From the NCBI GenBank assembly GCA_020073485.1, contig JAIQFB010000006.1:62001-126000 (forward strand): 64,000 bases of DNA, given 5' to 3'. Position numbers and translations under genes: made by a program. The DNA is from Terriglobia bacterium. Lineage in GTDB: Bacteria > Acidobacteriota > Terriglobia > Acidiferrales > UBA7541. This document shows positions 1 to 64,000 of this stretch, piece by piece. The number at the start of each line of letters is the position of its first letter. Position 1 is the stretch's first letter. The notes under the pieces were generated by a model, which was not told the DNA's origin, did not search any database, and saw nothing but the letters and a program-made list of their open reading frames with translations.

Positions 1-1
1 A

Positions 2-709
2 TTGCAAGTGGATGTATTGGACGTGCAGCACAAAGGGTGGGCCTGGACCAGCGTGGTCAGCGGCCTCGGCTTCCTCAAGCAGCGTTTTGCCGAGCCGTTT
101 TTGTTTCTCTGGAAATTGGAAGGCGAAGTGAGCCGGTCACTGGCGCCCGCAATGGTGCCGTTGGGGCCTTTCTGCGGCGTGATGGGCGTTGCGCCCGCGG
201 AGGACGGCGAATTCCGCACGCGCCCGCCCGGAGTATTCGGCGGAAACATGGACGTGCGCGAGCTGTGCACCGGGGCGACGCTGTATCTTCCGGTGCTGAA
301 CCGCGGCGCACTGTTTTCCGCGGGCGATGCGCACGCCGCGCAAGGCGATGGGGAAGTGTGCATCAACGGGATGGAGTGCCCGGTGGACGCGACACTGCGT
401 TTTCAGCTGCACAAGGGCCGGCCGCTTTCCGCGCCGATGATCGAAACCCCTGCGCGGCAAAAACCCGACGCGGACGCCGGCGAATGGATCGTCGTTGAAT
501 CGGCCACCGACTCGACCGTTGCCGCGCGCGCGGCAACTTCCCGCATGATCGATTTTCTCGCCGCGCATTGGGGATTCAGCGAGGTCCACGCGTACTTGCT
601 TTGCAGCGTGGCCATGAACCTGCGCATCAGCCAGGTGGTGAACGAACCGATGTTCACGGTGTCGGCCGCCATCTCGAAGAAGATTCTGCCGCAAAGGAAG
701 ATTTTCTAA
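2..709 (+). CDS. Acetamidase/formamidase family protein, 5'-truncated by the window edge
   Basis: The family hydrolyses short amides (formamide, acetamide) to ammonia and the carboxylate. The frame is open to the left edge, so the 235 residues visible are the C-terminal part of a protein normally about 300-400 aa long. Family motifs are seen: GGNMDVRELCTGATLYLPV near residue 80, then a GALFSAGDAHAAQGDGEV block that in the family contributes metal-binding Asp/His, and a substrate-loop NEPMFTVSAA near the C terminus. The stop lies 3 nt before the AtzH/HpxZ-like gene, so the two are almost certainly co-transcribed. The true start is outside the window. Substrate is not decidable from sequence; an amide is expected from the family and from the nitrogen-catabolic neighbours. 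Confidence 0.85.
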   Translation: MQVDVLDVQHKGWAWTSVVSGLGFLKQRFAEPFLFLWKLEGEVSRSLAPAMVPLGPFCGVMGVAPAEDGEFRTRPPGVFGGNMDVRELCTGATLYLPVLNRGALFSAGDAHAAQGDGEVCINGMECPVDATLRFQLHKGRPLSAPMIETPARQKPDADAGEWIVVESATDSTVAARAATSRMIDFLAAHWGFSEVHAYLLCSVAMNLRISQVVNEPMFTVSAAISKKILPQRKIF

Positions 710-712
710 CCC

Positions 713-1108
713 ATGGAGACGTCCTTGCAGATCAACGACCCTGAAACGGTCGCGGAATTGCAGCAACTCTACCCGCTGTACGAAACTGCTCTGGTCACGA
801 ACGACGCCGACACGCTCACGCGCATGTTCTGGACCTCGCCACACACCACGCGCTTTGGACAAACCGAAAGCCTGCACGGAATCGATGAAATCACGGCGTT
901 CCGCAAAGGCCGCGCGCCGGTGAATCTGGCTCGCACCGTAAAACGGCTGGATATCGTCACGTTCGGGCGCGATTTTGGGAGCGTCACGCTGGAGTTTGAC
1001 CGCACCGTCGAGGGACGAGTGGTCCACGGGCGGCAAACCCAGGTGTGGGTACGCTTGTCGGAGGGCTGGCGTATCGTATCGGCACATGTGTCAGTCCTGC
1101 CGGGATAA
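713..1108 (+). CDS. AtzH/HpxZ-like protein (DUF3225, SnoaL-like fold)
   Basis: A 131-aa single-domain protein. The pattern (an N-terminal helix with NDADTLTRMFW, the HTTRFG segment, GRQTQVWVRLSEGWRIVSAHVS at the end) is that of the HpxZ/AtzH group. AtzH is a small cone-fold enzyme acting on 1,3-dicarboxyurea in cyanuric acid breakdown; HpxZ sits in oxalurate catabolism gene sets. The start ATG lies 3 nt after the amidase stop, which suggests translational coupling. A role in processing a carboxylated urea or amide is inference from family and neighbour; a plain NTF2-like protein of unknown role is the alternative. Confidence 0.75.
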   Translation: METSLQINDPETVAELQQLYPLYETALVTNDADTLTRMFWTSPHTTRFGQTESLHGIDEITAFRKGRAPVNLARTVKRLDIVTFGRDFGSVTLEFDRTVEGRVVHGRQTQVWVRLSEGWRIVSAHVSVLPG

Positions 1109-1110
1109 CG

Positions 1111-1134
1111 CTTCCGGCGGGCGGAAGTCCTTTT
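1111..1134 (+). terminator. Weak intrinsic terminator after the amidase/AtzH-like pair
   Basis: Stem CTTCCG (1111-1116), loop GCGGG, stem CGGAAG (1122-1127), followed by TCCTTTT. It begins 2 nt after the AtzH-like stop codon. The stem is only 6 bp, so efficiency is doubtful. Confidence 0.45.
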
Positions 1135-1525
1135 GCTGCGCAAAGATCCGTCGGTGCCGGCGTCGTTGCCCGCGTGCGATCCCTTCCCCCATCGCCATTT
1201 CCCCAGCGGAGTCCGTACCTCGCGGTTGAAATTTTGCACAGCCCTGGCCTTTTTTGCACAATCCAGGCCCATGGCAATTCCGTGAAAGTATGAGATAAAT
1301 CCCCCTCAGGCCCCGGACTCAGAAACCTTCCTGCACCGCGGAAAATTGGAATACAAATTCCTGATAGCGATGATCTAAAGAATGCGTTTTTCTTGAAGGC
1401 GGATTTGGCGTACGTTGCTTGAATTCATTTTGGCTGGAAGTGGAGTTGTGGGGGCTCTCGAAATCACCCGGACTTGGAGTTTGGAAGCATTGGGTGACGA
1501 TTTCGACTTTGGAGGGTAAACGGAA
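1135..1525. other. Intergenic leader of the first TonB-dependent receptor
   Basis: About 390 nt without a convincing gene. The last part must hold the promoter of the receptor gene, but I see no clear -35/-10 pair. A GGAGGG Shine-Dalgarno at 1511-1516 sits 9 nt before the ATG at 1526. No RNA gene or repeat was recognised. Confidence 0.5.
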
Positions 1526-4500
1526 ATGAAATTGCAAAAGCGGCAGTTTGCACTGGTTCTGGCGTCATTTTTCGCCATGGCACTTATTCTCGGGCCGTAT
1601 GCGCGCGCGCAGCAGACGCTCGGCGGCATCACCGGCGCGGTAACCGACTCTTCGGGCGCGGTGGTCGTCAATGCCACGGTCACCGTGGTTGGCGATCAGA
1701 CGAAACTCACGCGCGAACAGACCACGAATGCGAGCGGGATCTACTCGTTTGTGAACTTGCCTATCGGGGCGTACACGGTGACAGTCACGCAGGCCGGTTT
1801 CCAGTCGCAAACCATACCGGCCATCGTAGTGCAGGCCAACCGCACCGTCACGCTCAACGCCGAGTTGAAAGTCGGCAACGTCAGCGAGTCGATTACGGTG
1901 GAAGAGACCCCGCTGCTGAATGCCGTCGACACCACCAACGGATACGTCATGGATAAGCTGCAAATCGATGCCGTTCCCCTGCCCACAGGCTCGTTCACGG
2001 GGCTGACCATTCTTTCCCCCGGCGTAAACGCGGAACTTTCCGGCGGAACCGGCGCCAATGCGGGCCTGGGCAACGCGCCCGTCTGGGCCAACGGCCAGCG
2101 CGACACCAGCAACACGTTTTTGCTGAATGGCGTCGACGCCCGGAGCCTTTTCAACGGCAAGAGCACCAGCCAGGTGGCTTCGGCGCGCGTTGTGAATAAC
2201 ACGGGCGTCAGCGGCGCCTCCAGCTTGAGCGCCATTCCCGTACAGAGCAGTGCTTCGGTCTACCTGGCCATCGGCGAGTCCATTCCCTCGCCGGCTCCCG
2301 AAACCATTTCCGAAGTTCGCGTGAATACTTCGATGTACGACGCGCAGCAGGGCTCGACCAGCGGCGCGCATATCGACATGAGCACCGCTTCGGGCACCAA
2401 CACGATTCACGGAACCGCCTACGTGCATCGCGGCACCAACTGGCTCAATGCCGATCCGTATTTCTACAACGCCGACCCCAACATTCCCGCCAATGAGAAG
2501 AACCCAGGCCTGCACCGCTACACTGCCGGCGGTGCGGTTGGCTTGCCCATCAAGAAGGACAAGCTCTTCTTCTATGGCAGCTACCAGCAGACACGCGCTT
2601 CGGATGACGAGATCGGCATTTCGCGCGCGTTTGTGCCGCCAGACCTTACCAATGACCGTTCGCTCGCAGGCTTGGCTGCGCTTGCTAGCACGGACACGAC
2701 TTTCGCATCGCCTCTCAACACGACCTTCGAGGCCCCCGTGACGGTGACCCCAAATTTCACCACCACTCCTTGCGGGTCGGGCAATACCGACACTTGCGGC
2801 GTCAATCCCATCGCGTACACGTTGTTCAATTACAAGCTGCCCAACGGCCAATTCCTCATCCCGTCCGCAAATCCGAATTCGGTTGTGAAGACCAGCGGCG
2901 CGGGACCATTGGCTACGGCGTTTCCGGAGGACGCCGAGGTTCCGGGGACGGCCGTATTCATGGCCAAACAGGCTGTCGCGGACCTGGACTGGAATCCCAA
3001 TTCAGCTCATTCTTTTTCCGCCAAGTATTACTACCAGCATGATCCGACCATCGCCCCGTACGGGTATTCGATGTTCGCCGGTTTTGCACAGCATCTGGAC
3101 GCCGGAAGCCAGGTCATCTCGCTGAGTCACACGCAGATCCTGAAGTCCAATCTGAGCGTGACCGAAACGTTCGGTTTTATCCGGGAAAAAGCCTATAGCA
3201 CCATGGACCAGCCGTTTACCACAGCGCAATTTGCCTCGGCCTGTAAGACCCTTGTGCCCACCGCGACCACCGCGGATTGCACCATCAATTCGCTGGGTTC
3301 TTCCTTTTTCCCTGGCATCAGCCTGGTGTTCGCGGGCACAACGGCCACCCCGTATCCTTATTCCATGAACGTCGGCGCGGGAGCGGCTTCAGAGGGAGCC
3401 TTCACGGGAGTTTTCCAGAACCGATTCAATCCCTCCGCCAACGCCATCTGGACGCTGGGCAGGCACACCATCACGTTCGGCGGCAGCTTCGCGTACACGC
3501 AGCTCAATACCAAGGATCAAAGGGACCAGCAGGGGATGATCGCGTCGGCGGACTTTACCAACTTCATGGTTGGAAATCTCACCCCGAACTACGTCTACAA
3601 CATTACCGCTTTGCTGATTGGGAATGCGAATCGCTATTGGCGCGCGAATGAAACCGGCGAGTACATCCAGGACAAATTTCAATGGAAGAGCAACCTGGCG
3701 ATCACCGCGGGCCTCCGGTTCGATTGGGACGGCGGGTTGACGGAGAAAAACGGCAACCTGCTCAACTTCGATCCGTCGAAGTATTCCTACAACCCCTTGA
3801 CGGACACGATTACGTCGAACGGTCTGATCGTCGCCGGGAATAACCCGACGGCCGGAACGCCCGGCGTGAGCAAGACCACGCTGACCGGACGGCAGTGGGG
3901 TTTTGCTCCTCGCATCGGCGTCGCCTGGAGTCCGAAGATGTTCAACAGCAAAGTAGTGGTCCGCGCCGGTTGGGGAATGTACTACGACCGCGGCGAACTC
4001 TTCGCGTATCTGTCGCCGGGCCTGTCGCAGAACATTACCGGTGGAGGACCATTCGGGGTCAACCAGCAGCAGCCCTTTGTGGGCACACTGTCCTGCGGAA
4101 TTACGGCTCCTTGTGCAGGCAATGATCACGTCCCTACGTTGCAGAATCCGTATGGGACTGCAGCCGACCTGGCCATAGCAAAACCCACGGGGACTGCAAA
4201 TGGTATCGTTCTGCCGAATGCCTGCACGTTTGCGAACTTCAATAATCCGAGCCCGGTATGCTCTCCACTTTCCGAGAACACTTCGAACCCGACACCTTTT
4301 TATCTGGGAGCCTACGCGCGCAACAACAAGCTCCCCTACACGATGAACAGCACGCTGGATATTCAGTGGCAGCCGCGCAACGATTTGGCGATTGACATTG
4401 GCTACGTCAACGCTCTTGGCCGGCATGAGATCATTCCCATCCCGTTCAATCAGGCCAGAATCGCTTCGCCGTCGAACCCGCTCTGCGGACCTGCGCCGAA

Positions 4501-5638
4501 ATGCGCGAACCCCGGCGCTTCGCCGTTTGCCCAGTCCTATACCTACGGTTTCACACTCCAGCAGAACCAGGCTGGGTGCAACATTTTTGGCAACTTCTGC
4601 CCCGCGAATCTGCCCAACGAACAGCCGTACTTGGCCAACCCCGAGGGCGGCAACGTGGACTTGCGCGTTCCTTACATTGGGTTCGGCGCCGAGTCCGAGC
4701 TGTACACGGCGGAAGGGATCTCGGCCTACAACGCCTTGCAAGTGCACGTGGAAAAGAGGATCAGCCACGGGTTGCAAGCGGGTTTCTCTTACACGTTCTC
4801 ACGCTCGTTCGATGAGCAGAGCGCCCTGGGGCTCTTTTACAACGGCAATAACCCGCTCAATATCCGGGACGGTTATGGCCCGTCGGACTTTGACCGCACG
4901 CACGTGTTCAACATCACCTACCACTACGAACTCCCGAAATTCGTTTCGAGCAATTCGTGGGAAAGCAAGGTGACGAACGGCTGGGCCCTGCAGGGGTTGA
5001 TCACCCTGCAGAGCGGGCAGCCCTATAGCGTCATCGACTACTCGGGAGCCGTGGGCAGCGTGTTCTATAGCATCTTCGACGGAATCACGAATCCCATCGA
5101 TCCACTCGCCTCGGGCTGCACGCCGCAGAGCGCATTGACCGGGGCCGTCGGAAATAATCCCAACGCACCGGCCTTGAAAGCCTCCTGCTTCGCGTTGCCT
5201 CTGCTCGCTCCGGGCGCTTTGAATGGCGCAATTCCCGGAGCGTCGTCGAACAACGCCTTCGGAGATACGTTCGAAACCAATTTCACCACCGGACAGCGCA
5301 ACATTTTCCGGCAATCGTGGCAGAGGGTGGCGAACATCTCCCTGGAGAAGACGACTCCACTGACCGAGAGGGTTTCCCTGGCGTACAGCTTTGACGTCTT
5401 CAACCTGACGAACACGCCCAGCTTCGATATTCCCATCGACAACGTCACCCAAAACCTGAACTTCAGCGCGTTTCCGGTCGCGGGCTTGTGCCCGTCTCCA
5501 ACCATCAGCACTTCCGGATGCGATAATACCCTCAATTTCGGAAGCCCGTTCTTCAATGCACCCGGCGGCCTGGGCCAGGTCACGAAAACGATCGGCAGCT
5601 CGCGGCAGATTCAAATGACGCTTAGCCTTTCGTTCTAA
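1526..5638 (+). CDS. Oar-like TonB-dependent receptor with carboxypeptidase-regulatory domain
   Basis: A 1370-aa outer-membrane protein. Residues 1-28 form a signal peptide ending ARAQ. Residues about 30-115 are a CarboxypepD_reg-like Ig fold (GGITGAVTDSSGAVV, ASGIYSFVNLPIGAYTV). A plug-like region precedes a long beta-barrel, and the last residue is Phe (LSLSF), the usual outer-membrane insertion signal. These proteins are thought to import large or complex substrates; the ligand cannot be told. Oddity: the conserved EYGR..GGVVN..SKSGTN plug motif found in the two other receptors here is replaced by DAQQGSTSGAHIDMSTASG, so this is a divergent subfamily. The start is supported by a strong GGAGGG ribosome site. 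Confidence 0.9.
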   Translation: MKLQKRQFALVLASFFAMALILGPYARAQQTLGGITGAVTDSSGAVVVNATVTVVGDQTKLTREQTTNASGIYSFVNLPIGAYTVTVTQAGFQSQTIPAIVVQANRTVTLNAELKVGNVSESITVEETPLLNAVDTTNGYVMDKLQIDAVPLPTGSFTGLTILSPGVNAELSGGTGANAGLGNAPVWANGQRDTSNTFLLNGVDARSLFNGKSTSQVASARVVNNTGVSGASSLSAIPVQSSASVYLAIGESIPSPAPETISEVRVNTSMYDAQQGSTSGAHIDMSTASGTNTIHGTAYVHRGTNWLNADPYFYNADPNIPANEKNPGLHRYTAGGAVGLPIKKDKLFFYGSYQQTRASDDEIGISRAFVPPDLTNDRSLAGLAALASTDTTFASPLNTTFEAPVTVTPNFTTTPCGSGNTDTCGVNPIAYTLFNYKLPNGQFLIPSANPNSVVKTSGAGPLATAFPEDAEVPGTAVFMAKQAVADLDWNPNSAHSFSAKYYYQHDPTIAPYGYSMFAGFAQHLDAGSQVISLSHTQILKSNLSVTETFGFIREKAYSTMDQPFTTAQFASACKTLVPTATTADCTINSLGSSFFPGISLVFAGTTATPYPYSMNVGAGAASEGAFTGVFQNRFNPSANAIWTLGRHTITFGGSFAYTQLNTKDQRDQQGMIASADFTNFMVGNLTPNYVYNITALLIGNANRYWRANETGEYIQDKFQWKSNLAITAGLRFDWDGGLTEKNGNLLNFDPSKYSYNPLTDTITSNGLIVAGNNPTAGTPGVSKTTLTGRQWGFAPRIGVAWSPKMFNSKVVVRAGWGMYYDRGELFAYLSPGLSQNITGGGPFGVNQQQPFVGTLSCGITAPCAGNDHVPTLQNPYGTAADLAIAKPTGTANGIVLPNACTFANFNNPSPVCSPLSENTSNPTPFYLGAYARNNKLPYTMNSTLDIQWQPRNDLAIDIGYVNALGRHEIIPIPFNQARIASPSNPLCGPAPKCANPGASPFAQSYTYGFTLQQNQAGCNIFGNFCPANLPNEQPYLANPEGGNVDLRVPYIGFGAESELYTAEGISAYNALQVHVEKRISHGLQAGFSYTFSRSFDEQSALGLFYNGNNPLNIRDGYGPSDFDRTHVFNITYHYELPKFVSSNSWESKVTNGWALQGLITLQSGQPYSVIDYSGAVGSVFYSIFDGITNPIDPLASGCTPQSALTGAVGNNPNAPALKASCFALPLLAPGALNGAIPGASSNNAFGDTFETNFTTGQRNIFRQSWQRVANISLEKTTPLTERVSLAYSFDVFNLTNTPSFDIPIDNVTQNLNFSAFPVAGLCPSPTISTSGCDNTLNFGSPFFNAPGGLGQVTKTIGSSRQIQMTLSLSF

Positions 5639-5667
5639 CACCAACTCCGGATTGGAAGTGTTTGACG

Positions 5668-5702
5668 CGGCGGCATTCTTCGGAATGCCGCCGTTTTTGT
5701 TT
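5668..5702 (+). terminator. Strong intrinsic terminator with UUCG tetraloop
   Basis: A perfect 11-bp stem (5668-5678 with 5683-5693) closes a TTCG tetraloop at 5679-5682, closed by a C-G pair, the exceptionally stable cUUCGg form. TTTTTGTTT follows. It lies 30 nt after the receptor stop. Confidence 0.95.
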
Positions 5703-5740
5703 CCGTTCGGGCTTGATTGTGCCGGCCTGTGAATAGAGCG

Positions 5741-5756
5741 ACATGCTGAAGCCTGT
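5741..5756. repeat. REP-like hairpin, short copy (core GCTGAAGC)
   Basis: ACATGCTGAAGCCTGT is a near-palindrome sharing the core of the larger elements at 13930-14000 and 40897-40962. It lies between the convergent receptor and DUF3891 genes. Confidence 0.5.
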
Positions 5757-5765
5757 CCTACTGGT

Positions 5766-6590
5766 TCAGCTTGCGCTCACCGTCACCGAAAGCGTTTCGA
5801 TGGGGGCTTGCTGGAAGGCGCTTTGCAATTCCGCAGCATCGGAGAAAGTCTTGCCTTGCACATGGCGCGCAGGGAAACGAAACGTCAGCGAAGGCTCGGC
5901 GTACGGGTAGGGATCGAGGACGAAGTGGCGCGGACCGGCGGCGCGGACCTGGACGGGAACGTGGCCGCCGTCGCGCGTGGGCAGGAGATGCAGCAGAGTG
6001 GCCGGCTGGCGGAAATCGACGCACGTGAGCAGCGAAAGATTGTCGTTGGCCTGCAACAGGCGGAAATGATCGAGGATCGCGGCGTCGCTGGTGTGCTTGG
6101 GAGCGAAAGACGGATCGGAACCCACCTGCTCGCGCAGGGATTTCTGGAATACCAGCTGTTCGACCAGGAAGCGGTCGAGCAGGGGAAGTTGCGCGGGCGC
6201 GATGGTCGAACGGTCGGCGTGGTCAGAGAGCAGGCTGTAGGTGTGCATGGAAATCAAGATGGCCGCGTAGGGATCCTCGGCGGCGATCAGGCGGACGGCG
6301 CGGTCGCGCACGGCTAGGTAATCCTCGAGATCGATTTCCTCGAAGGCCGAATATTTTCCGACCAACTCCACGCCGAACGCGCTGGGTTTTCCCTGGCGCG
6401 TGATTTGCGGGGCGGCGTCGCGTGCGGCCCAGCCGTCATCGTGGCGAGCGATGCCGCGAAGCACGTGTTCGCGGGGTTCGGGCGCGAGGAAGCGATCGTT
6501 TCCCCAGCGCTGTGCGAACGCTCCGGCCAGCCGGGCGTGATCGGGGTGCGTGACCAGCCACCATCCGGTTTCCGTTTCCAGTCGCAACAT
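5766..6590 (-). CDS. DUF3891 family protein
   Basis: A 274-aa soluble protein matching the DUF3891 pattern: TGWWLVTHPDHARLAG.FA at the N terminus, then IARHDDGW and an ISMHTYSLLSDHAD segment. The spaced His/Asp residues (HPDH, RHDDG, HTY, DHAD) resemble an HD-type metal site, but no biochemical function is established that I know of. The ATG at 6590 has a GAGGTG ribosome site 9 nt upstream. It is on the same strand as, and 138 nt beyond, the ABC permease gene, so it may be the distal gene of that transcription unit; REP-like hairpins in between argue for partial separation. Confidence 0.8.
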   Translation of the reverse strand: MLRLETETGWWLVTHPDHARLAGAFAQRWGNDRFLAPEPREHVLRGIARHDDGWAARDAAPQITRQGKPSAFGVELVGKYSAFEEIDLEDYLAVRDRAVRLIAAEDPYAAILISMHTYSLLSDHADRSTIAPAQLPLLDRFLVEQLVFQKSLREQVGSDPSFAPKHTSDAAILDHFRLLQANDNLSLLTCVDFRQPATLLHLLPTRDGGHVPVQVRAAGPRHFVLDPYPYAEPSLTFRFPARHVQGKTFSDAAELQSAFQQAPIETLSVTVSAS

Positions 6591-6640
6591 GACGGGTCAC
6601 CTCGTGAAAGATTCTGTTCCGGTCACTTCAAATTGTCGCG

Positions 6641-6696
6641 CCCACCTTCAGGCGGGCATGTGCTGGACCACCGGGTGCCCGTCTAAAGGCGGGCAC
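6641..6696. repeat. REP-like pair, second family (GCCC..TTTAG/CTTCA..GGGC)
   Basis: Two adjacent hairpins. The first spans about 6641-6657 (CCCACC/GGCGGG with one mismatch). The second is GTGCCCG (6675-6681) with CGGGCAC (6690-6696). A related hairpin occurs at 21055-21075. They lie just beyond the permease stop on the minus strand. Confidence 0.5.
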
Positions 6697-6728
6697 TACA
6701 TCGTCTTTCATGCTGCCGCGGCGTTGCC

Positions 6729-7520
6729 TCACTCGGCCTCCGGAACGCGCGCCGATTCGTGCCAGCGGTGCAGAAAATACCATTCCATGAACATCACCAG
6801 GAAAAAAAAGCAAAAGCCAAGAACCGTAGTGGCGAACACCAGCGCAAATAAGTAGTCCGTTTGCAGCTGCGACCAGGCGTAGAGAATGGAATAGCCGAGG
6901 CCTCCCACGCCCACCTGGCTCGAGCCGGCATACAACTCGCCGGTAACGGCTCCGATCACCGCGATGCCGCTGGCGATGCGAATGCCTACAAAGAGTGACG
7001 GCACGGCGTGCGGCAGGCGCAGCTTGAAGAGTAGCTGGGCGCGCGAAGCGCTGTGCATCAAAAAAAGATGTACCAGATTTTCGTCCACGCTGATCAGGCC
7101 CTGTGTGGTATTAGCGATGATGGGCGCGAGCGAAATGATAAAGGCGATGAGGGTCACCGCGGGTTCCCCCGCTCCCACCCACATCAGGATCAGCGGCGCG
7201 ACCGCGATGATCGGCACGGTTTGCAGAAGCAGCGTGTACGGATAAAACATTTTTCGCACCCAGCGCGATTGCGCAAAAACCAGCGCGATAACGACTCCCA
7301 CGGCGATGCTGGCCGCGAGGCCTCCCGCGGATTCTTCCGCCGTGATGGCCAGGGAGTTCAGCAACGTCGGCAGCCGCGTGTGGACCGCTTTCGCCACTGC
7401 ATACGGCGTCGGCAACATATAAGGCGGCACGCGGAACACCCAGAGCACGATTTGCCACAACACCAATAGTGCGGCGAACACCACCAGAGCGTTCACCGCC
7501 GTGAGTAATCGCTGCTTCAT
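6729..7520 (-). CDS. ABC transporter permease (SsuC/TauC/ThiX type)
   Basis: A 263-aa inner-membrane protein with about six hydrophobic segments: one near residues 7-28, several between 65 and 135, and a final one near 225-245. The cytoplasmic coupling (EAA-like) loop is visible as SASRAQLLFKLRLPHAVPSL followed by GIRIASG. It belongs to the taurine/nitrate/pyrimidine importer family. Its start overlaps the ATPase stop by 4 bp, so the two form one unit. The matching binding protein is the divergent lipoprotein at 12892. The substrate is unknown; the enzymes of the operon suggest a nitrogen-containing heterocycle or amide. It is the last gene of the overlapping series. Confidence 0.92.
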   Translation of the reverse strand: MKQRLLTAVNALVVFAALLVLWQIVLWVFRVPPYMLPTPYAVAKAVHTRLPTLLNSLAITAEESAGGLAASIAVGVVIALVFAQSRWVRKMFYPYTLLLQTVPIIAVAPLILMWVGAGEPAVTLIAFIISLAPIIANTTQGLISVDENLVHLFLMHSASRAQLLFKLRLPHAVPSLFVGIRIASGIAVIGAVTGELYAGSSQVGVGGLGYSILYAWSQLQTDYLFALVFATTVLGFCFFFLVMFMEWYFLHRWHESARVPEAE

Positions 7521-8302
7521 GCCGCCAAGGTCTCCCGCAGTGCATGCGATACCCTCGACACCAGGGCGTCAAATTCCGGCGATGTGCGCAGCGCCGCGAC
7601 GCGCGGCGATGGCAAATCCACAGGAAACACCGCGTGAATGCGCCCCGGATTCGGCGCCAGCACCACGATCCGGTCGGAAAGGAATGCCGCCTCGGCCACC
7701 GAATGCGTCACGAATACAGCGGCCCATTTCTGCTCGCTGCGCAGGCGTAATATTTCTTCGTTCAATCGGTCGCGCGACATTTCATCCAGGGCCGCGAACG
7801 GCTCGTCCAATAGCAGCAGGCGCGGGCTGGTGGCCAGCGCCCGTGCGATCGAGACGCGCATTTTCATTCCGCCGGAAAGCTCGCGCGGATAGGCGCCGGC
7901 CACATGGTTCAGTCCCACCAGCGCGAGCAGGGAAGCGATCGTTTTTTTTCTGCGGTCGCTGGCAACGCCTTCCAGTTCCAGGCTCAGGCCGATGTTGGCG
8001 GTGACGGTGCGCCAGGGCAGCAGCGTCGCTTCCTGGAAGACGTAGGAAACCGTTTCGCGGGCGTTCTGCGGCGTCATGCCCTCGACGCGGATGGTTCCGG
8101 AAGTGGGCGCCGTCAGGCCGGAAATCAATTTCAAGATCGTGGACTTGCCGCAACCCGATGGGCTGATGATGCTGACGAATTCCTCGCGGCAGACGGTGAG
8201 GTCCAGCGACTGGAGCACGGCGGGGCCGTTGCCATAACTCTTGGTAACGCCTGCAATTTCGATCTGTGGGACATCGTTCCGGATTTCTGGCGCTGGATTC
8301 AT
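7517..8302 (-). CDS. ABC transporter ATP-binding protein (SsuB/TauB/ThiZ type)
   Basis: A 261-aa ATPase with Walker A SPSGCGKST near residue 50, signature LSGGM near 143, Walker B LLLLDEP, and H-loop VFVTHSVAEA. Oddity: the first Walker A residue is Ser where the GxxxxGKS/T consensus has Gly; the essential Lys-Ser/Thr are kept, so activity is still expected. Start and stop both overlap their neighbours by 4 bp (CocE-like gene upstream, permease downstream). It powers import of the ligand caught by the lipoprotein at 12892. Confidence 0.92.
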   Translation of the reverse strand: MNPAPEIRNDVPQIEIAGVTKSYGNGPAVLQSLDLTVCREEFVSIISPSGCGKSTILKLISGLTAPTSGTIRVEGMTPQNARETVSYVFQEATLLPWRTVTANIGLSLELEGVASDRRKKTIASLLALVGLNHVAGAYPRELSGGMKMRVSIARALATSPRLLLLDEPFAALDEMSRDRLNEEILRLRSEQKWAAVFVTHSVAEAAFLSDRIVVLAPNPGRIHAVFPVDLPSPRVAALRTSPEFDALVSRVSHALRETLAA

Positions 8303-10020
8303 AGCGGCGCCTTGCTTTCGTCGACAGGCAGATAGAGCGCCGAACGCAAATCATGCGAGTGATGCACGATCTGCGTCGAGCGCTGCCAATCCCACGACGT
8401 CGCAATCCGGGAAGCGACGCCGTTTCCCGGATTGCGATCGTAGAGAGGGAAGGCGCTGCTGGCGATCTCGATCCGTATCCGGTCGCCGCGATCGAACCGG
8501 CAGGAGGTCGCATCCAGGAAAAAATCCCATGAATGGATTTTGTCCGCGGCATATCCGGTCTCGCGAAACAGATGGCTGGACCGCGCGATTCCCATGCAGA
8601 TAAATTCCGCCGCGCCGTCGGGCCTCGCCCGGACAAGTTTGGCGGTAAAGTCCGTTTCCTTTGACGATGTGGCGGCGTACAAAATGATCCGGGGAATTCC
8701 GAAGATCCAGAGCGGGTCGGCGAGCGGCTCGGTGGAATAGACGAGCAGGTTATTGCCCAACTCCAACGTGGCTTGATCGAATGGCCCGCTCGCCGCGGAC
8801 GGCCCTCCTGGAGCAAGGACCGGCAATTCCGGGTCGTAAACAAAAATGTCGTTGGGCTCATCTGGGCCGGGCATTTCAGGCGAAAGCGTGCCGTCTCCCT
8901 TGCGCGAATTGGCGTTGCCGCCGCTGCGCAAATAGAGGACGTGATTGGCTTCCGTGGGAAACACCCCGGCCTGCCGCCAGCGATTTTCTCCCAGGACGAA
9001 ATGGCGGACGCGCGGTTCTCCCGCGAAGGTGCCGGAATCCTTCAGCCAGTGATCGAACCAGCGAAGCAGAATCGAGTCGGTATCGAGCAGCGCCTCGGGG
9101 CCGAAATTCGTGGTTCCGATGCGATCGCCCCACGGAATGTGCACCCACGGCCCGGCGATCAGGTACTGATGATTGCGCGCGAAGTCGCTGCCCGCATAGG
9201 ACGAAAGCGCCAGGAATCCGTGGGTGCTGCCTCTCACGTAGGTGTCATACCACCCGGAAACATGCAGCGCGGGCACGCGGATTTGATTCAGGCGCTGGGT
9301 GACATCGAGCGAGGCCCAATATTCGCCGGGCTGATCGTGAGCGAACCAATCGAGCGCGTACTGCGGCAGCCCTTCGCCGTGGAGTGCGGGATGCTCGCGA
9401 AACGGAAGCACGCTGGTCTGCGCCGCGAGATTCGCCCACGCTTGTTCGAGCCGGTCGCTCGCCTCGCGCAATTTCTTGCGCCGCGCGTCCGCTTTCAACA
9501 GTTGAATCCCCCAGCCGAGCGATGCTGCCAGGCGCAGCGCTCCCTGGTGATAAAACCAGCCCTGGTAGAGATCGCAGGCGGTCATCCCGGGAGAGATGCA
9601 TTGCAAACCTTCGGGATTTTCGGCGGCAGCCAGAAGCTGCGTGATTCCCTGATAGGAAAAACCGTACATGCCGACGCGCCCGTTCGATTCAGGCCGCGCG
9701 CGCAGCCAGGCAATCGTGTCCGCGCCGTCGTGCGCTTCGTGGCGGAACGGATAGAATTCGCCGCCGGAATCGCCGCGCCCGCGAACGTCCTGGATAACCA
9801 CGTTGTATCCGCGCCGTGCAAACCAGACCGGATGCGCGTACACGACGGTGGAAGCAATGTCCCGCCCGTACGGCTGCCGCATCAAGAGAGTCGGGTGGGG
9901 GCCGGGCTCAGGTGGGTAGTAATGATCGGAAACCAGTTCCACGGCGTCGCGCGTGCGGCAACGCGCGCCGCGCTCCAGGCGCACGCCGTTGCCGCAATCG
10001 ACCAGCGCGGGTTCGCTCAT
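8299..10020 (-). CDS. CocE/NonD family hydrolase (X-Pro dipeptidyl-peptidase S15 fold)
   Basis: A 573-aa alpha/beta-hydrolase of the cocaine esterase/glutaryl-7-ACA acylase group, which cleaves esters or amides. Nucleophile elbow GMYGFSYQG gives the catalytic Ser; an Asp (GWYDTYVRG) and His (AGPWVHIPWG) complete a plausible triad. A C-terminal jelly-roll domain follows (DFFLDATSCRFDRGDRIRIE). The frame is open further upstream to 10170, but I chose ATG 10020 because it gives the usual N terminus and overlaps the creatininase stop by 4 bp (ATGA). No signal peptide, so cytoplasmic. Substrate unknown; the context suggests cleavage of an acyl or amide group from the imported compound. Confidence 0.88.
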   Translation of the reverse strand: MSEPALVDCGNGVRLERGARCRTRDAVELVSDHYYPPEPGPHPTLLMRQPYGRDIASTVVYAHPVWFARRGYNVVIQDVRGRGDSGGEFYPFRHEAHDGADTIAWLRARPESNGRVGMYGFSYQGITQLLAAAENPEGLQCISPGMTACDLYQGWFYHQGALRLAASLGWGIQLLKADARRKKLREASDRLEQAWANLAAQTSVLPFREHPALHGEGLPQYALDWFAHDQPGEYWASLDVTQRLNQIRVPALHVSGWYDTYVRGSTHGFLALSSYAGSDFARNHQYLIAGPWVHIPWGDRIGTTNFGPEALLDTDSILLRWFDHWLKDSGTFAGEPRVRHFVLGENRWRQAGVFPTEANHVLYLRSGGNANSRKGDGTLSPEMPGPDEPNDIFVYDPELPVLAPGGPSAASGPFDQATLELGNNLLVYSTEPLADPLWIFGIPRIILYAATSSKETDFTAKLVRARPDGAAEFICMGIARSSHLFRETGYAADKIHSWDFFLDATSCRFDRGDRIRIEIASSAFPLYDRNPGNGVASRIATSWDWQRSTQIVHHSHDLRSALYLPVDESKAPL

Positions 10021-10811
10021 GCGCTTTGGCGATCCGAATATCGCGCCATCGCTTCCAAAGCAGCGGCCAGGCGCGTGGCCGCTTGTTCCAGCCAGCGCTC
10101 GCCCTTTTCCGCGGAAGCCGGGCGAGGGTCGCCCAGCACGCCGCTTTCCGCGATGTCGCGCGTGAGCCAAGCGAACGTCGCCGGAGCGTTTTCCGGCAGC
10201 AGTATTTCTGGCGCGGAAATGTCCGCGATGTAATTTGAGGTGTATGCGGTTTGGTCCACCACTTCTGGAATGCCGGCCAGCAGAAAAGAAGTTTCCACTT
10301 CCCCGGCGTGAAATCCGTACGCGCGTTCCTGTGGGTTGAGGCCTTCAAACGAAATTCCACCCGATCCGTGCAGCGTGAACGTGCGCAGGCCGAATTCCGC
10401 GCGCAGGTCGCGGGCCATCACGTCCACGAGCGAAGTATTTCCGCCATGCGTGTTGTAGAGGACGAGTTTTTTGAAATTGGCTTTTGCCAGGCTGGCGCCC
10501 AGATCGCGCACCACGGCCATGAACGTCGTCGCGCTCACCGAAAGTGTTCCGGGAAAACCGATGTGCTCGTTGCTTTTGCCGTAATGCACCGGCGGCAGTG
10601 CGTAGACCGGCATCTCGGCGGGCAATTTTGCAAGCGCGTGGCCCAGCAGAAGATTATTGATAAGCGTGTCGGTGGCCAGCGGCAGGTGATGCCCGTGCTG
10701 TTCGATGGCTGCCGTCGGAAGCACGAGCAGAGTGGATTCGCGCGGAAGGGCATCGACCTGTTTCCAGTTCAAATAAGCAAAAGTGCGGGCGCTGGGAATC
10801 CAGGTCTTCAT
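10017..10811 (-). CDS. Creatininase family amidohydrolase
   Basis: A 264-aa zinc/manganese amidohydrolase. Metal-site motifs of the creatininase fold are present: IEQHGHHLPLATDT, YNTHGGN, and FHAGEVETS near residue 185. The family opens lactams or cleaves amides; members include creatininase, MftE and archaeal formylamino-pyrimidine deformylases, so creatinine itself is not implied. ATG 10811 was chosen over longer frames because it overlaps the stop of the FAD oxidase by 4 bp (ATGA), and its own stop overlaps the CocE-like start in the same way. Cytoplasmic. Confidence 0.88.
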   Translation of the reverse strand: MKTWIPSARTFAYLNWKQVDALPRESTLLVLPTAAIEQHGHHLPLATDTLINNLLLGHALAKLPAEMPVYALPPVHYGKSNEHIGFPGTLSVSATTFMAVVRDLGASLAKANFKKLVLYNTHGGNTSLVDVMARDLRAEFGLRTFTLHGSGGISFEGLNPQERAYGFHAGEVETSFLLAGIPEVVDQTAYTSNYIADISAPEILLPENAPATFAWLTRDIAESGVLGDPRPASAEKGERWLEQAATRLAAALEAMARYSDRQSA

Positions 10812-12184
10812 TTCATCGCTCCGGCCGCCGAAGATTCCGGATGAAACGTGATCATTTTCCCCGGATTCAGCAGGCCCTTCGGGTCGTAACGCTGTTTCGC
10901 GAGAAGTTGCACGTTGTCCGCGCGATACCTTCCTCCGCCTTCCACGTTGTTCACGTGCGGGTTCGCCACGAACACTCCGATTTCCCGGCAATAATCGATC
11001 ATTTCGTTCAACCGTTTCTCCGTTGTGAAATAAACCAGGGGAATCGCGCCGGGAACGATTTGTCCGGCGCCGTTCTTCATGAATTCCATGTGGAACAAGA
11101 TTTCGTATCCAAATCGTTCGCGCAATTGCCGCATTTGTTCGCGAACTTTACCCGGGTCGAAGCCGCATTGCAAATACGTATATGCTTCGTCCGCCTGCAT
11201 GGCCCACAGAGTGGTGTGATTCCAGGTGTAGTCCGAGAGCAGCGGCCTCATGTTGAGTCCCACGTAGGCGCCGCTGTAGGGAATGGTTCCTCCGGCAGCC
11301 AGCGCAGCGGATTCGAGGGCGGAGCACTGCGTACTCGCAATCAGGAAGAAGATGAGCGATTTACCTTCGGGCGCATATTTAATAATGGGAGTAAAAAAAG
11401 ACGGGATCGGCCATTCAAACGTCGTGACCAGGCGCTTGGTCCACTCCTTCCCGGTGGCGATCTTCTTGCTGAAATCAAACGCGGCGTCGAAGGTGTCAAA
11501 CGCGGCGACGCATTGCGACCAATCGACGGCGCGCGCGAGCGCGAGCCAGATGCGTGTGATCACGCCATTGGTGCCCCAGGCATGCAGAATTTCATGCACG
11601 GCTTCGCCCTCGTGCAAAACAATTCTGGGTTCCGGTTCCATGGTAACCACTTCGATGGCACGCACGGTTTGAAAGTCACACAAATTTCCGTTGGCCACAG
11701 TTCCTATGCCGCCGGACCCGCCGCCGAGAAATCCTCCGACCGAGGCTTTGACAACGGTTGAAGGGTAGCAGCGCAGCTCCCAACCTGCTTTGCGCGCTTC
11801 CGCTTCCAGGACTCCCAGCCGCGCCCCGGGCTGGCAAACCGCCACGCCCTGCGGCTGGATAGACTCGATACGATCCATGCGCGCCAGATCCAGCACCACT
11901 CCGCCTTGCAGCGGAACAGCCTGGCCGTAGTTTCCGGTGCCCGCTCCGCGCACGGTCACGGGAATATTTCGGGAAAAGCAGGCGCGCAGGAGTTTCTGAA
12001 CTTCGGAGGCGTCCAGTGGCTGCACGACAACGTCGCCCACCTTGCCGTTGAGCTGCTTGCGAAGCACCGGCGAATACCAATAAAAATCTTTCGACAGTTG
12101 CTCGACGATCTGCGGCTCGGCAATGACCCGTGCGTCATCCCCTAGGATGGATCGAAGTTCGGCGATATGGGTTTCATTCAACAT
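10808..12184 (-). CDS. FAD-binding oxidase (VAO/PCMH, GlcD-like)
   Basis: A 458-aa flavoprotein. The N-terminal FAD_binding_4 domain shows VRGAGTGNYGQAVPLQGG and VGGFLGGGSGGIGT, the loops that hold FAD. The C-terminal part ends in the family motif YDPKGLLNPGKMI. Such enzymes oxidise alpha-hydroxyacids or similar alcohols/amines. It follows the deaminase gene by 45 nt and overlaps the creatininase start by 4 bp, so it is a step of the same pathway. No Fe-S domain is attached, unlike the 990-aa protein at 37813. Electron acceptor and substrate cannot be read from the sequence. Confidence 0.88.
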   Translation of the reverse strand: MLNETHIAELRSILGDDARVIAEPQIVEQLSKDFYWYSPVLRKQLNGKVGDVVVQPLDASEVQKLLRACFSRNIPVTVRGAGTGNYGQAVPLQGGVVLDLARMDRIESIQPQGVAVCQPGARLGVLEAEARKAGWELRCYPSTVVKASVGGFLGGGSGGIGTVANGNLCDFQTVRAIEVVTMEPEPRIVLHEGEAVHEILHAWGTNGVITRIWLALARAVDWSQCVAAFDTFDAAFDFSKKIATGKEWTKRLVTTFEWPIPSFFTPIIKYAPEGKSLIFFLIASTQCSALESAALAAGGTIPYSGAYVGLNMRPLLSDYTWNHTTLWAMQADEAYTYLQCGFDPGKVREQMRQLRERFGYEILFHMEFMKNGAGQIVPGAIPLVYFTTEKRLNEMIDYCREIGVFVANPHVNNVEGGGRYRADNVQLLAKQRYDPKGLLNPGKMITFHPESSAAGAMK

Positions 12185-12229
12185 GTTCCGTAGTCCAAAC
12201 TAATTTCCCTGGGCCCGGCGGAAGCCCAC

Positions 12230-12772
12230 TCAGGGTTTTCGCGAGTTCCATTTCCGAAACGCCTGTTGCATGTTGGGGTGCGTGAACAGCGTGTTGCACA
12301 AATCGCGGAGGACCGGTCCCTCGACCTTGCAACGCATGTCCGAACGCCGCGCAACTTCTTTCGCGGGGATGTGAATTTGCAGGACGTGCCGGTTGGCGTC
12401 CTCGATAGTGGCGCCGTAGACGACGCGGTCGAGCCGGGCCCAGAGAGCGTTGGCCATGCACATTGCGCAGGGCTCGCAGGTGGAGTACATGGTGTATCCG
12501 GCCAGGGACGGACGCTTGAGTTTTTTGCAGGCTAGGCGAACGGTGCGGGTTTCGGCGTGGGCGCTGGGATCGTTCTCGCGCATCACGGCGTTTGTGGCGC
12601 GCAGAAGGCGCTCGTTCGTGTGCGTATTCACGATGAGCGCGCCAAAGGGAACCGGATGCGCGGTTTCCAGCGAGCGCGCCGTGAACTGAACAATCTCTCG
12701 TATGCGCGCTTCGTCGGCATCGATTTGACGAGCGGCCGCTTTGGCAGGATGGGCCATGGCCCAATTTAACAT
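12230..12772 (-). CDS. Cytidine/guanine deaminase-like zinc deaminase
   Basis: A protein of about 180 aa with the zinc deaminase signature: HAE (His ligand plus catalytic Glu) and TCEPCAMCMANALWARLDRVVYG (two Cys ligands). This CMP/dCMP deaminase fold acts on amino groups of pyrimidines or purines; guanine deaminase and TadA are relatives. The start is uncertain: the frame extends to 12940, which would run into the divergent gene at 12892, so I prefer ATG 12772 (or 12757). No clear ribosome site marks either. It heads the minus-strand catabolic operon, implying the imported ligand carries an exocyclic amino group (inference). Confidence 0.8.
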   Translation of the reverse strand: MLNWAMAHPAKAAARQIDADEARIREIVQFTARSLETAHPVPFGALIVNTHTNERLLRATNAVMRENDPSAHAETRTVRLACKKLKRPSLAGYTMYSTCEPCAMCMANALWARLDRVVYGATIEDANRHVLQIHIPAKEVARRSDMRCKVEGPVLRDLCNTLFTHPNMQQAFRKWNSRKP

Positions 12773-12891
12773 CTTGCGGCAGGATGCGCCGCGCGCCTTC
12801 CCATTGAATTTTTGTATGGGATGCATTATACGGCCGGTTTCGCAAACCCCCATGCTATGCTGCGGTGGATTTCTCCTCCTGGAGACGGCAG
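12773..12891. promoter_or_regulatory. Divergent control region between deaminase operon and binding-protein gene
   Basis: This 119-nt interval must hold promoters for both directions, tying the binding protein to the catabolic operon. I see no consensus -35/-10 pair that I would defend. A GGAG ribosome site (12881-12884) serves the plus-strand gene. Confidence 0.4.
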
Positions 12892-13872
12892 ATGGGCAAT
12901 TTAGTCCTCCGTGTCTGGTATTTCCTTCTATTGGGCGCACTGTGCGCGCTGGGATGCGGCCATTCCTCGACCCAGGCCGGCCTGACGAAAATAACGCTGC
13001 AAGCGGACTGGTATCCGCAACCCGAGCACGGGGGCTTTTATAACGCGCTGGTGAAGGGCTATTACAAGGACGAAGGGCTCGATGTAGCGATCCAGCCCGG
13101 CGGTCCGTACGTCGGCGTCGCGCAGCAGGTGGCCTCGGGCAGCGCCCAGTTCGGCATGGCTTCTTCGGACCAGATCCTGGAGGCTGTTTCCGACGGGCAG
13201 CCCCTGGTGGCCGTGGCCGCGACGATGCAGCAGGATCCGCAAGGCATCATGGTGCGGAAGGATTCCCCCATTCGATCGTTCGCGGATCTCAACGGCCATA
13301 CGGTGGCGATCAAGACCGGATCCACATGGTTTCAATATATCGAGAAGCGCTTCCAGTTAAACAATGTTCACGAAGTTCCGGCGATGATGAACGTGGCGAA
13401 CTTTGTTGCCGATCCCCAGTACATCCAGCAGGCGTTTGCCACTTCGGAGCCGTTTTTTGCGCGCCAAGCCGGGATCGAGACGCGCGTCCTTCTGACCTGC
13501 GACGCTGGATACAGTCCTTACCGCGTGATGTTCACGACCCGTGCCGAAGTGCGGCAGCATCCGGAAATCGTCGCCAAATTTGTGCGCGCATCGGTGAAGG
13601 GCTGGCGGGATTATTTGAACGATCCCGCGGCGGCGCACGCGACAATCGCCAAGCTGAATCCCGCGCTCAATCCGGAATGGATGCAATTTACTTGGCAGAA
13701 ATTGCGAGAGGGCCATTTCGTAGCCGGCGACGACCCCAGCGGCGCGCAACTCGGGCAAATGGACCCCAAGCGCTGGGCCACCATGTACGAACAATTGACC
13801 GAATTGAAAGTGATTTCCAATCCGATCGATCCCACCACGGCGTACACGCTACAGTTTATCCATGGGCAGTAG
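12892..13872 (+). CDS. NMT1/THI5-like ABC substrate-binding lipoprotein
   Basis: A 326-aa periplasmic binding protein with a lipoprotein signal: hydrophobic run YFLLLGALCALGC, lipobox ALGC with Cys 20. It then starts KITLQADWYPQPEHGGFYNA, typical of the NMT1/SsuA-like family that captures formylaminopyrimidine, riboflavin, taurine or similar ligands. I chose ATG 12892 (GGAG ribosome site 7 nt upstream) over the GTG at 12865, which would put charged residues ahead of the signal peptide. It is divergent from the operon that carries the matching ATPase and permease. The ligand is probably a small N-containing compound (inference). Confidence 0.9.
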   Translation: MGNLVLRVWYFLLLGALCALGCGHSSTQAGLTKITLQADWYPQPEHGGFYNALVKGYYKDEGLDVAIQPGGPYVGVAQQVASGSAQFGMASSDQILEAVSDGQPLVAVAATMQQDPQGIMVRKDSPIRSFADLNGHTVAIKTGSTWFQYIEKRFQLNNVHEVPAMMNVANFVADPQYIQQAFATSEPFFARQAGIETRVLLTCDAGYSPYRVMFTTRAEVRQHPEIVAKFVRASVKGWRDYLNDPAAAHATIAKLNPALNPEWMQFTWQKLREGHFVAGDDPSGAQLGQMDPKRWATMYEQLTELKVISNPIDPTTAYTLQFIHGQ

Positions 13873-13929
13873 CGCGCATTTCTTACCGTTATTATAGGAT
13901 TTGAGAAGATCTTCGAGGTACGGATTCTA

Positions 13930-14000
13930 GTGGCGCAGGCTTCAGCCTGTGGGGTTTAGTCCGAGGCGGCCCAAACCCCACAGGCTGAAGCCTGCGCCAC
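13930..14000. repeat. REP-like element, long perfect inverted repeat
   Basis: Arms of 28 nt (13930-13957 and 13973-14000) are perfect inverted copies around a 15-nt loop, and each arm itself contains the small palindrome CAGGCTTCAGCCTG. A partial further copy (CCTGTGCCACC) follows at 14006-14016. It lies between convergent genes, where it could also stop transcription from both sides, although no T-run is present. Confidence 0.85.
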
Positions 14001-14024
14001 TGAAACCTGTGCCACCAGGACGGC

Positions 14025-17000
14025 CTACCAGATCAATTTCAGCGCAACCTGAATCTGGCGGGAGGTGGTCTGCGTGGAGGTGAGCAGCCCCGCGCTCTGG
14101 ATGCTCTGCCCGTTCTGGTCGAAGACAGCGAGGTTGTCGGTGGGCGATGAAAAATTCGCGCGATTGAAGATATTGAAAATCTCCGCGCGGAACTGAGCGT
14201 TGAAGCTTTCCGAGATGCGTTTCACGTAGTTGTTTTTGAAAACGGAAAAGTCCAGCTTCGACATCCCCGGCCCGATGACGACGTTGCGGCCCAGGTCGCC
14301 ACGCAAATTTGCGCAATAGACCCGGCCGCTCGGCGCAGGAGCGGCGCCCGCGAAATTCGCGCACGGGAACGCCAGTGTCGTTCCCGTCGCCACGGACGGA
14401 AGAGCGAAGCAATTGGGATTGATGTACACCGGGCCAAAAGGGTTCTTCTTGAAATTGGGATCGACCAGTTTGCATCCGGGAACGACGCTCGGCACCAGGC
14501 CCGTTTCGTCCAGCTTGGTTCCTACCGGATCTCCTCCCAGGATGAGCGTGAACGGCTGCCCGGTGCTGGCTTTGTACAGGCCGCCCACCTGCCATCCGCT
14601 GAGGGCCCACTCCGGAATTTTCGAATCGAAGTGCGGCCCGGGAATCTCCCAGGTGAGGCTCAAAACAAAAGTCTGGGCAACGTTGAAATCCGAAAGCCCG
14701 CGCGTGGTTCGCTGGTCGATGAAGAGCTGATTGAATAACCCGTTGGGGAAAGCATCATCGGCTTCGGTGGCCGACAGCGTGTCAATGCTCTTGCCGAATG
14801 TATAAGCGCCGTGGAACGTGAAACCGTGGCTGACGCGTTTTGCGATGTCCACTTGCAAGGCATCGTAAGACGAACTGGCCTGCCATAGCGTGGAGTTGAT
14901 CCGGCCGAAATTCGGGTTGAGCACGCTGCTGGGCGCGCCGCTCGGCAGGAAGCCCACTGCGCACGCGTTGCTGCCGTTGGGGCCGCAAGGCCACTGGTAA
15001 CCCGCCGAAGTGAGCGTGGGAAGCACCATGTCGATATTGTCGACGCGGTAGGGTTGGTGGACGCCGCGAGATCCCACGTAGCCGACCGTAACCGCCAGAG
15101 TGGACGACAACTCGCGCGCCACGCTCAGGTTCCATTGCATCACGTAATTGCGCTTCGGGTTGCTCTCCGGGAAATAGGCAAGGCCTGTTGTCGATTCGCC
15201 GCTGAGGTGCTGGTAGGCCCCCGTCGGAAATTCTCCGGCAGTCGTTTGTCCGACAATGGTTTGCACGAAGGGAACCGCACGCTGGAAGGTGAGAGTAAAT
15301 TCATACGGCAGTGGCAGCACGTCAAAAATGCCGAAGCCGCCACGCAGGAGTGTCTTCCCGCTGTGCGGGTTCCAGGCGAAGCCCAGGCGCGGTTCCAAAT
15401 TGCGAAGCGTGGGGTTCGAGAATAGAGGGCCAGTCCCGGCGCAGCCCGCGAGCGCAACCCCGCAGACTGGCTTGGGGTCGGTGATATTGCGCAATGCGGC
15501 TGTCAAGCCATGGGATTCGGTCGGCACGGTCACCATTTCGTACCGCAGGCCGGCATTCAGCGTTAGGGTTTTGTCCAGGCGGATATCGTCCTGCACATAG
15601 GCGCCGAAGAGCGTTTGGCGAATCCCAATATCCTGAGGCAAGGGCGAGGCCGTTCCCGAAAACGACGACGGCTGGTTAGTAAGAAATTGCGTCAGGGAAT
15701 CGAAGCGGAACGACCCGTTGATGTTGCTGGCCGACACTTCGTTGTCCTGCATCCGTTCGATGGTGAAACCGAACTTGAGCGCATGCCTTCCGCGAGTGAG
15801 AACCGCGTCGTCCCCTCCCTGGAAAGAATTCCAGTGCAGGGCCCTGCTGGAGGAGAGAAAACCCTCTGCGGTCGGAGCGCCGGCAAAGCTGGTGAGCCCG
15901 GGTATGCTCTGAATATTCCCTGCAAAAGCTCCCGGAACGAATGCGTAAGAGGCATCGTTCATCAGCGGGTTCAGCACGCTGGAAACTTTTCCCTGGATTC
16001 CCACGGCGCGGTTAAATCCAATTTGCGCGACGTTCAGCAGGCTGGGACTGAAGATGTGCTGCTCGTGAATGGTGACCACCTGGCGCCCGGAAACGATATC
16101 GGAGAACAGCTCGCCGAACGTGCCGGGCTGCACGGTCTTCGAGTTGTCGCGCATGTAGCTGCCGAACAGGCTGTCGCTTTGCGAGATTTTGTGGTCCACG
16201 CGGACAGTGAAATAATTTTCGGTGGTTACTTGCTGCGCGGCAAAATTAAAAAATCCGGTATCGCCATTTCCAATCTGGGGCGTATTGGGCGAGACGTGCG
16301 GATAGAACGCGTTTAGAAATCTCTCGACCGAATTATCGACGCAGAATCCGGCCTGGCCGGGCGCCAAATTCGTCTCGGTGGCGGGATTCGGGCATGCGAC
16401 CGCCAAAGGGCCCGCTGCGGGATTGCCGTCCGCGCCGAGGAGATTTCCGTTTGCGTCGTGCACGATTCCTTTGCGCGCATTATCGGAAGGCACCGTATCG
16501 ACAGTGGTCACGCCGAGCGACTGGCGAAGGCCCTCGTAGTCCCCGAAAATAAATGTGCGGTCTTTCCGGATCGCCCTGCCCGCCGAGCCTCCGAACTGAT
16601 TGCGTTTGAACGGCGGAATCACCGGGCCATCAAAGAAATTACGAGCGTCCAGCGAGCTATTGCGAAGGAATTCATACAACGAGCCGTGGAACGCGTTTTT
16701 CCCGGAGCGCGTCACGACGTTGATGACGCCTCCCGAAGTCCTGCCGTACTCGGCCGGATAGTTGCTGCCGAGCACGGACACCTGCTCGACCGCGTCGATG
16801 CCCAGGTTGTCGCCCAGCACGCTGCCCGGAGCGCCGTTGGCGTAGTCGTTGATGCTGATTCCGTCCAGGCGGTAGCTGTTCTGATCCGGGCGCGACCCGG
16901 AAATACTGACCGCTGCGCCGAAGCCGCGGTCGGTGTTGCCGCCTCCGGTGGCGCTGCCGTTTTGCACGCCGGTGACGCCCGCTTGCAGAGTCGCCAGCGC

Positions 17001-17468
17001 CGCCCAGTCGCGCCCGTTCAAGGGAGTGTCGCGCACGGTCGAGGCGCTGGCGCTGCCGCAGACCGCGGGGCAGGGTTCGCTGACCATGGCCGGTGGCGCG
17101 GCGACGCGCACGACCTGCTGCGGGTCGCCCGCATGCATCACCACGTTCAGAACGCGTTCGACTCCCGCGGTTACGGTAATATCCGTCCACACCTGCGTTG
17201 TGAATCCGGAGCCCGAAACGTTCATTTCATAGCTTCCGGGAGATAAGCCAGGGACGCTGAAAAGGCCGCCCGTGTTCGTCGTGGAAGTCCTGACCAGGCC
17301 CGAACTCACATCTTTAATCGACACTTGAACGTCCGGCACCACGGCGCCGGATTCGCCTGTCACCGTGCCCGTGATCGCTCCTCCGGCCACCTGCGCGCTT
17401 GCCGGAAGAACAAAAAATAAAATCAGGAACAGGCTCGCAATCGAAGCAAGCGCCGCTTTCCCGCCCAT
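14025..17468 (-). CDS. Oar-like TonB-dependent receptor with carboxypeptidase-regulatory domain
   Basis: A 1147-aa outer-membrane protein from the chosen start. Signal peptide: MGGKAALAS then a hydrophobic run ending LPASAQ. The CarboxypepD_reg domain covers about residues 28-110 (GGAITGTVTGESGAVVPDVQ). The plug motif AEYGRTSGGVINVVTRSG and EFLRNSSLDARNFF is intact, and the protein ends in Trp (ALKLIW). The frame is open to 17582, but ATG 17468 has an AAGGGTGG ribosome site and starts right at a signal peptide, while a palindrome at 17498-17514 lies just upstream. The transported ligand is unknown. The aminotransferase upstream is separated by 270 nt and is probably another unit. Confidence 0.9.
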   Translation of the reverse strand: MGGKAALASIASLFLILFFVLPASAQVAGGAITGTVTGESGAVVPDVQVSIKDVSSGLVRTSTTNTGGLFSVPGLSPGSYEMNVSGSGFTTQVWTDITVTAGVERVLNVVMHAGDPQQVVRVAAPPAMVSEPCPAVCGSASASTVRDTPLNGRDWAALATLQAGVTGVQNGSATGGGNTDRGFGAAVSISGSRPDQNSYRLDGISINDYANGAPGSVLGDNLGIDAVEQVSVLGSNYPAEYGRTSGGVINVVTRSGKNAFHGSLYEFLRNSSLDARNFFDGPVIPPFKRNQFGGSAGRAIRKDRTFIFGDYEGLRQSLGVTTVDTVPSDNARKGIVHDANGNLLGADGNPAAGPLAVACPNPATETNLAPGQAGFCVDNSVERFLNAFYPHVSPNTPQIGNGDTGFFNFAAQQVTTENYFTVRVDHKISQSDSLFGSYMRDNSKTVQPGTFGELFSDIVSGRQVVTIHEQHIFSPSLLNVAQIGFNRAVGIQGKVSSVLNPLMNDASYAFVPGAFAGNIQSIPGLTSFAGAPTAEGFLSSSRALHWNSFQGGDDAVLTRGRHALKFGFTIERMQDNEVSASNINGSFRFDSLTQFLTNQPSSFSGTASPLPQDIGIRQTLFGAYVQDDIRLDKTLTLNAGLRYEMVTVPTESHGLTAALRNITDPKPVCGVALAGCAGTGPLFSNPTLRNLEPRLGFAWNPHSGKTLLRGGFGIFDVLPLPYEFTLTFQRAVPFVQTIVGQTTAGEFPTGAYQHLSGESTTGLAYFPESNPKRNYVMQWNLSVARELSSTLAVTVGYVGSRGVHQPYRVDNIDMVLPTLTSAGYQWPCGPNGSNACAVGFLPSGAPSSVLNPNFGRINSTLWQASSSYDALQVDIAKRVSHGFTFHGAYTFGKSIDTLSATEADDAFPNGLFNQLFIDQRTTRGLSDFNVAQTFVLSLTWEIPGPHFDSKIPEWALSGWQVGGLYKASTGQPFTLILGGDPVGTKLDETGLVPSVVPGCKLVDPNFKKNPFGPVYINPNCFALPSVATGTTLAFPCANFAGAAPAPSGRVYCANLRGDLGRNVVIGPGMSKLDFSVFKNNYVKRISESFNAQFRAEIFNIFNRANFSSPTDNLAVFDQNGQSIQSAGLLTSTQTTSRQIQVALKLIW

Positions 17469-17497
17469 TTGACCACCCTTGCAACAATATATTTTCA

Positions 17498-17514
17498 TAC
17501 TCAATTTATGAGTA
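17498..17514 (-). promoter_or_regulatory. Palindrome upstream of receptor 2 (possible operator)
   Basis: TACTCA-ATTTA-TGAGTA, a perfect 6-5-6 inverted repeat 30 nt upstream of the chosen start in an AT-rich patch. It may be an operator or leader hairpin; no regulator is identified. Confidence 0.35.
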
Positions 17515-17738
17515 AACATCCCCGCGATCTTAGACCTTTGAATCTGAAAATTCACTGAAAGAAATGCATCTTCTTCCGCCACCCATCGAGACCGAAAAAA
17601 GGCTCATGAATTCCGCACAAAATGTTGGAGGGGGAGACACTCGGGATAGCGGGCCCAGGCGAATGAATAGTTCCAGCGGAGCTGCTCATCAATTTCGCAA
17701 CCCGCAGAAGGGAATCGAAAGTGCGTAACGCCGGACGT

Positions 17739-18935
17739 CTAGCTTCCGGTAAGCGCGGATTCGACTTTCCGATTGGCCGGTGCCAGCGAATTCAGCGCCG
17801 CCAGCACTCCGCCTTCTTTAAATGGCACGCCCGCCAGCCGCAGGCCCATTTCCACCCCGCACAGCGTTCCTGCCAGCATCAGATCGTTGAAACTTCCGAG
17901 GTGCCCGATGCGGAATACTTTTCCCGCAAGCTTGGAAAGGCCCGCGCCCAGGGACATGTCAAAATTTTCCAGGATCACGGCGCGCAGTTTATCGGCGTCA
18001 CTGCCTTCGGGCACAAATACCGCCGTCAGGGAACTCGAATATTCGCGCGGATCCTCGCAAACAATTTCCAGGCCCCAGGCTCGCACGGCCGCGCGCGTCG
18101 CTTCCGCGTGACGGTCATGGCGCCGGAAGACATTCGGCAGCCCCTCTTCCTGCAACATGCGCAGGGCTTCGCGCAATCCGTACATCAGATTGGTGGGCGG
18201 GGTGTACGGGAAGAATCCGCTACGGTTCGGCTTCATCATTTCCTGCCAGTCCCAATAGGCTCTCGGCAGGCGCGCCTTTGCATTTGCCGCCAGCGCATTT
18301 TCGGAAATCGCATTGAAACTCATCCCGGGGGGCAGCATCAGCCCCTTCTGCGATCCCGCCACGGTGACGTCAACTCCCCACTCGTCGTGCCGGTAGTAGA
18401 TGGAGCCCAGCGAAGAAATCGTATCCACCATCAGCAATGCGGGATGGCGCGCGGAATCGATCGCGCGGCGAAGCTCGGGAATGCGGCTGGTGACTCCCGT
18501 GGAAGTCTCGTTGTGGACGGCCATGACCGCCTTGATGGCGTGGCCGCGATCCGCGGTGAGCCTTGCTTCGAGTTCGGTGGCGGAGGCGCCCCTGCGCCAG
18601 TTGCCCGGCACGTAATTGACCTTGATTCCGAATTTCTCGGCGACCTGGCGCCAGAGCGTCGAAAAATGGCCGGTCTCGAACAGCAGCACTTCATCGCCGG
18701 GGGACAGCGTGTTGACGATCGCCGCTTCCCACGCACCGGTGCCCGACGCGGGATACATCACCACGGGCTGCGCGGTCTGGAAGACCGCGCGCAGCCCGTG
18801 GAGAACTTCCTTGCCCAGTTCCGCAAACTCCGCGCTGCGGTGATCCATCACCGGCTCGTCCATGGCCCGGAGCACGCGATCCGGAACATTGGTGGGACCC
18901 GGAATTTGCAGGAAATGACGCCCAGTATGCAGCAT
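17739..18935 (-). CDS. sgaA: Serine-glyoxylate aminotransferase-like class V aminotransferase
   Basis: A 398-aa PLP enzyme. It closely follows the SgaA pattern: IPGPTNVPDRVLRAM, YPASGTGAWEAAIVNTLSPG, AVHNETSTGVTS, the PLP lysine in AGSQKGLMLPPG, and the C-terminal AGKVFRIGHLG. SgaA moves the amino group of serine to glyoxylate, giving hydroxypyruvate and glycine; the related alanine- or ureidoglycine-glyoxylate aminotransferases cannot be excluded. It fits the other glyoxylate-linked enzymes in the window (malate synthase, 2-hydroxyacid dehydrogenases). Cytoplasmic. It follows the NTF2-like gene by 38 nt on the same strand and may share its transcript. Confidence 0.85.
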   Translation of the reverse strand: MLHTGRHFLQIPGPTNVPDRVLRAMDEPVMDHRSAEFAELGKEVLHGLRAVFQTAQPVVMYPASGTGAWEAAIVNTLSPGDEVLLFETGHFSTLWRQVAEKFGIKVNYVPGNWRRGASATELEARLTADRGHAIKAVMAVHNETSTGVTSRIPELRRAIDSARHPALLMVDTISSLGSIYYRHDEWGVDVTVAGSQKGLMLPPGMSFNAISENALAANAKARLPRAYWDWQEMMKPNRSGFFPYTPPTNLMYGLREALRMLQEEGLPNVFRRHDRHAEATRAAVRAWGLEIVCEDPREYSSSLTAVFVPEGSDADKLRAVILENFDMSLGAGLSKLAGKVFRIGHLGSFNDLMLAGTLCGVEMGLRLAGVPFKEGGVLAALNSLAPANRKVESALTGS

Positions 18936-18973
18936 GTCGAAAATCCCCGATTCAGAGTTTTATTGGAACAGTC

Positions 18974-19438
18974 TTATTGGACCATTGGTGTTTCAGTATG
19001 TCCGACGCAGAGCCATTTTCCGTCTACTTTGGAATAGACGTTCACAAATTTTCGGGGAGTGTTTGAGACCACGCCATTGTTCACCACCACCGAACGGCTG
19101 ACCCCCGTCACGATGCCGGTAGTTCCATAGATGTGGAACGAAACGTCGTCGTGCTTGAACGACTGAAAGGCGAGCTTGCGTCCCTTAATCTCCGTGAGAT
19201 GCGCCGTTTTGGAAAGGGTCTCGCCGCGCGCGTTCGTGTACACCACATCGTCCGCGTAAAGCTTCTCCAGGGCGGCTACGTCGCCCTTCGGCAGAGCTTC
19301 GTTGCGCGCGTCCTCCGCTTTCATGAGTTCGGCTTTGAGGTCGTCGGCCGCGGCCGCGTTTTTCACGGTCCATCGCGCCACGCCAAGGAAGGCGACCGCC
19401 ACGAGCGCCACCATCAGGAATCGTCGCATCATCTTCAT
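18974..19438 (-). CDS. Exported NTF2-like (DUF4440/SnoaL) protein
   Basis: A 154-aa protein: signal peptide about residues 1-30 (MKMMRRFLMVALVAVAFLG), then one NTF2-like domain with the typical AEDARNEALPKGDVAALEKLYADDVVYTNARG opening and HTETPMVQ end. Proteins of this kind are small periplasmic enzymes or binding modules; no catalytic residues can be assigned. A GGAGG site 3-8 nt before the ATG supports the start. It precedes the aminotransferase gene on the same strand. Confidence 0.8.
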   Translation of the reverse strand: MKMMRRFLMVALVAVAFLGVARWTVKNAAAADDLKAELMKAEDARNEALPKGDVAALEKLYADDVVYTNARGETLSKTAHLTEIKGRKLAFQSFKHDDVSFHIYGTTGIVTGVSRSVVVNNGVVSNTPRKFVNVYSKVDGKWLCVGHTETPMVQ

Positions 19439-19605
19439 ATCCTCCGTTTTTATTTCTCGTTTTCCAAGCTGGCGAAAGCAGGCGGCCTTCGCTTCTTCTC
19501 AATATCTTAAAAGAGTTTTCCCGAATCCCCAAGAGGTCAAATTGGTCGAGCGAGTGGTCCAACCGGCCGCTCGAATGCCGTCCATTTTTTTCCCGCAATG
19601 CGCGC

Positions 19606-19640
19606 AAAAAAAACGGAGGGACGGCATGGCCGCCCCTCCG
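19606..19640 (-). terminator. Intrinsic terminator after the amidohydrolase gene
   Basis: On the minus strand CGGAGGGG pairs with CCCTCCG around an inner GGCC-ATG-CCG hairpin, followed by a run of eight T (plus-strand A run 19606-19613). It starts 12 nt after the amidohydrolase stop. Confidence 0.9.
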
Positions 19641-19651
19641 CGCCATTTTTC

Positions 19652-20965
19652 CTAATGGGACATCATCATGCCGCCCATCGACATGTCATTGCGGATTACG
19701 TCGCCGCCCTTCATCACGAACTTCACCCGCTGCATTTCCGAAATGTCCTCGAGAGGATTTCCGGAAACCGCGATGATGTCGGCGAATTTTCCCTTTTCGA
19801 TGGTGCCCAGCTTGTCCTGCATGCGGATGATCTGGGCATTCACCGTGGTGGCCATGCGCAGCGTGTACACCGGGCTCGCTCCCCATTGCACGAACACGGG
19901 AAACATTTCGCCCTGCACGCCATGGGAGCAATTGCACTCCTTGTTGTAGACGCGCCCTGGCGGCGGCGCTGACCCGCTGCCCCAGCCGAGAATTACGCCG
20001 GCGGCAAGCATCTTCTTCCAGGTGACCTGCACCAGGCGGTAGCGGCTGTACGGCGCCCACTGCTTCAGATCGTCCGGCTCGTCCTGGCGGTGGTCGAGAA
20101 TGGTCGTGGTGATCGGCAGGTGCTTCGCCACGATCTCGCGGATGTCGTCGTCGTTCGCGGCGGTGGCGTGCTGGATGTTATCGAGGCCCAGGTCGATGGC
20201 TTCCTTCAGGCCTTCGCCTCCGTAGGTGTGCGAGGCGACCCACATTCCGCGCCGGTGCGCTTCGTCGATCACCGCGGCCAATTCATCGCGAGTGGGAAGC
20301 GGCTGGTTGTACATCTTGCCGTCCTTGTCAAAGTAGAACGGCCCGGTGGTGTGAATCTTGACGTGCTCGGCCCCGTACTTCGCAAGTTCACGCACCGCGC
20401 CGCGCATCTGGTCGGCTCCATTCACTTCGATGTCCTGTTCCATGGGCGAGTTCAGCAGCGGGAAAGCAGCGTTGCCCGGCATGGTGATGTTAATGATGGG
20501 GCCGGCAGTGATAATGCGCGGGCCCTTCACCAGCCCGGCCTGTATGGCCTTCTTCAGTTCCACGTCGGCGTATCCGCCGCCGTGCGATCCCATGGCCACC
20601 AGCGTGGTATAGCCGGCGTTCAGGCTGGACGTGGCGCTGAACAGCGCCACCATCATTTGGTGTTGCAGGCCTCCCTGGACGTCGGTCAGGTGCACGTGGC
20701 CGTCGATCAGCCCGGGCAGCACGGTGGCGCTGCCGAGGTCGATGACCTTGGCGCCGGCGGGAATCTTCACGCTATCCGCGGAGCCCACATCCGAAATCTT
20801 GTCGCCGCTGATGAGAATGACCTGATTGGTCAGGTTCGTGCCGGACTTGGGGTCGAACATCTTGCCCGCGCGGATGGCCGTGACCTGCGAGGTTTGCGCC
20901 GTCGCCGCCACCGTTACCGCCAGGATCAAGAAGAAGATGCGGAACGCCACTTTCATTTGCTTCAT
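19652..20965 (-). CDS. Exported amidohydrolase-family protein with altered catalytic site
   Basis: A 437-aa TIM-barrel protein after a signal peptide (MKQMKVAFRIFFLILAVT..AQ). Metal-site motifs DGHVHLTD and HTYGGEGLKEAID...NIQHA are present, and the barrel ends with IEKGKFADIIAVSGNPLED as in imidazolonepropionase/prolidase-type amidohydrolases. Oddity: where relatives have GTDA (the catalytic/metal Asp), this protein reads LGWGSGSA, so the Asp is absent; a nearby Cys/His-containing stretch (NKECNCSHG) follows. It may be inactive or use another geometry. ATG 20965 was chosen over the upstream frame because GGGAGG sits 5 nt before it. Substrate unknown. Confidence 0.82.
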   Translation of the reverse strand: MKQMKVAFRIFFLILAVTVAATAQTSQVTAIRAGKMFDPKSGTNLTNQVILISGDKISDVGSADSVKIPAGAKVIDLGSATVLPGLIDGHVHLTDVQGGLQHQMMVALFSATSSLNAGYTTLVAMGSHGGGYADVELKKAIQAGLVKGPRIITAGPIINITMPGNAAFPLLNSPMEQDIEVNGADQMRGAVRELAKYGAEHVKIHTTGPFYFDKDGKMYNQPLPTRDELAAVIDEAHRRGMWVASHTYGGEGLKEAIDLGLDNIQHATAANDDDIREIVAKHLPITTTILDHRQDEPDDLKQWAPYSRYRLVQVTWKKMLAAGVILGWGSGSAPPPGRVYNKECNCSHGVQGEMFPVFVQWGASPVYTLRMATTVNAQIIRMQDKLGTIEKGKFADIIAVSGNPLEDISEMQRVKFVMKGGDVIRNDMSMGGMMMSH

Positions 20966-21054
20966 AGTGCCTCCCTTGCGATTCAAAATTCGAGATCCGG
21001 GCGGATGCTCTTGATGGGCACGTGCCCGCTGTGATTCCTGGTCCGCACAGATGC

Positions 21055-21075
21055 CCGCCCTAAATACGGGCGGTT
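21055..21075. repeat. REP-like hairpin, second family
   Basis: GCCCGCCCTAAATACGGGC resembles the hairpins at 6641-6696 (GCCC, TAAA loop, GGGC). It lies beyond the stop of the propeller gene on the minus strand. Confidence 0.35.
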
Positions 21076-21146
21076 CACCGAGAGCGCTTTCCGTGAACGC
21101 TTTCTGCCACTTCTATCGCCACTGCGAGGAGCGGGTTTTGGAGCGG

Positions 21147-21177
21147 CCACTGCGTCCCGTTTTTCGGGACGCAGTGG
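21147..21177. repeat. Perfect 13-bp hairpin downstream of propeller gene
   Basis: CCACTGCGTCCCG (21147-21159), five-base loop TTTTT, and its exact complement (21165-21177). No U-tract follows on either strand, so it is more likely an RNA-stabilising hairpin or repeat than a standard terminator. Confidence 0.6.
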
Positions 21178-21225
21178 GCAGGTTTATCTTGCAGCCGGGT
21201 CGCCGCCCATTTTCAGGGCGCCGCG

Positions 21226-22296
21226 TTACTTGCCGTAAATCAGCAGGCGAAACGTTCCCGGTGTAGCCACAGGTTGCGGATTGGGCTGTTTTTCCGTGGG
21301 CGCGGGAGCCGGACCGAAATCCGACGTGGTGAGATACAGGTTGTGAGTCTTGGGATCGAGGCCCATGGTCTTGGCCCCGAATTCGGTCTTCACGGTTTCG
21401 ACCACGGTGAGCTTGTCGGGCGAGTCCTCATGGAAAATGTGGAGTGTGCCCGCGCGCGTCGCCGCCGCCAGGGTGTTCGTGGCGGCATCAAACGTATTGG
21501 CGTCCACGCGGTCGCCGATGGGGAAGGCATCGCCGATGATTTTTCCGGTGTCGGCATCCATCATTACCAGCGTGGTGGGTTTGCGTCCGCCGATGAAGAG
21601 CCGCCGCGTCTTGCGGTCCATGGTGATGGAGGTCGGCTGGCCGGAGCCTGGGGCCACAGAGTATCGGGCTTTGACCGTGAGGGTCTTGGTATCGATTGCA
21701 GCGATTTCACTGGTGCTCGCGAGGTTGTCATAGATCATTCCCGCACCGTCCGAGACGGCCTGCTCGGGCGCGCCGCCCAGGGGAATGCTCTTGACCACTT
21801 CGCCCTTGACGGGATCGATGACCGTGGAGGACTTGGAATCCCCGTTAAAGGCGAAAATAAGTTTCGACGCGGGATCGTACATAATCCAGTCGGCGTCTTC
21901 TTCGCCCTTGATGGTCTTGAGGACCTTAAGTGTTTTGATATCGAACATCACGATGTTGCCCGCGTCGCCGTCGGTGATAAACCCGTGGCCGGACGCAGGG
22001 GCCAGAGCCACTCCGTGCACGCGCTTCCAGTCTCCGGCGATCTCGCCGACTTTCTCACCCGTGTCGGCGTTGACCACGATGATCTCCGTGCCGTGCGACA
22101 GGTACACGCGGCGCGCCATCGAGTCGACGACCACGTAGTCGAAATATTCGCGTGTAGCTCCGACTCCCGGCGCCGCGCCAAAGGAAACTTTCTTGATCAG
22201 GTGGTATCCCTCGGCCGGCGCGCCTGCAAACGTGCAGGCGGCGGACAACACGATGGAGCAGACCAGCGCGAGTCGTGCGTACCTCGAATTCTTCAT
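21226..22296 (-). CDS. Exported YncE-like beta-propeller protein
   Basis: A 356-aa protein with an N-terminal signal peptide (MKNSRYARLALVCSIVLSAACTFAGA) and YVTN-type propeller repeats, e.g. GTEIIVVNADTGEKVGEIAGDW and IVMFDIKTLKVLKTIKG. Such periplasmic propellers often act as binding or redox-partner scaffolds; no catalytic residues are visible. The C terminus is Pro-rich (PAPTEKQPNPQP). ATG 22296 was chosen for its signal peptide and a GGAGGAAGG ribosome site; the frame is open upstream to 22548 without good initiation. The bases just before the ATG (GGCACT) are the same as at the amidohydrolase gene next door, which hints at a related leader. Confidence 0.85.
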   Translation of the reverse strand: MKNSRYARLALVCSIVLSAACTFAGAPAEGYHLIKKVSFGAAPGVGATREYFDYVVVDSMARRVYLSHGTEIIVVNADTGEKVGEIAGDWKRVHGVALAPASGHGFITDGDAGNIVMFDIKTLKVLKTIKGEEDADWIMYDPASKLIFAFNGDSKSSTVIDPVKGEVVKSIPLGGAPEQAVSDGAGMIYDNLASTSEIAAIDTKTLTVKARYSVAPGSGQPTSITMDRKTRRLFIGGRKPTTLVMMDADTGKIIGDAFPIGDRVDANTFDAATNTLAAATRAGTLHIFHEDSPDKLTVVETVKTEFGAKTMGLDPKTHNLYLTTSDFGPAPAPTEKQPNPQPVATPGTFRLLIYGK

Positions 22297-22684
22297 AGTG
22301 CCTTCCTCCTCACGGGTACGAGCTCCGCTTGGAGCCCGTTGAATTAATTGACTTGTGGCCGTGGCAAGCGGCGTCAAGAGGCGTTGGTGCAGGCTCCTCG
22401 TCCTTACGGCATCGCCACAGTTGCGGACAGTTTCAGCATCGTACCATAGCCCAACCCGCCTGAAGGTTCCCTGAAAGAAAGCGATGCAATATTTTGCCGG
22501 CAACCGCGGGAGGGGAGGAGTCGCAGGCAAGAGCAAAACGGGGAACATAGGGAATGGCCAGTTTTGAAACTTGTGATCCGGTTTGATCCAGCCGCGCGGA
22601 CCACCCCGAAACTACTGCTGAAAAAAGTTCACGGGGGCAAGCCCAGAATCGGGCCGGCCCCCGTGGTTGGAAAGCAGCCTTAGA
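22297..22684. other. Intergenic region between receptor 3 and propeller gene
   Basis: 388 nt without a supported gene. It holds the receptor-3 terminator (22621-22666, minus strand) and must hold the propeller promoter, which I could not locate with confidence. Confidence 0.5.
22621..22666 (-). terminator. Intrinsic terminator after receptor 3
   Basis: On the minus strand CACGGGGGC pairs with GCCCCCGTG (plus 22630-22638 and 22657-22665) around an inner GGGC/GCCC hairpin, and GAACTTTTTT follows. It starts about 20 nt after the receptor stop. Confidence 0.85.
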
Positions 22685-25600
22685 TTACCAATTCACCTTC
22701 AGAGCGAATTGGATTTCACGGGGTTCGGTGGCCAGTTGGCTAATCGTTCCAACTCCAGCGGACGATCCATCAATGTTGAACAGGCCGGAGTTGCAGTCGC
22801 CGCTGCAGGGCTGCGGCGGTCCAAAGTTGTCATGGTTGGTGATGTTGAACATCTCGGCGCGGAACTGGACCTTGAACTGTTCCGAGATCTTCGTGATCGG
22901 GAAATTCTTCACGATCGCGAAGTCAAGGTTGAACAGGTGCGGGCCGTAAAGGCTGTTCCGGAGAACGTTTCCAGGGACGAAATTGGAGCAGTAGACATTC
23001 CCAGCAGGCAGATAGGGGGCGGTGGTCTTAGCTCCCGGATAACCGCCGGTGCAATTGGAGGCCAATGCCGCGGGCACGGACGGCTCTGTATAGCAGCTGT
23101 CCTTGATCCAGAGCGGCGAGCCAGGTTTGCTGCCTGCGAAGCCATGGTTGATGGGATCGCATCCGGGGATCTTTACGAGCGGACCGAACTGGTCCGCGCC
23201 GGAGTTCCCAAGACCCAAGGGGTCGTCGTTATTGATCGGAGTCGTCGGTATGCCGCTGTTGAACGCCAGGATGGAGCCAATCTGCCAGCCGCCAACCGCC
23301 GTCTTCAGGGCGCCATTCCAGGACTTCGGCGTGGGAATCTCATACAAGCCGTTGATGGAAAGCGTATGCGTGATGTTGAAGCTGGACGGGCCGAAGAACA
23401 GCTTCGGCAGCATCCACCAGGGCGAGTTGATGTCGTTCGAGAACGTGTCTCCCGCGATCGTTTGGGAAGCGTCATCCAGCGATTTCGCGAAGGTGTATGC
23501 CACCTGGTACTGGAAGCCATGAGAGAACTTCTTGTCCAAGGTGAGGTTCAGGGCATCGTAGTGGGAATCGGTATTCCAGTAGATGTACCGGATAATCCCC
23601 AAGTTTGAGTTGGTCTTGGGGGCGTTAAAGAAATAGCCGCCACCAGTGGATGCCGGCACAGGCGTGGTCATGTTGCCGTCGTCGCCGCGCATCAGCAGGT
23701 GGACGCCGTGTGAACCGATGTAGCCGGCCGTCACCGTGATATCCGAAGTCAGTTGCCGCTGCACATTGAGGTTCCACTGCATGACGTAATTGCGTTTCGG
23801 GTTGGTCTCGATGGTCGAGGCAGCGAGTTTGCTTCCCCCTGCGGAGTTAAGTTGGCCGCCGCCAAAGCCAGGAGCGAAGGAACTACCATTCGCGGCAAAC
23901 GTTTTCGTGCTCTTGAAAATGAGGAACGGCGCAGCCTGATTCTGCTGCAGCAGGAAGTAGCCGGGGAGCGGGAGGACATCGTAGATACCAAATCCGCCGC
24001 GCACCGAAGTCTTTCCGTCCTTGAAGGGATCCCATGCAAATCCCAAACGCGGCTCAAAGTTCTTGAGCGTGGGATTCTTGTAGTACGGGCCAACGCTGGC
24101 GCAGGAGGCGCCGGGCTGGGCTGGGATCGGGGCGGTAAACTGGGTTCCGCAAACAGGATTCGCATCGCCGATGTTCGCCAGGTTGGTGATCCTGCCCTGC
24201 GCGTCGTTCAGCACGGTCGCCATTTCGTAGCGCAGTCCCACGTTGAGCGTCAGGTTGGATTTGATTTTCCAATCGTCCTGAACATAAGCGCCGAAAACGG
24301 TCTGGCGGAATTCCCGCGGATTGTCGACGAGATTCACCAGGCTGCCTTCAAAGGACTTGGGATTGCCAGATAGAAAGAAACTGAAGTCCGTGAACTGATA
24401 ACGCCCGCCGGGTTCCTGGAACGTGTGCTGGTTGTACTGCACGCGCTCCACGCCGCCACCGAACTTAATCGTGTGGCTGCCGTGGACCCAGAACGCGTCG
24501 TCATAAGCCTGATCGGAATTCCATGTGTGGAGGTAGTGGGACCCAGCGTTGACGCCGCCAAAAAAGTCGCCGACGCCGCTATGAACGCTGAGGCGGGGAG
24601 CGTTTTGACCAGGGATCGCACCCAATGCGGTGCTGTTGGCCGCCGCAAGAATCGCGGTAGGCGTGAACTGGTTTTTCACGTTATCTCGGTTATAGCCGAT
24701 GCGCGCAGCGTTCACAAAGCTGGAGCTGAACGTGTGGCTCCATTCCAAGGCAATGGTTTGCCGGGTTGTGTGAGACTGGGTGTTAACCGTGTTCAGGGCG
24801 TCCGGTTTCACGTAGTCCGTATCATCGTACAGGTATGTTCCAAACAGGTTGTCGTTGGTGCCCAGCCGGTGATCCAGGCGAACCGTGTAGTAGTTCTCCG
24901 GAACAACCTGCCGGCCGGCGAACACGAATCTGCCAACGTTGGCATTCCCGGCAAGCGTCTGCGCCGGCCAAAACTGCAGCAGAGACTGGGCGTAAGCGTT
25001 GATCGCCACTTGGCACGTCTGAGTTGTGCCAATCTGTATACAGTTCGGGTTCGCGGGCGTGGCCCCTGAGAAAGTGAACGTCCCACTTCGAAGGGCCGGG
25101 CTGGGTACGCCTACGTTGGAAACGATACCCTTGATCTGCCGCAAGCCTTCGTAATCGCCGAAGATAAAGGTCTTGTCCTTGATGATCGGTCCGCCTGCGG
25201 AGACGCCAAACTGGTTGCGCTTGAAGTCGGGAATCTTCCCGCCGGAAGCGCGAGTAAAGTAATCTCTCGAATCCAGCGCGCTGTTGCGCAGGAATTCGTA
25301 GGCGGTGCCGTGGAACTGGTTGGTGCCGGACTTGCTGATGGCGTTCACAACGCCGCCGGTGGCGCGGCCATACTCAGCCGGGAAGCCGCCGGTCAACACC
25401 GTGAACTCCTGAATCGCGTCCACGCCCAGCACGACGCCGATCACGTTACCCGGAGCCGCCATGGCATAATCGGTGACACCGATTCCGTCAATTCGATAGT
25501 TGTTAAACGTTGTCCGCTGTCCGGACACAGTGAGCTCCGATCCGAAACCGCGGTTGCCGCGGGCCGAAGTATCGGTGCTCATCTGCGTTTCGATCCGCTT

Positions 25601-26119
25601 GACGCCCGGCTGCAGAGTGGCGAGTTGCGTCCAGTCGCGGCCGTTCAAGGGCAATTCACGCACGACCTCGGATTCGACCTGTCCGCTGACCGCCGACGAG
25701 GTTAACTCAACTTGCGGCGCAGCCTCGGTTACCTGGACGGTTGTGCTGGTTTCGCCGACCTTCAGGCTGAAGTTGAGTTGTTGCTGCGCGCCCACATTGA
25801 GGTTGAGGTTCGACTGCAAGGCGGTCGAGAATCCCTTCGCCGTGACTCGGACCTCGTAATCTCCCGGCGTAATGTTCGGCATGGAATACAAGCCGCTGGA
25901 GTCAGATGTCGTGTCTCGAGAAACTCCCGTCGCTGTATTCTTAACGGAAATGGTCGCGCCGGCGATCACCGCGCCGGAAGCGTCGGTCACTGTTCCTGCT
26001 AATGTCGCGCCAGTGACCTGCGAATATGCGGGAACAGCAGTGAAGCAGCAAAGTCCAATTGCCAGAAACACACCCAACACAACCACCATTTTTTTGCCAA
26101 AAGCAGAACTCCACTCCAT
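22685..26119 (-). CDS. Oar-like TonB-dependent receptor with carboxypeptidase-regulatory domain
   Basis: A 1144-aa outer-membrane protein. The signal peptide ends PAYSQ near residue 34; residues about 36-120 form the CarboxypepD_reg domain (GATLAGTVTDASGAVIAG, SSGLYSMPNITPGDYEV). The plug motif AEYGRATGGVVNAISKSG and EFLRNSALDSRDYF is intact and the last residue is Trp (ALKVNW). It is clearly paralogous to the receptor at 14025. The ATG has a GAGGAGG ribosome site 7 nt upstream. Ligand unknown. Two small palindromes lie in the upstream region (26162-26177, 26260-26274). Confidence 0.92.
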   Translation of the reverse strand: MEWSSAFGKKMVVVLGVFLAIGLCCFTAVPAYSQVTGATLAGTVTDASGAVIAGATISVKNTATGVSRDTTSDSSGLYSMPNITPGDYEVRVTAKGFSTALQSNLNLNVGAQQQLNFSLKVGETSTTVQVTEAAPQVELTSSAVSGQVESEVVRELPLNGRDWTQLATLQPGVKRIETQMSTDTSARGNRGFGSELTVSGQRTTFNNYRIDGIGVTDYAMAAPGNVIGVVLGVDAIQEFTVLTGGFPAEYGRATGGVVNAISKSGTNQFHGTAYEFLRNSALDSRDYFTRASGGKIPDFKRNQFGVSAGGPIIKDKTFIFGDYEGLRQIKGIVSNVGVPSPALRSGTFTFSGATPANPNCIQIGTTQTCQVAINAYAQSLLQFWPAQTLAGNANVGRFVFAGRQVVPENYYTVRLDHRLGTNDNLFGTYLYDDTDYVKPDALNTVNTQSHTTRQTIALEWSHTFSSSFVNAARIGYNRDNVKNQFTPTAILAAANSTALGAIPGQNAPRLSVHSGVGDFFGGVNAGSHYLHTWNSDQAYDDAFWVHGSHTIKFGGGVERVQYNQHTFQEPGGRYQFTDFSFFLSGNPKSFEGSLVNLVDNPREFRQTVFGAYVQDDWKIKSNLTLNVGLRYEMATVLNDAQGRITNLANIGDANPVCGTQFTAPIPAQPGASCASVGPYYKNPTLKNFEPRLGFAWDPFKDGKTSVRGGFGIYDVLPLPGYFLLQQNQAAPFLIFKSTKTFAANGSSFAPGFGGGQLNSAGGSKLAASTIETNPKRNYVMQWNLNVQRQLTSDITVTAGYIGSHGVHLLMRGDDGNMTTPVPASTGGGYFFNAPKTNSNLGIIRYIYWNTDSHYDALNLTLDKKFSHGFQYQVAYTFAKSLDDASQTIAGDTFSNDINSPWWMLPKLFFGPSSFNITHTLSINGLYEIPTPKSWNGALKTAVGGWQIGSILAFNSGIPTTPINNDDPLGLGNSGADQFGPLVKIPGCDPINHGFAGSKPGSPLWIKDSCYTEPSVPAALASNCTGGYPGAKTTAPYLPAGNVYCSNFVPGNVLRNSLYGPHLFNLDFAIVKNFPITKISEQFKVQFRAEMFNITNHDNFGPPQPCSGDCNSGLFNIDGSSAGVGTISQLATEPREIQFALKVNW

Positions 26120-26501
26120 TTAAATCCTCCTCACACCCAGTCTCTTAAATATCCGCTCCAAGCACAGTTCTCTGTGCAATTTGCGGGGCCCTATCTGACT
26201 ATTTCTCCGGTAAACGTGGTGATGCCACTCTTGTGGACAACGGTTTATAACCTGGAACATTAAGATAAGCTTAAGACTGGCTGAATTTTTTCGACTTCTT
26301 GCCTGTGCGTTTGGCCCATCCCTACGAGTGGAGCCGAGCCGCGTATTCAAGGCGCTTCTTGGATGCGGCGTTCTGGCGTATACTCGCCGGCCGGAAATCA
26401 AAAATGAAAAAACTGTCCTGGAAGTGCCGCCATTCTCGGCGGATTTGTCGGCAGGTCATTGGAATTAACGGCGGGCAGGGCAACGGCCTGGCGAGCATGG
26501 C
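26120..26501. promoter_or_regulatory. Divergent region between receptor 3 and MFS transporter, with two palindromes
   Basis: 382 nt without a supported gene. GCACAG-TTCT-CTGTGC (26162-26177) and TTAAG-ATAAG-CTTAA (26260-26274) are perfect inverted repeats in the upstream region of the minus-strand receptor and are candidate operators. No confident -35/-10 was found. Confidence 0.4.
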
Positions 26502-27761
26502 ATGAACGCTGAACAAGACTACCCGGGACAGGTTTCCAACCAGGGGACCGGCGCGGCCCAACCAGCGCCCGGCGAGTCCGGTTCGCGTTCCGTGGCCATC
26601 GCCATGTATTGCGTTCTGCTGGGTTCGTATGCGGTGAACGCCGCGGACCGGCAGCTTTTTCCGCTTCTCGCCCATGACGTGCGCCTGCAATACGGCTTTT
26701 CGCTTTCCGATACCGGCCTGCTGACCACAATCTTTACCCTGGGGCTGGCGGTTGCCGGATTACCCACCGGCTACCTGCTGGCGCGTTTTTCCAGGAAGAC
26801 CGTGCTGCTGCTCGGGATTGGAATTTTTTCCACGGGCACAGCCCTCACGATTCTGGCGACCGGATTCTCCGACATGCTGGTTTACCTGGCCGCGACGGGC
26901 ATCGGCGAGGCTATGCAGCTCACGGTGATGATCGCCATCGCGGCCAACTATTTTGTGGGCTACCGCGCCGCCGCCATCGGGTCGATGAATGTATTTTTCG
27001 GGCTGGGCGCGTTCTCCGGGCCCATCGCGGGCGGACTTTTGCTGACCCGGTACCGAACCTGGCACGCCCCAATGATCGCTTTCGGTATTCTGGGCTACCT
27101 GATGATCGGGCTGATCGCTTTGACCGTTCGGCCCTGGTTTAGCGAGACGCATCGCGCCGCCGACGCCCGCACCGATCATCTCGGCGCGCCGACGCTACTG
27201 AACCGGAATACGGTGATCTTGACGATCCTGAGCGTGATCGGCGGGCTAGTGCTTTTCGGTTTTACAGGCATGTACCCGACCTACTTGCGGGAGGGGCTGC
27301 ACTACACGCCGAAAGCTGCGGGATTTGTCATCAGCTTTTATGGGGCCGGGGCGCTGATCTCGATCGGTGGCGGGTGGCTGGGCGATCGTTTTTCGCCGCG
27401 GGTGGTTTTGGGCTCCGCGTTTTTCAGCATCGCTTGCCTGGGATATTTGTGCTTTCACGGATCGGAAGCGATTTTGCCGCGAGCCATTTTGGCGTTCGCT
27501 TACGGTGCGGTCGGCAGCGGCACGATGTACGTCAATCTGGCGGCTTATCACGTGAAAGCGGTGCGCAGTAGTCTATCGAGCCGCGCCTCGGGCATGTTTG
27601 TTACCGGTTTCTACGCGGCCGCCGCTGCGGCTGGATACCTGATGGGCAGGATTGCCGGCCATGCCGGATGGGCTCAGGCGGGAGAGATTCAGATTTCGAT
27701 GTTGGCCGCTATTGCCGGAGTGCTGGCGTTGACGTTACGGCCTTCCAAAATGGCGCTGTGA
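26502..27761 (+). CDS. MFS transporter
   Basis: A 419-aa inner-membrane protein with about 12 hydrophobic segments after a hydrophilic 30-residue N terminus. MFS signatures are seen: the first conserved segment with NAADRQLFPLLA, the motif-A loop LLARFSRKTVLLLG between helices 2 and 3, and its second-half copy GGWLGDRFSPRVVLG. It resembles the anion/sugar-acid transporter groups, but the substrate cannot be read. It is transcribed divergently from receptor 3 and convergently with the dehydrogenase, so it stands alone. Confidence 0.88.
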   Translation: MNAEQDYPGQVSNQGTGAAQPAPGESGSRSVAIAMYCVLLGSYAVNAADRQLFPLLAHDVRLQYGFSLSDTGLLTTIFTLGLAVAGLPTGYLLARFSRKTVLLLGIGIFSTGTALTILATGFSDMLVYLAATGIGEAMQLTVMIAIAANYFVGYRAAAIGSMNVFFGLGAFSGPIAGGLLLTRYRTWHAPMIAFGILGYLMIGLIALTVRPWFSETHRAADARTDHLGAPTLLNRNTVILTILSVIGGLVLFGFTGMYPTYLREGLHYTPKAAGFVISFYGAGALISIGGGWLGDRFSPRVVLGSAFFSIACLGYLCFHGSEAILPRAILAFAYGAVGSGTMYVNLAAYHVKAVRSSLSSRASGMFVTGFYAAAAAAGYLMGRIAGHAGWAQAGEIQISMLAAIAGVLALTLRPSKMAL

Positions 27762-27780
27762 TTCGCCGGCGCTATTCAAT

Positions 27781-27802
27781 AGCGTAGGCTGAAGTCTACG
27801 CT
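27781..27802. repeat. REP-like hairpin between convergent genes
   Basis: AGCGTAG (27781-27787) pairs with CTACGCT (27796-27802) around GCTGAAGT. It shares the GCTGAAG core with the elements at 5741, 13930 and 40897 and lies between convergent stops. Confidence 0.6.
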
Positions 27803-27829
27803 GCTAAGTGCCGTGTTCTATTGCGGTTC

Positions 27830-28798
27830 TTATTTCGCCAACTCACGATTAATCAGGCCGTATGGCGTTTCACCCCTGAGGCACGCCAGCGCCTGCTCGA
27901 TCGCGCGGAGCTGCAGCGTCGCGCGGGCTTCCACGCTGAGCCACGCCGTGTGCGCGGTCACAATCATCTTGGGATGATTTACCAGAGCAGTGCGCACCGG
28001 GGTTACGGCCGTCTCCGATTCCAGCACGTCGAGTCCCGCGCCGAAAATTTTTCCGGCATCGAGCGCCGCCAGCAGCGCCGCCTCGTCGATCAGCCCACCG
28101 CGCGACGTGTTGATCACCGCGGCGTTGCTTTTCATTTTTGCGAAGGCTGCTTCCCCGAAGAGGTAATGCGTCTGCTCGTTGAGCGGGGCGTGCAACGAGA
28201 TGAAATCCGATTGCGCGAGCAAGACGTCGAAGGAAACCAGCTCCGCGCCCATATCCCGCGCGCGGCTCTCGCTCAGGTACGGATCGTGAATCAAAACGCG
28301 CATGCCCAGTTGCTTCACTTTGCCGGCAAGGAGCGATCCGATTTTTCCGCATCCGACCAGGCCGCAAACCTGCCCGCGCAAGCGATGCAGGGGAGGCATG
28401 TTGCTCATCACCCAGCGGTCCTGCCTGGCGAGGGTAATGGCAGGGATCATCTGGCGGCTCAGCATGAGCAGCAGCGTCAGCGCATGGTCGGAAACTTCGT
28501 CGATGCAATAGTCCGGTACATTCGCCACCATGATGCCACGTTCGGTTGCCGCCGGAATATCCACCGTGTCCACGCCGATTCCGTAGCGCACGATGATCCG
28601 GCAGCGCTGCATGGATTCGATCACGCGGCGCGTGATGGCCGCGCGCGCGGTCAGCACGCCGTCGGCGTTCGCGCACACCCTGCAAAGTTCCTGCTCGTCC
28701 GTGGTTTGCGCGTCGACCAGTGTTCCGCCTGCCGACTCCACTGCGCGGCGTTCCTGCGCGAGGTCCGGAAAGCGGTGATCCGTGATTACGATCTTCAT
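27830..28798 (-). CDS. CtBP-like D-2-hydroxyacid dehydrogenase
   Basis: A 322-aa NAD(P)-dependent dehydrogenase. Rossmann motif GLVGCGKIG near residue 150, catalytic Arg in INTSRGGLIDE, Glu in LDVLESE and His in VTAHTAWLS make the active-site set complete. The RYGIGVDTVDIPAATERGIMVANVPDY stretch places it in the C-terminal-binding-protein branch. The family reduces 2-oxoacids such as glyoxylate or hydroxypyruvate to hydroxyacids, or the reverse. No signal peptide. It is divergent from the phosphatase/M24/SDR set and could share the 183-nt control region with it. Confidence 0.88.
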   Translation of the reverse strand: MKIVITDHRFPDLAQERRAVESAGGTLVDAQTTDEQELCRVCANADGVLTARAAITRRVIESMQRCRIIVRYGIGVDTVDIPAATERGIMVANVPDYCIDEVSDHALTLLLMLSRQMIPAITLARQDRWVMSNMPPLHRLRGQVCGLVGCGKIGSLLAGKVKQLGMRVLIHDPYLSESRARDMGAELVSFDVLLAQSDFISLHAPLNEQTHYLFGEAAFAKMKSNAAVINTSRGGLIDEAALLAALDAGKIFGAGLDVLESETAVTPVRTALVNHPKMIVTAHTAWLSVEARATLQLRAIEQALACLRGETPYGLINRELAK

Positions 28799-28981
28799 TT
28801 TTTCTCCCGTAAAATGTGTCCAGCGATTCTATCGTAGCGGAGATGGATTGGAAAATTGCGCGGTGTTTCCTGATGCTCCTGGCAACGTGGTCTTTCAAGG
28901 ACGCTGGACCATTGCAACGGCCCTGTGCCGGGTGTACGTTGTTCGCACCAAAAATCAAAACCGAAATCGTGAGAGGAACCC

Positions 28982-30196
28982 GTGACCCATCTGCCTGGAC
29001 GCCGCACGCTACTCAAATACGGAGCAGCGGTTGCCGCCTCCGCGAGTTTCGGCAATGTTTTGCGGGCACAGGACGAGAAAAAATCTCCCCAGCGAACCGT
29101 CGTCATCATGTTCGACGGGTTCGGGCTTGACTATCTTTCCGCAAGCAAAATGCCCGTCCTCGAGCAATGGAAACGCGACGGCCTGTTTAAACCCGTAAAA
29201 GGCCTCATGCCGTCGGTGACGAACATCAACAACGCCTCGATCTGTTGCGGTGTCTGGCCTGAAACGCACGGCATTACGGGGAATACCTATTTCGACGAGC
29301 AGCGCGGCGTCGAGGATTACACCGAGTCGCCCGACTTGCTGCTCGCACCCACGCTGTTTGAACGCGCTGCGCGCTATGGCGTGAAGTCGGCGCTGCTTTC
29401 CAGCAAGGCGAAGACGATCACGTTCCTGTTTCGCGGCGCCGAGATTGTCCTCACCGGGGAGAAACCCACGCCCGAGTGGGTCCAGAAAATCGGCCCGGCG
29501 CAATCGATCTACAGCCGCGAAATTAATTACTGGCTGATGGCCGCCGCCATGGACATTCTGAAAAATCGCCCGGATATCGGATGCGTGTACATCCACACCA
29601 CGGATTACCCCATGCACACCTGGGCTCCAGAGGCTGCGGAATCCAAGGAGCATCTGGCGCGCATGGATGAACTGATTGGGCAGGCCATGCGATTGGCTCC
29701 GGACGCGGCGTTTCTGCTGACCGCCGACCACGGAATGAACGCCAAGACGCTGTGCTGGGACCTCGAGAAAGTCTGCGCGGACCGGGGAGTTCCGCTGCGC
29801 AAGGCTTTTTCGGTGGGGCGCGATCAGTACGTGAAACAGCATCGCGGCTGCAGCGGAGGGGCTTACGTCTATCTCAAGAACCCGCAGGATGCGGGGCGCG
29901 TTCGCGAAATTATTTCGGGCCTGCAGGGAGTCGAACAGGTGATTTCGCGCGAGCAGGCCGCGCGCGAGTACAAGCTGATGAAATCCAGAATCGGCGATCT
30001 GGTGGTGTGGGGCGACAAGAACACCACGTTCGGCGAAATGGAGGCCGCGCGAGAGGATTATCCCACTGGGCTCAGGTCGCACGGCTCCCTGCATGAGTTG
30101 GATATCCCCTTGTTTGTTTACAACGCCAAGGGCGCGCCGCCCGCCAATTTTTTTCAGCACAACCTGGACCTGGCGAGGTGGATGTATCGCGCCTGA
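28982..30196 (+). CDS. Tat-exported phosphonoacetate hydrolase-like alkaline phosphatase superfamily protein
   Basis: A 404-aa protein. The N terminus GRRTLLKYGAAVAASASFG is a Tat signal cut near LRAQ. The nucleotide pyrophosphatase/phosphodiesterase core shows VVIMFDGFGLDYL (metal Asp), SVTNINNASICCG (catalytic Thr), HGITGN.YFDEQ, HTTDYPMHTW and LLTADHGMNAKT (metal Asp/His), the PhnA arrangement. PhnA cleaves phosphonoacetate to acetate and phosphate in the cytoplasm; export would be unusual, so another organophosphorus substrate is possible. GTG start with a GAGAGGA ribosome site. The next genes (M24, SDR) are on the same strand 101 nt and more downstream. Confidence 0.82.
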   Translation: MTHLPGRRTLLKYGAAVAASASFGNVLRAQDEKKSPQRTVVIMFDGFGLDYLSASKMPVLEQWKRDGLFKPVKGLMPSVTNINNASICCGVWPETHGITGNTYFDEQRGVEDYTESPDLLLAPTLFERAARYGVKSALLSSKAKTITFLFRGAEIVLTGEKPTPEWVQKIGPAQSIYSREINYWLMAAAMDILKNRPDIGCVYIHTTDYPMHTWAPEAAESKEHLARMDELIGQAMRLAPDAAFLLTADHGMNAKTLCWDLEKVCADRGVPLRKAFSVGRDQYVKQHRGCSGGAYVYLKNPQDAGRVREIISGLQGVEQVISREQAAREYKLMKSRIGDLVVWGDKNTTFGEMEAAREDYPTGLRSHGSLHELDIPLFVYNAKGAPPANFFQHNLDLARWMYRA

Positions 30197-30297
30197 CGGG
30201 TGTACGACTCTTGAACCTGCCCGCAGCCTCAAGAATTTGACAGTCTTCGACAAATCATTAATGCTAGACGAAGATATTCAATTCACGGAGGAACACT

Positions 30298-31506
30298 GTG
30301 TCGGACATCGGACTCATACCTGTCGATTGGGAAGTGCGATTTGACCCGCAGCGAATGCTGCGGGAACGTTTGCAGCGCGCGAAAGACGCATTGAATAATT
30401 CTGATCTGGACGCTCTATTTGTATTCCGCACCGAAGACGCCCGCTACCTGATGGGCTATCGCCACCATCTCGGCCCCGCGTTCATTATGGGCAATGCGGT
30501 CACAGTGCTGGCGCGAGGTCACGATCCCATCCTCTGGACCATGGATTTCGAGCACTGCCGCCTGCGCATGCCGTGGCTCTCGCCGGACCAGATCCGCCCG
30601 CGCGCGAATTTCCGCGAAAAAATAGGAATGAAGCGCTGGGCCGAGCAAGTGGAGGGCCTGGTCGGCTCGCTGGCAGGCAAGCGCGTCGGGATCGACATCT
30701 GGGACATCAACATGGAAAACGCCATCCGCGAAGTGTTTCCGAAGACGACCTTCGCCGACGGCTACCAGAGCGTTCTCATGCGCGCCAAGGAAATCAAGAC
30801 GCAGGATGAAATCCTGTGCCTGAAGATCGCCAACGCCATCACCGAGGCGGCTCTGGATCGCGCGCTCGAGCGCCTGCGCCCCGGCGTGAAGGAATGCGAA
30901 ATTCTGGCCACTGCCTGGGAAACCATGACGGCCATGGGCAGCGAATGGACGCAGTGCTCCAACATCGTCTGCTCGGGCCCGTACACGGCGCCCTATCGCC
31001 GCTTTACGTCCGACCGCATTATCCGCAACGGCGACCTGGTGATCATCGATATCGGCGCGGGCTACAACGGTTACTGGGGCGACCTGACGCGCACCTGGGT
31101 TTGCGGAAACGTGAAGCCCACTCCGGAAATGCGCGACCTCCATCAGAAATGTTATAACGCGCTGTTTAACGCCGGCAGCAAGATCCGCCCGGGCGCGACC
31201 AACGCCGAAGTTTTCGCCGCCGCCGATCCTTATGTGCTCGACAGCCTCGGCCACGGCTCAGGCGTCAATCCCTGGGAGGCGCCTTACTTCAGCCCCGCGT
31301 CCAAGGACGCCCCGGTGGTGTTGAAGGAAGGTATGGCATTTAACCTTGAGCCCTATGCAGGCAAGCCAGGCATTGGCGGCATACGCCTGGAAAACGATCA
31401 CATCGTCACCGCCACCGGCGTCGATATTTACACGACGTATCCATTCGACGAGCGGCTCGTGAACGAAGTGCATCCTCTCGACACGACCACGGGACGAACG
31501 AGGTAA
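30298..31506 (+). CDS. M24 family metallohydrolase (creatinase/Xaa-Pro peptidase-like)
   Basis: A 402-aa two-domain protein: an N-terminal creatinase-N domain (about 15-160) and a C-terminal pita-bread domain. All five metal ligands are visible: Asp in IDIGAGYNGYWGD (two Asp, 11 apart), His in LGHGSGV, Glu in AFNLEPYAG and Glu in IRLENDHIV. The family includes Xaa-Pro dipeptidases, creatinase, and DMSP lyase DddP, so the intact metal site does not give the substrate. GTG start with GGAGG 7 nt upstream. It sits between the phosphatase and SDR genes and ends 21 nt before the SDR start, which suggests one transcription unit. Confidence 0.85.
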   Translation: MSDIGLIPVDWEVRFDPQRMLRERLQRAKDALNNSDLDALFVFRTEDARYLMGYRHHLGPAFIMGNAVTVLARGHDPILWTMDFEHCRLRMPWLSPDQIRPRANFREKIGMKRWAEQVEGLVGSLAGKRVGIDIWDINMENAIREVFPKTTFADGYQSVLMRAKEIKTQDEILCLKIANAITEAALDRALERLRPGVKECEILATAWETMTAMGSEWTQCSNIVCSGPYTAPYRRFTSDRIIRNGDLVIIDIGAGYNGYWGDLTRTWVCGNVKPTPEMRDLHQKCYNALFNAGSKIRPGATNAEVFAAADPYVLDSLGHGSGVNPWEAPYFSPASKDAPVVLKEGMAFNLEPYAGKPGIGGIRLENDHIVTATGVDIYTTYPFDERLVNEVHPLDTTTGRTR

Positions 31507-31527
31507 TTTGCCCCGCGATTGCACACC

Positions 31528-32331
31528 ATGACGACGCACGATCCTGTTCCCGGCGAACTGCCCTCGTTCCGGCTTGACGGCCGCCTGGCCGTCATCACCG
31601 GAGCGAGCCAGGGGATTGGGCGCACGTTCGCGGAGGCCTACGCGCGTGTCGGCGCGGAGATCGTTTTAGCGGGCCGCAACACGGAACGGCTCGGCGAGGT
31701 GCGGCGCTCGATTGAGAGCGCCGGCGGCCGGGCCCACACCATTGCCGCGGACCTGGGCACGATGGACGGCATCCGCTCGCTGGAACGGGGCGTGTCGAAA
31801 ATTATTGAAGCAAGCAAACGGCAATTAATTCTTGTTAATAGCGCGGGATTCGGTTTCACCAAGGCGGCGCTGGATGTGACCGGGCAGGATTGGGATCATG
31901 TCCTTAACGTGCACGCCAAAGCCACGTTTTTTTGTTCGCAATTCATGGCCAGGAAAATGATCGACCGGAAGTACGGCAAGATCATCAACCTAAGTTCCAC
32001 CTGGTCGGTGAGCACCGACCTGGGCAAGAGCATGTACGGTATCGCCAAGGCCGGCGTTTCCTACATGACGGCGGCGCTCTCCACCGAATGGGCGCCATTC
32101 GGCGTGCGTGTGAATGCCATCGCGCCGACCACGACGCTAACGGAAAATACCAGCCAGATCATGCGGGAAAATCCGGATCGCGCGAAACGATTGCACGATC
32201 GTATCGTCATGGGGCGCTTTGCGCAGCCTTCGGATCTGGTGGGCGCGGCCCTGTTCCTCGCAAGTCCCGCCTCGGATTTCGTCACCGGCCACACGCTGTT
32301 TGTCGACGGCGGCTGGCACGCGGGCGGTTGA
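31528..32331 (+). CDS. SDR family oxidoreductase
   Basis: A 267-aa short-chain dehydrogenase. Cofactor motif VITGASQGIGR near residue 22, NSAG (usually NNAG), catalytic Ser in INLSSTWS, and YGIAK (Tyr/Lys) are present; the end FVTGHTLFVDGGWHAGG is typical. It reduces or oxidises an alcohol/ketone with NAD(P). ATG 31528 was preferred over an in-frame TTG three codons earlier. It is the third gene of the phosphatase-M24-SDR series. Confidence 0.88.
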   Translation: MTTHDPVPGELPSFRLDGRLAVITGASQGIGRTFAEAYARVGAEIVLAGRNTERLGEVRRSIESAGGRAHTIAADLGTMDGIRSLERGVSKIIEASKRQLILVNSAGFGFTKAALDVTGQDWDHVLNVHAKATFFCSQFMARKMIDRKYGKIINLSSTWSVSTDLGKSMYGIAKAGVSYMTAALSTEWAPFGVRVNAIAPTTTLTENTSQIMRENPDRAKRLHDRIVMGRFAQPSDLVGAALFLASPASDFVTGHTLFVDGGWHAGG

Positions 32332-32350
32332 GGCGAGATTCCGGCCGCTC

Positions 32351-33376
32351 TCAGGGCTGCACGTCGTACACTTTCACTGCGAGTTGCGCGTCTGCCTTCC
32401 CCTTGCCCGAAACTGCGACATAGAAACGGCTCAACTGCGGCACGTACAGGGATGTCTTGGCGCGATATCCGGTCGGCACCTCCGCGACATGCACATACGT
32501 ATCCGGGCCGGTTTGCGAAAGAACCGTGGTCGTCTCCGATCCCGACAGGTAGATGTGTTTGCGTGTCGAGTCGAACCACAAGTCGTCGTTGAAACCCGAG
32601 ATCGGAACCTTGGCTACGATTTTTCCCGTGTCGGTGTCAAAGGCGAAGAATGTCGGGGGAGTGCGCGTGGCGATAAACAGGCGGTGATTCATTTCATCGA
32701 GGGCCATGCCGTTGGGCACCTCCGCACCCGTGATGGGCCAGCGTGCGACGAGCCTGCCGCTGGCCAGGTCCACGACGCCGACTTCCTTCGGGCCGGAGAG
32801 GTTCACATACATTCTCTTGCCGTCGCGGGTGATTGCCATGGCCTCCGAGTGATTCCCGGGCAGCGTAATATCACCGACGAGTTTGAACGTCTTGGTATCG
32901 ATGATGTTGATCTTGTGCGATTGTCCCTTCGTTTCGTCGCCGCCGCTTTCGACGTAGTAATACTGGTTCACGGGATTGAATACCGCGCCGTCCACGCCGG
33001 GTGGAAGTTTGATCGTGCTCATGATCTTGTAGTTCTCGCCGCTGACCAACTCCACCATTCCGAAGCCGTCGCCATCGGTCACAATGAGATCGTTCTGTTC
33101 GGGCAGATATCGAATCGCATGGGGCTGGCCGAAACCGGAGATGCTCGTCAGCCATTTGCCGTCGAGGTCAAACACTTCCACAGTTTTATGATCCTCGGCG
33201 GCCAGGAACAGGCGCTTGCCTTTCAGGTCGATGCCGAAGTGGTCGAAGTCGCCTGTAAATCCCGGAAGCGGCGTGGTGGCCACCAGTTTCAGCGGAAGTT
33301 TTTCCTGGGCGCCAAGTTTCACGGCAAGTCCGAGAAAGAGCAGCACGCCGATCGCCAGCAATCGTTTGGCAAACAT
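32351..33376 (-). CDS. Exported YncE-like beta-propeller protein
   Basis: A 341-aa protein with a signal peptide (MFAKRLLAIGVLLFLGLAVKLGAQ) and seven-bladed-type YVTN repeats, for example FDHFGIDLKGKRLFLAAED, INIIDTKTFKLVGDI and VGVVDLASGRLVARW. It is a close paralogue of the next gene (33455) and of the one at 46613, down to the opening HFGIDLKG block and the final TGYRAKTSLYVPQL segment. No enzyme motif is visible. Periplasmic. Tandem duplication with 33455 is likely. Confidence 0.87.
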   Translation of the reverse strand: MFAKRLLAIGVLLFLGLAVKLGAQEKLPLKLVATTPLPGFTGDFDHFGIDLKGKRLFLAAEDHKTVEVFDLDGKWLTSISGFGQPHAIRYLPEQNDLIVTDGDGFGMVELVSGENYKIMSTIKLPPGVDGAVFNPVNQYYYVESGGDETKGQSHKINIIDTKTFKLVGDITLPGNHSEAMAITRDGKRMYVNLSGPKEVGVVDLASGRLVARWPITGAEVPNGMALDEMNHRLFIATRTPPTFFAFDTDTGKIVAKVPISGFNDDLWFDSTRKHIYLSGSETTTVLSQTGPDTYVHVAEVPTGYRAKTSLYVPQLSRFYVAVSGKGKADAQLAVKVYDVQP

Positions 33377-33454
33377 GTGTGAAATTTCCTCCTGAGCGAT
33401 TCATGCTATCGGGCAACGAAAATCCAAGCGGGCCTGTGAAGCGCGCGCGGGCCA

Positions 33455-34471
33455 TCAGGGGGCGACGTCGTAGACCAGAATTTGCGCCGGCTGACTGTCC
33501 TTTGCCGGAACGCCGACGAAATACTTGTTCAGCTCGGGCACCAGCCGCGCCGTCTTCGCTCCCGGCTTGGTCGGGATGGTTGCGACCACTTTGTACTCGT
33601 CCGCCCCGCGCTGCGCCACCACGGTGACCGCGCCATCGCCGCCCCCGCCCGGAAGGTACAGCCGGTGGTGAGCGGCGTCGTAAGCCAGATCATCCACGTA
33701 ATCGGCTACGTCCAGGTTCGCGACTTCTTTTCCATTGTCCGCGTTTACAACCACCAGCTTGGAGGGTTTGCGCGTGGCCAGAAACAACCGGTGCTCGGCT
33801 TCATCGTACTGCAGCGGAACATTGTCTTTTCCGGCGGTTACGGGCCAGGTTGCGACGACCGCTCGCTTCTCGCGGTCCACCACTCCGATCGAATTAATTC
33901 CAGTCATATTCACAAAAAGACGCGGCCCGGATTTTTCGATGGCCATGGATTCCAGGCGGTTGGTGTCCAGCTTCAGATCCGCGATCTTCTTGCCGGAGAC
34001 GGTATCCACGATGCTGATGAGGCAGGTTGGCGTGTGCGCCTCGCGCCCTCCATTCACGACGTACAGAAATTTCGAGGAGGGATCGTACACCACTGGATCG
34101 GCGTCAATGGTTAATGCGATGCGGCCGATCAACTTGTAGGAATCGTAATCGAGGATCTTGACCTCGGACGCTCCTCCATCCACGACGAATATTTTTTTTA
34201 GTTCCGGGAACGGAAGAACGTTGTGAGGTTCCTTGAAATCCGTGAGAGATTGCAGCTGCTTGTACGTCCGAAGGTCGAAGACCTCAACCGCCGGCTCTTC
34301 TTCCGAAGTCACGAACAGTCGATTCCCCTTGAGATCGACGCCGAAATGATCCCATTTGCGCGCGCCTGCCACGTTGATGGTTTGCGATAATCGAAGCGGC
34401 GCCTTTTCTTGGGCCCAAGACTGCGATGCGCAGGCAAGCGCCAATGCCAGAATGAAAAATGTTTTTCTCAT
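33455..34471 (-). CDS. Exported YncE-like beta-propeller protein, tandem paralogue
   Basis: A 338-aa protein: signal peptide MRKTFFILALALACASQSWAQ, then propeller repeats starting WDHFGVDLKGNRLFVTSEE. The blade order matches the neighbour at 32351, so the pair is probably a tandem duplication. ATG 34471 gives the signal peptide immediately; the open frame to 34534 would add an unlikely hydrophilic lead. Seventy-eight nt separate it from the downstream paralogue. Confidence 0.87.
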   Translation of the reverse strand: MRKTFFILALALACASQSWAQEKAPLRLSQTINVAGARKWDHFGVDLKGNRLFVTSEEEPAVEVFDLRTYKQLQSLTDFKEPHNVLPFPELKKIFVVDGGASEVKILDYDSYKLIGRIALTIDADPVVYDPSSKFLYVVNGGREAHTPTCLISIVDTVSGKKIADLKLDTNRLESMAIEKSGPRLFVNMTGINSIGVVDREKRAVVATWPVTAGKDNVPLQYDEAEHRLFLATRKPSKLVVVNADNGKEVANLDVADYVDDLAYDAAHHRLYLPGGGGDGAVTVVAQRGADEYKVVATIPTKPGAKTARLVPELNKYFVGVPAKDSQPAQILVYDVAP

Positions 34472-34653
34472 TCTAGATTCCCAGTCGAATTGTTCGATCC
34501 TCGTGCTTGCATGGCATGCCGCGGGAAATTTCAAAATGCCGCCATTCCCCGACCGCCGTGGCGGCCGGGGAATAACACCCAGTTGGGACGGTTTGTGCGA
34601 TCCGACAAATCAGTCTGAATCGGCCCGCGCTGCCGCGGACGATCAGCGGTCGG

Positions 34654-35739
34654 TTACTTTACCAACTTAAATTTCTGCACGCGCCGTCCGATATCGGTCT
34701 CCGCGATGTAGATGTTGCCCTTGGAGTCGACGTCCAGCGTGTGGCAATGCGTGAATTCGCCGATTTGATGGCCGGGGCGTCCGAACTTCGTGATTTCGTT
34801 CCCCGTTTCATGATCGAGAATGTGGACCAGTTCGTTGCGGCCGTCGGCAACGATCATGTATTTCTGTTCCGGATCTCGCGAGAAGCGCAACCACCACGCG
34901 GTGCCCCACGAATCGGGAGTTCCTTCGTGGCCCGATTTGATCCAGATGTTTTTTTTGAAATTTCCCATCTTGTCGAATACTTGAATGCGGTTGCCTTGGC
35001 GGTCGCAAACGTAGACCAGGCCGTTCTTGTCCATCACCACGCAATGGACCACGCCCATGAACGCGCCGCCCTCACCGGCCGCCGCGTCGGCATTGGTGCC
35101 CTGGCGTCCCCACTGGCGCAGATATTTGCCGTCCTTATCGAAGACCACGATGCGGTGATCGCCGTACCCGTCAGCTATGTAGATGTCGCCGTTGCCTGGA
35201 TCGACGGCGATGTCTGCGGGTTTGTTGAGCAGGGTCTTGCTCTGGTTCATGGCGATGCCCGTGATCAGGCCCGTGGAGCTGTCGAACAGGCCTTTGGTGC
35301 CGATCGTGAGCAGCAGCTTGCTGCCGTCGTGCGAATACTTCTGCACGATCGCGTCATCGTTGCCGGCGATGTAGACGTTGCTGTCCTTGTCCACGATGCA
35401 GCCGTGCGGGGAAGCCGGAGCGGTCTTGAAATCGGAGAACGAATTGACCAGATTGCCGTCGGCGTCATATTCCAGGATCGGAGCGGCGGGCGTGGCGACC
35501 AATTTTTCCTTGTCCTGCAAGTCGCCGCGGTTGACTTCGAACACATGGTCTTGCGCATCCACGCAAATCCCGCCCGCGCGCCCGGTGACCAGCGTGTCCG
35601 GCAAAGGCTTCGGCCACGTGGGATCGACCTCATACTGGGGCGCGCCGGATTGCGCCTGTGCGGTGCACACGGCCCCCAGAAGAATTGCGAGGCCGGCGAA
35701 CAACCTGATCTTGCCGGGAACAGTCAACTTGGACGACAT
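34654..35739 (-). CDS. Exported NHL-repeat beta-propeller protein
   Basis: A 361-aa protein with a signal peptide (residues about 1-29, ending AQAQ). NHL-type blades are plain: ADIAVDPGNGDIYIADGYGDHRIVVFDKDGKYLRQWG and later DVDSKGNIYIAETDIGRRVQKF. NHL propellers bind proteins or act as lyase-like enzymes (e.g. peptidyl-hydroxyglycine lyase); no active-site set could be confirmed. The ATG has a perfect AAGGAGG site 4 nt upstream. It precedes the two YncE-like genes on the same strand and may form a transcript with them. Confidence 0.87.
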   Translation of the reverse strand: MSSKLTVPGKIRLFAGLAILLGAVCTAQAQSGAPQYEVDPTWPKPLPDTLVTGRAGGICVDAQDHVFEVNRGDLQDKEKLVATPAAPILEYDADGNLVNSFSDFKTAPASPHGCIVDKDSNVYIAGNDDAIVQKYSHDGSKLLLTIGTKGLFDSSTGLITGIAMNQSKTLLNKPADIAVDPGNGDIYIADGYGDHRIVVFDKDGKYLRQWGRQGTNADAAAGEGGAFMGVVHCVVMDKNGLVYVCDRQGNRIQVFDKMGNFKKNIWIKSGHEGTPDSWGTAWWLRFSRDPEQKYMIVADGRNELVHILDHETGNEITKFGRPGHQIGEFTHCHTLDVDSKGNIYIAETDIGRRVQKFKLVK

Positions 35740-35821
35740 TCCGCCTCCTTGAATTTTACGAACTAGTTTGGGATCAAGCTCGGCTCACCCGCAAGGCAGC
35801 TGAGCGTCGGATTGTTCAGCT

Positions 35822-37441
35822 TCAAGACGCCGCTTTTCCCACCACGTCCAGACGGTCGTACGCAGGCAGCGTGAGGAAGTCGACAAACCGCGGCGACTGG
35901 ATCAGGTCGCGCAGAATGGCCGCAGCATCGTTGTAGCGGCTGGCTTTGAACTGCGCCTCGCCCACGGCTTGCTGCACCTTGGCCAGTTCCTCGTCGATGG
36001 TCTTGAGGCACAACTCGAGAGTGACGGTCCGGCCATCGCTCAGCTTCGCCTTGTGGTGGATCCACTGCCAGAGTTGGGCGCGGCTGATTTCCGCCGTGGC
36101 CGCGTCCTCCATCAAGTTAAACAGGGGAACGCATCCAATGCCGCGCAGCCAGGATTCCAGATAGCCCAGGCCCACGGCGATATTCTGCCGGAGTCCCGCT
36201 TCCGTGATGTCGCCCTTAGGCACGGTCAGCAGATCCGCGGCCGTGGCATGGAAGTCCTCGAGCTTGCGGTCGATCTGGTTGGCCTTGGGCATGTACTTGT
36301 CAAAAACTTCCTTGGCGATGCCCACGAGTCCCGGATGCGCCACCCATGTGCCGTCGTGGCCGATGGATGCTTCGCGTTCCTTGTCGGCGCGGACCTGGTC
36401 CATCGAAATCTTATTCAACTCGACGTCCCGCTTGTTGGGGATGTATGCGGACATGCCGCCCATGCCGTGCACTTCGCGGTTGTGGCAGGTCTTGATCAAC
36501 AGCTTGGCATAGGAACTCATGAAATGAGTGGCCATGGTCACTTTGCCGCGATCTGGCAGCACATCGGCGGCATCGTTCGCGAACTTCTTGATGAAGCTGA
36601 AAATGTAATCCCAGCGTCCGGCGTTCAACCCGGAGGAATGTTCGCGCAGTTCATACAGGATTTCGTCCATCTCAAACGCCGCCAGGATGGTTTCGATCAG
36701 GACTGTGGCCTTGATCGTGCCGCGCTTGATTCCCAGGGTCTCCTGCGAGTGCAGGAAAATATCGTTCCACAGACGCGCTTCCAGGTGGCTTTCCATCTTG
36801 GGCAGATAGAAATAGGGGCCGGTGCCTCGCGCGAGCTGCTCCTTCGCGTTGTGCCAGAAAAATAACCCGAAATCGAACAGGGATCCTGACATCGGCCGGC
36901 CGTCGACGATGACGTGCTTTTCCGGCAGGTGCCAGCCGCGCGGGCGCACCAGCATGACAGCGATCTTGTCATTCAACTTGTAGGCTTTGCCGCTGGTGGG
37001 ATCGGAGTAGGTGATCGTCTTGCGCACGGCGTCCTTCAGGTTCACGTGGCCTTCGATCAGGTTGCTCCAGGTCGGGGTGTTGGCGTCCTCGAAATCCGCC
37101 ATGTACACGCTGGCGCCCGAGTTCAATGCGTTGATGACCATCTTGCGGTCCACCGGGCCGGTGATTTCCACGCGGCGGTCCAGCAAATCCGCGGGCAGCG
37201 GAGAGACCGTCCACTTGGCGCTGCGGATATCGGCGGTTTGGGGCAGAAAATCGGGGCGTTCCCCGGCTTCGATGCGCAGTTGCCGCGCGGTGCGCGCCGC
37301 CAGCAGTTCGCGGCGCTTGGGGCCGAACCGGCGTTCCAGGTCCACCACAAATTGCAAAGCTTCCGGCGTCAAGATTTCATCTTGTTGGCTGGCAATGCCG
37401 GTAATTTCCACGCCAGGCAGTTGATTCGGTTTGGAATTCAT
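35822..37441 (-). CDS. aceB: Malate synthase A
   Basis: A 539-aa enzyme condensing glyoxylate and acetyl-CoA to malate. The family signature [16 protein letters not shown] matches the malate synthase pattern exactly, and [26 protein letters not shown] and [16 protein letters not shown] are as in AceB. Length is normal for the A form. GAGGGG lies 6 nt before the ATG. Two direct GGTACCC copies 11 bp apart lie 42-59 nt upstream. No isocitrate lyase is seen in the window, so glyoxylate could come from the glyoxylate shunt elsewhere or from local 2-hydroxyacid/amine oxidation (inference). Confidence 0.97.
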
Positions 37442-37703
37442 CGCGTACCCCTCTGATGGAAGTTCAAAAATTTAATTTGTTTGGGTACCAAGCGGGTACC
37501 TAAATGGTTGCCATACGCAGCCGCTGCGCAAAGATGAGCAGACCTAATCGCACAGAACCTGGACGGTAGCTTACCAGTTTAAGATGAAAATCACCTGAAT
37601 GTTTTTTCACGCGGAAGGGGCGCGAAGATATATTTTCTCTCTTGCCCGCGGGCTCGAAAAAAATCAATCCGCGGCTGCTCTGGTTGCCGAAAAACTCAAA
37701 ACG
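37442..37703 (-). promoter_or_regulatory. Malate synthase upstream region with direct repeats
   Basis: On the minus strand GGTACCC occurs at plus positions 37494-37500 and 37483-37489, an 11-bp period, one helical turn, just upstream of the aceB ribosome site. This is a candidate operator. The rest of the interval shows no gene. Confidence 0.4.
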
Positions 37704-37787
37704 CCGTCATTCCGAGCGAAGCGAGGAATCCCTCTTTCTTTTCATTTCCAATCGAGGAGGGATTCCTCGCTTCGCTCGGAATGACGG
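37704..37787. repeat. Interspersed inverted repeat (CATTCCGAGCGAAGCGAGG family)
   Basis: Perfect 30-nt arms at 37704-37733 and 37758-37787 around a 24-nt loop. The arm sequence is of a kind widespread in unrelated bacterial genomes. It lies 25 nt past the stop of the FAD/Fe-S dehydrogenase, with T-rich sequence after it on the minus strand, so it may also terminate that transcript. Confidence 0.85.
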
Positions 37788-37812
37788 AAAATTCGGATCT
37801 CGCGCGGACACC

Positions 37813-40785
37813 CTATCCTCCGCCCAATTTGCCTCTGAGCCCCAGGCGCAGAACCTCCGCCAGATGCAGCGCTCGCCGTCCAGTGGCGTGCTGGATTTGT
37901 TCCCGGCAGCTGAACCCGTCCGAGACGATTAGGGTGTCGGCGGGCGTGTCGCGCACAGCCGGCATGAGCACGCGCTCGCCCACGGCCTGCGACACTTCAT
38001 ACTTGTCTTTCTCGAATCCGAATGGGCCCGCCATCCCGCAGCACCCAGCATCGGGCGAGCGCAACTCCAGGCCCATTTTCTTCAGGAGGGATTCTTCGTC
38101 GCTCATTTTCATCACCGCTTTGTGGTGGCAGTGGCCGTGCAGTAGCGCCTTCCCGCCAAGCGCGGGAGGTTGATAGCCGGGCACCTTGCGCTCCAGAAAC
38201 TCACTGAGCAGGAACGTTTGCTCCCGCAACTTGGTGGCGCGCGCGTCTGACGGAAACAGATTGCGCAGTTCGTCGCGAAACACGGACGCGCAACTGGGCT
38301 CGAGTACAACGATCGGAATGCCAGCATCGATCTGCGCGCTTAGGGACGTCATCACGTGTTGCAGATATTTCTTGGCCTCGTCGAGCAAACCGAAATCGTA
38401 CAGCGGCCTGCCGCAGCACAAGTGCGTCTGCGGCACGCGGGCAGTGAACCCGGCGTCCTGCAGGACTTCCACGGCAGCCTGGCCTGTATCGGGATGAAAA
38501 TAATTATTGAATGTGTCGGCCCACAAAATCACTTCGCCTCTTTGCGTTGTAGACATGGGCGAAGATGGAATGCCTCCGGTGATGCCGGGCACTTCATTTC
38601 TGCATGCCCATTCCTGGAACGTGGCGGGAGCAAAGCGCGGCACGCTCCGCTGCGGCGCCAGATGCAAAATGCTCTGTAAGATCTGGCGGAGGCCCGGCGC
38701 ATTGTTGAAAAAGTTGACCAGGCGCGGGGCCATGGATCCAATTTCCGCCCAGCGGTCGATCATCCCGAAGGCATACATGTGCAGCGGTCGGCTTTTCTTC
38801 TCGTAATAATGCGAGAGAAATTCTGACTTGTACGTGGCCATGTCGACATTGGTTGGGCATTCCGACTTGCAGGCCTTGCAGGAGAGACACAGATCGAGCG
38901 TCTGCCGGACGTCTTCGTCGTTCCATCCGCCCTTCACCACTTCGCCTTGCAGCGCTTCGAAGAGCATGCGCGCGCGGCCGCGCGTGCTGTGCTTTTCCTC
39001 GAGCGTCACCATGTAGCTGGGGCACATCGCCCCGGTATCGTGCTTGCGGCATTCCCCCAGGCCGATGCATCGCTCGGCAGCGCTGGCAAACGAGCCGCCG
39101 TCGTCGGGAAACTGGAAATGCGTTTTGGGATTGAGCGGCTTGTAGTCCGCGCCCAGGCGCAGGTTCTCGGTGGGCAAGTACGCGTTCACCACCTTGTTCG
39201 GATTCATGCGGTTGGCGGGATCCCACGCCGATTTGAATTCGATGAACGCCTTCATCAGCTCCGGCCCGAACATCTTCGGCAGCAGCGCGCCGCGCGATTG
39301 GCCGTCGCCGTGTTCCCCCGAAAGAGAGCCGCCGTAGCTCACAACGATATCGGCGGCGCGCTCGACGAATTCTCCATAGGCGCGAATTCCGGTTTCGCTT
39401 TGCAGATCGAAAGTGACGCGCATGTGGATGCAGCCGTGCCCGAAATGTCCGTAAAACTGCGCGGTGTAATGGTATTCGTCGAGAAGCTTGCGAATGTCGC
39501 GCAAGTAGCCGCCCAATTTTTCCGGCGCCACAGCCGCGTCATCCCACCCTTCCCATTGTTTCGGCGTGCCGGGCGCGGCGGAGGCCGATCGCGCCCCGGA
39601 CTCGCGAATCTTCCAAATCAGTTTCGATTCGCTTTGCGTGTAGAGCCGCATCGCGGGAGGATTGGTGGTCGCTTTCAGCGTCTCCATCAATTGCCGAGCC
39701 ATTTGATCGGCCTGCTTCGGGTCGTTGGATCCGAATTCCACCAGCAGCGTGCCCCGGCCCGCGGGCAGAAGCTCCAGGTTCGGCGCTCCCTTGCGTTTTA
39801 ATCCGTCGACAATGCTTCCTTCAAACCCTTCGAGGCCGATCGGATTGAACGGAAGAATTTCCGGAACGTGATCGGCCGCCGAAAAAGCGTCTTCGTAACC
39901 AAGCCCCACAAGCACGCGATACTGCGGGCTTTCGATCAATTTCAATTTTGCTTCGAGAACGATCGCGCACGTGCCCTCGGTGCCGACCAGGGCGCGCGCC
40001 ACGTTGAATCCATTTTCCGGCAGGAGTTCATCGAGGTTGTAGCCGGAAACGCGCCGCGGAATTTTCGGATATTTTGCGCGGACCTGTTGGCCATACTGGT
40101 CGCGAATTCCTCGCAGCGTGGAGTAGATCGCGCCGCGCCGCCCTCCCTGCTTGATGATGGATTCGATCTGGCCCTCATCCAATTCCGGGCCCACGGTCAT
40201 CTGCGTGCCGTCGGAAAGCAGGATGCGCAACTCCAGAACATTGTCGACCGTTTTTCCCGCCAGCAGGGAATGCGTGCCGCAGGAATTGTTTCCGATCATG
40301 CCCCCGAGCGTGCAGCGGCTGTGCGTGGAAGGATCTGGGCCGAACGTCAGGTGGTGCTGCTCGGCCTTGCCGCGCAGCGTATCGAGGACCACGCCGGGCT
40401 GTACGCGCGCGAATCGCCCCTGCGGGTCCAGCTCCAGAATCTTGTTCATGTACTTGGTGAAATCGAGCACCACGGCGACGTTGCAGGATTGCCCGGCGAG
40501 GCTGGTGCCGGCGCCGCGCGGCAAGATCGGCGCGCCGAATTTCGCGCATGCGGCCACCGTCGCGATCACATCGTTGTCATCGCGCGGCACCACCAGGCCG
40601 ATGGGCACCTGGCGGTAGTTCGAGCCGTCGCTCGCATACATCGCGCGGCTGCCGCGGTCGAAGCGCACTTCGCCTTTTATCGTGCGTTTCAGTTCGTTCT
40701 CGAGTTCCGCCGCCTGCGCGAACGAATCGACGGGCTTGCCATGGGAGCTGAGCGGTAGGGGAGCGGAAATCTGCACTGTGCTCAT
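37813..40785 (-). CDS. FAD-linked oxidase fused to 4Fe-4S and CCG domains (YdiJ/D-2-hydroxyglutarate or D-lactate dehydrogenase type)
   Basis: A 990-aa cytoplasmic redox enzyme. FAD_binding_4 covers about residues 55-200 (PRGAGTSLAGQS, GGMIGNNSCGTHS). The FAD-oxidase C domain covers about 220-550 (GHGCIHMRVTF, GGSLSGEHGDGQS). A 4Fe-4S module follows (CIGLGECRKHDTGAMCPSY; CLSCKACKSECP), and two CCG motifs end the protein (HLCCGRPLYDFG; GCCGMAGPFG). It combines GlcD- and GlcF-like parts in one chain, as in YdiJ, which oxidises D-2-hydroxyglutarate. Glycolate or D-lactate are alternatives. Electrons likely go to quinone. The neighbours malate synthase and MmgE/PrpD fit hydroxyacid catabolism. 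Confidence 0.92.
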   Translation of the reverse strand: MSTVQISAPLPLSSHGKPVDSFAQAAELENELKRTIKGEVRFDRGSRAMYASDGSNYRQVPIGLVVPRDDNDVIATVAACAKFGAPILPRGAGTSLAGQSCNVAVVLDFTKYMNKILELDPQGRFARVQPGVVLDTLRGKAEQHHLTFGPDPSTHSRCTLGGMIGNNSCGTHSLLAGKTVDNVLELRILLSDGTQMTVGPELDEGQIESIIKQGGRRGAIYSTLRGIRDQYGQQVRAKYPKIPRRVSGYNLDELLPENGFNVARALVGTEGTCAIVLEAKLKLIESPQYRVLVGLGYEDAFSAADHVPEILPFNPIGLEGFEGSIVDGLKRKGAPNLELLPAGRGTLLVEFGSNDPKQADQMARQLMETLKATTNPPAMRLYTQSESKLIWKIRESGARSASAAPGTPKQWEGWDDAAVAPEKLGGYLRDIRKLLDEYHYTAQFYGHFGHGCIHMRVTFDLQSETGIRAYGEFVERAADIVVSYGGSLSGEHGDGQSRGALLPKMFGPELMKAFIEFKSAWDPANRMNPNKVVNAYLPTENLRLGADYKPLNPKTHFQFPDDGGSFASAAERCIGLGECRKHDTGAMCPSYMVTLEEKHSTRGRARMLFEALQGEVVKGGWNDEDVRQTLDLCLSCKACKSECPTNVDMATYKSEFLSHYYEKKSRPLHMYAFGMIDRWAEIGSMAPRLVNFFNNAPGLRQILQSILHLAPQRSVPRFAPATFQEWACRNEVPGITGGIPSSPMSTTQRGEVILWADTFNNYFHPDTGQAAVEVLQDAGFTARVPQTHLCCGRPLYDFGLLDEAKKYLQHVMTSLSAQIDAGIPIVVLEPSCASVFRDELRNLFPSDARATKLREQTFLLSEFLERKVPGYQPPALGGKALLHGHCHHKAVMKMSDEESLLKKMGLELRSPDAGCCGMAGPFGFEKDKYEVSQAVGERVLMPAVRDTPADTLIVSDGFSCREQIQHATGRRALHLAEVLRLGLRGKLGGG

Positions 40786-40896
40786 AATTTAATTGGGACG
40801 ATTTAGCGGTCCTGTTCTGTCTTTACTTACAAGAATCGTGCGGATTACGAGCTTCCGGCCGCGATCACGCACCGCACTTTCGGCGCGTTCCGGTGT

Positions 40897-40962
40897 CACA
40901 GGCTTCAGCCTGTGCGGTTTTGATTCTCTTATTTCTAAATTTCGCGCAGGCTAAAGCCTGTG
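40897..40962. repeat. REP-like doublet
   Basis: A perfect palindrome CACAGGCTTCAGCCTGTG (40897-40914) is followed by a diverged inverted copy with core CAGGCTAAAGCCTG (40947-40960). Outer flanks also match (GGTG.. and ..CCACC). Same family as 13930-14000; here it is downstream of the MmgE/PrpD stop. Confidence 0.8.
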
Positions 40963-40996
40963 CCACCAAATTCAAGAGAATTGCGCGCTTGCGGGA

Positions 40997-42481
40997 TCAG
41001 GCTCGTTGCAGCAAGGGCCGAAGCTCCCGGACATCCTTCACCGTCTCAACATTCAGCATGCGATCGATGAGCTTCGCGGTCTGCCCCTCGCCCAGCACGG
41101 GCGCCATCAAATCGCGCGCCTTCGCGACAACCTCTTCGCGCGACATTGGATTTTCCGGAGTGCCGCGCACGCTTTCCACGCGCTCAATGAGGTTGGTCCC
41201 GTCGTTGAGCGTCACCTCGACGATAGCCACGCGCTTGGGAATCAGTTTTTCCAGGTCCTCGTCGGGGACCAGCTTCACCTTGGCGCGAACGCGCAGCACC
41301 TCCGGGTCCTGCATGCGCGGCTTGTCATGCGCCGCCTTGAACGACGCGGTCTTGTCGATCAGCATCACCGCGACCATGTGCTGCAGGCAAATGTCGGGCA
41401 TCTCGCGGTTGTTCACCGTGTAGGCCGCGCTGGTGGCCGCCCGCACCACCACTTCCTTCACCTGATCGGGCTCGAACGGATGCCGCTTCAAAATAATTTG
41501 CAGCGCATCGAGCGGCGACTGGATCGGCCCGCCGGTGGTCCAGCGTTTCAGGGTTGTCAGGGTGATCTCGAATCGTTCGCCGAGCTTGTCGATCATCGCC
41601 GCCGGATCGCCCTTCGGGGCGTACGACGCCACGAAATTATCCGGGCCCGAGAGCACATCGTTAACGCCGGTCCAGCCCATCTGAATCATCAGCGCGGCGG
41701 TAACGGCGTTGCGGGCGCCCATACCTCCGAATACGAATCCCTTTTCGATATGTTCGGTGTCGCGGCGCCAAACCGGGATCCCGGCCCCGGCTTGCTGCGT
41801 GCCGTAGTCGATCAGCCATCGCATCTGCTGCTGATTCAGGCTCAGCGCGCAGCCGGCGGCCGCGCACGAACCCATCGTTCCCACCAGGTTGTGCGTGTCT
41901 TTCAGCACGCCTTCGCCGACGGTCTTGAAGGCGCGCATGCCAATGTCGTAGCCGAGCGTGACCGCCCGCAGAAAATGAGTTCCGCCGATGCCGGCCTTCT
42001 CGCCCAGCGCCAGCACGGTGGGCACGATCGAGCTGCCGGGATGCGCTCCGCCGCCGGTGTAATCGTCGTCGGTCTCGTCGGAGTGGGCCAGTTCACCGTT
42101 CACAATGACCGCTTCGATCGGCCCGCAGAGCAGCTTCGAGGCGACGACCGTGTAGCCTTTTTCCTCGGTGAATGTTTTCGCGAATTTCAGTGCCTGAATT
42201 CCGGGCGGCAGCTCCGACCCCGACACCATCGCGGCAAACGTGTCCAGGATGTGATGCTTGGCCTCCTCGACGACCGCATCGGGCAGCGCGCGGTCGCGCG
42301 CTTCGCTCATGTATTTGCTGAGCGCGGCCATCACCGGGCTGATGTCCTGCGCGTAAAGTTCGGTACCGAGGGGAAGCCCCGTGGCGGCAACCACCCAGGC
42401 GGCCCGCTGCAGAACCTCGCGGCGAGTCAGTCTCGCGGGAAAGCTTTTCGCAAGCTTGTCCGAACCTTGTTCCAGTTTCAA
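40997..42481 (-). CDS. MmgE/PrpD family protein with a Tat signal
   Basis: A 494-aa protein. After SFPARLTRREVLQRAAWV a hydrophobic AATGLPLGTELYAQ stretch forms a Tat-type signal. The mature part follows the MmgE/PrpD family (2-methylcitrate dehydratase, cis-aconitate decarboxylase, iminodisuccinate epimerase): VEEAKHHILDTFAAMVSGSE, NGELAHSDETDDDY with the conserved His-x-x-Glu/Asp region, and HPGSSIVPTVLALGE. No ATG is near; a TTG at 42481 with a GGCGGAG site about 12 nt upstream is my best start. Family members are usually cytosolic, so export is unusual. It is divergent from the MFS transporter at 42741. Confidence 0.82.
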   Translation of the reverse strand: MKLEQGSDKLAKSFPARLTRREVLQRAAWVVAATGLPLGTELYAQDISPVMAALSKYMSEARDRALPDAVVEEAKHHILDTFAAMVSGSELPPGIQALKFAKTFTEEKGYTVVASKLLCGPIEAVIVNGELAHSDETDDDYTGGGAHPGSSIVPTVLALGEKAGIGGTHFLRAVTLGYDIGMRAFKTVGEGVLKDTHNLVGTMGSCAAAGCALSLNQQQMRWLIDYGTQQAGAGIPVWRRDTEHIEKGFVFGGMGARNAVTAALMIQMGWTGVNDVLSGPDNFVASYAPKGDPAAMIDKLGERFEITLTTLKRWTTGGPIQSPLDALQIILKRHPFEPDQVKEVVVRAATSAAYTVNNREMPDICLQHMVAVMLIDKTASFKAAHDKPRMQDPEVLRVRAKVKLVPDEDLEKLIPKRVAIVEVTLNDGTNLIERVESVRGTPENPMSREEVVAKARDLMAPVLGEGQTAKLIDRMLNVETVKDVRELRPLLQRA

Positions 42482-42740
42482 GATTGTTTTTTCTCCGCCG
42501 AGAAATATACACCCGGAAGGATTCGAGAGAAATGCTGATTTCACCGTCGAAAAACTATTGCCCCGCGTGGCGCCGCAGTGTATATCTGACGGAATAAGAT
42601 TTTGAAAAGATGGACGGACCACAGCTCTTCCACGGCGGCCGTCCTGGGAACGTCTTCGTAGAACCCGTGATAGGACTCAGGGTTGGACTTGGACGAACAA
42701 TCGCGCACGTGTGGTTAGAATTGAATCGGGGGAATGGCCG
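42482..42740. promoter_or_regulatory. Divergent control region between MmgE/PrpD and MFS genes
   Basis: A 259-nt interval with no gene that must serve both directions. A GGGGGAA ribosome site (42728-42734) belongs to the MFS gene. No convincing promoter pair was found. Confidence 0.4.
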
Positions 42741-44096
42741 ATGAATAGTCCGGGCGAGTCCAGAGCAAGTTACGAGCGCTGGTTGGTGCTGTTCCTTCTT
42801 TGCCTGATGTACCTCATCACCTATCTGGACCGCGTGAGCATGGCCAACACGGCTTCCATGATCACCAAGGAGTTCGGCTTCAGCAAGGTCCAGATGGGAA
42901 TTATCTTCAGCGCTTTCATCTGGTCTTACTCCCTGTTCCAGGTGCCCGGCGGCTGGCTTGGCGACCGCTTCGGGCCGCGCAAAGTCCTGTCGACCATCAT
43001 GGGTTACCGCACGGTGATCGCCCTGGTGACCACTCTTTCCATCGGCTTCAAATCGTTCTGGGCGGTTCGCTTTGCCCTGGGCGTGGGCGAGGCCGGCGCA
43101 TTTCCCACCGCTACGCGCGCCATGCAGATGTGGTACCCGCGCGATGAGCGCGGCTTCGTGCAGGGCATCAGCCACGCCGCCAGCCGCTTTGGCGCAGCCA
43201 TTGGCCCTCCGGTCGCCGTGGCCATCATGATTCATTACGGCTGGCGATCCGTTTTTTATGTCATCGGCGTCCTCAGTTTGCTTTGGTCTATTCTCTACAT
43301 GCTGGTGTACCGCAACATGCCGGAGGAACACCACCGCGTCAGCCGCGCCGAACTGGCGCGCATCCGAGGCCTGGATGCAAGCGGCGAGATCAAAAAGGCC
43401 AATGTGGCCAGGCGCCCGAAAGTTCCCTGGAGCGTGCTGCTCAAGCACGGAAACATGTGGGCCGTGATGTGCGCCTATGCCGCCTATATTTATTCCCTGT
43501 GGTTCTTTCTTTCGTGGCTGCCTTCCTACTTGATCGAATACCGCAAGTTCACGCAGATCAAAACAGGTTTCTATGCTTCGCTGCCGCTGGCCGCGGGCGT
43601 TTTGGGAGACGCGTTCGGCGGCTGGCTTACCGACAAGTTGTACATAAGAACGAATAACCTCAGATTTTCCCGCCGCTCGGTGGCCATCACGGCCATGCTG
43701 GGGTGCGGCACGTCGACGATGTTCGCCGCCTTGTCGGCAAGTCCGTTCACGGCGCTCATCTTCCTGACCATCGCGATGTTCTTCCTGGAAATGACCATCG
43801 GCCCCGCTTGGGCTGTGCCCATGGACATCGGCGGCGAATTTTCCGGCACCGTATCGGGGATGATGAACATGGGCGGACAATTTGTCGGGGCGCTGTCGCC
43901 CACCGTTTTCGGATATCTGGTGTCCAAGGGATCCTGGGTCGCACCGTTCGGTGTCTCCGCCGGCTTGCTGTTCATCGGCGCGGCCATCTGGGCGTTCTGG
44001 ATCGATCCGGAGCAGTCGGTGATTGACAGGGGCGCGGGGCCGGTCGGTGCAGGAGGCGGCACGATTCCTGTCCCGGCGGCTGCGGCGAATCGATGA
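42741..44096 (+). CDS. MFS transporter, anion:cation symporter (sugar-acid type)
   Basis: A 451-aa protein with about 12 membrane segments. The opening YLITYLDRVSMANTASMITKEFGFSKVQMG and loop GGWLGDRFGPRKVL, followed by GVGEAGAFPTATRAM, are hallmarks of the ACS family (hexuronate, galactonate, phthalate, tartrate transporters). It probably imports an organic or sugar acid with protons. ATG 42741 was chosen over GTG 42711 because of the ribosome site and family N terminus. Its divergent partner, the MmgE/PrpD protein, may act on the same acid (inference). Confidence 0.9.
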   Translation: MNSPGESRASYERWLVLFLLCLMYLITYLDRVSMANTASMITKEFGFSKVQMGIIFSAFIWSYSLFQVPGGWLGDRFGPRKVLSTIMGYRTVIALVTTLSIGFKSFWAVRFALGVGEAGAFPTATRAMQMWYPRDERGFVQGISHAASRFGAAIGPPVAVAIMIHYGWRSVFYVIGVLSLLWSILYMLVYRNMPEEHHRVSRAELARIRGLDASGEIKKANVARRPKVPWSVLLKHGNMWAVMCAYAAYIYSLWFFLSWLPSYLIEYRKFTQIKTGFYASLPLAAGVLGDAFGGWLTDKLYIRTNNLRFSRRSVAITAMLGCGTSTMFAALSASPFTALIFLTIAMFFLEMTIGPAWAVPMDIGGEFSGTVSGMMNMGGQFVGALSPTVFGYLVSKGSWVAPFGVSAGLLFIGAAIWAFWIDPEQSVIDRGAGPVGAGGGTIPVPAAAANR

Positions 44097-44157
44097 TGAT
44101 TGGCGCGCGCGAGCTTTGTAAAAATGCTGTTAGCCACGCCGAAAAGCTGATTTAAGA

Positions 44158-44186
44158 TTGACACTCCGGTACGCTTGGTATACGAA
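44158..44186 (+). promoter_or_regulatory. Candidate sigma-70 promoter for the heme/propeller operon
   Basis: A perfect TTGACA (44158-44163) is followed by TATACG (44179-44184, 15-nt spacer) or TACGAA (44181-44186, 17-nt spacer), about 75 nt before the ATG at 44261. The -35 is strong; the -10 choice is unsure. Confidence 0.5.
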
Positions 44187-44260
44187 TTTATGAAGGCTTC
44201 AGAAGTCTTGCACCAATTATATTCCATGGGCGGAAGTCCAACGGGGAGCGGGAGTATCTC

Positions 44261-46033
44261 ATGAACAAACGGGTAAAGGTGGCTTTGGCGGCAGGGTGTC
44301 TGGCCGCGTTTGTAATTCTGTGCGTGGTTTCCTCAGGATGGGCGCAAGCCGGCGGTGCCGCGGGAGCTACCATTTCCGGGACGGTCACAGCCGACAGGGA
44401 TTACGCCCTGAGCCAGGCGTCCGGCAAGCATATCCCCGCACTGGTCGCCGTGCGCGTCCGGGCACGGGACGTCGACCGGCACATCGTCTACACCGTTTTC
44501 ACGAACAAAGGGAAATACCATATCTACAACTTGCCCGCAGGCAACTATCAGATGTCCGCCCTGCAGGATGGTTTTGATTCCACCACGCCCGCCGTGGAAC
44601 TGAAGGCCGGAGAGTCAAAGACCGCCGATGTGGCGCTGAACGTCAAACCGGATCATCTGCGCGCCGAACTGGTCGACTTCGACACGCTGTTTCCGCCCAG
44701 CCCCACACGCGATTACCTCATGCAAAACTGCGCGGGATGCCACGGACTGGAGCATATCCCCTGGCAGCGCATCGGCGGGCGCGATGAAACCGCCTGGCGC
44801 AACGCGGTAGGCCGCATGTTTGACATGGACGGCACCAATAATCACACCGGCGTGCCGCAAGTGAATCCCGCCGCCATCCCCCAAGATAAGCGCGATGACA
44901 TCATTCAGTATTTTTCGCAAATTTTCCCCGTGGATGGAAACCCGAAGGACCTAAAGCTCGCGGATCTCCCCCTGGACGAAGAGGCTCTCTCCAAGACCAT
45001 CAACATCGAATATGAATTGCCCATCCAGCCGGGGAAAAAGGAAAGCGAGATTTCCAACCACGACGTCTGGCCAAGCAAATTTAATTCCATGGTCTACGTT
45101 GCCGAAATGGGCATGGATGTGGTGCAGGGAATGGACACCCGCAAATTGGATTTTCCCGGCCGCTACACCACCTACACGCTTCCGAATCCCGATAAAGGCC
45201 ATCGCAAGCTCGGCCCGCATGGGATCACCCAGGCCAAAGACGGCCATGTATACACCGCCGAAATTGACGAAAGCATGATCGGCGAAATCGATCCGGAAAC
45301 CGGGAAGGTCACTCAATACGAGACCCCGACCCGGGGCACTCCGCACACCATCCGATCGGACTCGAAAGGCAACGTCTGGTTTACGGAAATGCAGGGCAAG
45401 AGCCTGGTCGGCAAACTCGACGCCGTCACGAAGAAGATCACCGAATACGATCCTTCGCCGAGCGACGCCAACGCCCACTACTACGGCATGACCGTCGATC
45501 AAAAAGATCGCGTCTGGGCCGTGGGCATGACTTCGCATAAGATTGTCGGCTACGATCCCAAGACGGACAAGTGGTCGGTCTACCCGACGCCCACGCAGCC
45601 TTCTGGCCCGCGCCGCCCGACTGTCGATTCCAAGGGCAAGGTCTGGTTCTCCGAGCACATCGGCCAACACCTAGGAATGCTCGATCCCGACACCGGGAAG
45701 ATCACCGAGTATAAGGACCCCTACCCTTACTTCGGCGGCTACGAATGCTACGCCGACTCGAAAGACAATATCTGGGTCACGCTGCGCAGCTATGGCGTCA
45801 TCGCCAAGTTTGACCAGAAGACCAAGAAATATACGTATTACCCCGAACCGTTCCGGGACATCATGGGACGCGAGCATCCCGGACCGCACGGCACCCTGAT
45901 GGGCGGCCTCTATCCTCCAAAAATCGAAGAGGGTGAGCAAGGCACATTCTGGTACACGGGCATCGGGATGCATAACCTGGTGGCCTTCAAGCCGGAAGGC
46001 AACGTTCCCCGCAGCCAGAGCGCGGGGAATTAA
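44261..46033 (+). CDS. Exported fusion: carboxypeptidase-regulatory domain, heme c, streptogramin-lyase-like propeller
   Basis: A 590-aa periplasmic protein. A signal peptide ends SSGWAQ (about residue 29). Residues about 36-128 are a CarboxypepD_reg-like fold (YHIYNLPAGNYQMSALQDGF). One heme-c site CAGCH is at residues 157-161. From about 240 the Vgb-like propeller runs (GIEYELP..., HGITQAKDGHVYTAEI, SKGNVWFTEMQG). True Vgb opens streptogramin rings, but here the cytochrome module suggests an electron-transfer or sensing role. GGGAG 8 nt before the ATG supports the start. A GlcG-like and a YncE-like gene follow. A paralogue of the same architecture is at 50063. Confidence 0.87.
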   Translation: MNKRVKVALAAGCLAAFVILCVVSSGWAQAGGAAGATISGTVTADRDYALSQASGKHIPALVAVRVRARDVDRHIVYTVFTNKGKYHIYNLPAGNYQMSALQDGFDSTTPAVELKAGESKTADVALNVKPDHLRAELVDFDTLFPPSPTRDYLMQNCAGCHGLEHIPWQRIGGRDETAWRNAVGRMFDMDGTNNHTGVPQVNPAAIPQDKRDDIIQYFSQIFPVDGNPKDLKLADLPLDEEALSKTINIEYELPIQPGKKESEISNHDVWPSKFNSMVYVAEMGMDVVQGMDTRKLDFPGRYTTYTLPNPDKGHRKLGPHGITQAKDGHVYTAEIDESMIGEIDPETGKVTQYETPTRGTPHTIRSDSKGNVWFTEMQGKSLVGKLDAVTKKITEYDPSPSDANAHYYGMTVDQKDRVWAVGMTSHKIVGYDPKTDKWSVYPTPTQPSGPRRPTVDSKGKVWFSEHIGQHLGMLDPDTGKITEYKDPYPYFGGYECYADSKDNIWVTLRSYGVIAKFDQKTKKYTYYPEPFRDIMGREHPGPHGTLMGGLYPPKIEEGEQGTFWYTGIGMHNLVAFKPEGNVPRSQSAGN

Positions 46034-46139
46034 AAGCGTCGTTTAAGTTTCGGCCGGCGCGCGTAGGATTCGATCCCGCCGCGTGCCGGTCCGCACTATT
46101 TGCCATCATCCATAAGAGGAATAAAAAAAAGGAGAACGT

Positions 46140-46538
46140 GTGCGAAATAAATTGTGCTTGGGCGCTTCGGACGCGCAAAAAATCGTAGCCGCTGCCAAAA
46201 TGGAAGCGGAAAATAATAAATGGGCCGTCAGCATTGCAGTGGTTGATGACGGAGGATTCCTGGTCCACCTGGAACGGCTCGACGGCGCCGTTGGACAGAG
46301 CGCAGGCATCGCCACGCTGAAAGCGCAAACCGCCGCGATGGCCCGGACTCCGACCAAAGCCCTGGAAGATATCGTGAAAGAGCGTCCGGCGACGGGAGCG
46401 TTTCCCGGAAGGCTTGCGGTTCAGGGCGGAGTTCCCATCATCATGCAGGGCGAATGTGTCGGCGCGGTGGGCGTCTCCGGCGTGAAATCGTTTGAAGACG
46501 AGCAAGTGGCCAAAGCGGGCCTTCGCGCGATCGAGTAA
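46140..46538 (+). CDS. GlcG/HbpS family protein
   Basis: A 132-aa single-domain protein with the family pattern: ASDAQKIVAAAKMEAENNKW, ISIAVVDDGGFLVHLERLDGA, FPGRLAVQGGVPII and GAVGVSGVKSFEDEQVAKAGL. Members bind heme (HbpS) or occur in glycolate operons (GlcG); function is otherwise unsettled. GTG start with an AAGGAG site. It is second in the operon with the heme/propeller fusion (106 nt upstream) and the YncE-like protein (74 nt downstream). No signal peptide is visible. Confidence 0.85.
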   Translation: MRNKLCLGASDAQKIVAAAKMEAENNKWAVSIAVVDDGGFLVHLERLDGAVGQSAGIATLKAQTAAMARTPTKALEDIVKERPATGAFPGRLAVQGGVPIIMQGECVGAVGVSGVKSFEDEQVAKAGLRAIE

Positions 46539-46612
46539 CGCCGCGTGCTAGGATTTCGTTCGCAATCGCCGCAATGCGATTCCGCCAATTTCTGAAATTC
46601 GGGAGGGGAAGA

Positions 46613-47716
46613 ATGCGTTTCGTTCGCCGGAATCTCGTCTGGTTTGCCGCACTGGTCGTGATGGTGTGGTTTGCGCCGCGCCCCCGGCTGTTTGCCGGGG
46701 ATACGCCTCCCCTGAAACTGATCCGGAAAATTGAACTCACCGATATTCGCAGCGGCGAGCCCGACGTTTCCGCCGATCAATTGGCCAAGAATCTGACCAC
46801 CACGCGAATGGTCGGCGTGCAAAACCATTTCGACCACCTGACGCCCGACTTGAAAAATAACCGGCTCTTCGTCGTCCCCGAAGACAACAAGTCGATCGAA
46901 GTCTACAACATCCGCACGGGCAAATTTATTTACAGCATCAAGGGAATCGGCGTCGGCCATTCCGTGGTGTACCGCGCGGACATCGACCGGATTTTCGTGA
47001 CCGACGGATCCGACGGCGATTTGAAAATCTTCGACGGCACCACATACAAGCTGCTCCAGACCGTGAAACTTCTTGCCGACGCCGATGCCACCGGCTACGA
47101 CCCGGTCACGCACAACTTGTACATTGCCGACGGCGGCTTGGACGCGAAACTCGATCACGGCTTCCTGGAGATTGTGAATACGGACACGGGAAAGCAAGTC
47201 GGCCAAATCAAAATCGATTCCAACCGCCTGGAAGCCATGTACGTGGAGAAAGCCGGACACCGCCTTTTCCTGAACATGACCGAGAAGAATTCCATCGGCG
47301 TGATCGACCGCAGCAAGCAGGCCGTGGCAGCGGTCTGGCCGCTGTCGGATTGCAAAGTGAACGCGTCGGTGGCCATGGACGAAAAAAATCACCGCCTGTT
47401 TGCCGCGTGCCGCGACGGCCACATGAATATCCTCGATTCCGAGACCGGAAAATTTCTCCAGAATCTTCCCATCTCCACCGGCGTCGACGACATGCTGTTC
47501 GATCCGGCCAGCCGCAGGATTTATGTGGCCGCCGGCGAAGGATTCGTCAACGTCTACGAGGAGACGGATGCGGACCATTACAAAGAAATCGGGAAAATTC
47601 CCACCGGCCCGCTGGGCAAGACCGGGCTTCTGGTCCCCTCATTGAAGGAATATTTCGTAGCCGTGCCGCCGCACGGATCGGTTTGCGCCGAGGTCCTGGT
47701 CTTCGCCGTTCAGTAG
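46613..47716 (+). CDS. Exported YncE-like beta-propeller protein
   Basis: A 367-aa protein: signal peptide RNLVWFAALVVMVWFAPRP..FAG, then YVTN repeats (HFDHLTPDLKNNRLFVVPED, VYNIRTGKFIYSIKGIG, IGVIDRSKQAVAAVWPL). It is paralogous to the proteins at 32351 and 33455. ATG 46613 has GGGAGGGG 5 nt upstream, better than the earlier in-frame ATG 46574. Last gene of the operon starting at 44261; role unknown, periplasmic. Confidence 0.87.
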   Translation: MRFVRRNLVWFAALVVMVWFAPRPRLFAGDTPPLKLIRKIELTDIRSGEPDVSADQLAKNLTTTRMVGVQNHFDHLTPDLKNNRLFVVPEDNKSIEVYNIRTGKFIYSIKGIGVGHSVVYRADIDRIFVTDGSDGDLKIFDGTTYKLLQTVKLLADADATGYDPVTHNLYIADGGLDAKLDHGFLEIVNTDTGKQVGQIKIDSNRLEAMYVEKAGHRLFLNMTEKNSIGVIDRSKQAVAAVWPLSDCKVNASVAMDEKNHRLFAACRDGHMNILDSETGKFLQNLPISTGVDDMLFDPASRRIYVAAGEGFVNVYEETDADHYKEIGKIPTGPLGKTGLLVPSLKEYFVAVPPHGSVCAEVLVFAVQ

Positions 47717-47726
47717 GCGCTCAGGT

Positions 47727-48065
47727 CTAGGCTGGAATTTTCGGAACCACCAGGTGCAACAGCTTCACCGAAGCGCCTGGCGCGGGCTGGATCGTCGCGC
47801 TTTCCGATGGGCCCAGGTACACACCCGCGCCCTTGGACACGTCGTAGTTCTTATCATTGAGGCGAATGCTTCCCTCGCCTTCCATCAGGTAGAGAAGCTG
47901 GTGCTTGTCCAGGGCTTCCGCCCGGAATTTCTCGCCTGATTTCAGCCAGCGCAACGCCGCCACCACGTTCTTGGCGCCGCACAATTCCCCGTTCAGAATC
48001 TCGGTGAACTCGCCTTCCGGTGTTTTCACTTTCACGAGCACGTTCGTATCGATAAAAGTCAGCAT
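47727..48065 (-). CDS. Cupin-domain protein
   Basis: A 112-aa small beta-barrel. Typical cupin features are seen: LDKHQLLYLMEGEGSIRLNDKNYDVSKGAGVYLGPSESATIQ. The first cupin motif has only one of the usual His (KHQ), so metal binding may be weak. An AAGGAG site precedes the ATG by 7 nt. It lies 61 nt downstream of another cupin gene on the same strand; the pair probably forms a unit. Function unknown. Confidence 0.8.
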   Translation of the reverse strand: MLTFIDTNVLVKVKTPEGEFTEILNGELCGAKNVVAALRWLKSGEKFRAEALDKHQLLYLMEGEGSIRLNDKNYDVSKGAGVYLGPSESATIQPAPGASVKLLHLVVPKIPA

Positions 48066-48126
48066 GAAACTCTCCTTGGTGTCACCGCACGTGGGAATCT
48101 CAATTGGCGCCCATCGTGAAGAGCTC

Positions 48127-48543
48127 CTACGTCTGCACCCACACGCCGCCCTCCACGCGTTCCCAGCGGAGATCGTCCTGCGTGCCGTCCAGAATCGTGG
48201 TCACGAAACGGTTGGGCGCCTGAAACTCAAAATAGAAAAGAGGCGACTCGGATGCGCGTAGCCTGTGTTTTTCCTCTGCCGGAATGAAAATCATGTCGCC
48301 GGGCCCCACGTCGCGCGCCCCTTGCTCCGATTCCACCGTTCCGTGCCCTTCCATGATGAAATAAAAATGCTCGCAATTTTTGTGCAAATGGTAGGGCGAG
48401 GAGCCGCCCTTCACGTAGTGCATGATCCCCGCCAGCATGTCGTCAATATGGGTGAGTTCCTTGTTGACGAAAAACGTGCGTTCGCGCCCCGGCACCACCG
48501 AAACCAGCTTTGGAAGCTTATCTTCCTGGAAAATATACGCCAT
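48127..48543 (-). CDS. Cupin-domain protein
   Basis: A 138-aa cupin with a fuller metal motif than its neighbour: SPYHLHKNCEHFYFIMEGHGTVE (His, His, Glu/His) and GDMIFIPAEEKHRLRA (His). Could be a dioxygenase- or isomerase-like small enzyme, or a binding protein. AGGAGG lies 8 nt before the ATG. It is upstream of the other cupin and downstream of the MetE-like gene on the same strand. Confidence 0.85.
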   Translation of the reverse strand: MAYIFQEDKLPKLVSVVPGRERTFFVNKELTHIDDMLAGIMHYVKGGSSPYHLHKNCEHFYFIMEGHGTVESEQGARDVGPGDMIFIPAEEKHRLRASESPLFYFEFQAPNRFVTTILDGTQDDLRWERVEGGVWVQT

Positions 48544-48712
48544 GATTCATTCCTCCTGACCAAGCCCCATCTCAAAAATAATCCTTGCGGGTCGCGGTCC
48601 CGACAGGGTCGGAATCTTCGGCCTCAGCCGCGAAATTATACTGCCAATAAAAACCGGGCTTCAGGTCCTGAAGCGTCGGCCACCCTGCGCGGAAAGACTT
48701 GCGTTACGCGTT

Positions 48713-49933
48713 CTACCGCACGCCGGCCCCGCGCTCCACCGGCGATTTTTCCGGCCTCGACCAAAGTTCCTGGCTGGCGATTCGAGCGCCCTCGGCCATC
48801 GCTTCGAGTTTTGCCCACATGATGCTGGGGTGCACCCGCCGGTTGATCTCTTCCTGCGCGAAGCCGCAGTCGGTGCCGGCGATCACGTTCTCGCGCCCCA
48901 CAAGTTCCGCGAAGCGCATGATTCGTTCGGCGACCAGTTCTGGATGTTCGACTACATTCGTGCCGTGGCTGACGACGCCCGGAGCCAGAATTTTTCCCTC
49001 GGGAAGCTTGACATCTTTCCAGACGCGCCATTCGTGCTCGTGTCGCGGATTCGCCGCCTCGATCAAGTACGCGCCCGCGCGCACCTTCAAAATCAGGTCG
49101 ACGATTTTCCGCAGCGGCACGTCAGTGGTGTGCGGCCCCGGCCAACTGCCCCAGCAAACGTGGTAGCGGATGCGGTCCTCGGGAATCCCTTCCAGCGCGT
49201 GATTGAGCACATCAACGTGGCGGCTCAGCCAGCGGTAGTAATCCTCGAAACTTCCCGGAGGCACCATGCGGTCGTAAGTGACCGCGGCCCGCGCGTCGTC
49301 GACCTGCAGCAGGATGCCGCTGTCCACAATCGTTCTGTATTCGGTCCGCAGCGCCTCCGCCAGCGCCACCAGGAGTTCCTCATCGTTCTTGTAGTACTCG
49401 TTTTTCCGGTCGGGGATGGCGCTGGAGGGAGCGGCGACCGGCAGAAACGCTTCTTCGACCTTCACATTTCCCAGCGCGGCCTTGAAATTGGCGATATCGC
49501 GCTGGAGTTCACCGAGGCCCGTGTACTGAATCGGCCCGACGCAGACCACGTCATATTTGGTCACGTTGGACCATACGCGCTCGCTGGGCTTTTCCAAATC
49601 TTCGTAGAACTCGCGGAAGCGTTCGCGGTCCGCGCCCCGCGCAAAAGGGTCCGCGCCGGGTTTTACGGGTCGCTGCTCGAAGCCGCTTAATCGCTTCAGT
49701 GCGTATAATGACCAGCTCGTGGATTTGCCAAATTCTCCGTCATCCACGACGTCGATGCCGGCCTGCGCCTGCCTCTGCACAACTTCGCCGATGGAATCGC
49801 GAAGGCATTTTCCATACGCTTGCTCGTCGAATGCCCGGCCTTCCTGCCGCGCGCGCACAAAATCGAGTAGTTTCGCCGGCCGGATCAGGCTGCCCACGTG
49901 CGTCGTCAGGATTCGGTTTGTGCTTCGCTTCAC
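48713..49933 (-). CDS. Cobalamin-independent methionine synthase-like (MetE C-terminal family) methyltransferase
   Basis: A 406-aa zinc protein resembling only the C-terminal half of MetE. Opening TTHVGSLIRP and IDVVDDGEFGK are family-typical; the zinc set His-x-Cys (YHVCWGSWPG), Glu (LIEAANP) and Cys (AGTDCGF) is complete. Such short forms activate thiols for methyl or alkyl transfer, e.g. epoxyalkane:CoM transferase, and are common in catabolic clusters; real methionine synthesis needs the longer protein or a corrinoid donor. GTG start, GCGAGG ribosome site. It precedes the cupins on the same strand. Confidence 0.85.
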   Translation of the reverse strand: MKRSTNRILTTHVGSLIRPAKLLDFVRARQEGRAFDEQAYGKCLRDSIGEVVQRQAQAGIDVVDDGEFGKSTSWSLYALKRLSGFEQRPVKPGADPFARGADRERFREFYEDLEKPSERVWSNVTKYDVVCVGPIQYTGLGELQRDIANFKAALGNVKVEEAFLPVAAPSSAIPDRKNEYYKNDEELLVALAEALRTEYRTIVDSGILLQVDDARAAVTYDRMVPPGSFEDYYRWLSRHVDVLNHALEGIPEDRIRYHVCWGSWPGPHTTDVPLRKIVDLILKVRAGAYLIEAANPRHEHEWRVWKDVKLPEGKILAPGVVSHGTNVVEHPELVAERIMRFAELVGRENVIAGTDCGFAQEEINRRVHPSIMWAKLEAMAEGARIASQELWSRPEKSPVERGAGVR

Positions 49934-49977
49934 GATTGGCCTCGCTTACGGTTTATTGTTCGGACCGCTACAAGCAT

Positions 49978-50024
49978 AAAAACTGTCATTCCGTGCCCCG
50001 GTCCCTTCCGGGGCGCGGAATGAC
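49978..50024 (-). terminator. Intrinsic terminator after the second heme/propeller fusion
   Basis: Seventeen-nt arms (49985-50001 and 50008-50024, one mismatch) starting GTCATTCCG around a 6-nt loop, followed on the minus strand by AGTTTTT. The arm begins like the repeat at 37704, so an interspersed repeat may have been recruited. Confidence 0.85.
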
Positions 50025-50062
50025 GCGAAAAAATTTATCAACCCGCGATACTTGTGTCTTAC

Positions 50063-51862
50063 TCACGGAGTTCCCGGACTCGTGCGGAATTGGATGCGCG
50101 CGATTTTATTCGTCCGGTCGTAGGGCAGCCAAACTGTCGGCGGATTCGTGCTGTTATCAACCTGGATGTGTCGGATCTCTGTGCCGCGCGTTGGCAACTG
50201 AAATTCCGTGAACGTTTCGGTGGCCGGATCGAATCTCGCAACGCGGTCGGAGTTCAGCATGGTGATCCACACGCGATGATTGTTATCGACGGTGGCGGCA
50301 TACGGCTGGCTGAACCGGTGAGACAGCGGATATTCGATGACTTTCCGCGTGCGCGGATCGATCTTCGCCAGGCGATCGGCGAAAAATTCGCACACCCACA
50401 CGGTATTCGTCTCGCGATCGGTCGCCGACCGCCGCGGCCCTTTTTCGAGCGGCGTCGCCGTATTGGGAGTGAGCCACAGATTTGCCGAAATGTTTCGATC
50501 CTCCTCCGTAATCTCAAAACCCTGCGGCGCTGCGGGATCCAGCAGCAGCGTGTCGACTTTGCCGGCCTTGGCGTCGATGTGCGCCATGCGGTTTCCGCCC
50601 GGCTGCGACACCCACACGTTGTCATCCTGGTCGGCGGTCAGGTCATAATTTGCCTTGGCAGGACCCACCGCGTAGTTCGTATATTTTCCGGTGATGGGGT
50701 CGAGCTTATAAGCGCCCTCGCGGTGCGGCGACCACACGTTGCCCTTGGAATCCAGCGCAATGAAATCCCCGGAAAAAGGGAAACCTTCCGGCCGGGGAAA
50801 TCGGGAGAATTTTCCGGTTTCCGGATCGAACATCGTCGGGCTGCCTGTGGTGCCGTTGGAAAACCAGATGTTCCCCTTGCGGTCGAAAACCAGGGCGTGC
50901 GAAACCTCCGCGTTGTTCTGCGCGTCCGCCAGTTTGTAATCCGCAACGCGTCCCGTGCGCGGGTCGAGTTTTCCGAGCGTCCTTCCGGGCGTGGCGTCGT
51001 CCGCGAACCAGACCGCTCCTCCCGCATCGATAGCCACGTCGTGGGCCGCGCGCCCGTCGTACCGCGACGGAGTTCCTTCGGACCAGTCCGCGCCGTTATG
51101 CTTCATGACCCAATCCGTCTCGCCGGGCCGCGGCAAATCGTATTCGGTGATGACTATTTGCGCCGCTTCCCCCGTGGGCCGCGGCAGCGGCCGCAGCGTC
51201 AGCGCGGAAGTTCCGGGCCCGCGCACGCGCCCCAGATATTCGGCCAGCTCCGGTTTATACGCGTGGATCGAGGCATCGGCAGTCGCCCCCGGGATGGCAT
51301 ACCCGATGGACTGCATGGTCTGCATCAGGTTAATGATTTTTCCCCATCCCGCGGCGTCAAATTTATTTTGCAGAAGAAAGCTGACCTCGTGGCATCCGCT
51401 GCAGTTATTGATAAACACGGTTTTCATGCGCCGGTCGTCCGGAGTATCCTCCGGCAAACTCTCGGCCCATTCGGTCCCGGAAAATTGTTTCTGGAAATCG
51501 GGGAAATTCAGCAGCGTCAACTCCACTTGCTTCTTGCCCGCGGACGCAAGCTCGACTTGGGCAGATGTCATTTCAAATCCCACGGACTGCGCCCAAATTT
51601 TGTATTGACCGGCGCTCAGGGGAGGGAAGAAATACCGGCCGGCCGGATCCGTATACACCGTGGTCGTAAACGTTTCCCCGGCGTTCCGCGCGGAGACTCC
51701 GACGCCTTCCAACAGCTTTCCGCCGGAGGATTTCACAGTTCCGGAAAGAGCGGCGTTTGCCGCACCGGATTGCGCGAATATGTTTTCCGCCCGGCAGAAG
51801 ACGCCGAACGGCAGAATCAAGAGACCGAATAAAATTAGAGAAAGAGCCTTGCTTCGCGACAC
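50063..51862 (-). CDS. Exported fusion: carboxypeptidase-regulatory domain, heme c, streptogramin-lyase-like propeller (paralogue)
   Basis: A 599-aa protein from GTG 51862: MSRSKALSLILFGLLILPFG signal peptide cut near IFAQ. A CarboxypepD_reg-like fold covers about 36-118 (AGRYFFPPLSAGQYKIWAQS), one heme-c site CSGCH lies at 154-158, and a Vgb-like propeller starts about 235 (HDVAIDAGGAVWFADD, SKGNVWSPHREG). GTG 51862 has GAGGGGG 6 nt upstream; the ATG at 51886 has a weaker site. It has the same order as the protein at 44261. The small cytochrome c gene ends 28 nt upstream, so both heme proteins are probably made together. Confidence 0.87.
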   Translation of the reverse strand: MSRSKALSLILFGLLILPFGVFCRAENIFAQSGAANAALSGTVKSSGGKLLEGVGVSARNAGETFTTTVYTDPAGRYFFPPLSAGQYKIWAQSVGFEMTSAQVELASAGKKQVELTLLNFPDFQKQFSGTEWAESLPEDTPDDRRMKTVFINNCSGCHEVSFLLQNKFDAAGWGKIINLMQTMQSIGYAIPGATADASIHAYKPELAEYLGRVRGPGTSALTLRPLPRPTGEAAQIVITEYDLPRPGETDWVMKHNGADWSEGTPSRYDGRAAHDVAIDAGGAVWFADDATPGRTLGKLDPRTGRVADYKLADAQNNAEVSHALVFDRKGNIWFSNGTTGSPTMFDPETGKFSRFPRPEGFPFSGDFIALDSKGNVWSPHREGAYKLDPITGKYTNYAVGPAKANYDLTADQDDNVWVSQPGGNRMAHIDAKAGKVDTLLLDPAAPQGFEITEEDRNISANLWLTPNTATPLEKGPRRSATDRETNTVWVCEFFADRLAKIDPRTRKVIEYPLSHRFSQPYAATVDNNHRVWITMLNSDRVARFDPATETFTEFQLPTRGTEIRHIQVDNSTNPPTVWLPYDRTNKIARIQFRTSPGTP

Positions 51863-51889
51863 AACCGCCCCCTCTATTTCACACATCCC

Positions 51890-52291
51890 CTAAAAAGTCT
51901 TCAAGAACGCGATCAGATCATCCACTTCCTTCGGTTCCAATCCATACTGAAAGCCCGGCATCCCTGGCCCGCCCTTCAGAATGTATCCGCGCAGCACATT
52001 CAGATTCTCGGGGCTTGCTGTTTTGAATTGACCGCTGAGCGCCGGGCCGACGGTCGCCGGCGATCCGAATTTCAGATTTCTCGGCAGGTGGCAGATCGAA
52101 CAGTGCTGCAGAAAAAATCCCTCCCCGCGGGTCTCTTGCTCGCTCAACTTCTGTCCGCTCGATTTGGCAGAAATGGGCGCCGCAGCCGCAGGCTTGGCTT
52201 GCGCCAGCAGGCGCGCCGAACTGCCTGCATCGAAACTCGCCAAGCCAAGGATGCCGGCGACGGCCATAAAGAATATCTTTGATCTCAACAT
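51890..52291 (-). CDS. Periplasmic cytochrome c, single heme
   Basis: A 133-aa protein with an N-terminal signal peptide (KIFFMAVAGILGLASF..LLAQ). The heme-c motif CSICH is at residues 64-68 and a likely axial Met is in GGPGMPGF (Met 111); EVDDLIAFLKTF is the usual C-terminal helix. It is a class I cytochrome that could carry electrons for the adjacent heme/propeller fusion or the SoxC/SoxD pair. Start ATG 52291 chosen for the signal peptide; the frame runs open to 52351. Confidence 0.88.
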   Translation of the reverse strand: MLRSKIFFMAVAGILGLASFDAGSSARLLAQAKPAAAAPISAKSSGQKLSEQETRGEGFFLQHCSICHLPRNLKFGSPATVGPALSGQFKTASPENLNVLRGYILKGGPGMPGFQYGLEPKEVDDLIAFLKTF

Positions 52292-52496
52292 TAGTTTTTC
52301 CGGAATTACGGGCCCGATCCGCGCACGAAGCCCCCATTCCACGGCCTGCATCGGCTGTCCTTCTTTACAGTTGGGAGGGGCACAGTGTCAAGAAATAAGG
52401 GCGCGTAATAGTGAGGGCTCAGATTGCAGGAAAAAATCGACGCACGCGCCTTTATTTTTCCAGAAAAACACGCATCATGCTCGCGCGGCATCCACA

Positions 52497-53375
52497 CTAC
52501 GAGATATTCGTCTGGCCGCTCAAGACAATTTTCCAGCCGTCGCCGCGATTCAAAAACAACCGCAGGTGCCAGCTGTTGGGTTTCGCGGCGGGGTTGCGTC
52601 CCTGAAACGCTTCCATGATCACCACGTTTCCGAAATCAAACATCTTCATGGACAGGACTTGGGAACCACCGGTGCCGCCCTCCGGCCCGTACAGTTTGCG
52701 TTCCTCGGCCAGTTCCTCCACATGCTGCAACTTGAGCATGTCGCCTCGCGGCGTGATGGTTTCGTGCGCGTCGCCGGCATGCGCGGCCCAATCGTCCGGG
52801 TTTGGGTGCCATTCGTCCATCTTTAAGCGGAACCACGCGGCCAGCACGCCCTCTTCCGCCGGATTCGCGGGCTTGTAGGGCAGCGTTTTGCACGGATTTT
52901 CGCAGATTTTGTCTTCCTCGGTCGGAGCGGGCGGCGTCGCTGTGGTATCCGGCCTTTCTTTAGGAATGGGCATGTTCAGGAACACAAAGGCCTGCCAGCC
53001 CGCGGGATTTTTCACCCAGAGATGCGCGAAGCGCTGGTTGTGGTGGATCCCCAGCACGCGTTCGACCTGGCCGAGAAAATCCGTCGTTCGCACGTCCAGC
53101 CCGCCTTCATTGTCGGCGGCAAACTGCGCCAGATCGTCCAGCACCTGCTCCTTGGTGTGAATCTTGCCGTTCGCCTCGACCCACTGGAAACGATCGTCGA
53201 GAAGAGCGGCAACCGCTTTTTTATCGCCGCCGGCGAGGGCTTCGGTCAAGCTGCGATCGGCCAGACGGAACGCCGGAGCGTCATCGGCAGCGGCAAGTGG
53301 ACCGTGTGGCAGGGCAATCAACGCTGGAACGATTAAGAGGCTGATGGCAAGCGCGCGCGTGAAAAAGCTTCTCAT
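52497..53375 (-). CDS. Exported protein with two NTF2-like regions
   Basis: A 292-aa protein: signal peptide about 1-27 (TRALAISLLIVPALIALPHGPLAA). The first NTF2/DUF4440-like region (about 35-140) reads LTEALAGGDKKAVAALLDDRFQWVEANG. The second half (about 165-290) ends in HLRLFLNRGDGWKIVLSGQTNIS, again NTF2-like, with an ENPCKTLPY Cys-containing linker. AAGGAG lies 9 nt before the ATG. No enzyme role can be assigned. Confidence 0.75.
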   Translation of the reverse strand: MRSFFTRALAISLLIVPALIALPHGPLAAADDAPAFRLADRSLTEALAGGDKKAVAALLDDRFQWVEANGKIHTKEQVLDDLAQFAADNEGGLDVRTTDFLGQVERVLGIHHNQRFAHLWVKNPAGWQAFVFLNMPIPKERPDTTATPPAPTEEDKICENPCKTLPYKPANPAEEGVLAAWFRLKMDEWHPNPDDWAAHAGDAHETITPRGDMLKLQHVEELAEERKLYGPEGGTGGSQVLSMKMFDFGNVVIMEAFQGRNPAAKPNSWHLRLFLNRGDGWKIVLSGQTNIS

Positions 53376-53665
53376 GAGATTCGTCTCCTTGAAACCCGGA
53401 TGATTCACGCGGCCCCGATTTATTTGCGTGCCCACTCGGTGGATGACGCCGGCGCCTTACTGTGAGGTTCGACGCACAAGTTTTTAGCCCTGCAGTCCGG
53501 TGTGTGTCAAGTCCGATGGTTTGCCGGACTTGAATTATCGAATCGCGGAGTTCTGGGGCGAAGACAGGAGCGCCCATTTCCAAATCTTGGAAACGGAATT
53601 GCCGTGAGGATGCCGCTCGTCCGGAAGGCATTTTGAACAGCGGCCCTAGCTTTCGTTCTTTCTAC
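53376..53665. other. Intergenic region upstream of the tandem-NTF2 gene
   Basis: A 290-nt stretch between the SoxD-like stop and the tandem NTF2 start. No gene, repeat or terminator was recognised; codon-like frames here are short and not supported. Confidence 0.4.
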
Positions 53666-54280
53666 CTATTTGCCGCCGAATGCCTTGTCATTTTGCCGCA
53701 GCTCTCTCACTTGATCCCAATAGGGTAGCCAGGAGTGGTCCTTATCCGCCTTGGCTTGCGGGGGGTTGGGAAAAAATCCATCGCGATTTGGCATCTTGAC
53801 CTCCACCAGGCTCTTCTTGTCCAGGACGTCTGTCTCCTGAATGGTCCCGTTCTTGAAGAGGATGAAGGCGGTTAGAGCGTAAATCTCGCTTGGGGTGAGA
53901 GTCCCCTCTGCATCTCGAGGCATGGCGCGGTTGATGAAGTCCCAAATCGTTGTCGCATACGGCAAATAGCTCCCGGAACTTCGGATCGGGTTTGGGGTGT
54001 TGAGGGTGCCAACGCCTCCCGCCAGACGCGGCCAGGGAAATATACCCTCTGCGTTCCTTCCATGGCAGAAGGAGCACTTCGCGCCGAAGATTTTCGCGCC
54101 TTCCACGGCACTGCCGCTTCCGGCAGGGAGTTCCTTTCCTTCGGGACCCACAGCATGATCCCAGGCTTTCAATTCGGCCTCCGTCGGCGTTCTCCCCAGC
54201 TTGTAGGTAGGAGACTGTGCCACGGCTCCGGCACACACGAACAGACCCACCACTGCTAGCAGAAGACTAGACCTTGACAT
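53666..54280 (-). CDS. soxD: SoxD-like cytochrome c subunit of sulfite dehydrogenase
   Basis: A 204-aa exported cytochrome: signal peptide ends GAVAQ (about 22), one heme-c site CSFCH (69-73), probable axial Met in RAMPRDAEG (Met 120). The sequence GVGTLNTPNPIRSSGSYLPYATTIWDFINRAMP is characteristic of the SoxD/SorB-like group. It accepts electrons from the molybdenum subunit encoded by the preceding gene. Its ATG (54280) overlaps the end of that gene by 14 nt and has no own ribosome site, so it should be translated by coupling. Shorter than two-heme SoxD proteins. No soxXYZAB genes are in the window. Confidence 0.85.
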   Translation of the reverse strand: MSRSSLLLAVVGLFVCAGAVAQSPTYKLGRTPTEAELKAWDHAVGPEGKELPAGSGSAVEGAKIFGAKCSFCHGRNAEGIFPWPRLAGGVGTLNTPNPIRSSGSYLPYATTIWDFINRAMPRDAEGTLTPSEIYALTAFILFKNGTIQETDVLDKKSLVEVKMPNRDGFFPNPPQAKADKDHSWLPYWDQVRELRQNDKAFGGK

Positions 54281-55661
54281 TGAGATTTGTGTACAGCGCA
54301 TCTTTGACGCTCCCATCTCGCCCGATCTTCCAGGACTGAATTGGATTATTGAGAAACTCCGAAATATTTGCCGTTTCCCACAACCGTATGACATCAGCGG
54401 CTGGTAGGTGAGGTTGGGTGGCATTGCCCCACATTTGCGCTAGCTCCGTCATCGTCGGTTGAATGTCGCCGAATTCATTGGTGCAGCGGGACATGATCAC
54501 GGCCTCCGAACCGTCCCAATTCCAGTCGAAGCGGAAGCGCGTATGCGCCTTTGAATAGACCGGCGTCTGAAGGAGCGCATCCTTCCAGCTCTTTCCGTTG
54601 TCGGTGCTGACTTCCACGCGGTTGATCTTGCCTCTGCCGGACCAGGCCAGGCCGGTGATCTGATAATAGCCGCGCTCGGCCAGGTGGTGGCCGTCGCACG
54701 GAAACGTGATCAATGACTTCGGTCCAACTTGAGATTCGTAAATGCTTGCCTTGCCGTCCGGTCTCAAATTGGTGTAGGCCGTGGTTTCACTCTGGAAATA
54801 GTAAGGCTTGTCCACCACTTTAATGTTCCTCAAATACTTCACATTGTTGACGCCTTGCCAGCCGGGAACCATCAGCCTCAAGGGATAACCCTGTTCGCGC
54901 CGCAGCGCCTCGCCGTTTTGACCGTACGCCACGATCACGTCGTCCATGCACTTTTCCAGCGGCATGCTCTTCGCGTGTTTTTCGCTGTCCCCGCCTTCCG
55001 CAACAATCCAGGCCGCCCCCGGTTGTACGCCGCATTCCTTCAGCAGCACGGATAGCCGTACCCCTGTCCATTCATTGGAAGAGGTCCTCCCATGAAGCGC
55101 CTGGATGAAACGAACGTCTTTGGCGGTGTCGGGGTACTTCTTCAGGTCACTCAGGTAGGATCTATAATGCATCACACCGCTGTTTCCAGTGCACTCCAGG
55201 AAATGAACTTCGGAGACGGAAGGAAAGCGCTTCAATTCGTCCATGGTGAAGATCAAGGGACGGTCCACCATACCGTGGATCAGGAGAGTGTGCTCTTTGG
55301 GATCAATGTTCGGGAGATGTTTCTCACGCAACACCAAAAAATGGAAAGCGGTTGGCGTGACGGCTCCGATCGTATCCTGAAGTGGAGTCAGGTTTCGCAA
55401 TCCCGTAACGTTCAGTGTTCCCACACTGTGCGCCCGGGTAGTCGTCTCGAAACGAGACCGCCCGCCGTAGGCCAAGTCCTCGATGACGGGGTCGTCAGGA
55501 GTAACGCCCAGGTTGGGGGTAGGTTCGTCAACATTGGTCAAACCGGGGGTAACGCTCGCAAGCGCCTTGCCGTTCGCGAACGGTATCGATCCCACGGCCA
55601 AGCCGGCCAGAGCTGCACTGCCCTTCAAAAATCCTCTGCGATCGGACTTCTTGGCATTCAT
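54267..55661 (-). CDS. soxC: SoxC-like molybdenum sulfite dehydrogenase subunit, Tat-exported
   Basis: A 464-aa oxidoreductase. The signal SDRRGFLKGSAALAGLAVG is a Tat motif, as expected for a cofactor-loaded periplasmic enzyme. The molybdopterin domain has the Mo-ligand Cys 157 in HFLECTGNSG, ALHGRTSSNEWTGV and PLRLMVPGWQGVNNVKYL; the C-terminal dimerisation domain has IYESQVGPKSLI and AWSGRGKINRVEVSTDNGKSW. SoxCD oxidises protein-bound sulfane sulfur; the related sulfite dehydrogenases oxidise free sulfite. Without other sox genes here, free sulfite detoxification is the simpler inference. GGAG site upstream of the ATG; an inverted-repeat patch lies 83-111 nt upstream. Confidence 0.92.
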   Translation of the reverse strand: MNAKKSDRRGFLKGSAALAGLAVGSIPFANGKALASVTPGLTNVDEPTPNLGVTPDDPVIEDLAYGGRSRFETTTRAHSVGTLNVTGLRNLTPLQDTIGAVTPTAFHFLVLREKHLPNIDPKEHTLLIHGMVDRPLIFTMDELKRFPSVSEVHFLECTGNSGVMHYRSYLSDLKKYPDTAKDVRFIQALHGRTSSNEWTGVRLSVLLKECGVQPGAAWIVAEGGDSEKHAKSMPLEKCMDDVIVAYGQNGEALRREQGYPLRLMVPGWQGVNNVKYLRNIKVVDKPYYFQSETTAYTNLRPDGKASIYESQVGPKSLITFPCDGHHLAERGYYQITGLAWSGRGKINRVEVSTDNGKSWKDALLQTPVYSKAHTRFRFDWNWDGSEAVIMSRCTNEFGDIQPTMTELAQMWGNATQPHLPAADVIRLWETANISEFLNNPIQSWKIGRDGSVKDALYTNLNVKV

Positions 55662-55743
55662 GGCGGGAGTCTCCTAAGACAACACTTTCTTAGTATTCTA
55701 GGAGGTTATATGGCTCTCATGGAGGGTGCGCGCACAGTGATGA

Positions 55744-55772
55744 AGGTCACGATTTGATGTGACGCAGGTCAC
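55744..55772 (-). promoter_or_regulatory. Cluster of GTCAC/GTGAC half-sites upstream of soxC
   Basis: GGTCAC (55745-55750), GTGAC (55759-55763) and GGTCAC (55767-55772) form two overlapping inverted pairs, the inner one GTGAC-GCAG-GTCAC. The spacing resembles a dimeric regulator site; it recalls but does not match the CRP/FNR consensus. Confidence 0.35.
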
Positions 55773-55845
55773 CTATGGCGCGACCCACGCTGGAAGCCGT
55801 TCCCGGCCGATTACCATTTCCACGATGGCTTGAACGAAGGAGTCA

Positions 55846-56640
55846 CTACCGTCCGGGATCGAGATCTCTCATCACGACGTGAAGGACCTGCCCGGTTAGC
55901 CGCGCGTCGCGTTCGGAGATGATTGTTTTCGAGTGTCTACCGCCATCGCCGTCAGAGGAATCTCTGTACGTTCTTGCCGCTGCCGGCAAACGGGCACAAC
56001 CGCCGCGAATCAGTCCCGCCGCCTCGGCGACGGCCAGCCGTGTTTCAAACGACCAATCGGCGATCTTTCCCGCCGGTGCGTCCGAACCGCCCAGAGTGCC
56101 CAAGCCTTTGTGTTCTAGGGCGTCGGTGACGATGGCTTCCAGGATTCCGCAGGAGGTGCGCAGCGCCACATCGTATTGTTCCTGCTCCATCGCGAGGCGG
56201 CTATCGGCATAGGCCTGTTCGACCACGGGGCGGAGTTCGAGGTTATGAACGAAATCGAACCGGTGAGGCGCGGGAGCCTGCGTGGACGCGGAAACGATCG
56301 CGCCGTCATCCATTTGAGTCAACGTGCGGACAGCCTGCTCGAGCACGGCGATCAGTCTGCGGACAATTTCATCCGGCGGGGCGCCTTCGGCGGCTTGCCC
56401 GCCTGCCGAGCGCATCAAAAAGGACTCGCTGAACGCCCGAGCCAGCCAGTGCGCCTTGCTGCCTCCCGACAATTGATTGATGGTCACGCCGCAATCTTCC
56501 TGCCAGGCGCGTGTGGCGGCAATGGCCTGCTGGTTGGAGGGGTCGTTCTCCAGCGTTTCGCGAAGGGAAGAGCCGCGCTGGATCAGCACATTCAGATGGG
56601 AAAGGTAAATTTCGATCTGCGATCGCAGGCTCTGATCCAT
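55846..56640 (-). CDS. Hypothetical protein, weak Abi_C/HEPN-like C-terminal pattern
   Basis: A 264-aa soluble protein I cannot name. Residues 1-110 are largely helical. From about 125 the pattern changes: LRPVVEQAYADSRLAMEQEQYDVALRTSCGILEAIVTDAL, then WSFETRLAVAEAAGLI and a final YRDSSDGDGGRHSK..ISERDARLTGQVLHVVM. The order of a helix with SCGILEAIV, followed by an Arg..His and a terminal helix, faintly recalls Abi_C/HEPN-type domains. It starts 15 nt after the FadR-type regulator stop on the same strand, so it is probably co-expressed with it. No membrane or signal segment. Confidence 0.7.
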   Translation of the reverse strand: MDQSLRSQIEIYLSHLNVLIQRGSSLRETLENDPSNQQAIAATRAWQEDCGVTINQLSGGSKAHWLARAFSESFLMRSAGGQAAEGAPPDEIVRRLIAVLEQAVRTLTQMDDGAIVSASTQAPAPHRFDFVHNLELRPVVEQAYADSRLAMEQEQYDVALRTSCGILEAIVTDALEHKGLGTLGGSDAPAGKIADWSFETRLAVAEAAGLIRGGCARLPAAARTYRDSSDGDGGRHSKTIISERDARLTGQVLHVVMRDLDPGR

Positions 56641-56655
56641 GAGTAGCGTCCCGCG

Positions 56656-57456
56656 CTACTTGGCGGGGTCACCGGAAGGCTTTTCGGCATGGGACTGCAG
56701 ATCGGCGATCTGATCGATGTGATTGGCCATGGCTAGGGCCGCCGCGTCGGGATCCCGGCGGCGCAGCGCAGCCACCACGATTTCGTGCCCCTCAATGGAC
56801 TTTGCGGGGCGCCCCTTCTGTTTCAGCGATTGCGTGCGCGACTCGACAAGCAGATTGTTAAGTGTCGCCATAAGACTCACGACCACACGATTGCCCGTGG
56901 CCCTGGCCAGTGCGGCATGAAATTCGGTGTCTTCCACGATGGCCGACTGGCTCATCTTGAGCTTCTGCCGCTGGGCATCCAGGATGCGTTGCAGATCGTC
57001 GAAATCTTTTTCCGTGGCGCGCTGCGCCGCGACTCGCGCCACGGCTGGCTCAAACATCCGGCGGACATCCATGAGTTCGTCCTGCAGATCGCTCTGAAAC
57101 GCCATCATCGAGGCCAGCGGCGCGACCAGCCGGTCCACCGTCAGCTCGCGGGGAAACGTGCCTCGCCCGTGCTGCGTCTCGATCAGGCCAATCGTCTCGA
57201 GCATGCGCAGCGCGTCGCGAATCGATCCACGGCTCACGCCGAATTGTTCGGTGAGCACGCGTTCTGAAGGCAGCGGCTGGCCTTGCGCAAAAGTGCCGTC
57301 CAGAATGAGCGTGCGGATGCGGTCGGCGACTTCTTCGGCCACACGCGTCTTTTTGATGGGCTCGATCAGGCGAGTCACGCCGCCAGCGTCCTGCGAAAAG
57401 CGGTTGACACCCGGGCGGGCCGATGCTAACTTACTGGTCTCAACTGGTTCGATCAC
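56656..57456 (-). CDS. FadR-type GntR transcriptional regulator
   Basis: A regulator of up to 266 aa: winged helix about residues 38-105 (VAEEVADRIRTLILDGTF, LPSERVLTEQFGVSRGSIRDALRMLETIGLIE, GRGTFPRE) and an FCD effector domain about 125-250 with the metal/ligand residues in DTEFHAALARATGN, and SIEGHEIVVAALRRRD. FCD regulators bind small organic acids. The start is uncertain: GTG 57456 lacks a ribosome site and would place a FadR-like operator inside its coding region; GTG 57410 or 57378 are alternatives that leave it upstream. It faces the promoter of the CDC48/2-oxoacid oxidoreductase genes and likely controls them and itself (inference). Confidence 0.88.
   Translation of the reverse strand: MIEPVETSKLASARPGVNRFSQDAGGVTRLIEPIKKTRVAEEVADRIRTLILDGTFAQGQPLPSERVLTEQFGVSRGSIRDALRMLETIGLIETQHGRGTFPRELTVDRLVAPLASMMAFQSDLQDELMDVRRMFEPAVARVAAQRATEKDFDDLQRILDAQRQKLKMSQSAIVEDTEFHAALARATGNRVVVSLMATLNNLLVESRTQSLKQKGRPAKSIEGHEIVVAALRRRDPDAAALAMANHIDQIADLQSHAEKPSGDPAK
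57404..57432 (+). promoter_or_regulatory. Candidate sigma-70 promoter for the CDC48 operon
   Basis: A perfect TTGACA (57404-57409), 17-nt spacer, then TAACTT (57427-57432). The -10 is weak (3 of 6). It sits 50 nt upstream of the ATG at 57482 and inside the 5' end of the long reading of the regulator gene. Confidence 0.5.
57432..57448 (+). promoter_or_regulatory. FadR-like operator overlapping the transcription start
   Basis: TACTGGTCTCAACTGGT contains ACTGGT twice with a 10-bp period (57433-57438, 57443-57448) and resembles the E. coli FadR box as I recall it (AACTGGTCNGACNNGTT). It directly follows the -10, a position suited to repression by the adjacent FadR-type regulator. Confidence 0.45.
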
Positions 57457-57481
57457 CGGGCCAGTGTATCACAGTTTTCCC

Positions 57482-57823
57482 ATGAGCGAAGAACTTATTG
57501 AGTTCACGGTCAGCGGCTCGCCGCGCGTCGTCTCCGGCGCAATCGAGCAGTTTGCCATCGGTCTGGGAAGCCTGCACGCCATTGTTGTCCCCTGGGAAAG
57601 CGATAACGTCACCTTGAGCATGGCGGTCACCTCCGCCCGCATTGACGGCTGGGCCATCGAGCACATCGACCTGGGAACCATCCGCCTCACCGGCCTGGAA
57701 AATGACGCCACCCGCGTGAGCTTCGCGCCGCGCGACCCCGATCACGCGGACAAGAAAAAACTCACGGCGCTGTTCGAAGGCTTTGCCCGCCAACTCAAAA
57801 CTAAATTGCAGACGACCGCATGA
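57482..57823 (+). CDS. Small protein of unknown function coupled to CDC48
   Basis: A 113-aa acidic, single-domain protein that I do not recognise. It reads as alternating strands (LIEFTVSGSPRVVSGAIEQFAI, VTLSMAVTSARI, IRLTGLENDATRVSFAPRD) with a helical C terminus (KLTALFEGFARQLKTKL). No signal peptide, Cys pair or known motif. Its stop overlaps the CDC48 start by 4 bp (ATGA), so the products are made in step; an adaptor or substrate-delivery role is a guess. No clear ribosome site before the ATG. Confidence 0.75.
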   Translation: MSEELIEFTVSGSPRVVSGAIEQFAIGLGSLHAIVVPWESDNVTLSMAVTSARIDGWAIEHIDLGTIRLTGLENDATRVSFAPRDPDHADKKKLTALFEGFARQLKTKLQTTA

Positions 57824-59961
57824 CGGAACTCACCTCATCCTCCGTGGCGGCGACGCTTACTTTGCGGGTAGCGGAAGCGCGCGTGGAGGATATTGGTCAC
57901 GCCATTGCGCGCCTCGCGCCGGCCGACCTGAAGCGCATGGGCGCCCGCCCGGGCGACGTGCTGAGAATTACGGGCGGCACGATCGCGGTCGCTCGCGCCG
58001 AGTTCTCCGACGATGTTCACGAAGGCGTGATTCAGATTGACGGCATTGCCCGCAGCAACGCAGGCGCCGGGTTGCAGGAGCAGGTGACCGTCACTCCCAT
58101 CGAATACGACCAGGCCGTGGCCGTGCGCTTTTCACCGTTGTGGGTGGGCGCCGCGCCGGCCGTTATTGCGCCGGAGCAGATGCTGGAAGATCTGCAGGGC
58201 GTTCCCGTCATCGCCGGCTGCGTGGTTCGCGTGCCCACGTTTTCCAAGGCCGTGAACTTCCAAGTAGTCCGCACAATTCCCTCGGGGCCGGTGGTCATCG
58301 ACAAGCGCACCGACATCCGCGTCGTGGAAGGCGAACAGACGACGGTCCGCGCTCCCGCGGTGTCCTACGAAGACATCGGCGGCCTGGAACGCGAAGTGGC
58401 GCGCGTGCGTGAAATCGTCGAGCTGCCGCTGAAACATTCGCGCATCTTCGAGCGGCTGGGAATTCTCGCGCCCAAGGGCGTGCTGCTTTACGGCCCGCCG
58501 GGAACGGGCAAGACGCTTTTGGCGCGGGCCGTCGCCGCCGAAAGCCGCGTGCACTTCATTCACATGAACGGCCCCGAGATCATGCGCAAGTTTTACGGCG
58601 AAAGCGAAGCCAAGCTGCGCGAAGTGTTCGAGGAAGCCGCGCGGCACGCGCCGGCGATCTTGTTTATCGACGAAATTGACGCCGTGGCGCCCAAGCGCGC
58701 CGAAGTGGTCGGCGAGGTGGAAAAGCGCGTGGTGGCGCAGCTTCTCAGCCTCATGGACGGCTTCGTATCGCGCGGCCAGGTCATCGTCATCGGCGCCACC
58801 AACATTCCCGAGGTTCTAGACCCGGCGCTGCGGCGCCCCGGCCGGTTCGACCGCGAAATAGAGATCGGCGTTCCCAACACGCAGGCGCGGCTGCAGATTC
58901 TGAAGATTCACACGCGCGCCATGCCGCTGGCGCCGGACGTTGACCTGCAGGAAATCGCGGAGCATTCGCACGGTTTCGTCGGCGCGGATCTGGAAGCGTT
59001 GGCCCAGGAAGTCGGCATGATCGCGCTGCGCGGATTCCTGGACACGACTCCGCTCGAGTCCGACGGCGGCGTATCGCCCGAACTCGGCAGGCTGCAGGTG
59101 ACGCGCGCGGACTTTCTCGCCGGTCTCAAGGAAGTCGAGCCCAGCGCCACGCGCGAATTTTATATCGAGAAAAGCACGTCGAAGTTTGCCGACCTCGGAG
59201 GCCTGAGCGAAGTAAAGCGCCTGCTCGACGCCGTCTTCGAGCATTCGCACGTGCACGACGGCATCTACGAGCAGGTTGGCTTGGCGACGCCTCGGGGCAT
59301 CTTGCTCACTGGACCCTCCGGCACGGGAAAAACGGCCATGGCGCGAGCGCTCTCCGGAGAGAAGGAAATTCCGCTCATCGCCATCGACGGACCGCAGCTG
59401 TACTCGAAATGGCTGGGCGAATCCGAGCGGGCGTTGCGGGAAATATTCAAAAAGGCCCGGCGCGCCGCACCCTGCATCCTGTTTTTTGACACCATCGACG
59501 CCGTTGCGCCAAAGCTGGCCGCCGAGCAGTCCGGCAACGACATTTATCAGAGAATTCTCAGCCAACTCCTGCGGGAAATCGACAACCTGCGCGACGTCAA
59601 AGGCGTGATCCTCGTGGCGGCCACCAGCCGCGAGGAGCGCGTCGAGCCCGCGCTGTTGCGGAGCGGACGCTTCGACTATATACTCCGCTTTGCCAAGCCG
59701 GACGCTGCCGATCGCGCGGCCATCCTGCGAATTTGTTGCCGGCGCGTGCCGCTCTCGCCCGAAATTGACTTCGATGAATTAGCCCGCTCGACGGAAGATT
59801 TCACCGGCGCCGATCTCGAGAGTCTGTGCAAGAAGGCGACGTTGCTCGCGATCGCGGAATATCAGAACGGCGCGCGGGTCGCGCCCTTCACTGTGTTGCG
59901 CAGCGATTTCCTGGCGATTCTCGATTCCGAGCGAGGCAGTCCCAAGCCATTAAGAAAGTAG
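57820..59961 (+). CDS. CDC48/p97/VAT-like AAA+ ATPase with degenerate D2 site
   Basis: A 713-aa hexameric unfoldase-type ATPase. Residues about 1-185 are the CDC48 N domain (LTLRVAEARVEDIG, LKRMGARPGDVLRI). D1 is complete: Walker A GPPGTGKT (225-232), Walker B ILFIDEID with Glu 285, sensor-1 Asn 328 (GATN), and Arg finger motif RRPGRFDRE. D2 keeps Walker A GPSGTGKT (498-505) and RSGRFDY but has ILFFDTID (Thr 558 instead of catalytic Glu) and AATS (Ser 603 instead of sensor Asn). D2 likely binds but hardly hydrolyses ATP. CDC48 proteins are typical of archaea and eukaryotes and occur sporadically in bacteria. The oxidoreductase genes follow after 64 nt. Confidence 0.93.
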   Translation: MTELTSSSVAATLTLRVAEARVEDIGHAIARLAPADLKRMGARPGDVLRITGGTIAVARAEFSDDVHEGVIQIDGIARSNAGAGLQEQVTVTPIEYDQAVAVRFSPLWVGAAPAVIAPEQMLEDLQGVPVIAGCVVRVPTFSKAVNFQVVRTIPSGPVVIDKRTDIRVVEGEQTTVRAPAVSYEDIGGLEREVARVREIVELPLKHSRIFERLGILAPKGVLLYGPPGTGKTLLARAVAAESRVHFIHMNGPEIMRKFYGESEAKLREVFEEAARHAPAILFIDEIDAVAPKRAEVVGEVEKRVVAQLLSLMDGFVSRGQVIVIGATNIPEVLDPALRRPGRFDREIEIGVPNTQARLQILKIHTRAMPLAPDVDLQEIAEHSHGFVGADLEALAQEVGMIALRGFLDTTPLESDGGVSPELGRLQVTRADFLAGLKEVEPSATREFYIEKSTSKFADLGGLSEVKRLLDAVFEHSHVHDGIYEQVGLATPRGILLTGPSGTGKTAMARALSGEKEIPLIAIDGPQLYSKWLGESERALREIFKKARRAAPCILFFDTIDAVAPKLAAEQSGNDIYQRILSQLLREIDNLRDVKGVILVAATSREERVEPALLRSGRFDYILRFAKPDAADRAAILRICCRRVPLSPEIDFDELARSTEDFTGADLESLCKKATLLAIAEYQNGARVAPFTVLRSDFLAILDSERGSPKPLRK

Positions 59962-60025
59962 GGAAGTGAGCAGTTAGGGTTGAGACGGGTACGCGGAAAT
60001 ATCAGCTAGGAGAACGGGGGCACCA

Positions 60026-60673
60026 ATGAGCTATACAGAACTTACCGTGTGGACGCGCGGCATCATCATGGACAAAGAAGGCCGCGACATCGTCAATTCC
60101 ATCGGCGCGTCCGCCCGCAACGAGGGCAAGTTCTCGCAGTCGATGGAAAACTACGTCGACAATCCGGATCGCACCAACGCCCCCACGCGCAAGTACTGCC
60201 GCGTGAGCGATACCGTGATCGAAAACGCGCTGACCTACGAAAACGAGCATCCCAACATCGTCGTGCTGGTCGAAGGCACGATGGTCAAGGGCTGGGACTA
60301 CATGCGCGGCATGCCTCCCGGCGGCACCCTGGTGATCAACACGCACTATTCGCCCGAGTACATGATCCGCTTCGTGCCGGGCCCGGAGCGCCTGGCGCAG
60401 TTGGTCTGCGTGGACGCGGCGAAACTGGCCAATCACAAGTGGCTCTACTACCGGCTGGGCGAACTCGGCCTCGACCGTCTCTCGACCGAAGGCGCGGCGG
60501 AACGCAGCAAGCTGGTCGCGCCCGACATCGCCGCGCCGCTCATCGCGGCGGTGGTCAAGACCACAGGCATCGTAAAGATGGAAACGATTGAGCCGATGAT
60601 TGCGAATAAGAAGGCGTTTGAAATGGCACTCGACGAGCTTCATATCCTGCCGCTGAATCCAGTGGCTGCATAG
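60026..60673 (+). CDS. 2-oxoacid:acceptor oxidoreductase gamma subunit, divergent
   Basis: A 215-aa protein. The block ENYVDNPDRTNAPTRKYCRVSD matches the GPE/RRGAPV..RISD part of PorC-type subunits, and GGTLVINTHYSPE the following strand. The usual N-terminal GRGGQG loop is replaced by WTRGIIMDKEGRD, so the glycine motif is degenerate. The subunit helps assemble the oxidoreductase rather than carrying cofactors. GGAG and GGGGG sites precede the ATG; the next gene starts 11 nt after its stop. The subunit order (gamma, NAD/FAD, alpha, beta) recalls the phenylglyoxylate:acceptor oxidoreductase cluster. Confidence 0.8.
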   Translation: MSYTELTVWTRGIIMDKEGRDIVNSIGASARNEGKFSQSMENYVDNPDRTNAPTRKYCRVSDTVIENALTYENEHPNIVVLVEGTMVKGWDYMRGMPPGGTLVINTHYSPEYMIRFVPGPERLAQLVCVDAAKLANHKWLYYRLGELGLDRLSTEGAAERSKLVAPDIAAPLIAAVVKTTGIVKMETIEPMIANKKAFEMALDELHILPLNPVAA

Positions 60674-60684
60674 AAAAGGACTCT

Positions 60685-62517
60685 ATGTCGACTAAAGGCA
60701 CTCATATTCCGGATTGGCTGAACGTTCCGTTCGCCGGTATCACGCCCGCGCCTTCGCAGGAAAAGGGGCAGGATCTGTTTCCCACGGGCAACTGGCGCTC
60801 CATCCGCCCCGTGTACCGCGACAAGTTGCCGCCCTGCAACAACGCCTGCGGCACCAACGAAAAGATCCAAGGCTACCTCGACCTGGTGAAGCGCGGCAAG
60901 TATCTGGACGCCTACGCGCTGATCAAGGAAGACATGCCTTTCCCGTCAATCACGGGGCGCGTGTGTTACCACCCGTGCGAGCAAGCTTGCAACCGCGGGC
61001 AGTACGATGAGGCTATCTCGATTCGCGCGGTCGAGCGCTTTCTCGGCGATCTCGGACAGGCCCTGGCGAGAGACGTGGTCAAGGCCGGAACGCCCAACGG
61101 CAAGAAAGTCGCCGTCGTCGGGTCGGGTCCCGCGGGACACAGCGCCGCGTACCAGCTGGCGCGGCTCGGCTACAAAGTGACCATTCTGGAAAAATCTCCA
61201 AAGGCCGGCGGACTCAACCGTGGCGGTATTCCCGACTGGGTTTTGCCTCAGCACATTCTTGACCGCGAAATCGAGCGCCTGGTCGAGCTCGGTATCACGA
61301 TCAAGACCAACACTGAAGTCGGCAAGGATGTCTCCTGGGATAGCCTCAAGAAGGACTACGACGCCGTCGTGCTGGCCGTGGGCCTCACCGAGCCCAACAG
61401 TGCGCGGGCCGAAGGCGAAAATAAGGCCGGCGTGATTTTCGGATTGCCGTTCCTGCGCGACATTGGCATGGGGACGTCCAAGGTCAAGCTGGGCGCCCGC
61501 GTGGCCGTCATCGGCGGCGGCAACACCGCCATCGACTGCGCCCGCGAAGCGCTGCGGCAGGGTGCCGTGGAAGTCACGATGATCACCGTCGAGGGCGGCC
61601 CCAAGGAAATGCCGGCAGTTCCCGAAGACCTGCACGACATGATGGAAGAAGGGGTGGAACTGTTGCACGGCCGGGCCATGACCGCCGTGCTTGGCGACGG
61701 CAAGGTCGAAGCCTTGGAATTGCGCCCGGCGCGATTTGCCGGGGCCATCAACGCCTCGCCGATCGTCATCGATCGTGAGTCCAAAGCCGAGCGCTTCCCC
61801 GTGGACAACGTAATCATCGCTGTCGGACAGCACGCTTCGCTGGGCTGGCTGCCGGCCGAATTCAAGAACGAGCGCGGCACGATCAAGATGGACAAGTTCG
61901 GGCGCCTGGGCGACACGAACTTCTTCGCTGCGGGCGACATCGCGCAGGTGGGCTCGGGCCAGCCGCTGATGGTGGTGAATGCGGTCGGCGACGGCAAGCG
62001 CATCGCGTTCAATCTGGATAAGGTTCTTCGCGGCGAGGCCTTGCAGCCGAGGTCCATTCCCATCGACGTCATCGTGGATCTGAACCGCATGAACATGACG
62101 TATTTTCCCAACTTCCCGCGCGTCAAGCAGGCCATGTTGGCGCCGACGAGCCGGCGCAAGACGCAGGAGGAAGTGATTCTTGCGTACACCGAAGAGCAGG
62201 CGGTCGAGGAAGCCAGCCGGTGTTTCAGTTGCGGCACCTGCAACGCCTGCGACAACTGCTACCTGGTTTGCCCCGAGCCGTGCATCGTGCGCTCGACGCG
62301 TTCCAACGGCCTCTATAAAATCCTGGTCGACTACTGCAAAGGCTGCCGCGTGTGCATCGAGGAATGTCCGACGGGATGCCTCGAAGGCGTGCCGGAACTC
62401 GACTTCGATACGGGAGTCGTTCGTATGGATACGGCTTTCGCCATCTCGCAGGGACTGCATGGACGCCAGGCCGAAGAGTTGAGGAGTCTGCCGGACCGGG
62501 TGCCGAAGAGCATTTAG
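60685..62517 (+). CDS. GltD-like FAD/NAD(P) oxidoreductase fused to a 2x[4Fe-4S] ferredoxin (delta-like) domain
   Basis: A 610-aa redox subunit. The N-terminal Fe-S helical domain (about 45-110) has PCNNACG and CYHPCEQACNRGQ Cys sets. FAD site GSGPAGHSAAYQLARLG near 148 and NAD(P) site IGGGNTAIDCAREALRQG near 275 follow, with GDIAQVGSG closing the flavin domain. The C terminus carries CFSCGTCNACDNCYLVCPEPC and CKGCRVCIEECP, i.e. the PorD-type two-cluster ferredoxin in the same chain. It should pass electrons from the thiamine-dependent subunits to NAD(P). An AAAGGA site precedes the ATG. In the phenylglyoxylate enzyme these parts are separate proteins (as I recall). Confidence 0.9.
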   Translation: MSTKGTHIPDWLNVPFAGITPAPSQEKGQDLFPTGNWRSIRPVYRDKLPPCNNACGTNEKIQGYLDLVKRGKYLDAYALIKEDMPFPSITGRVCYHPCEQACNRGQYDEAISIRAVERFLGDLGQALARDVVKAGTPNGKKVAVVGSGPAGHSAAYQLARLGYKVTILEKSPKAGGLNRGGIPDWVLPQHILDREIERLVELGITIKTNTEVGKDVSWDSLKKDYDAVVLAVGLTEPNSARAEGENKAGVIFGLPFLRDIGMGTSKVKLGARVAVIGGGNTAIDCAREALRQGAVEVTMITVEGGPKEMPAVPEDLHDMMEEGVELLHGRAMTAVLGDGKVEALELRPARFAGAINASPIVIDRESKAERFPVDNVIIAVGQHASLGWLPAEFKNERGTIKMDKFGRLGDTNFFAAGDIAQVGSGQPLMVVNAVGDGKRIAFNLDKVLRGEALQPRSIPIDVIVDLNRMNMTYFPNFPRVKQAMLAPTSRRKTQEEVILAYTEEQAVEEASRCFSCGTCNACDNCYLVCPEPCIVRSTRSNGLYKILVDYCKGCRVCIEECPTGCLEGVPELDFDTGVVRMDTAFAISQGLHGRQAEELRSLPDRVPKSI

Positions 62518-62623
62518 GGCCGCGATTCGTACAAGCTGCAGCCGGGCGCCGCTGCGAAGCAATGCGCGGCGCCCGGGTAATAAAATTGGAATGTTCGCCA
62601 GCGGGCGGACAGTGGAGTGAACC

Positions 62624-63832
62624 ATGGCAACGGTTACGGCAACGAAAAAGAAGACCGTCCGGATGAACGGCTGCGTGGCCGCGGCACAGGCCGCCAAGTA
62701 CGCCAACGTGGACGTCATTACGGCCTACCCAATCCGGCCGTACACGGCGACGATGATGGCGCTGGCGCAGATGGTAGCCAATGGAGAGCTCGACGCCGAG
62801 TACATCGTGGCCGATAGCGAGCACTCGCAGTTGAGCATCGCGCACGGCGCATCGTCCAGCGGCGCGCGCGTGTTCACCGGCAGCTCCGGCGTCGGCGTGC
62901 AATACGGATACGAACTCTATTCGCCGATTTCCGGAAGCCGCATGCCGGTGCAGATGATGATCGCCGACCGCACGCTCGATCCTCCGGGAGATTTCGGGTC
63001 TGAGCATACGGATGCATTGTCGACGCGTGACATGGGCTGGCTGATGGGCTGGTCCTGCGACGCGCAGGAAGCGTTCGACAATCACCTGATGGCGTTTCGC
63101 ATCGGCGAGGACCCGCGCGTGCTATTGCCGCAGATGGTCTGCCAGGACGGTTTCTTCGTCTCGCACATCACCACGGATGTGGATTTGCCGGACATGGCGC
63201 AGGTGAAGGAATTCCTGCCGGATTACAAGCATCCCTACCCGCTCGATCCGAGGCATCCGGTGTCGCACGGTCCGCAAATCATGCCGGAGCAGGGCCCGCC
63301 GCTGCAACTCGAGCGTGCGCGCGCCATGGAAGGTTCGATGGCGGTGATTGAGCAGGCGCACGAGGAATTCGCGAAAATTTTCGGCCGGAAATACGACCCG
63401 TGGATCGAAGAGTACAAGACTGACGACGCCGATGTGGTCTTCTTCCTGCAGGGCGCTCATGGCGTGACCGCGCGGTACGCAATCAACCATATGCGCGAAC
63501 GCGGCGCGAAAGTCGGCCTCGTTCGGCTCCGCACGATCCGCCCTTATCCGACCGACCGCGTGGCGGAAGTCCTCAGCAAATTCAAAGTCGTCGGCGTCAT
63601 CGAAACCAACATGGGGCTGGGCAGCGTGAGCAGCGGCGGCTCTCTCTATGCCGAGGCTTGCGCGGCGCTGTATGAAAGCCAAAAGCGACCGCTGGTCGTG
63701 TCGTTCATGGCCGGAATGGGCGGCGAAGCGATCGTGCTGAAGGAATTCTACTGGATGACCCAGAAAATGTTGGAAGCGCAGAAGCGTGGCAAGATCGAAA
63801 AGCGCACGCACTGGGTCGGTTTCGAGGAGTAG
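62624..63832 (+). CDS. 2-oxoacid:acceptor oxidoreductase alpha subunit (PorA-like)
   Basis: A 402-aa subunit. TAYPIRPYTATMMALAQM (usually AYPITPQT), then VADSEHSQLSIAHGASSSGARVFTGSSG with the conserved Glu that activates thiamine diphosphate, RDMGWLMGWSCDAQEAFD and VLLPQMVCQDGFFVSH are family hallmarks. The transketolase-C-like part follows about 255-390 (VGLVRLRTIRPYPTDRV, GSLYAEACAAL). It works with the beta subunit that begins at the right edge. GGAG precedes the ATG. The 2-oxoacid (pyruvate, branched, or aryl) is not readable from sequence. Confidence 0.9.
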   Translation: MATVTATKKKTVRMNGCVAAAQAAKYANVDVITAYPIRPYTATMMALAQMVANGELDAEYIVADSEHSQLSIAHGASSSGARVFTGSSGVGVQYGYELYSPISGSRMPVQMMIADRTLDPPGDFGSEHTDALSTRDMGWLMGWSCDAQEAFDNHLMAFRIGEDPRVLLPQMVCQDGFFVSHITTDVDLPDMAQVKEFLPDYKHPYPLDPRHPVSHGPQIMPEQGPPLQLERARAMEGSMAVIEQAHEEFAKIFGRKYDPWIEEYKTDDADVVFFLQGAHGVTARYAINHMRERGAKVGLVRLRTIRPYPTDRVAEVLSKFKVVGVIETNMGLGSVSSGGSLYAEACAALYESQKRPLVVSFMAGMGGEAIVLKEFYWMTQKMLEAQKRGKIEKRTHWVGFEE

Positions 63833-63929
63833 TTTCATTTAAGCAATTTTAGCTACGGCGGACCAAGCGGTTCGCACTACAATATTGGCGGCGCGGGTTT
63901 TCCCGGCGCAGCCATCGGGAGGAACGGAC

Positions 63930-64000
63930 ATGGGAACCATCGAAGTTCAACGGCAATTGCTGCCGATGTTTGAAAGTCCCAATCAGGGGGCGCGCTTCTA
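63930..64000 (+). CDS. Probable 2-oxoacid oxidoreductase beta subunit, 3'-truncated by window edge
   Basis: Only 23 codons are inside the window (MGTIEVQRQLLPMF then ESPNQGARF). A GGGAGGA ribosome site 7 nt before the ATG makes the start convincing. The thiamine-diphosphate beta subunit is the one piece missing from the preceding gamma/GltD/alpha series, so this assignment rests on position, not on motif. Confidence 0.6.
   Translation, partial: MGTIEVQRQLLPMFESPNQGARF

Follow-up and report, generated by a model that had tools for sequence, protein, structure and literature searches.

A conserved acidobacterial gene cassette that probably imports and degrades a pterin or folate-derived pteridine and resembles proteobacterial 6v42-type clusters

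The degradation of folate and pterins in the environment has been described as not fully elucidated (PMC9513972). A pterin deaminase from Variovorax acts on folate and pteroate, and conserved ‘endoribonuclease’ genes come after its gene (PMC9513972). A flavin enzyme has been placed in the same area of metabolism by the title of its PDB entry, 6v42, ‘Crystal structure of the flavin oxygenase with cofactor bound involved in folate catabolism’; wherever we refer to the folate tie of 6v42, it is taken from this title. In the literature searched, we found no report on 6v42/6v43 or on the gene cluster, and a 2025 paper on riboflavin catabolism (PMC12746152) makes no mention of folate, creatininase or deaminase.

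FAD proteins of the 6v42 type belong to a recurrent proteobacterial cluster. We found the family in 31 of 398 Pseudomonadota genomes. Around 35 Pseudomonadota loci of this family (entry L117 of the same table is acidobacterial), an amidohydrolase-superfamily (AHS) deaminase occurs 31 times, an importer binding protein 30 times, a creatininase-family enzyme 29 times, RidA 28 times and an FMN reductase 27 times; a CDA deaminase was found at none. The same enzyme types lie together on plasmid records from Rhizobium johnstonii (pRL12), Agrobacterium, Klebsiella, Pantoea, a Comamonadaceae strain, Paroceanicella and Alloyangia. The Variovorax order, deaminase then ‘endoribonuclease’, fits the AHS-RidA order seen in the Klebsiella, Pantoea and L139 clusters, a likeness in gene order.

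The locus studied here lies in a 64,000-nucleotide stretch (the window) of an acidobacterial genome of 5.05 Mb. A first-pass annotation had described six genes for import and degradation, joined by four ATGA overlaps and with the binding protein divergent, and all of these features are present (Table 1). Each of the four junctions from the FAD gene to the permease has a 4-base ATGA overlap, while 45 bases separate the deaminase and FAD genes and 134 bases lie between the deaminase and binding-protein genes, which diverge. An in-frame stop codon a short way ahead of the deaminase gene in a relative, L002, backs the start at 12757. The DUF3891 gene, 138 bases beyond the permease on the same strand, and, in most relatives, an amidase gene belong to the cassette too; both had been overlooked. 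ATGA overlaps are ordinary for bacteria, and the real signal is the conserved order. In the divergent region, we found neither a consensus sigma-70 site nor an inverted repeat, and promoter and terminator scans performed at or below chance. An Rfam search of the window returned zero matches and thus offers no riboswitch clue to the ligand.

Table 1. Cassette genes and adjoining features, numbered from the first base of the window.
Feature	Position	Strand	Basis
Oar-like outer-membrane beta-barrel receptor, convergent	1526-5638	plus	Pfam OMP_b-brl_4
DUF3891 protein, constant cassette member	5766-6590	minus	Pfam DUF3891 4.5e-43
Permease, ABC importer	6729-7520	minus	Pfam BPD_transp_1; order conserved
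ATPase, ABC importer	7517-8302	minus	Pfam ABC_tran; order conserved
CocE/NonD-type serine hydrolase	8299-10020	minus	TIGR00976
Creatininase-family amidohydrolase	10017-10811	minus	Pfam Creatininase 2.2e-67
FAD_binding_4 protein (oxygenase/oxidase), 6v42 relative	10808-12184	minus	phmmer, profile, fold
CDA-superfamily zinc deaminase, guanine-deaminase-like	12230-12757	minus	Pfam dCMP_cyt_deam_1
Divergent intergenic region, presumed control region	12758-12891	no strand	position only
NMT1/THI5-type lipoprotein substrate-binding protein	12892-13872	plus	Pfam NMT1 1.9e-40

Rather than being scattered, homologues of the six genes keep their order in 17 other acidobacterial loci (L002-L011, L071-L076 and L117), gathered by scanning with the deaminase and by searching with a profile of the FAD protein. 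Of two further records, L070 duplicates L007 and L012 is truncated at its contig end. The common order is binding protein, amidase where present, deaminase, FAD enzyme, creatininase-family enzyme, CocE, ATPase, permease and DUF3891. The side carrying the binding protein and amidase flips, being divergent in most loci and on the same strand in L011, L071, L072 and L073. All 18 cassettes have the creatininase-family enzyme and the binding protein, and 17 of the 18 have the ABC pair in place; in L075, CocE and the ABC pair are missing at that place and DUF3891 is kept after the creatininase gene. DUF3891 is a direct neighbour in each of the 17 other near-complete loci, L075 included. The amidase stands next to the binding protein in most relatives and is absent only from the window, L002 and L003; the amidases elsewhere in the window's genome are distant ones, the best-scoring reaching 33%. 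Intergenic spacing varies across the loci, so the tight overlaps appear dispensable and the order does not. Among 396 Acidobacteriota genomes, we found the FAD gene in 8, and in the family to which the window belongs it is confined to the window's genus; such a patchy spread would be expected of a transferred accessory pathway.

Several neighbours of the cassette are kept less widely. A homologue of the Oar-like receptor (~48-74% identity) stands in the same place in L002, L004, L005, L006, L008, L009 and L010 and was not seen at the remaining cassette loci; it is possibly an optional partner in outer-membrane uptake. A BhcA-like class V aminotransferase (17739-18935) and an amidohydrolase (19652-20986) lie near the cassette and are kept at 94-95% identity in the same-genus locus L002. 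We considered both as pathway members and rejected them, since they adjoin the cassette only in L002 and not in Acidobacteriaceae. Between the 3′ ends of the binding-protein gene and the next gene is a long palindrome (13910-14020; 54-nt arms, 81% complementary, 3-nt loop). Similar sequence occurs at ~40 places in the genome, which marks it as one of a dispersed palindromic repeat family.

By a wide margin, the nearest solved structure to the FAD protein is 6v42 (phmmer, 1.3e-105; next chain, 2.5e-12). The family profile matches 6v42 co-linearly over its full length (3.3e-128), with WNHTT, NPH and GTGNYGQ as conserved motifs, and the predicted fold aligns with it at Z 30.5 (3.3 Å, 421 aligned), the next structure being a D-lactate dehydrogenase at Z 25.0. 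As the fold model reached a mean pLDDT of 68, a moderate confidence, we weighted the sequence evidence above the fold. The 6v42 sequence, as it stands in the profile alignment, is 66-76% identical to the FAD proteins of the proteobacterial clusters and ~42% identical to the acidobacterial ones. In a midpoint-rooted tree, the acidobacterial FAD proteins (20 rows) group together as a single clade (100/100), set apart by a long branch (1.1). Next to it, and sister only in that sense (97/89), lies a branch of Klebsiella/Comamonadaceae type together with the pseudomonadotal locus L142. The match to a structure titled for folate catabolism, the close identity of that structure to FAD proteins encoded alongside deaminases, creatininase-family enzymes and importers, and the position of the acidobacterial clade in the tree each favour a pterin or folate substrate.

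Judged from these sequences, the ~42% identity and the long branch would leave room for a different substrate. The branch length would suit a cassette that degrades some other, undescribed N-heterocycle and has only general enzyme types in common with the folate cluster, as would the differing deaminase fold, the gain of CocE, amidase and DUF3891, and the missing RidA and FMN reductase. Yet the FAD enzyme, the creatininase-family enzyme, the binding protein and the ABC pair are all common to the proteobacterial clusters, and a deaminase has been kept, though of another fold; we therefore consider this reading unlikely.

If a pterin is degraded, the cassette's deaminase would act on the 2-amino group. 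Its family profile finds guanine deaminase 1wkq as the best PDB match (2.9e-26), with plant-type guanosine deaminase a close second, and is nearer to guanine deaminase than to the listed cytosine deaminases. The zinc and catalytic residues H67, E69, C97, C100 and D120 are invariant in 15 rows, and an invariant Asp aligns with Asp114 of guanine deaminase. Assignment as the tRNA adenosine deaminase TadA was rejected (NCBIfam NF008113, 59.6 bits against a cut-off of 150). A search with an AHS deaminase from a Comamonadaceae cluster gave zero matches in the window's genome at 1e-10, which would leave the deamination step to the CDA enzyme. Since guanine and pterin have a 2-amino-4-oxopyrimidine in common, a relative of guanine deaminase is a natural substitute. 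The kinship to guanine deaminase, in a genome with no AHS match, thus favours a pterin or folate substrate.

The same profile match and aligned Asp would also be expected if the cassette degraded a purine (guanine, oxidised guanine or a guanine-like base) and not a pteridine. However, xanthine dehydrogenase, uricase, allantoinase and allantoate genes are absent from the cassette and the neighbouring genes scanned, and the FAD enzyme is of the folate-oxygenase type, which together make a purine substrate distinctly improbable.

Relatives of the deaminase also occur on their own. Stand-alone copies of ~60% identity in L013 (10001-10504), L014 (2650-3234) and L015 (9920-10504) carry an apparent Tat signal (NRRSFLAQAGAA); these are possibly exported, and the rest of the cassette is not nearby. 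Pseudovibrio (L017, 9397-10498) has two tandem CDA-fold deaminases with 35-42% identity to that of the window, and a search of its genome did not find a 6v42-type FAD gene.

The creatininase-family protein falls short of the NCBIfam cut-offs for creatininase itself (TIGR04448, 90.2 bits against 235) and for MftE of the mycofactocin system (TIGR03964, 127.7 bits against 172). We thus rejected both assignments, EC 3.5.2.10 and MftE, and set creatinine degradation aside. E37, H39, D48, H122 and E173, likely the metal and catalytic positions, are invariant across Acidobacteria and Proteobacteria, and the second histidine motif reads NTHGGN. The protein is likely a cyclic-amide hydrolase and not creatininase proper. 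The CocE hydrolase exceeds its cut-off (TIGR00976, 408 bits against 66), and its Ser-Asp-His triad (S122, D259, H294) is invariant, the proteobacterial copy in L142 included. DUF3891 has the invariant residues H15, H18, H50-D51-D52, H116, H175 and H201, a pattern, His-Asp-Asp included, that would possibly suit a metal-dependent enzyme.

The binding protein appears to be a lipoprotein: an LGC resembling a lipobox lies near its N-terminus, and the Cys of this motif is almost invariant among relatives. Its predicted fold is closest to ThiY (3ix1, Z 26.5, 2.9 Å, 285 aligned) and to a thiamin-bound Clostridioides difficile protein (4nmy, Z 26.1, 3.1 Å, 286 aligned), followed by Thi5 (Z 22-25). The top seven structural rows are all ThiY, thiamin-bound binding protein or Thi5 (Z 22-26.5), and the next family stands at 20.4; PqqT, SsuA, NrtA and TauA give Z 18-20. 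On this model the protein groups with pyrimidine binders of the ThiY/Thi5 type, which favours a pterin or folate substrate. The first-pass annotation had named a taurine or nitrate ligand as the result that would speak against its reading, and neither the fold nor the NCBIfam comparison gave one. The equivalog cut-offs are missed for taurine binding (20.5 against 304), SsuC (76.7 against 347) and nitrate permease (65.7 against 209), and a taurine, sulfonate or nitrate importer was therefore rejected.

The ThiY-like fold would also fit a cassette that degrades the thiamin pyrimidine (HMP or formylaminopyrimidine): the 4-amino group would be removed by deamination, the FAD enzyme would oxidise the hydroxymethyl group and the creatininase-fold enzyme would open the ring. 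A PaoABC-type aldehyde oxidoreductase near the Rhizobium and Agrobacterium clusters points the same way as the nearest folds of the binding protein. Against this stand the folate tie of the FAD enzyme's nearest solved relative, a deaminase more like guanine deaminase than the listed cytosine deaminases, and a window without a TPP riboswitch or other Rfam match, and we think a thiamin-pyrimidine substrate improbable.

Collectively, our data are most consistent with a cassette for the import and degradation of a pterin or a folate-derived pteridine, to which we give a probability of roughly 60%. Gene content and order, their conservation, the intact catalytic residues, the family relationships and the exchange of deaminase folds are observed, whereas the substrate, each product and the sequence of the steps are inferred. 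The ThiY-like binding protein and ABC importer would take up the pterin, and the guanine-deaminase-like enzyme would strip its 2-amino group to give a lumazine. The flavin enzyme would then oxygenate or oxidise the ring system, the creatininase-fold enzyme would cleave a cyclic amide and so open the ring, and CocE, DUF3891 and, where present, the amidase could hydrolyse the fragments. The absence of RidA and FMN reductase near the acidobacterial cassettes weakens the case for this substrate. The earlier proposal of uptake and breakdown of an N-heterocycle, with a vitamin breakdown product among the candidates, is well supported. Its companion statement that no known pathway has this enzyme set does not hold, since a creatininase-family enzyme, FAD oxygenase, NMT1 importer and deaminase recur together in a proteobacterial cluster whose FAD structure is titled for folate catabolism, and a close counterpart thus exists.

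More tentatively, the cassette may be a second route for pteridine-ring breakdown, assembled separately among soil Acidobacteria. Such a route would have recruited its deaminase from the guanine-deaminase branch, would do without a flavin reductase or RidA of its own, and would employ DUF3891 as a new ring-breakdown enzyme. The cassette is a small set of genes that can be tested in culturable members of the phylum (Silvibacterium, Granulicella), and it suggests functions for DUF3891 and for members of the CocE and creatininase families that are so far uncharacterised.

How does the cassette compare with the described systems? With ThiXYZ/ThiY importers of thiamin precursors it shares the binding-protein fold (at ~21% identity to ThiY); unlike them, it has no thiamin genes, and the window has no TPP riboswitch. 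The pseudomonadotal locus L142 (4779-12391) reads CocE-ATPase-permease-FAD-creatininase-binding protein, with an amidase and an AtzH-like protein. It has CocE (39%), the ABC pair, the FAD enzyme (47%), the creatininase-family enzyme and the binding protein in common with the cassette, and also an amidase. Its order is different, however, CDA deaminase and DUF3891 were not found there, and it has neither an AHS deaminase nor any other recognisable deaminase; L142 is possibly a second variant.

The proteobacterial 6v42-type cluster has in common with the cassette the FAD enzyme (35-42% identity), the creatininase-family enzyme (32-41%) and an NMT1-type ABC importer, usually adjoining a deaminase gene. 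It has RidA and an FMN or VanB-type reductase, whereas the acidobacterial cassette has CocE, DUF3891 and, in relatives, the amidase; RidA and NAD(P)H-dependent FMN reductase are absent from all acidobacterial cassette neighbourhoods. The deaminase is of the AHS type in the proteobacterial cluster and of the CDA fold in the acidobacterial cassettes, none of which has an AHS pterin deaminase. In its proposed working the cassette is like the folate cluster, but as the AHS deaminase and the nearby RidA and FMN reductase are lacking, we do not file it as a member. One deaminase fold has been exchanged for another between the two sets of clusters, and the cassette looks like a natural deaminase-fold swap inside a conserved pathway. 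The pterin deaminases Arad3529 of Agrobacterium radiobacter and that of Variovorax sp. F1 (PMC9513972) presumably carry out the same reaction as the cassette deaminase, removal of the pterin 2-amino group, with a protein of a different superfamily.
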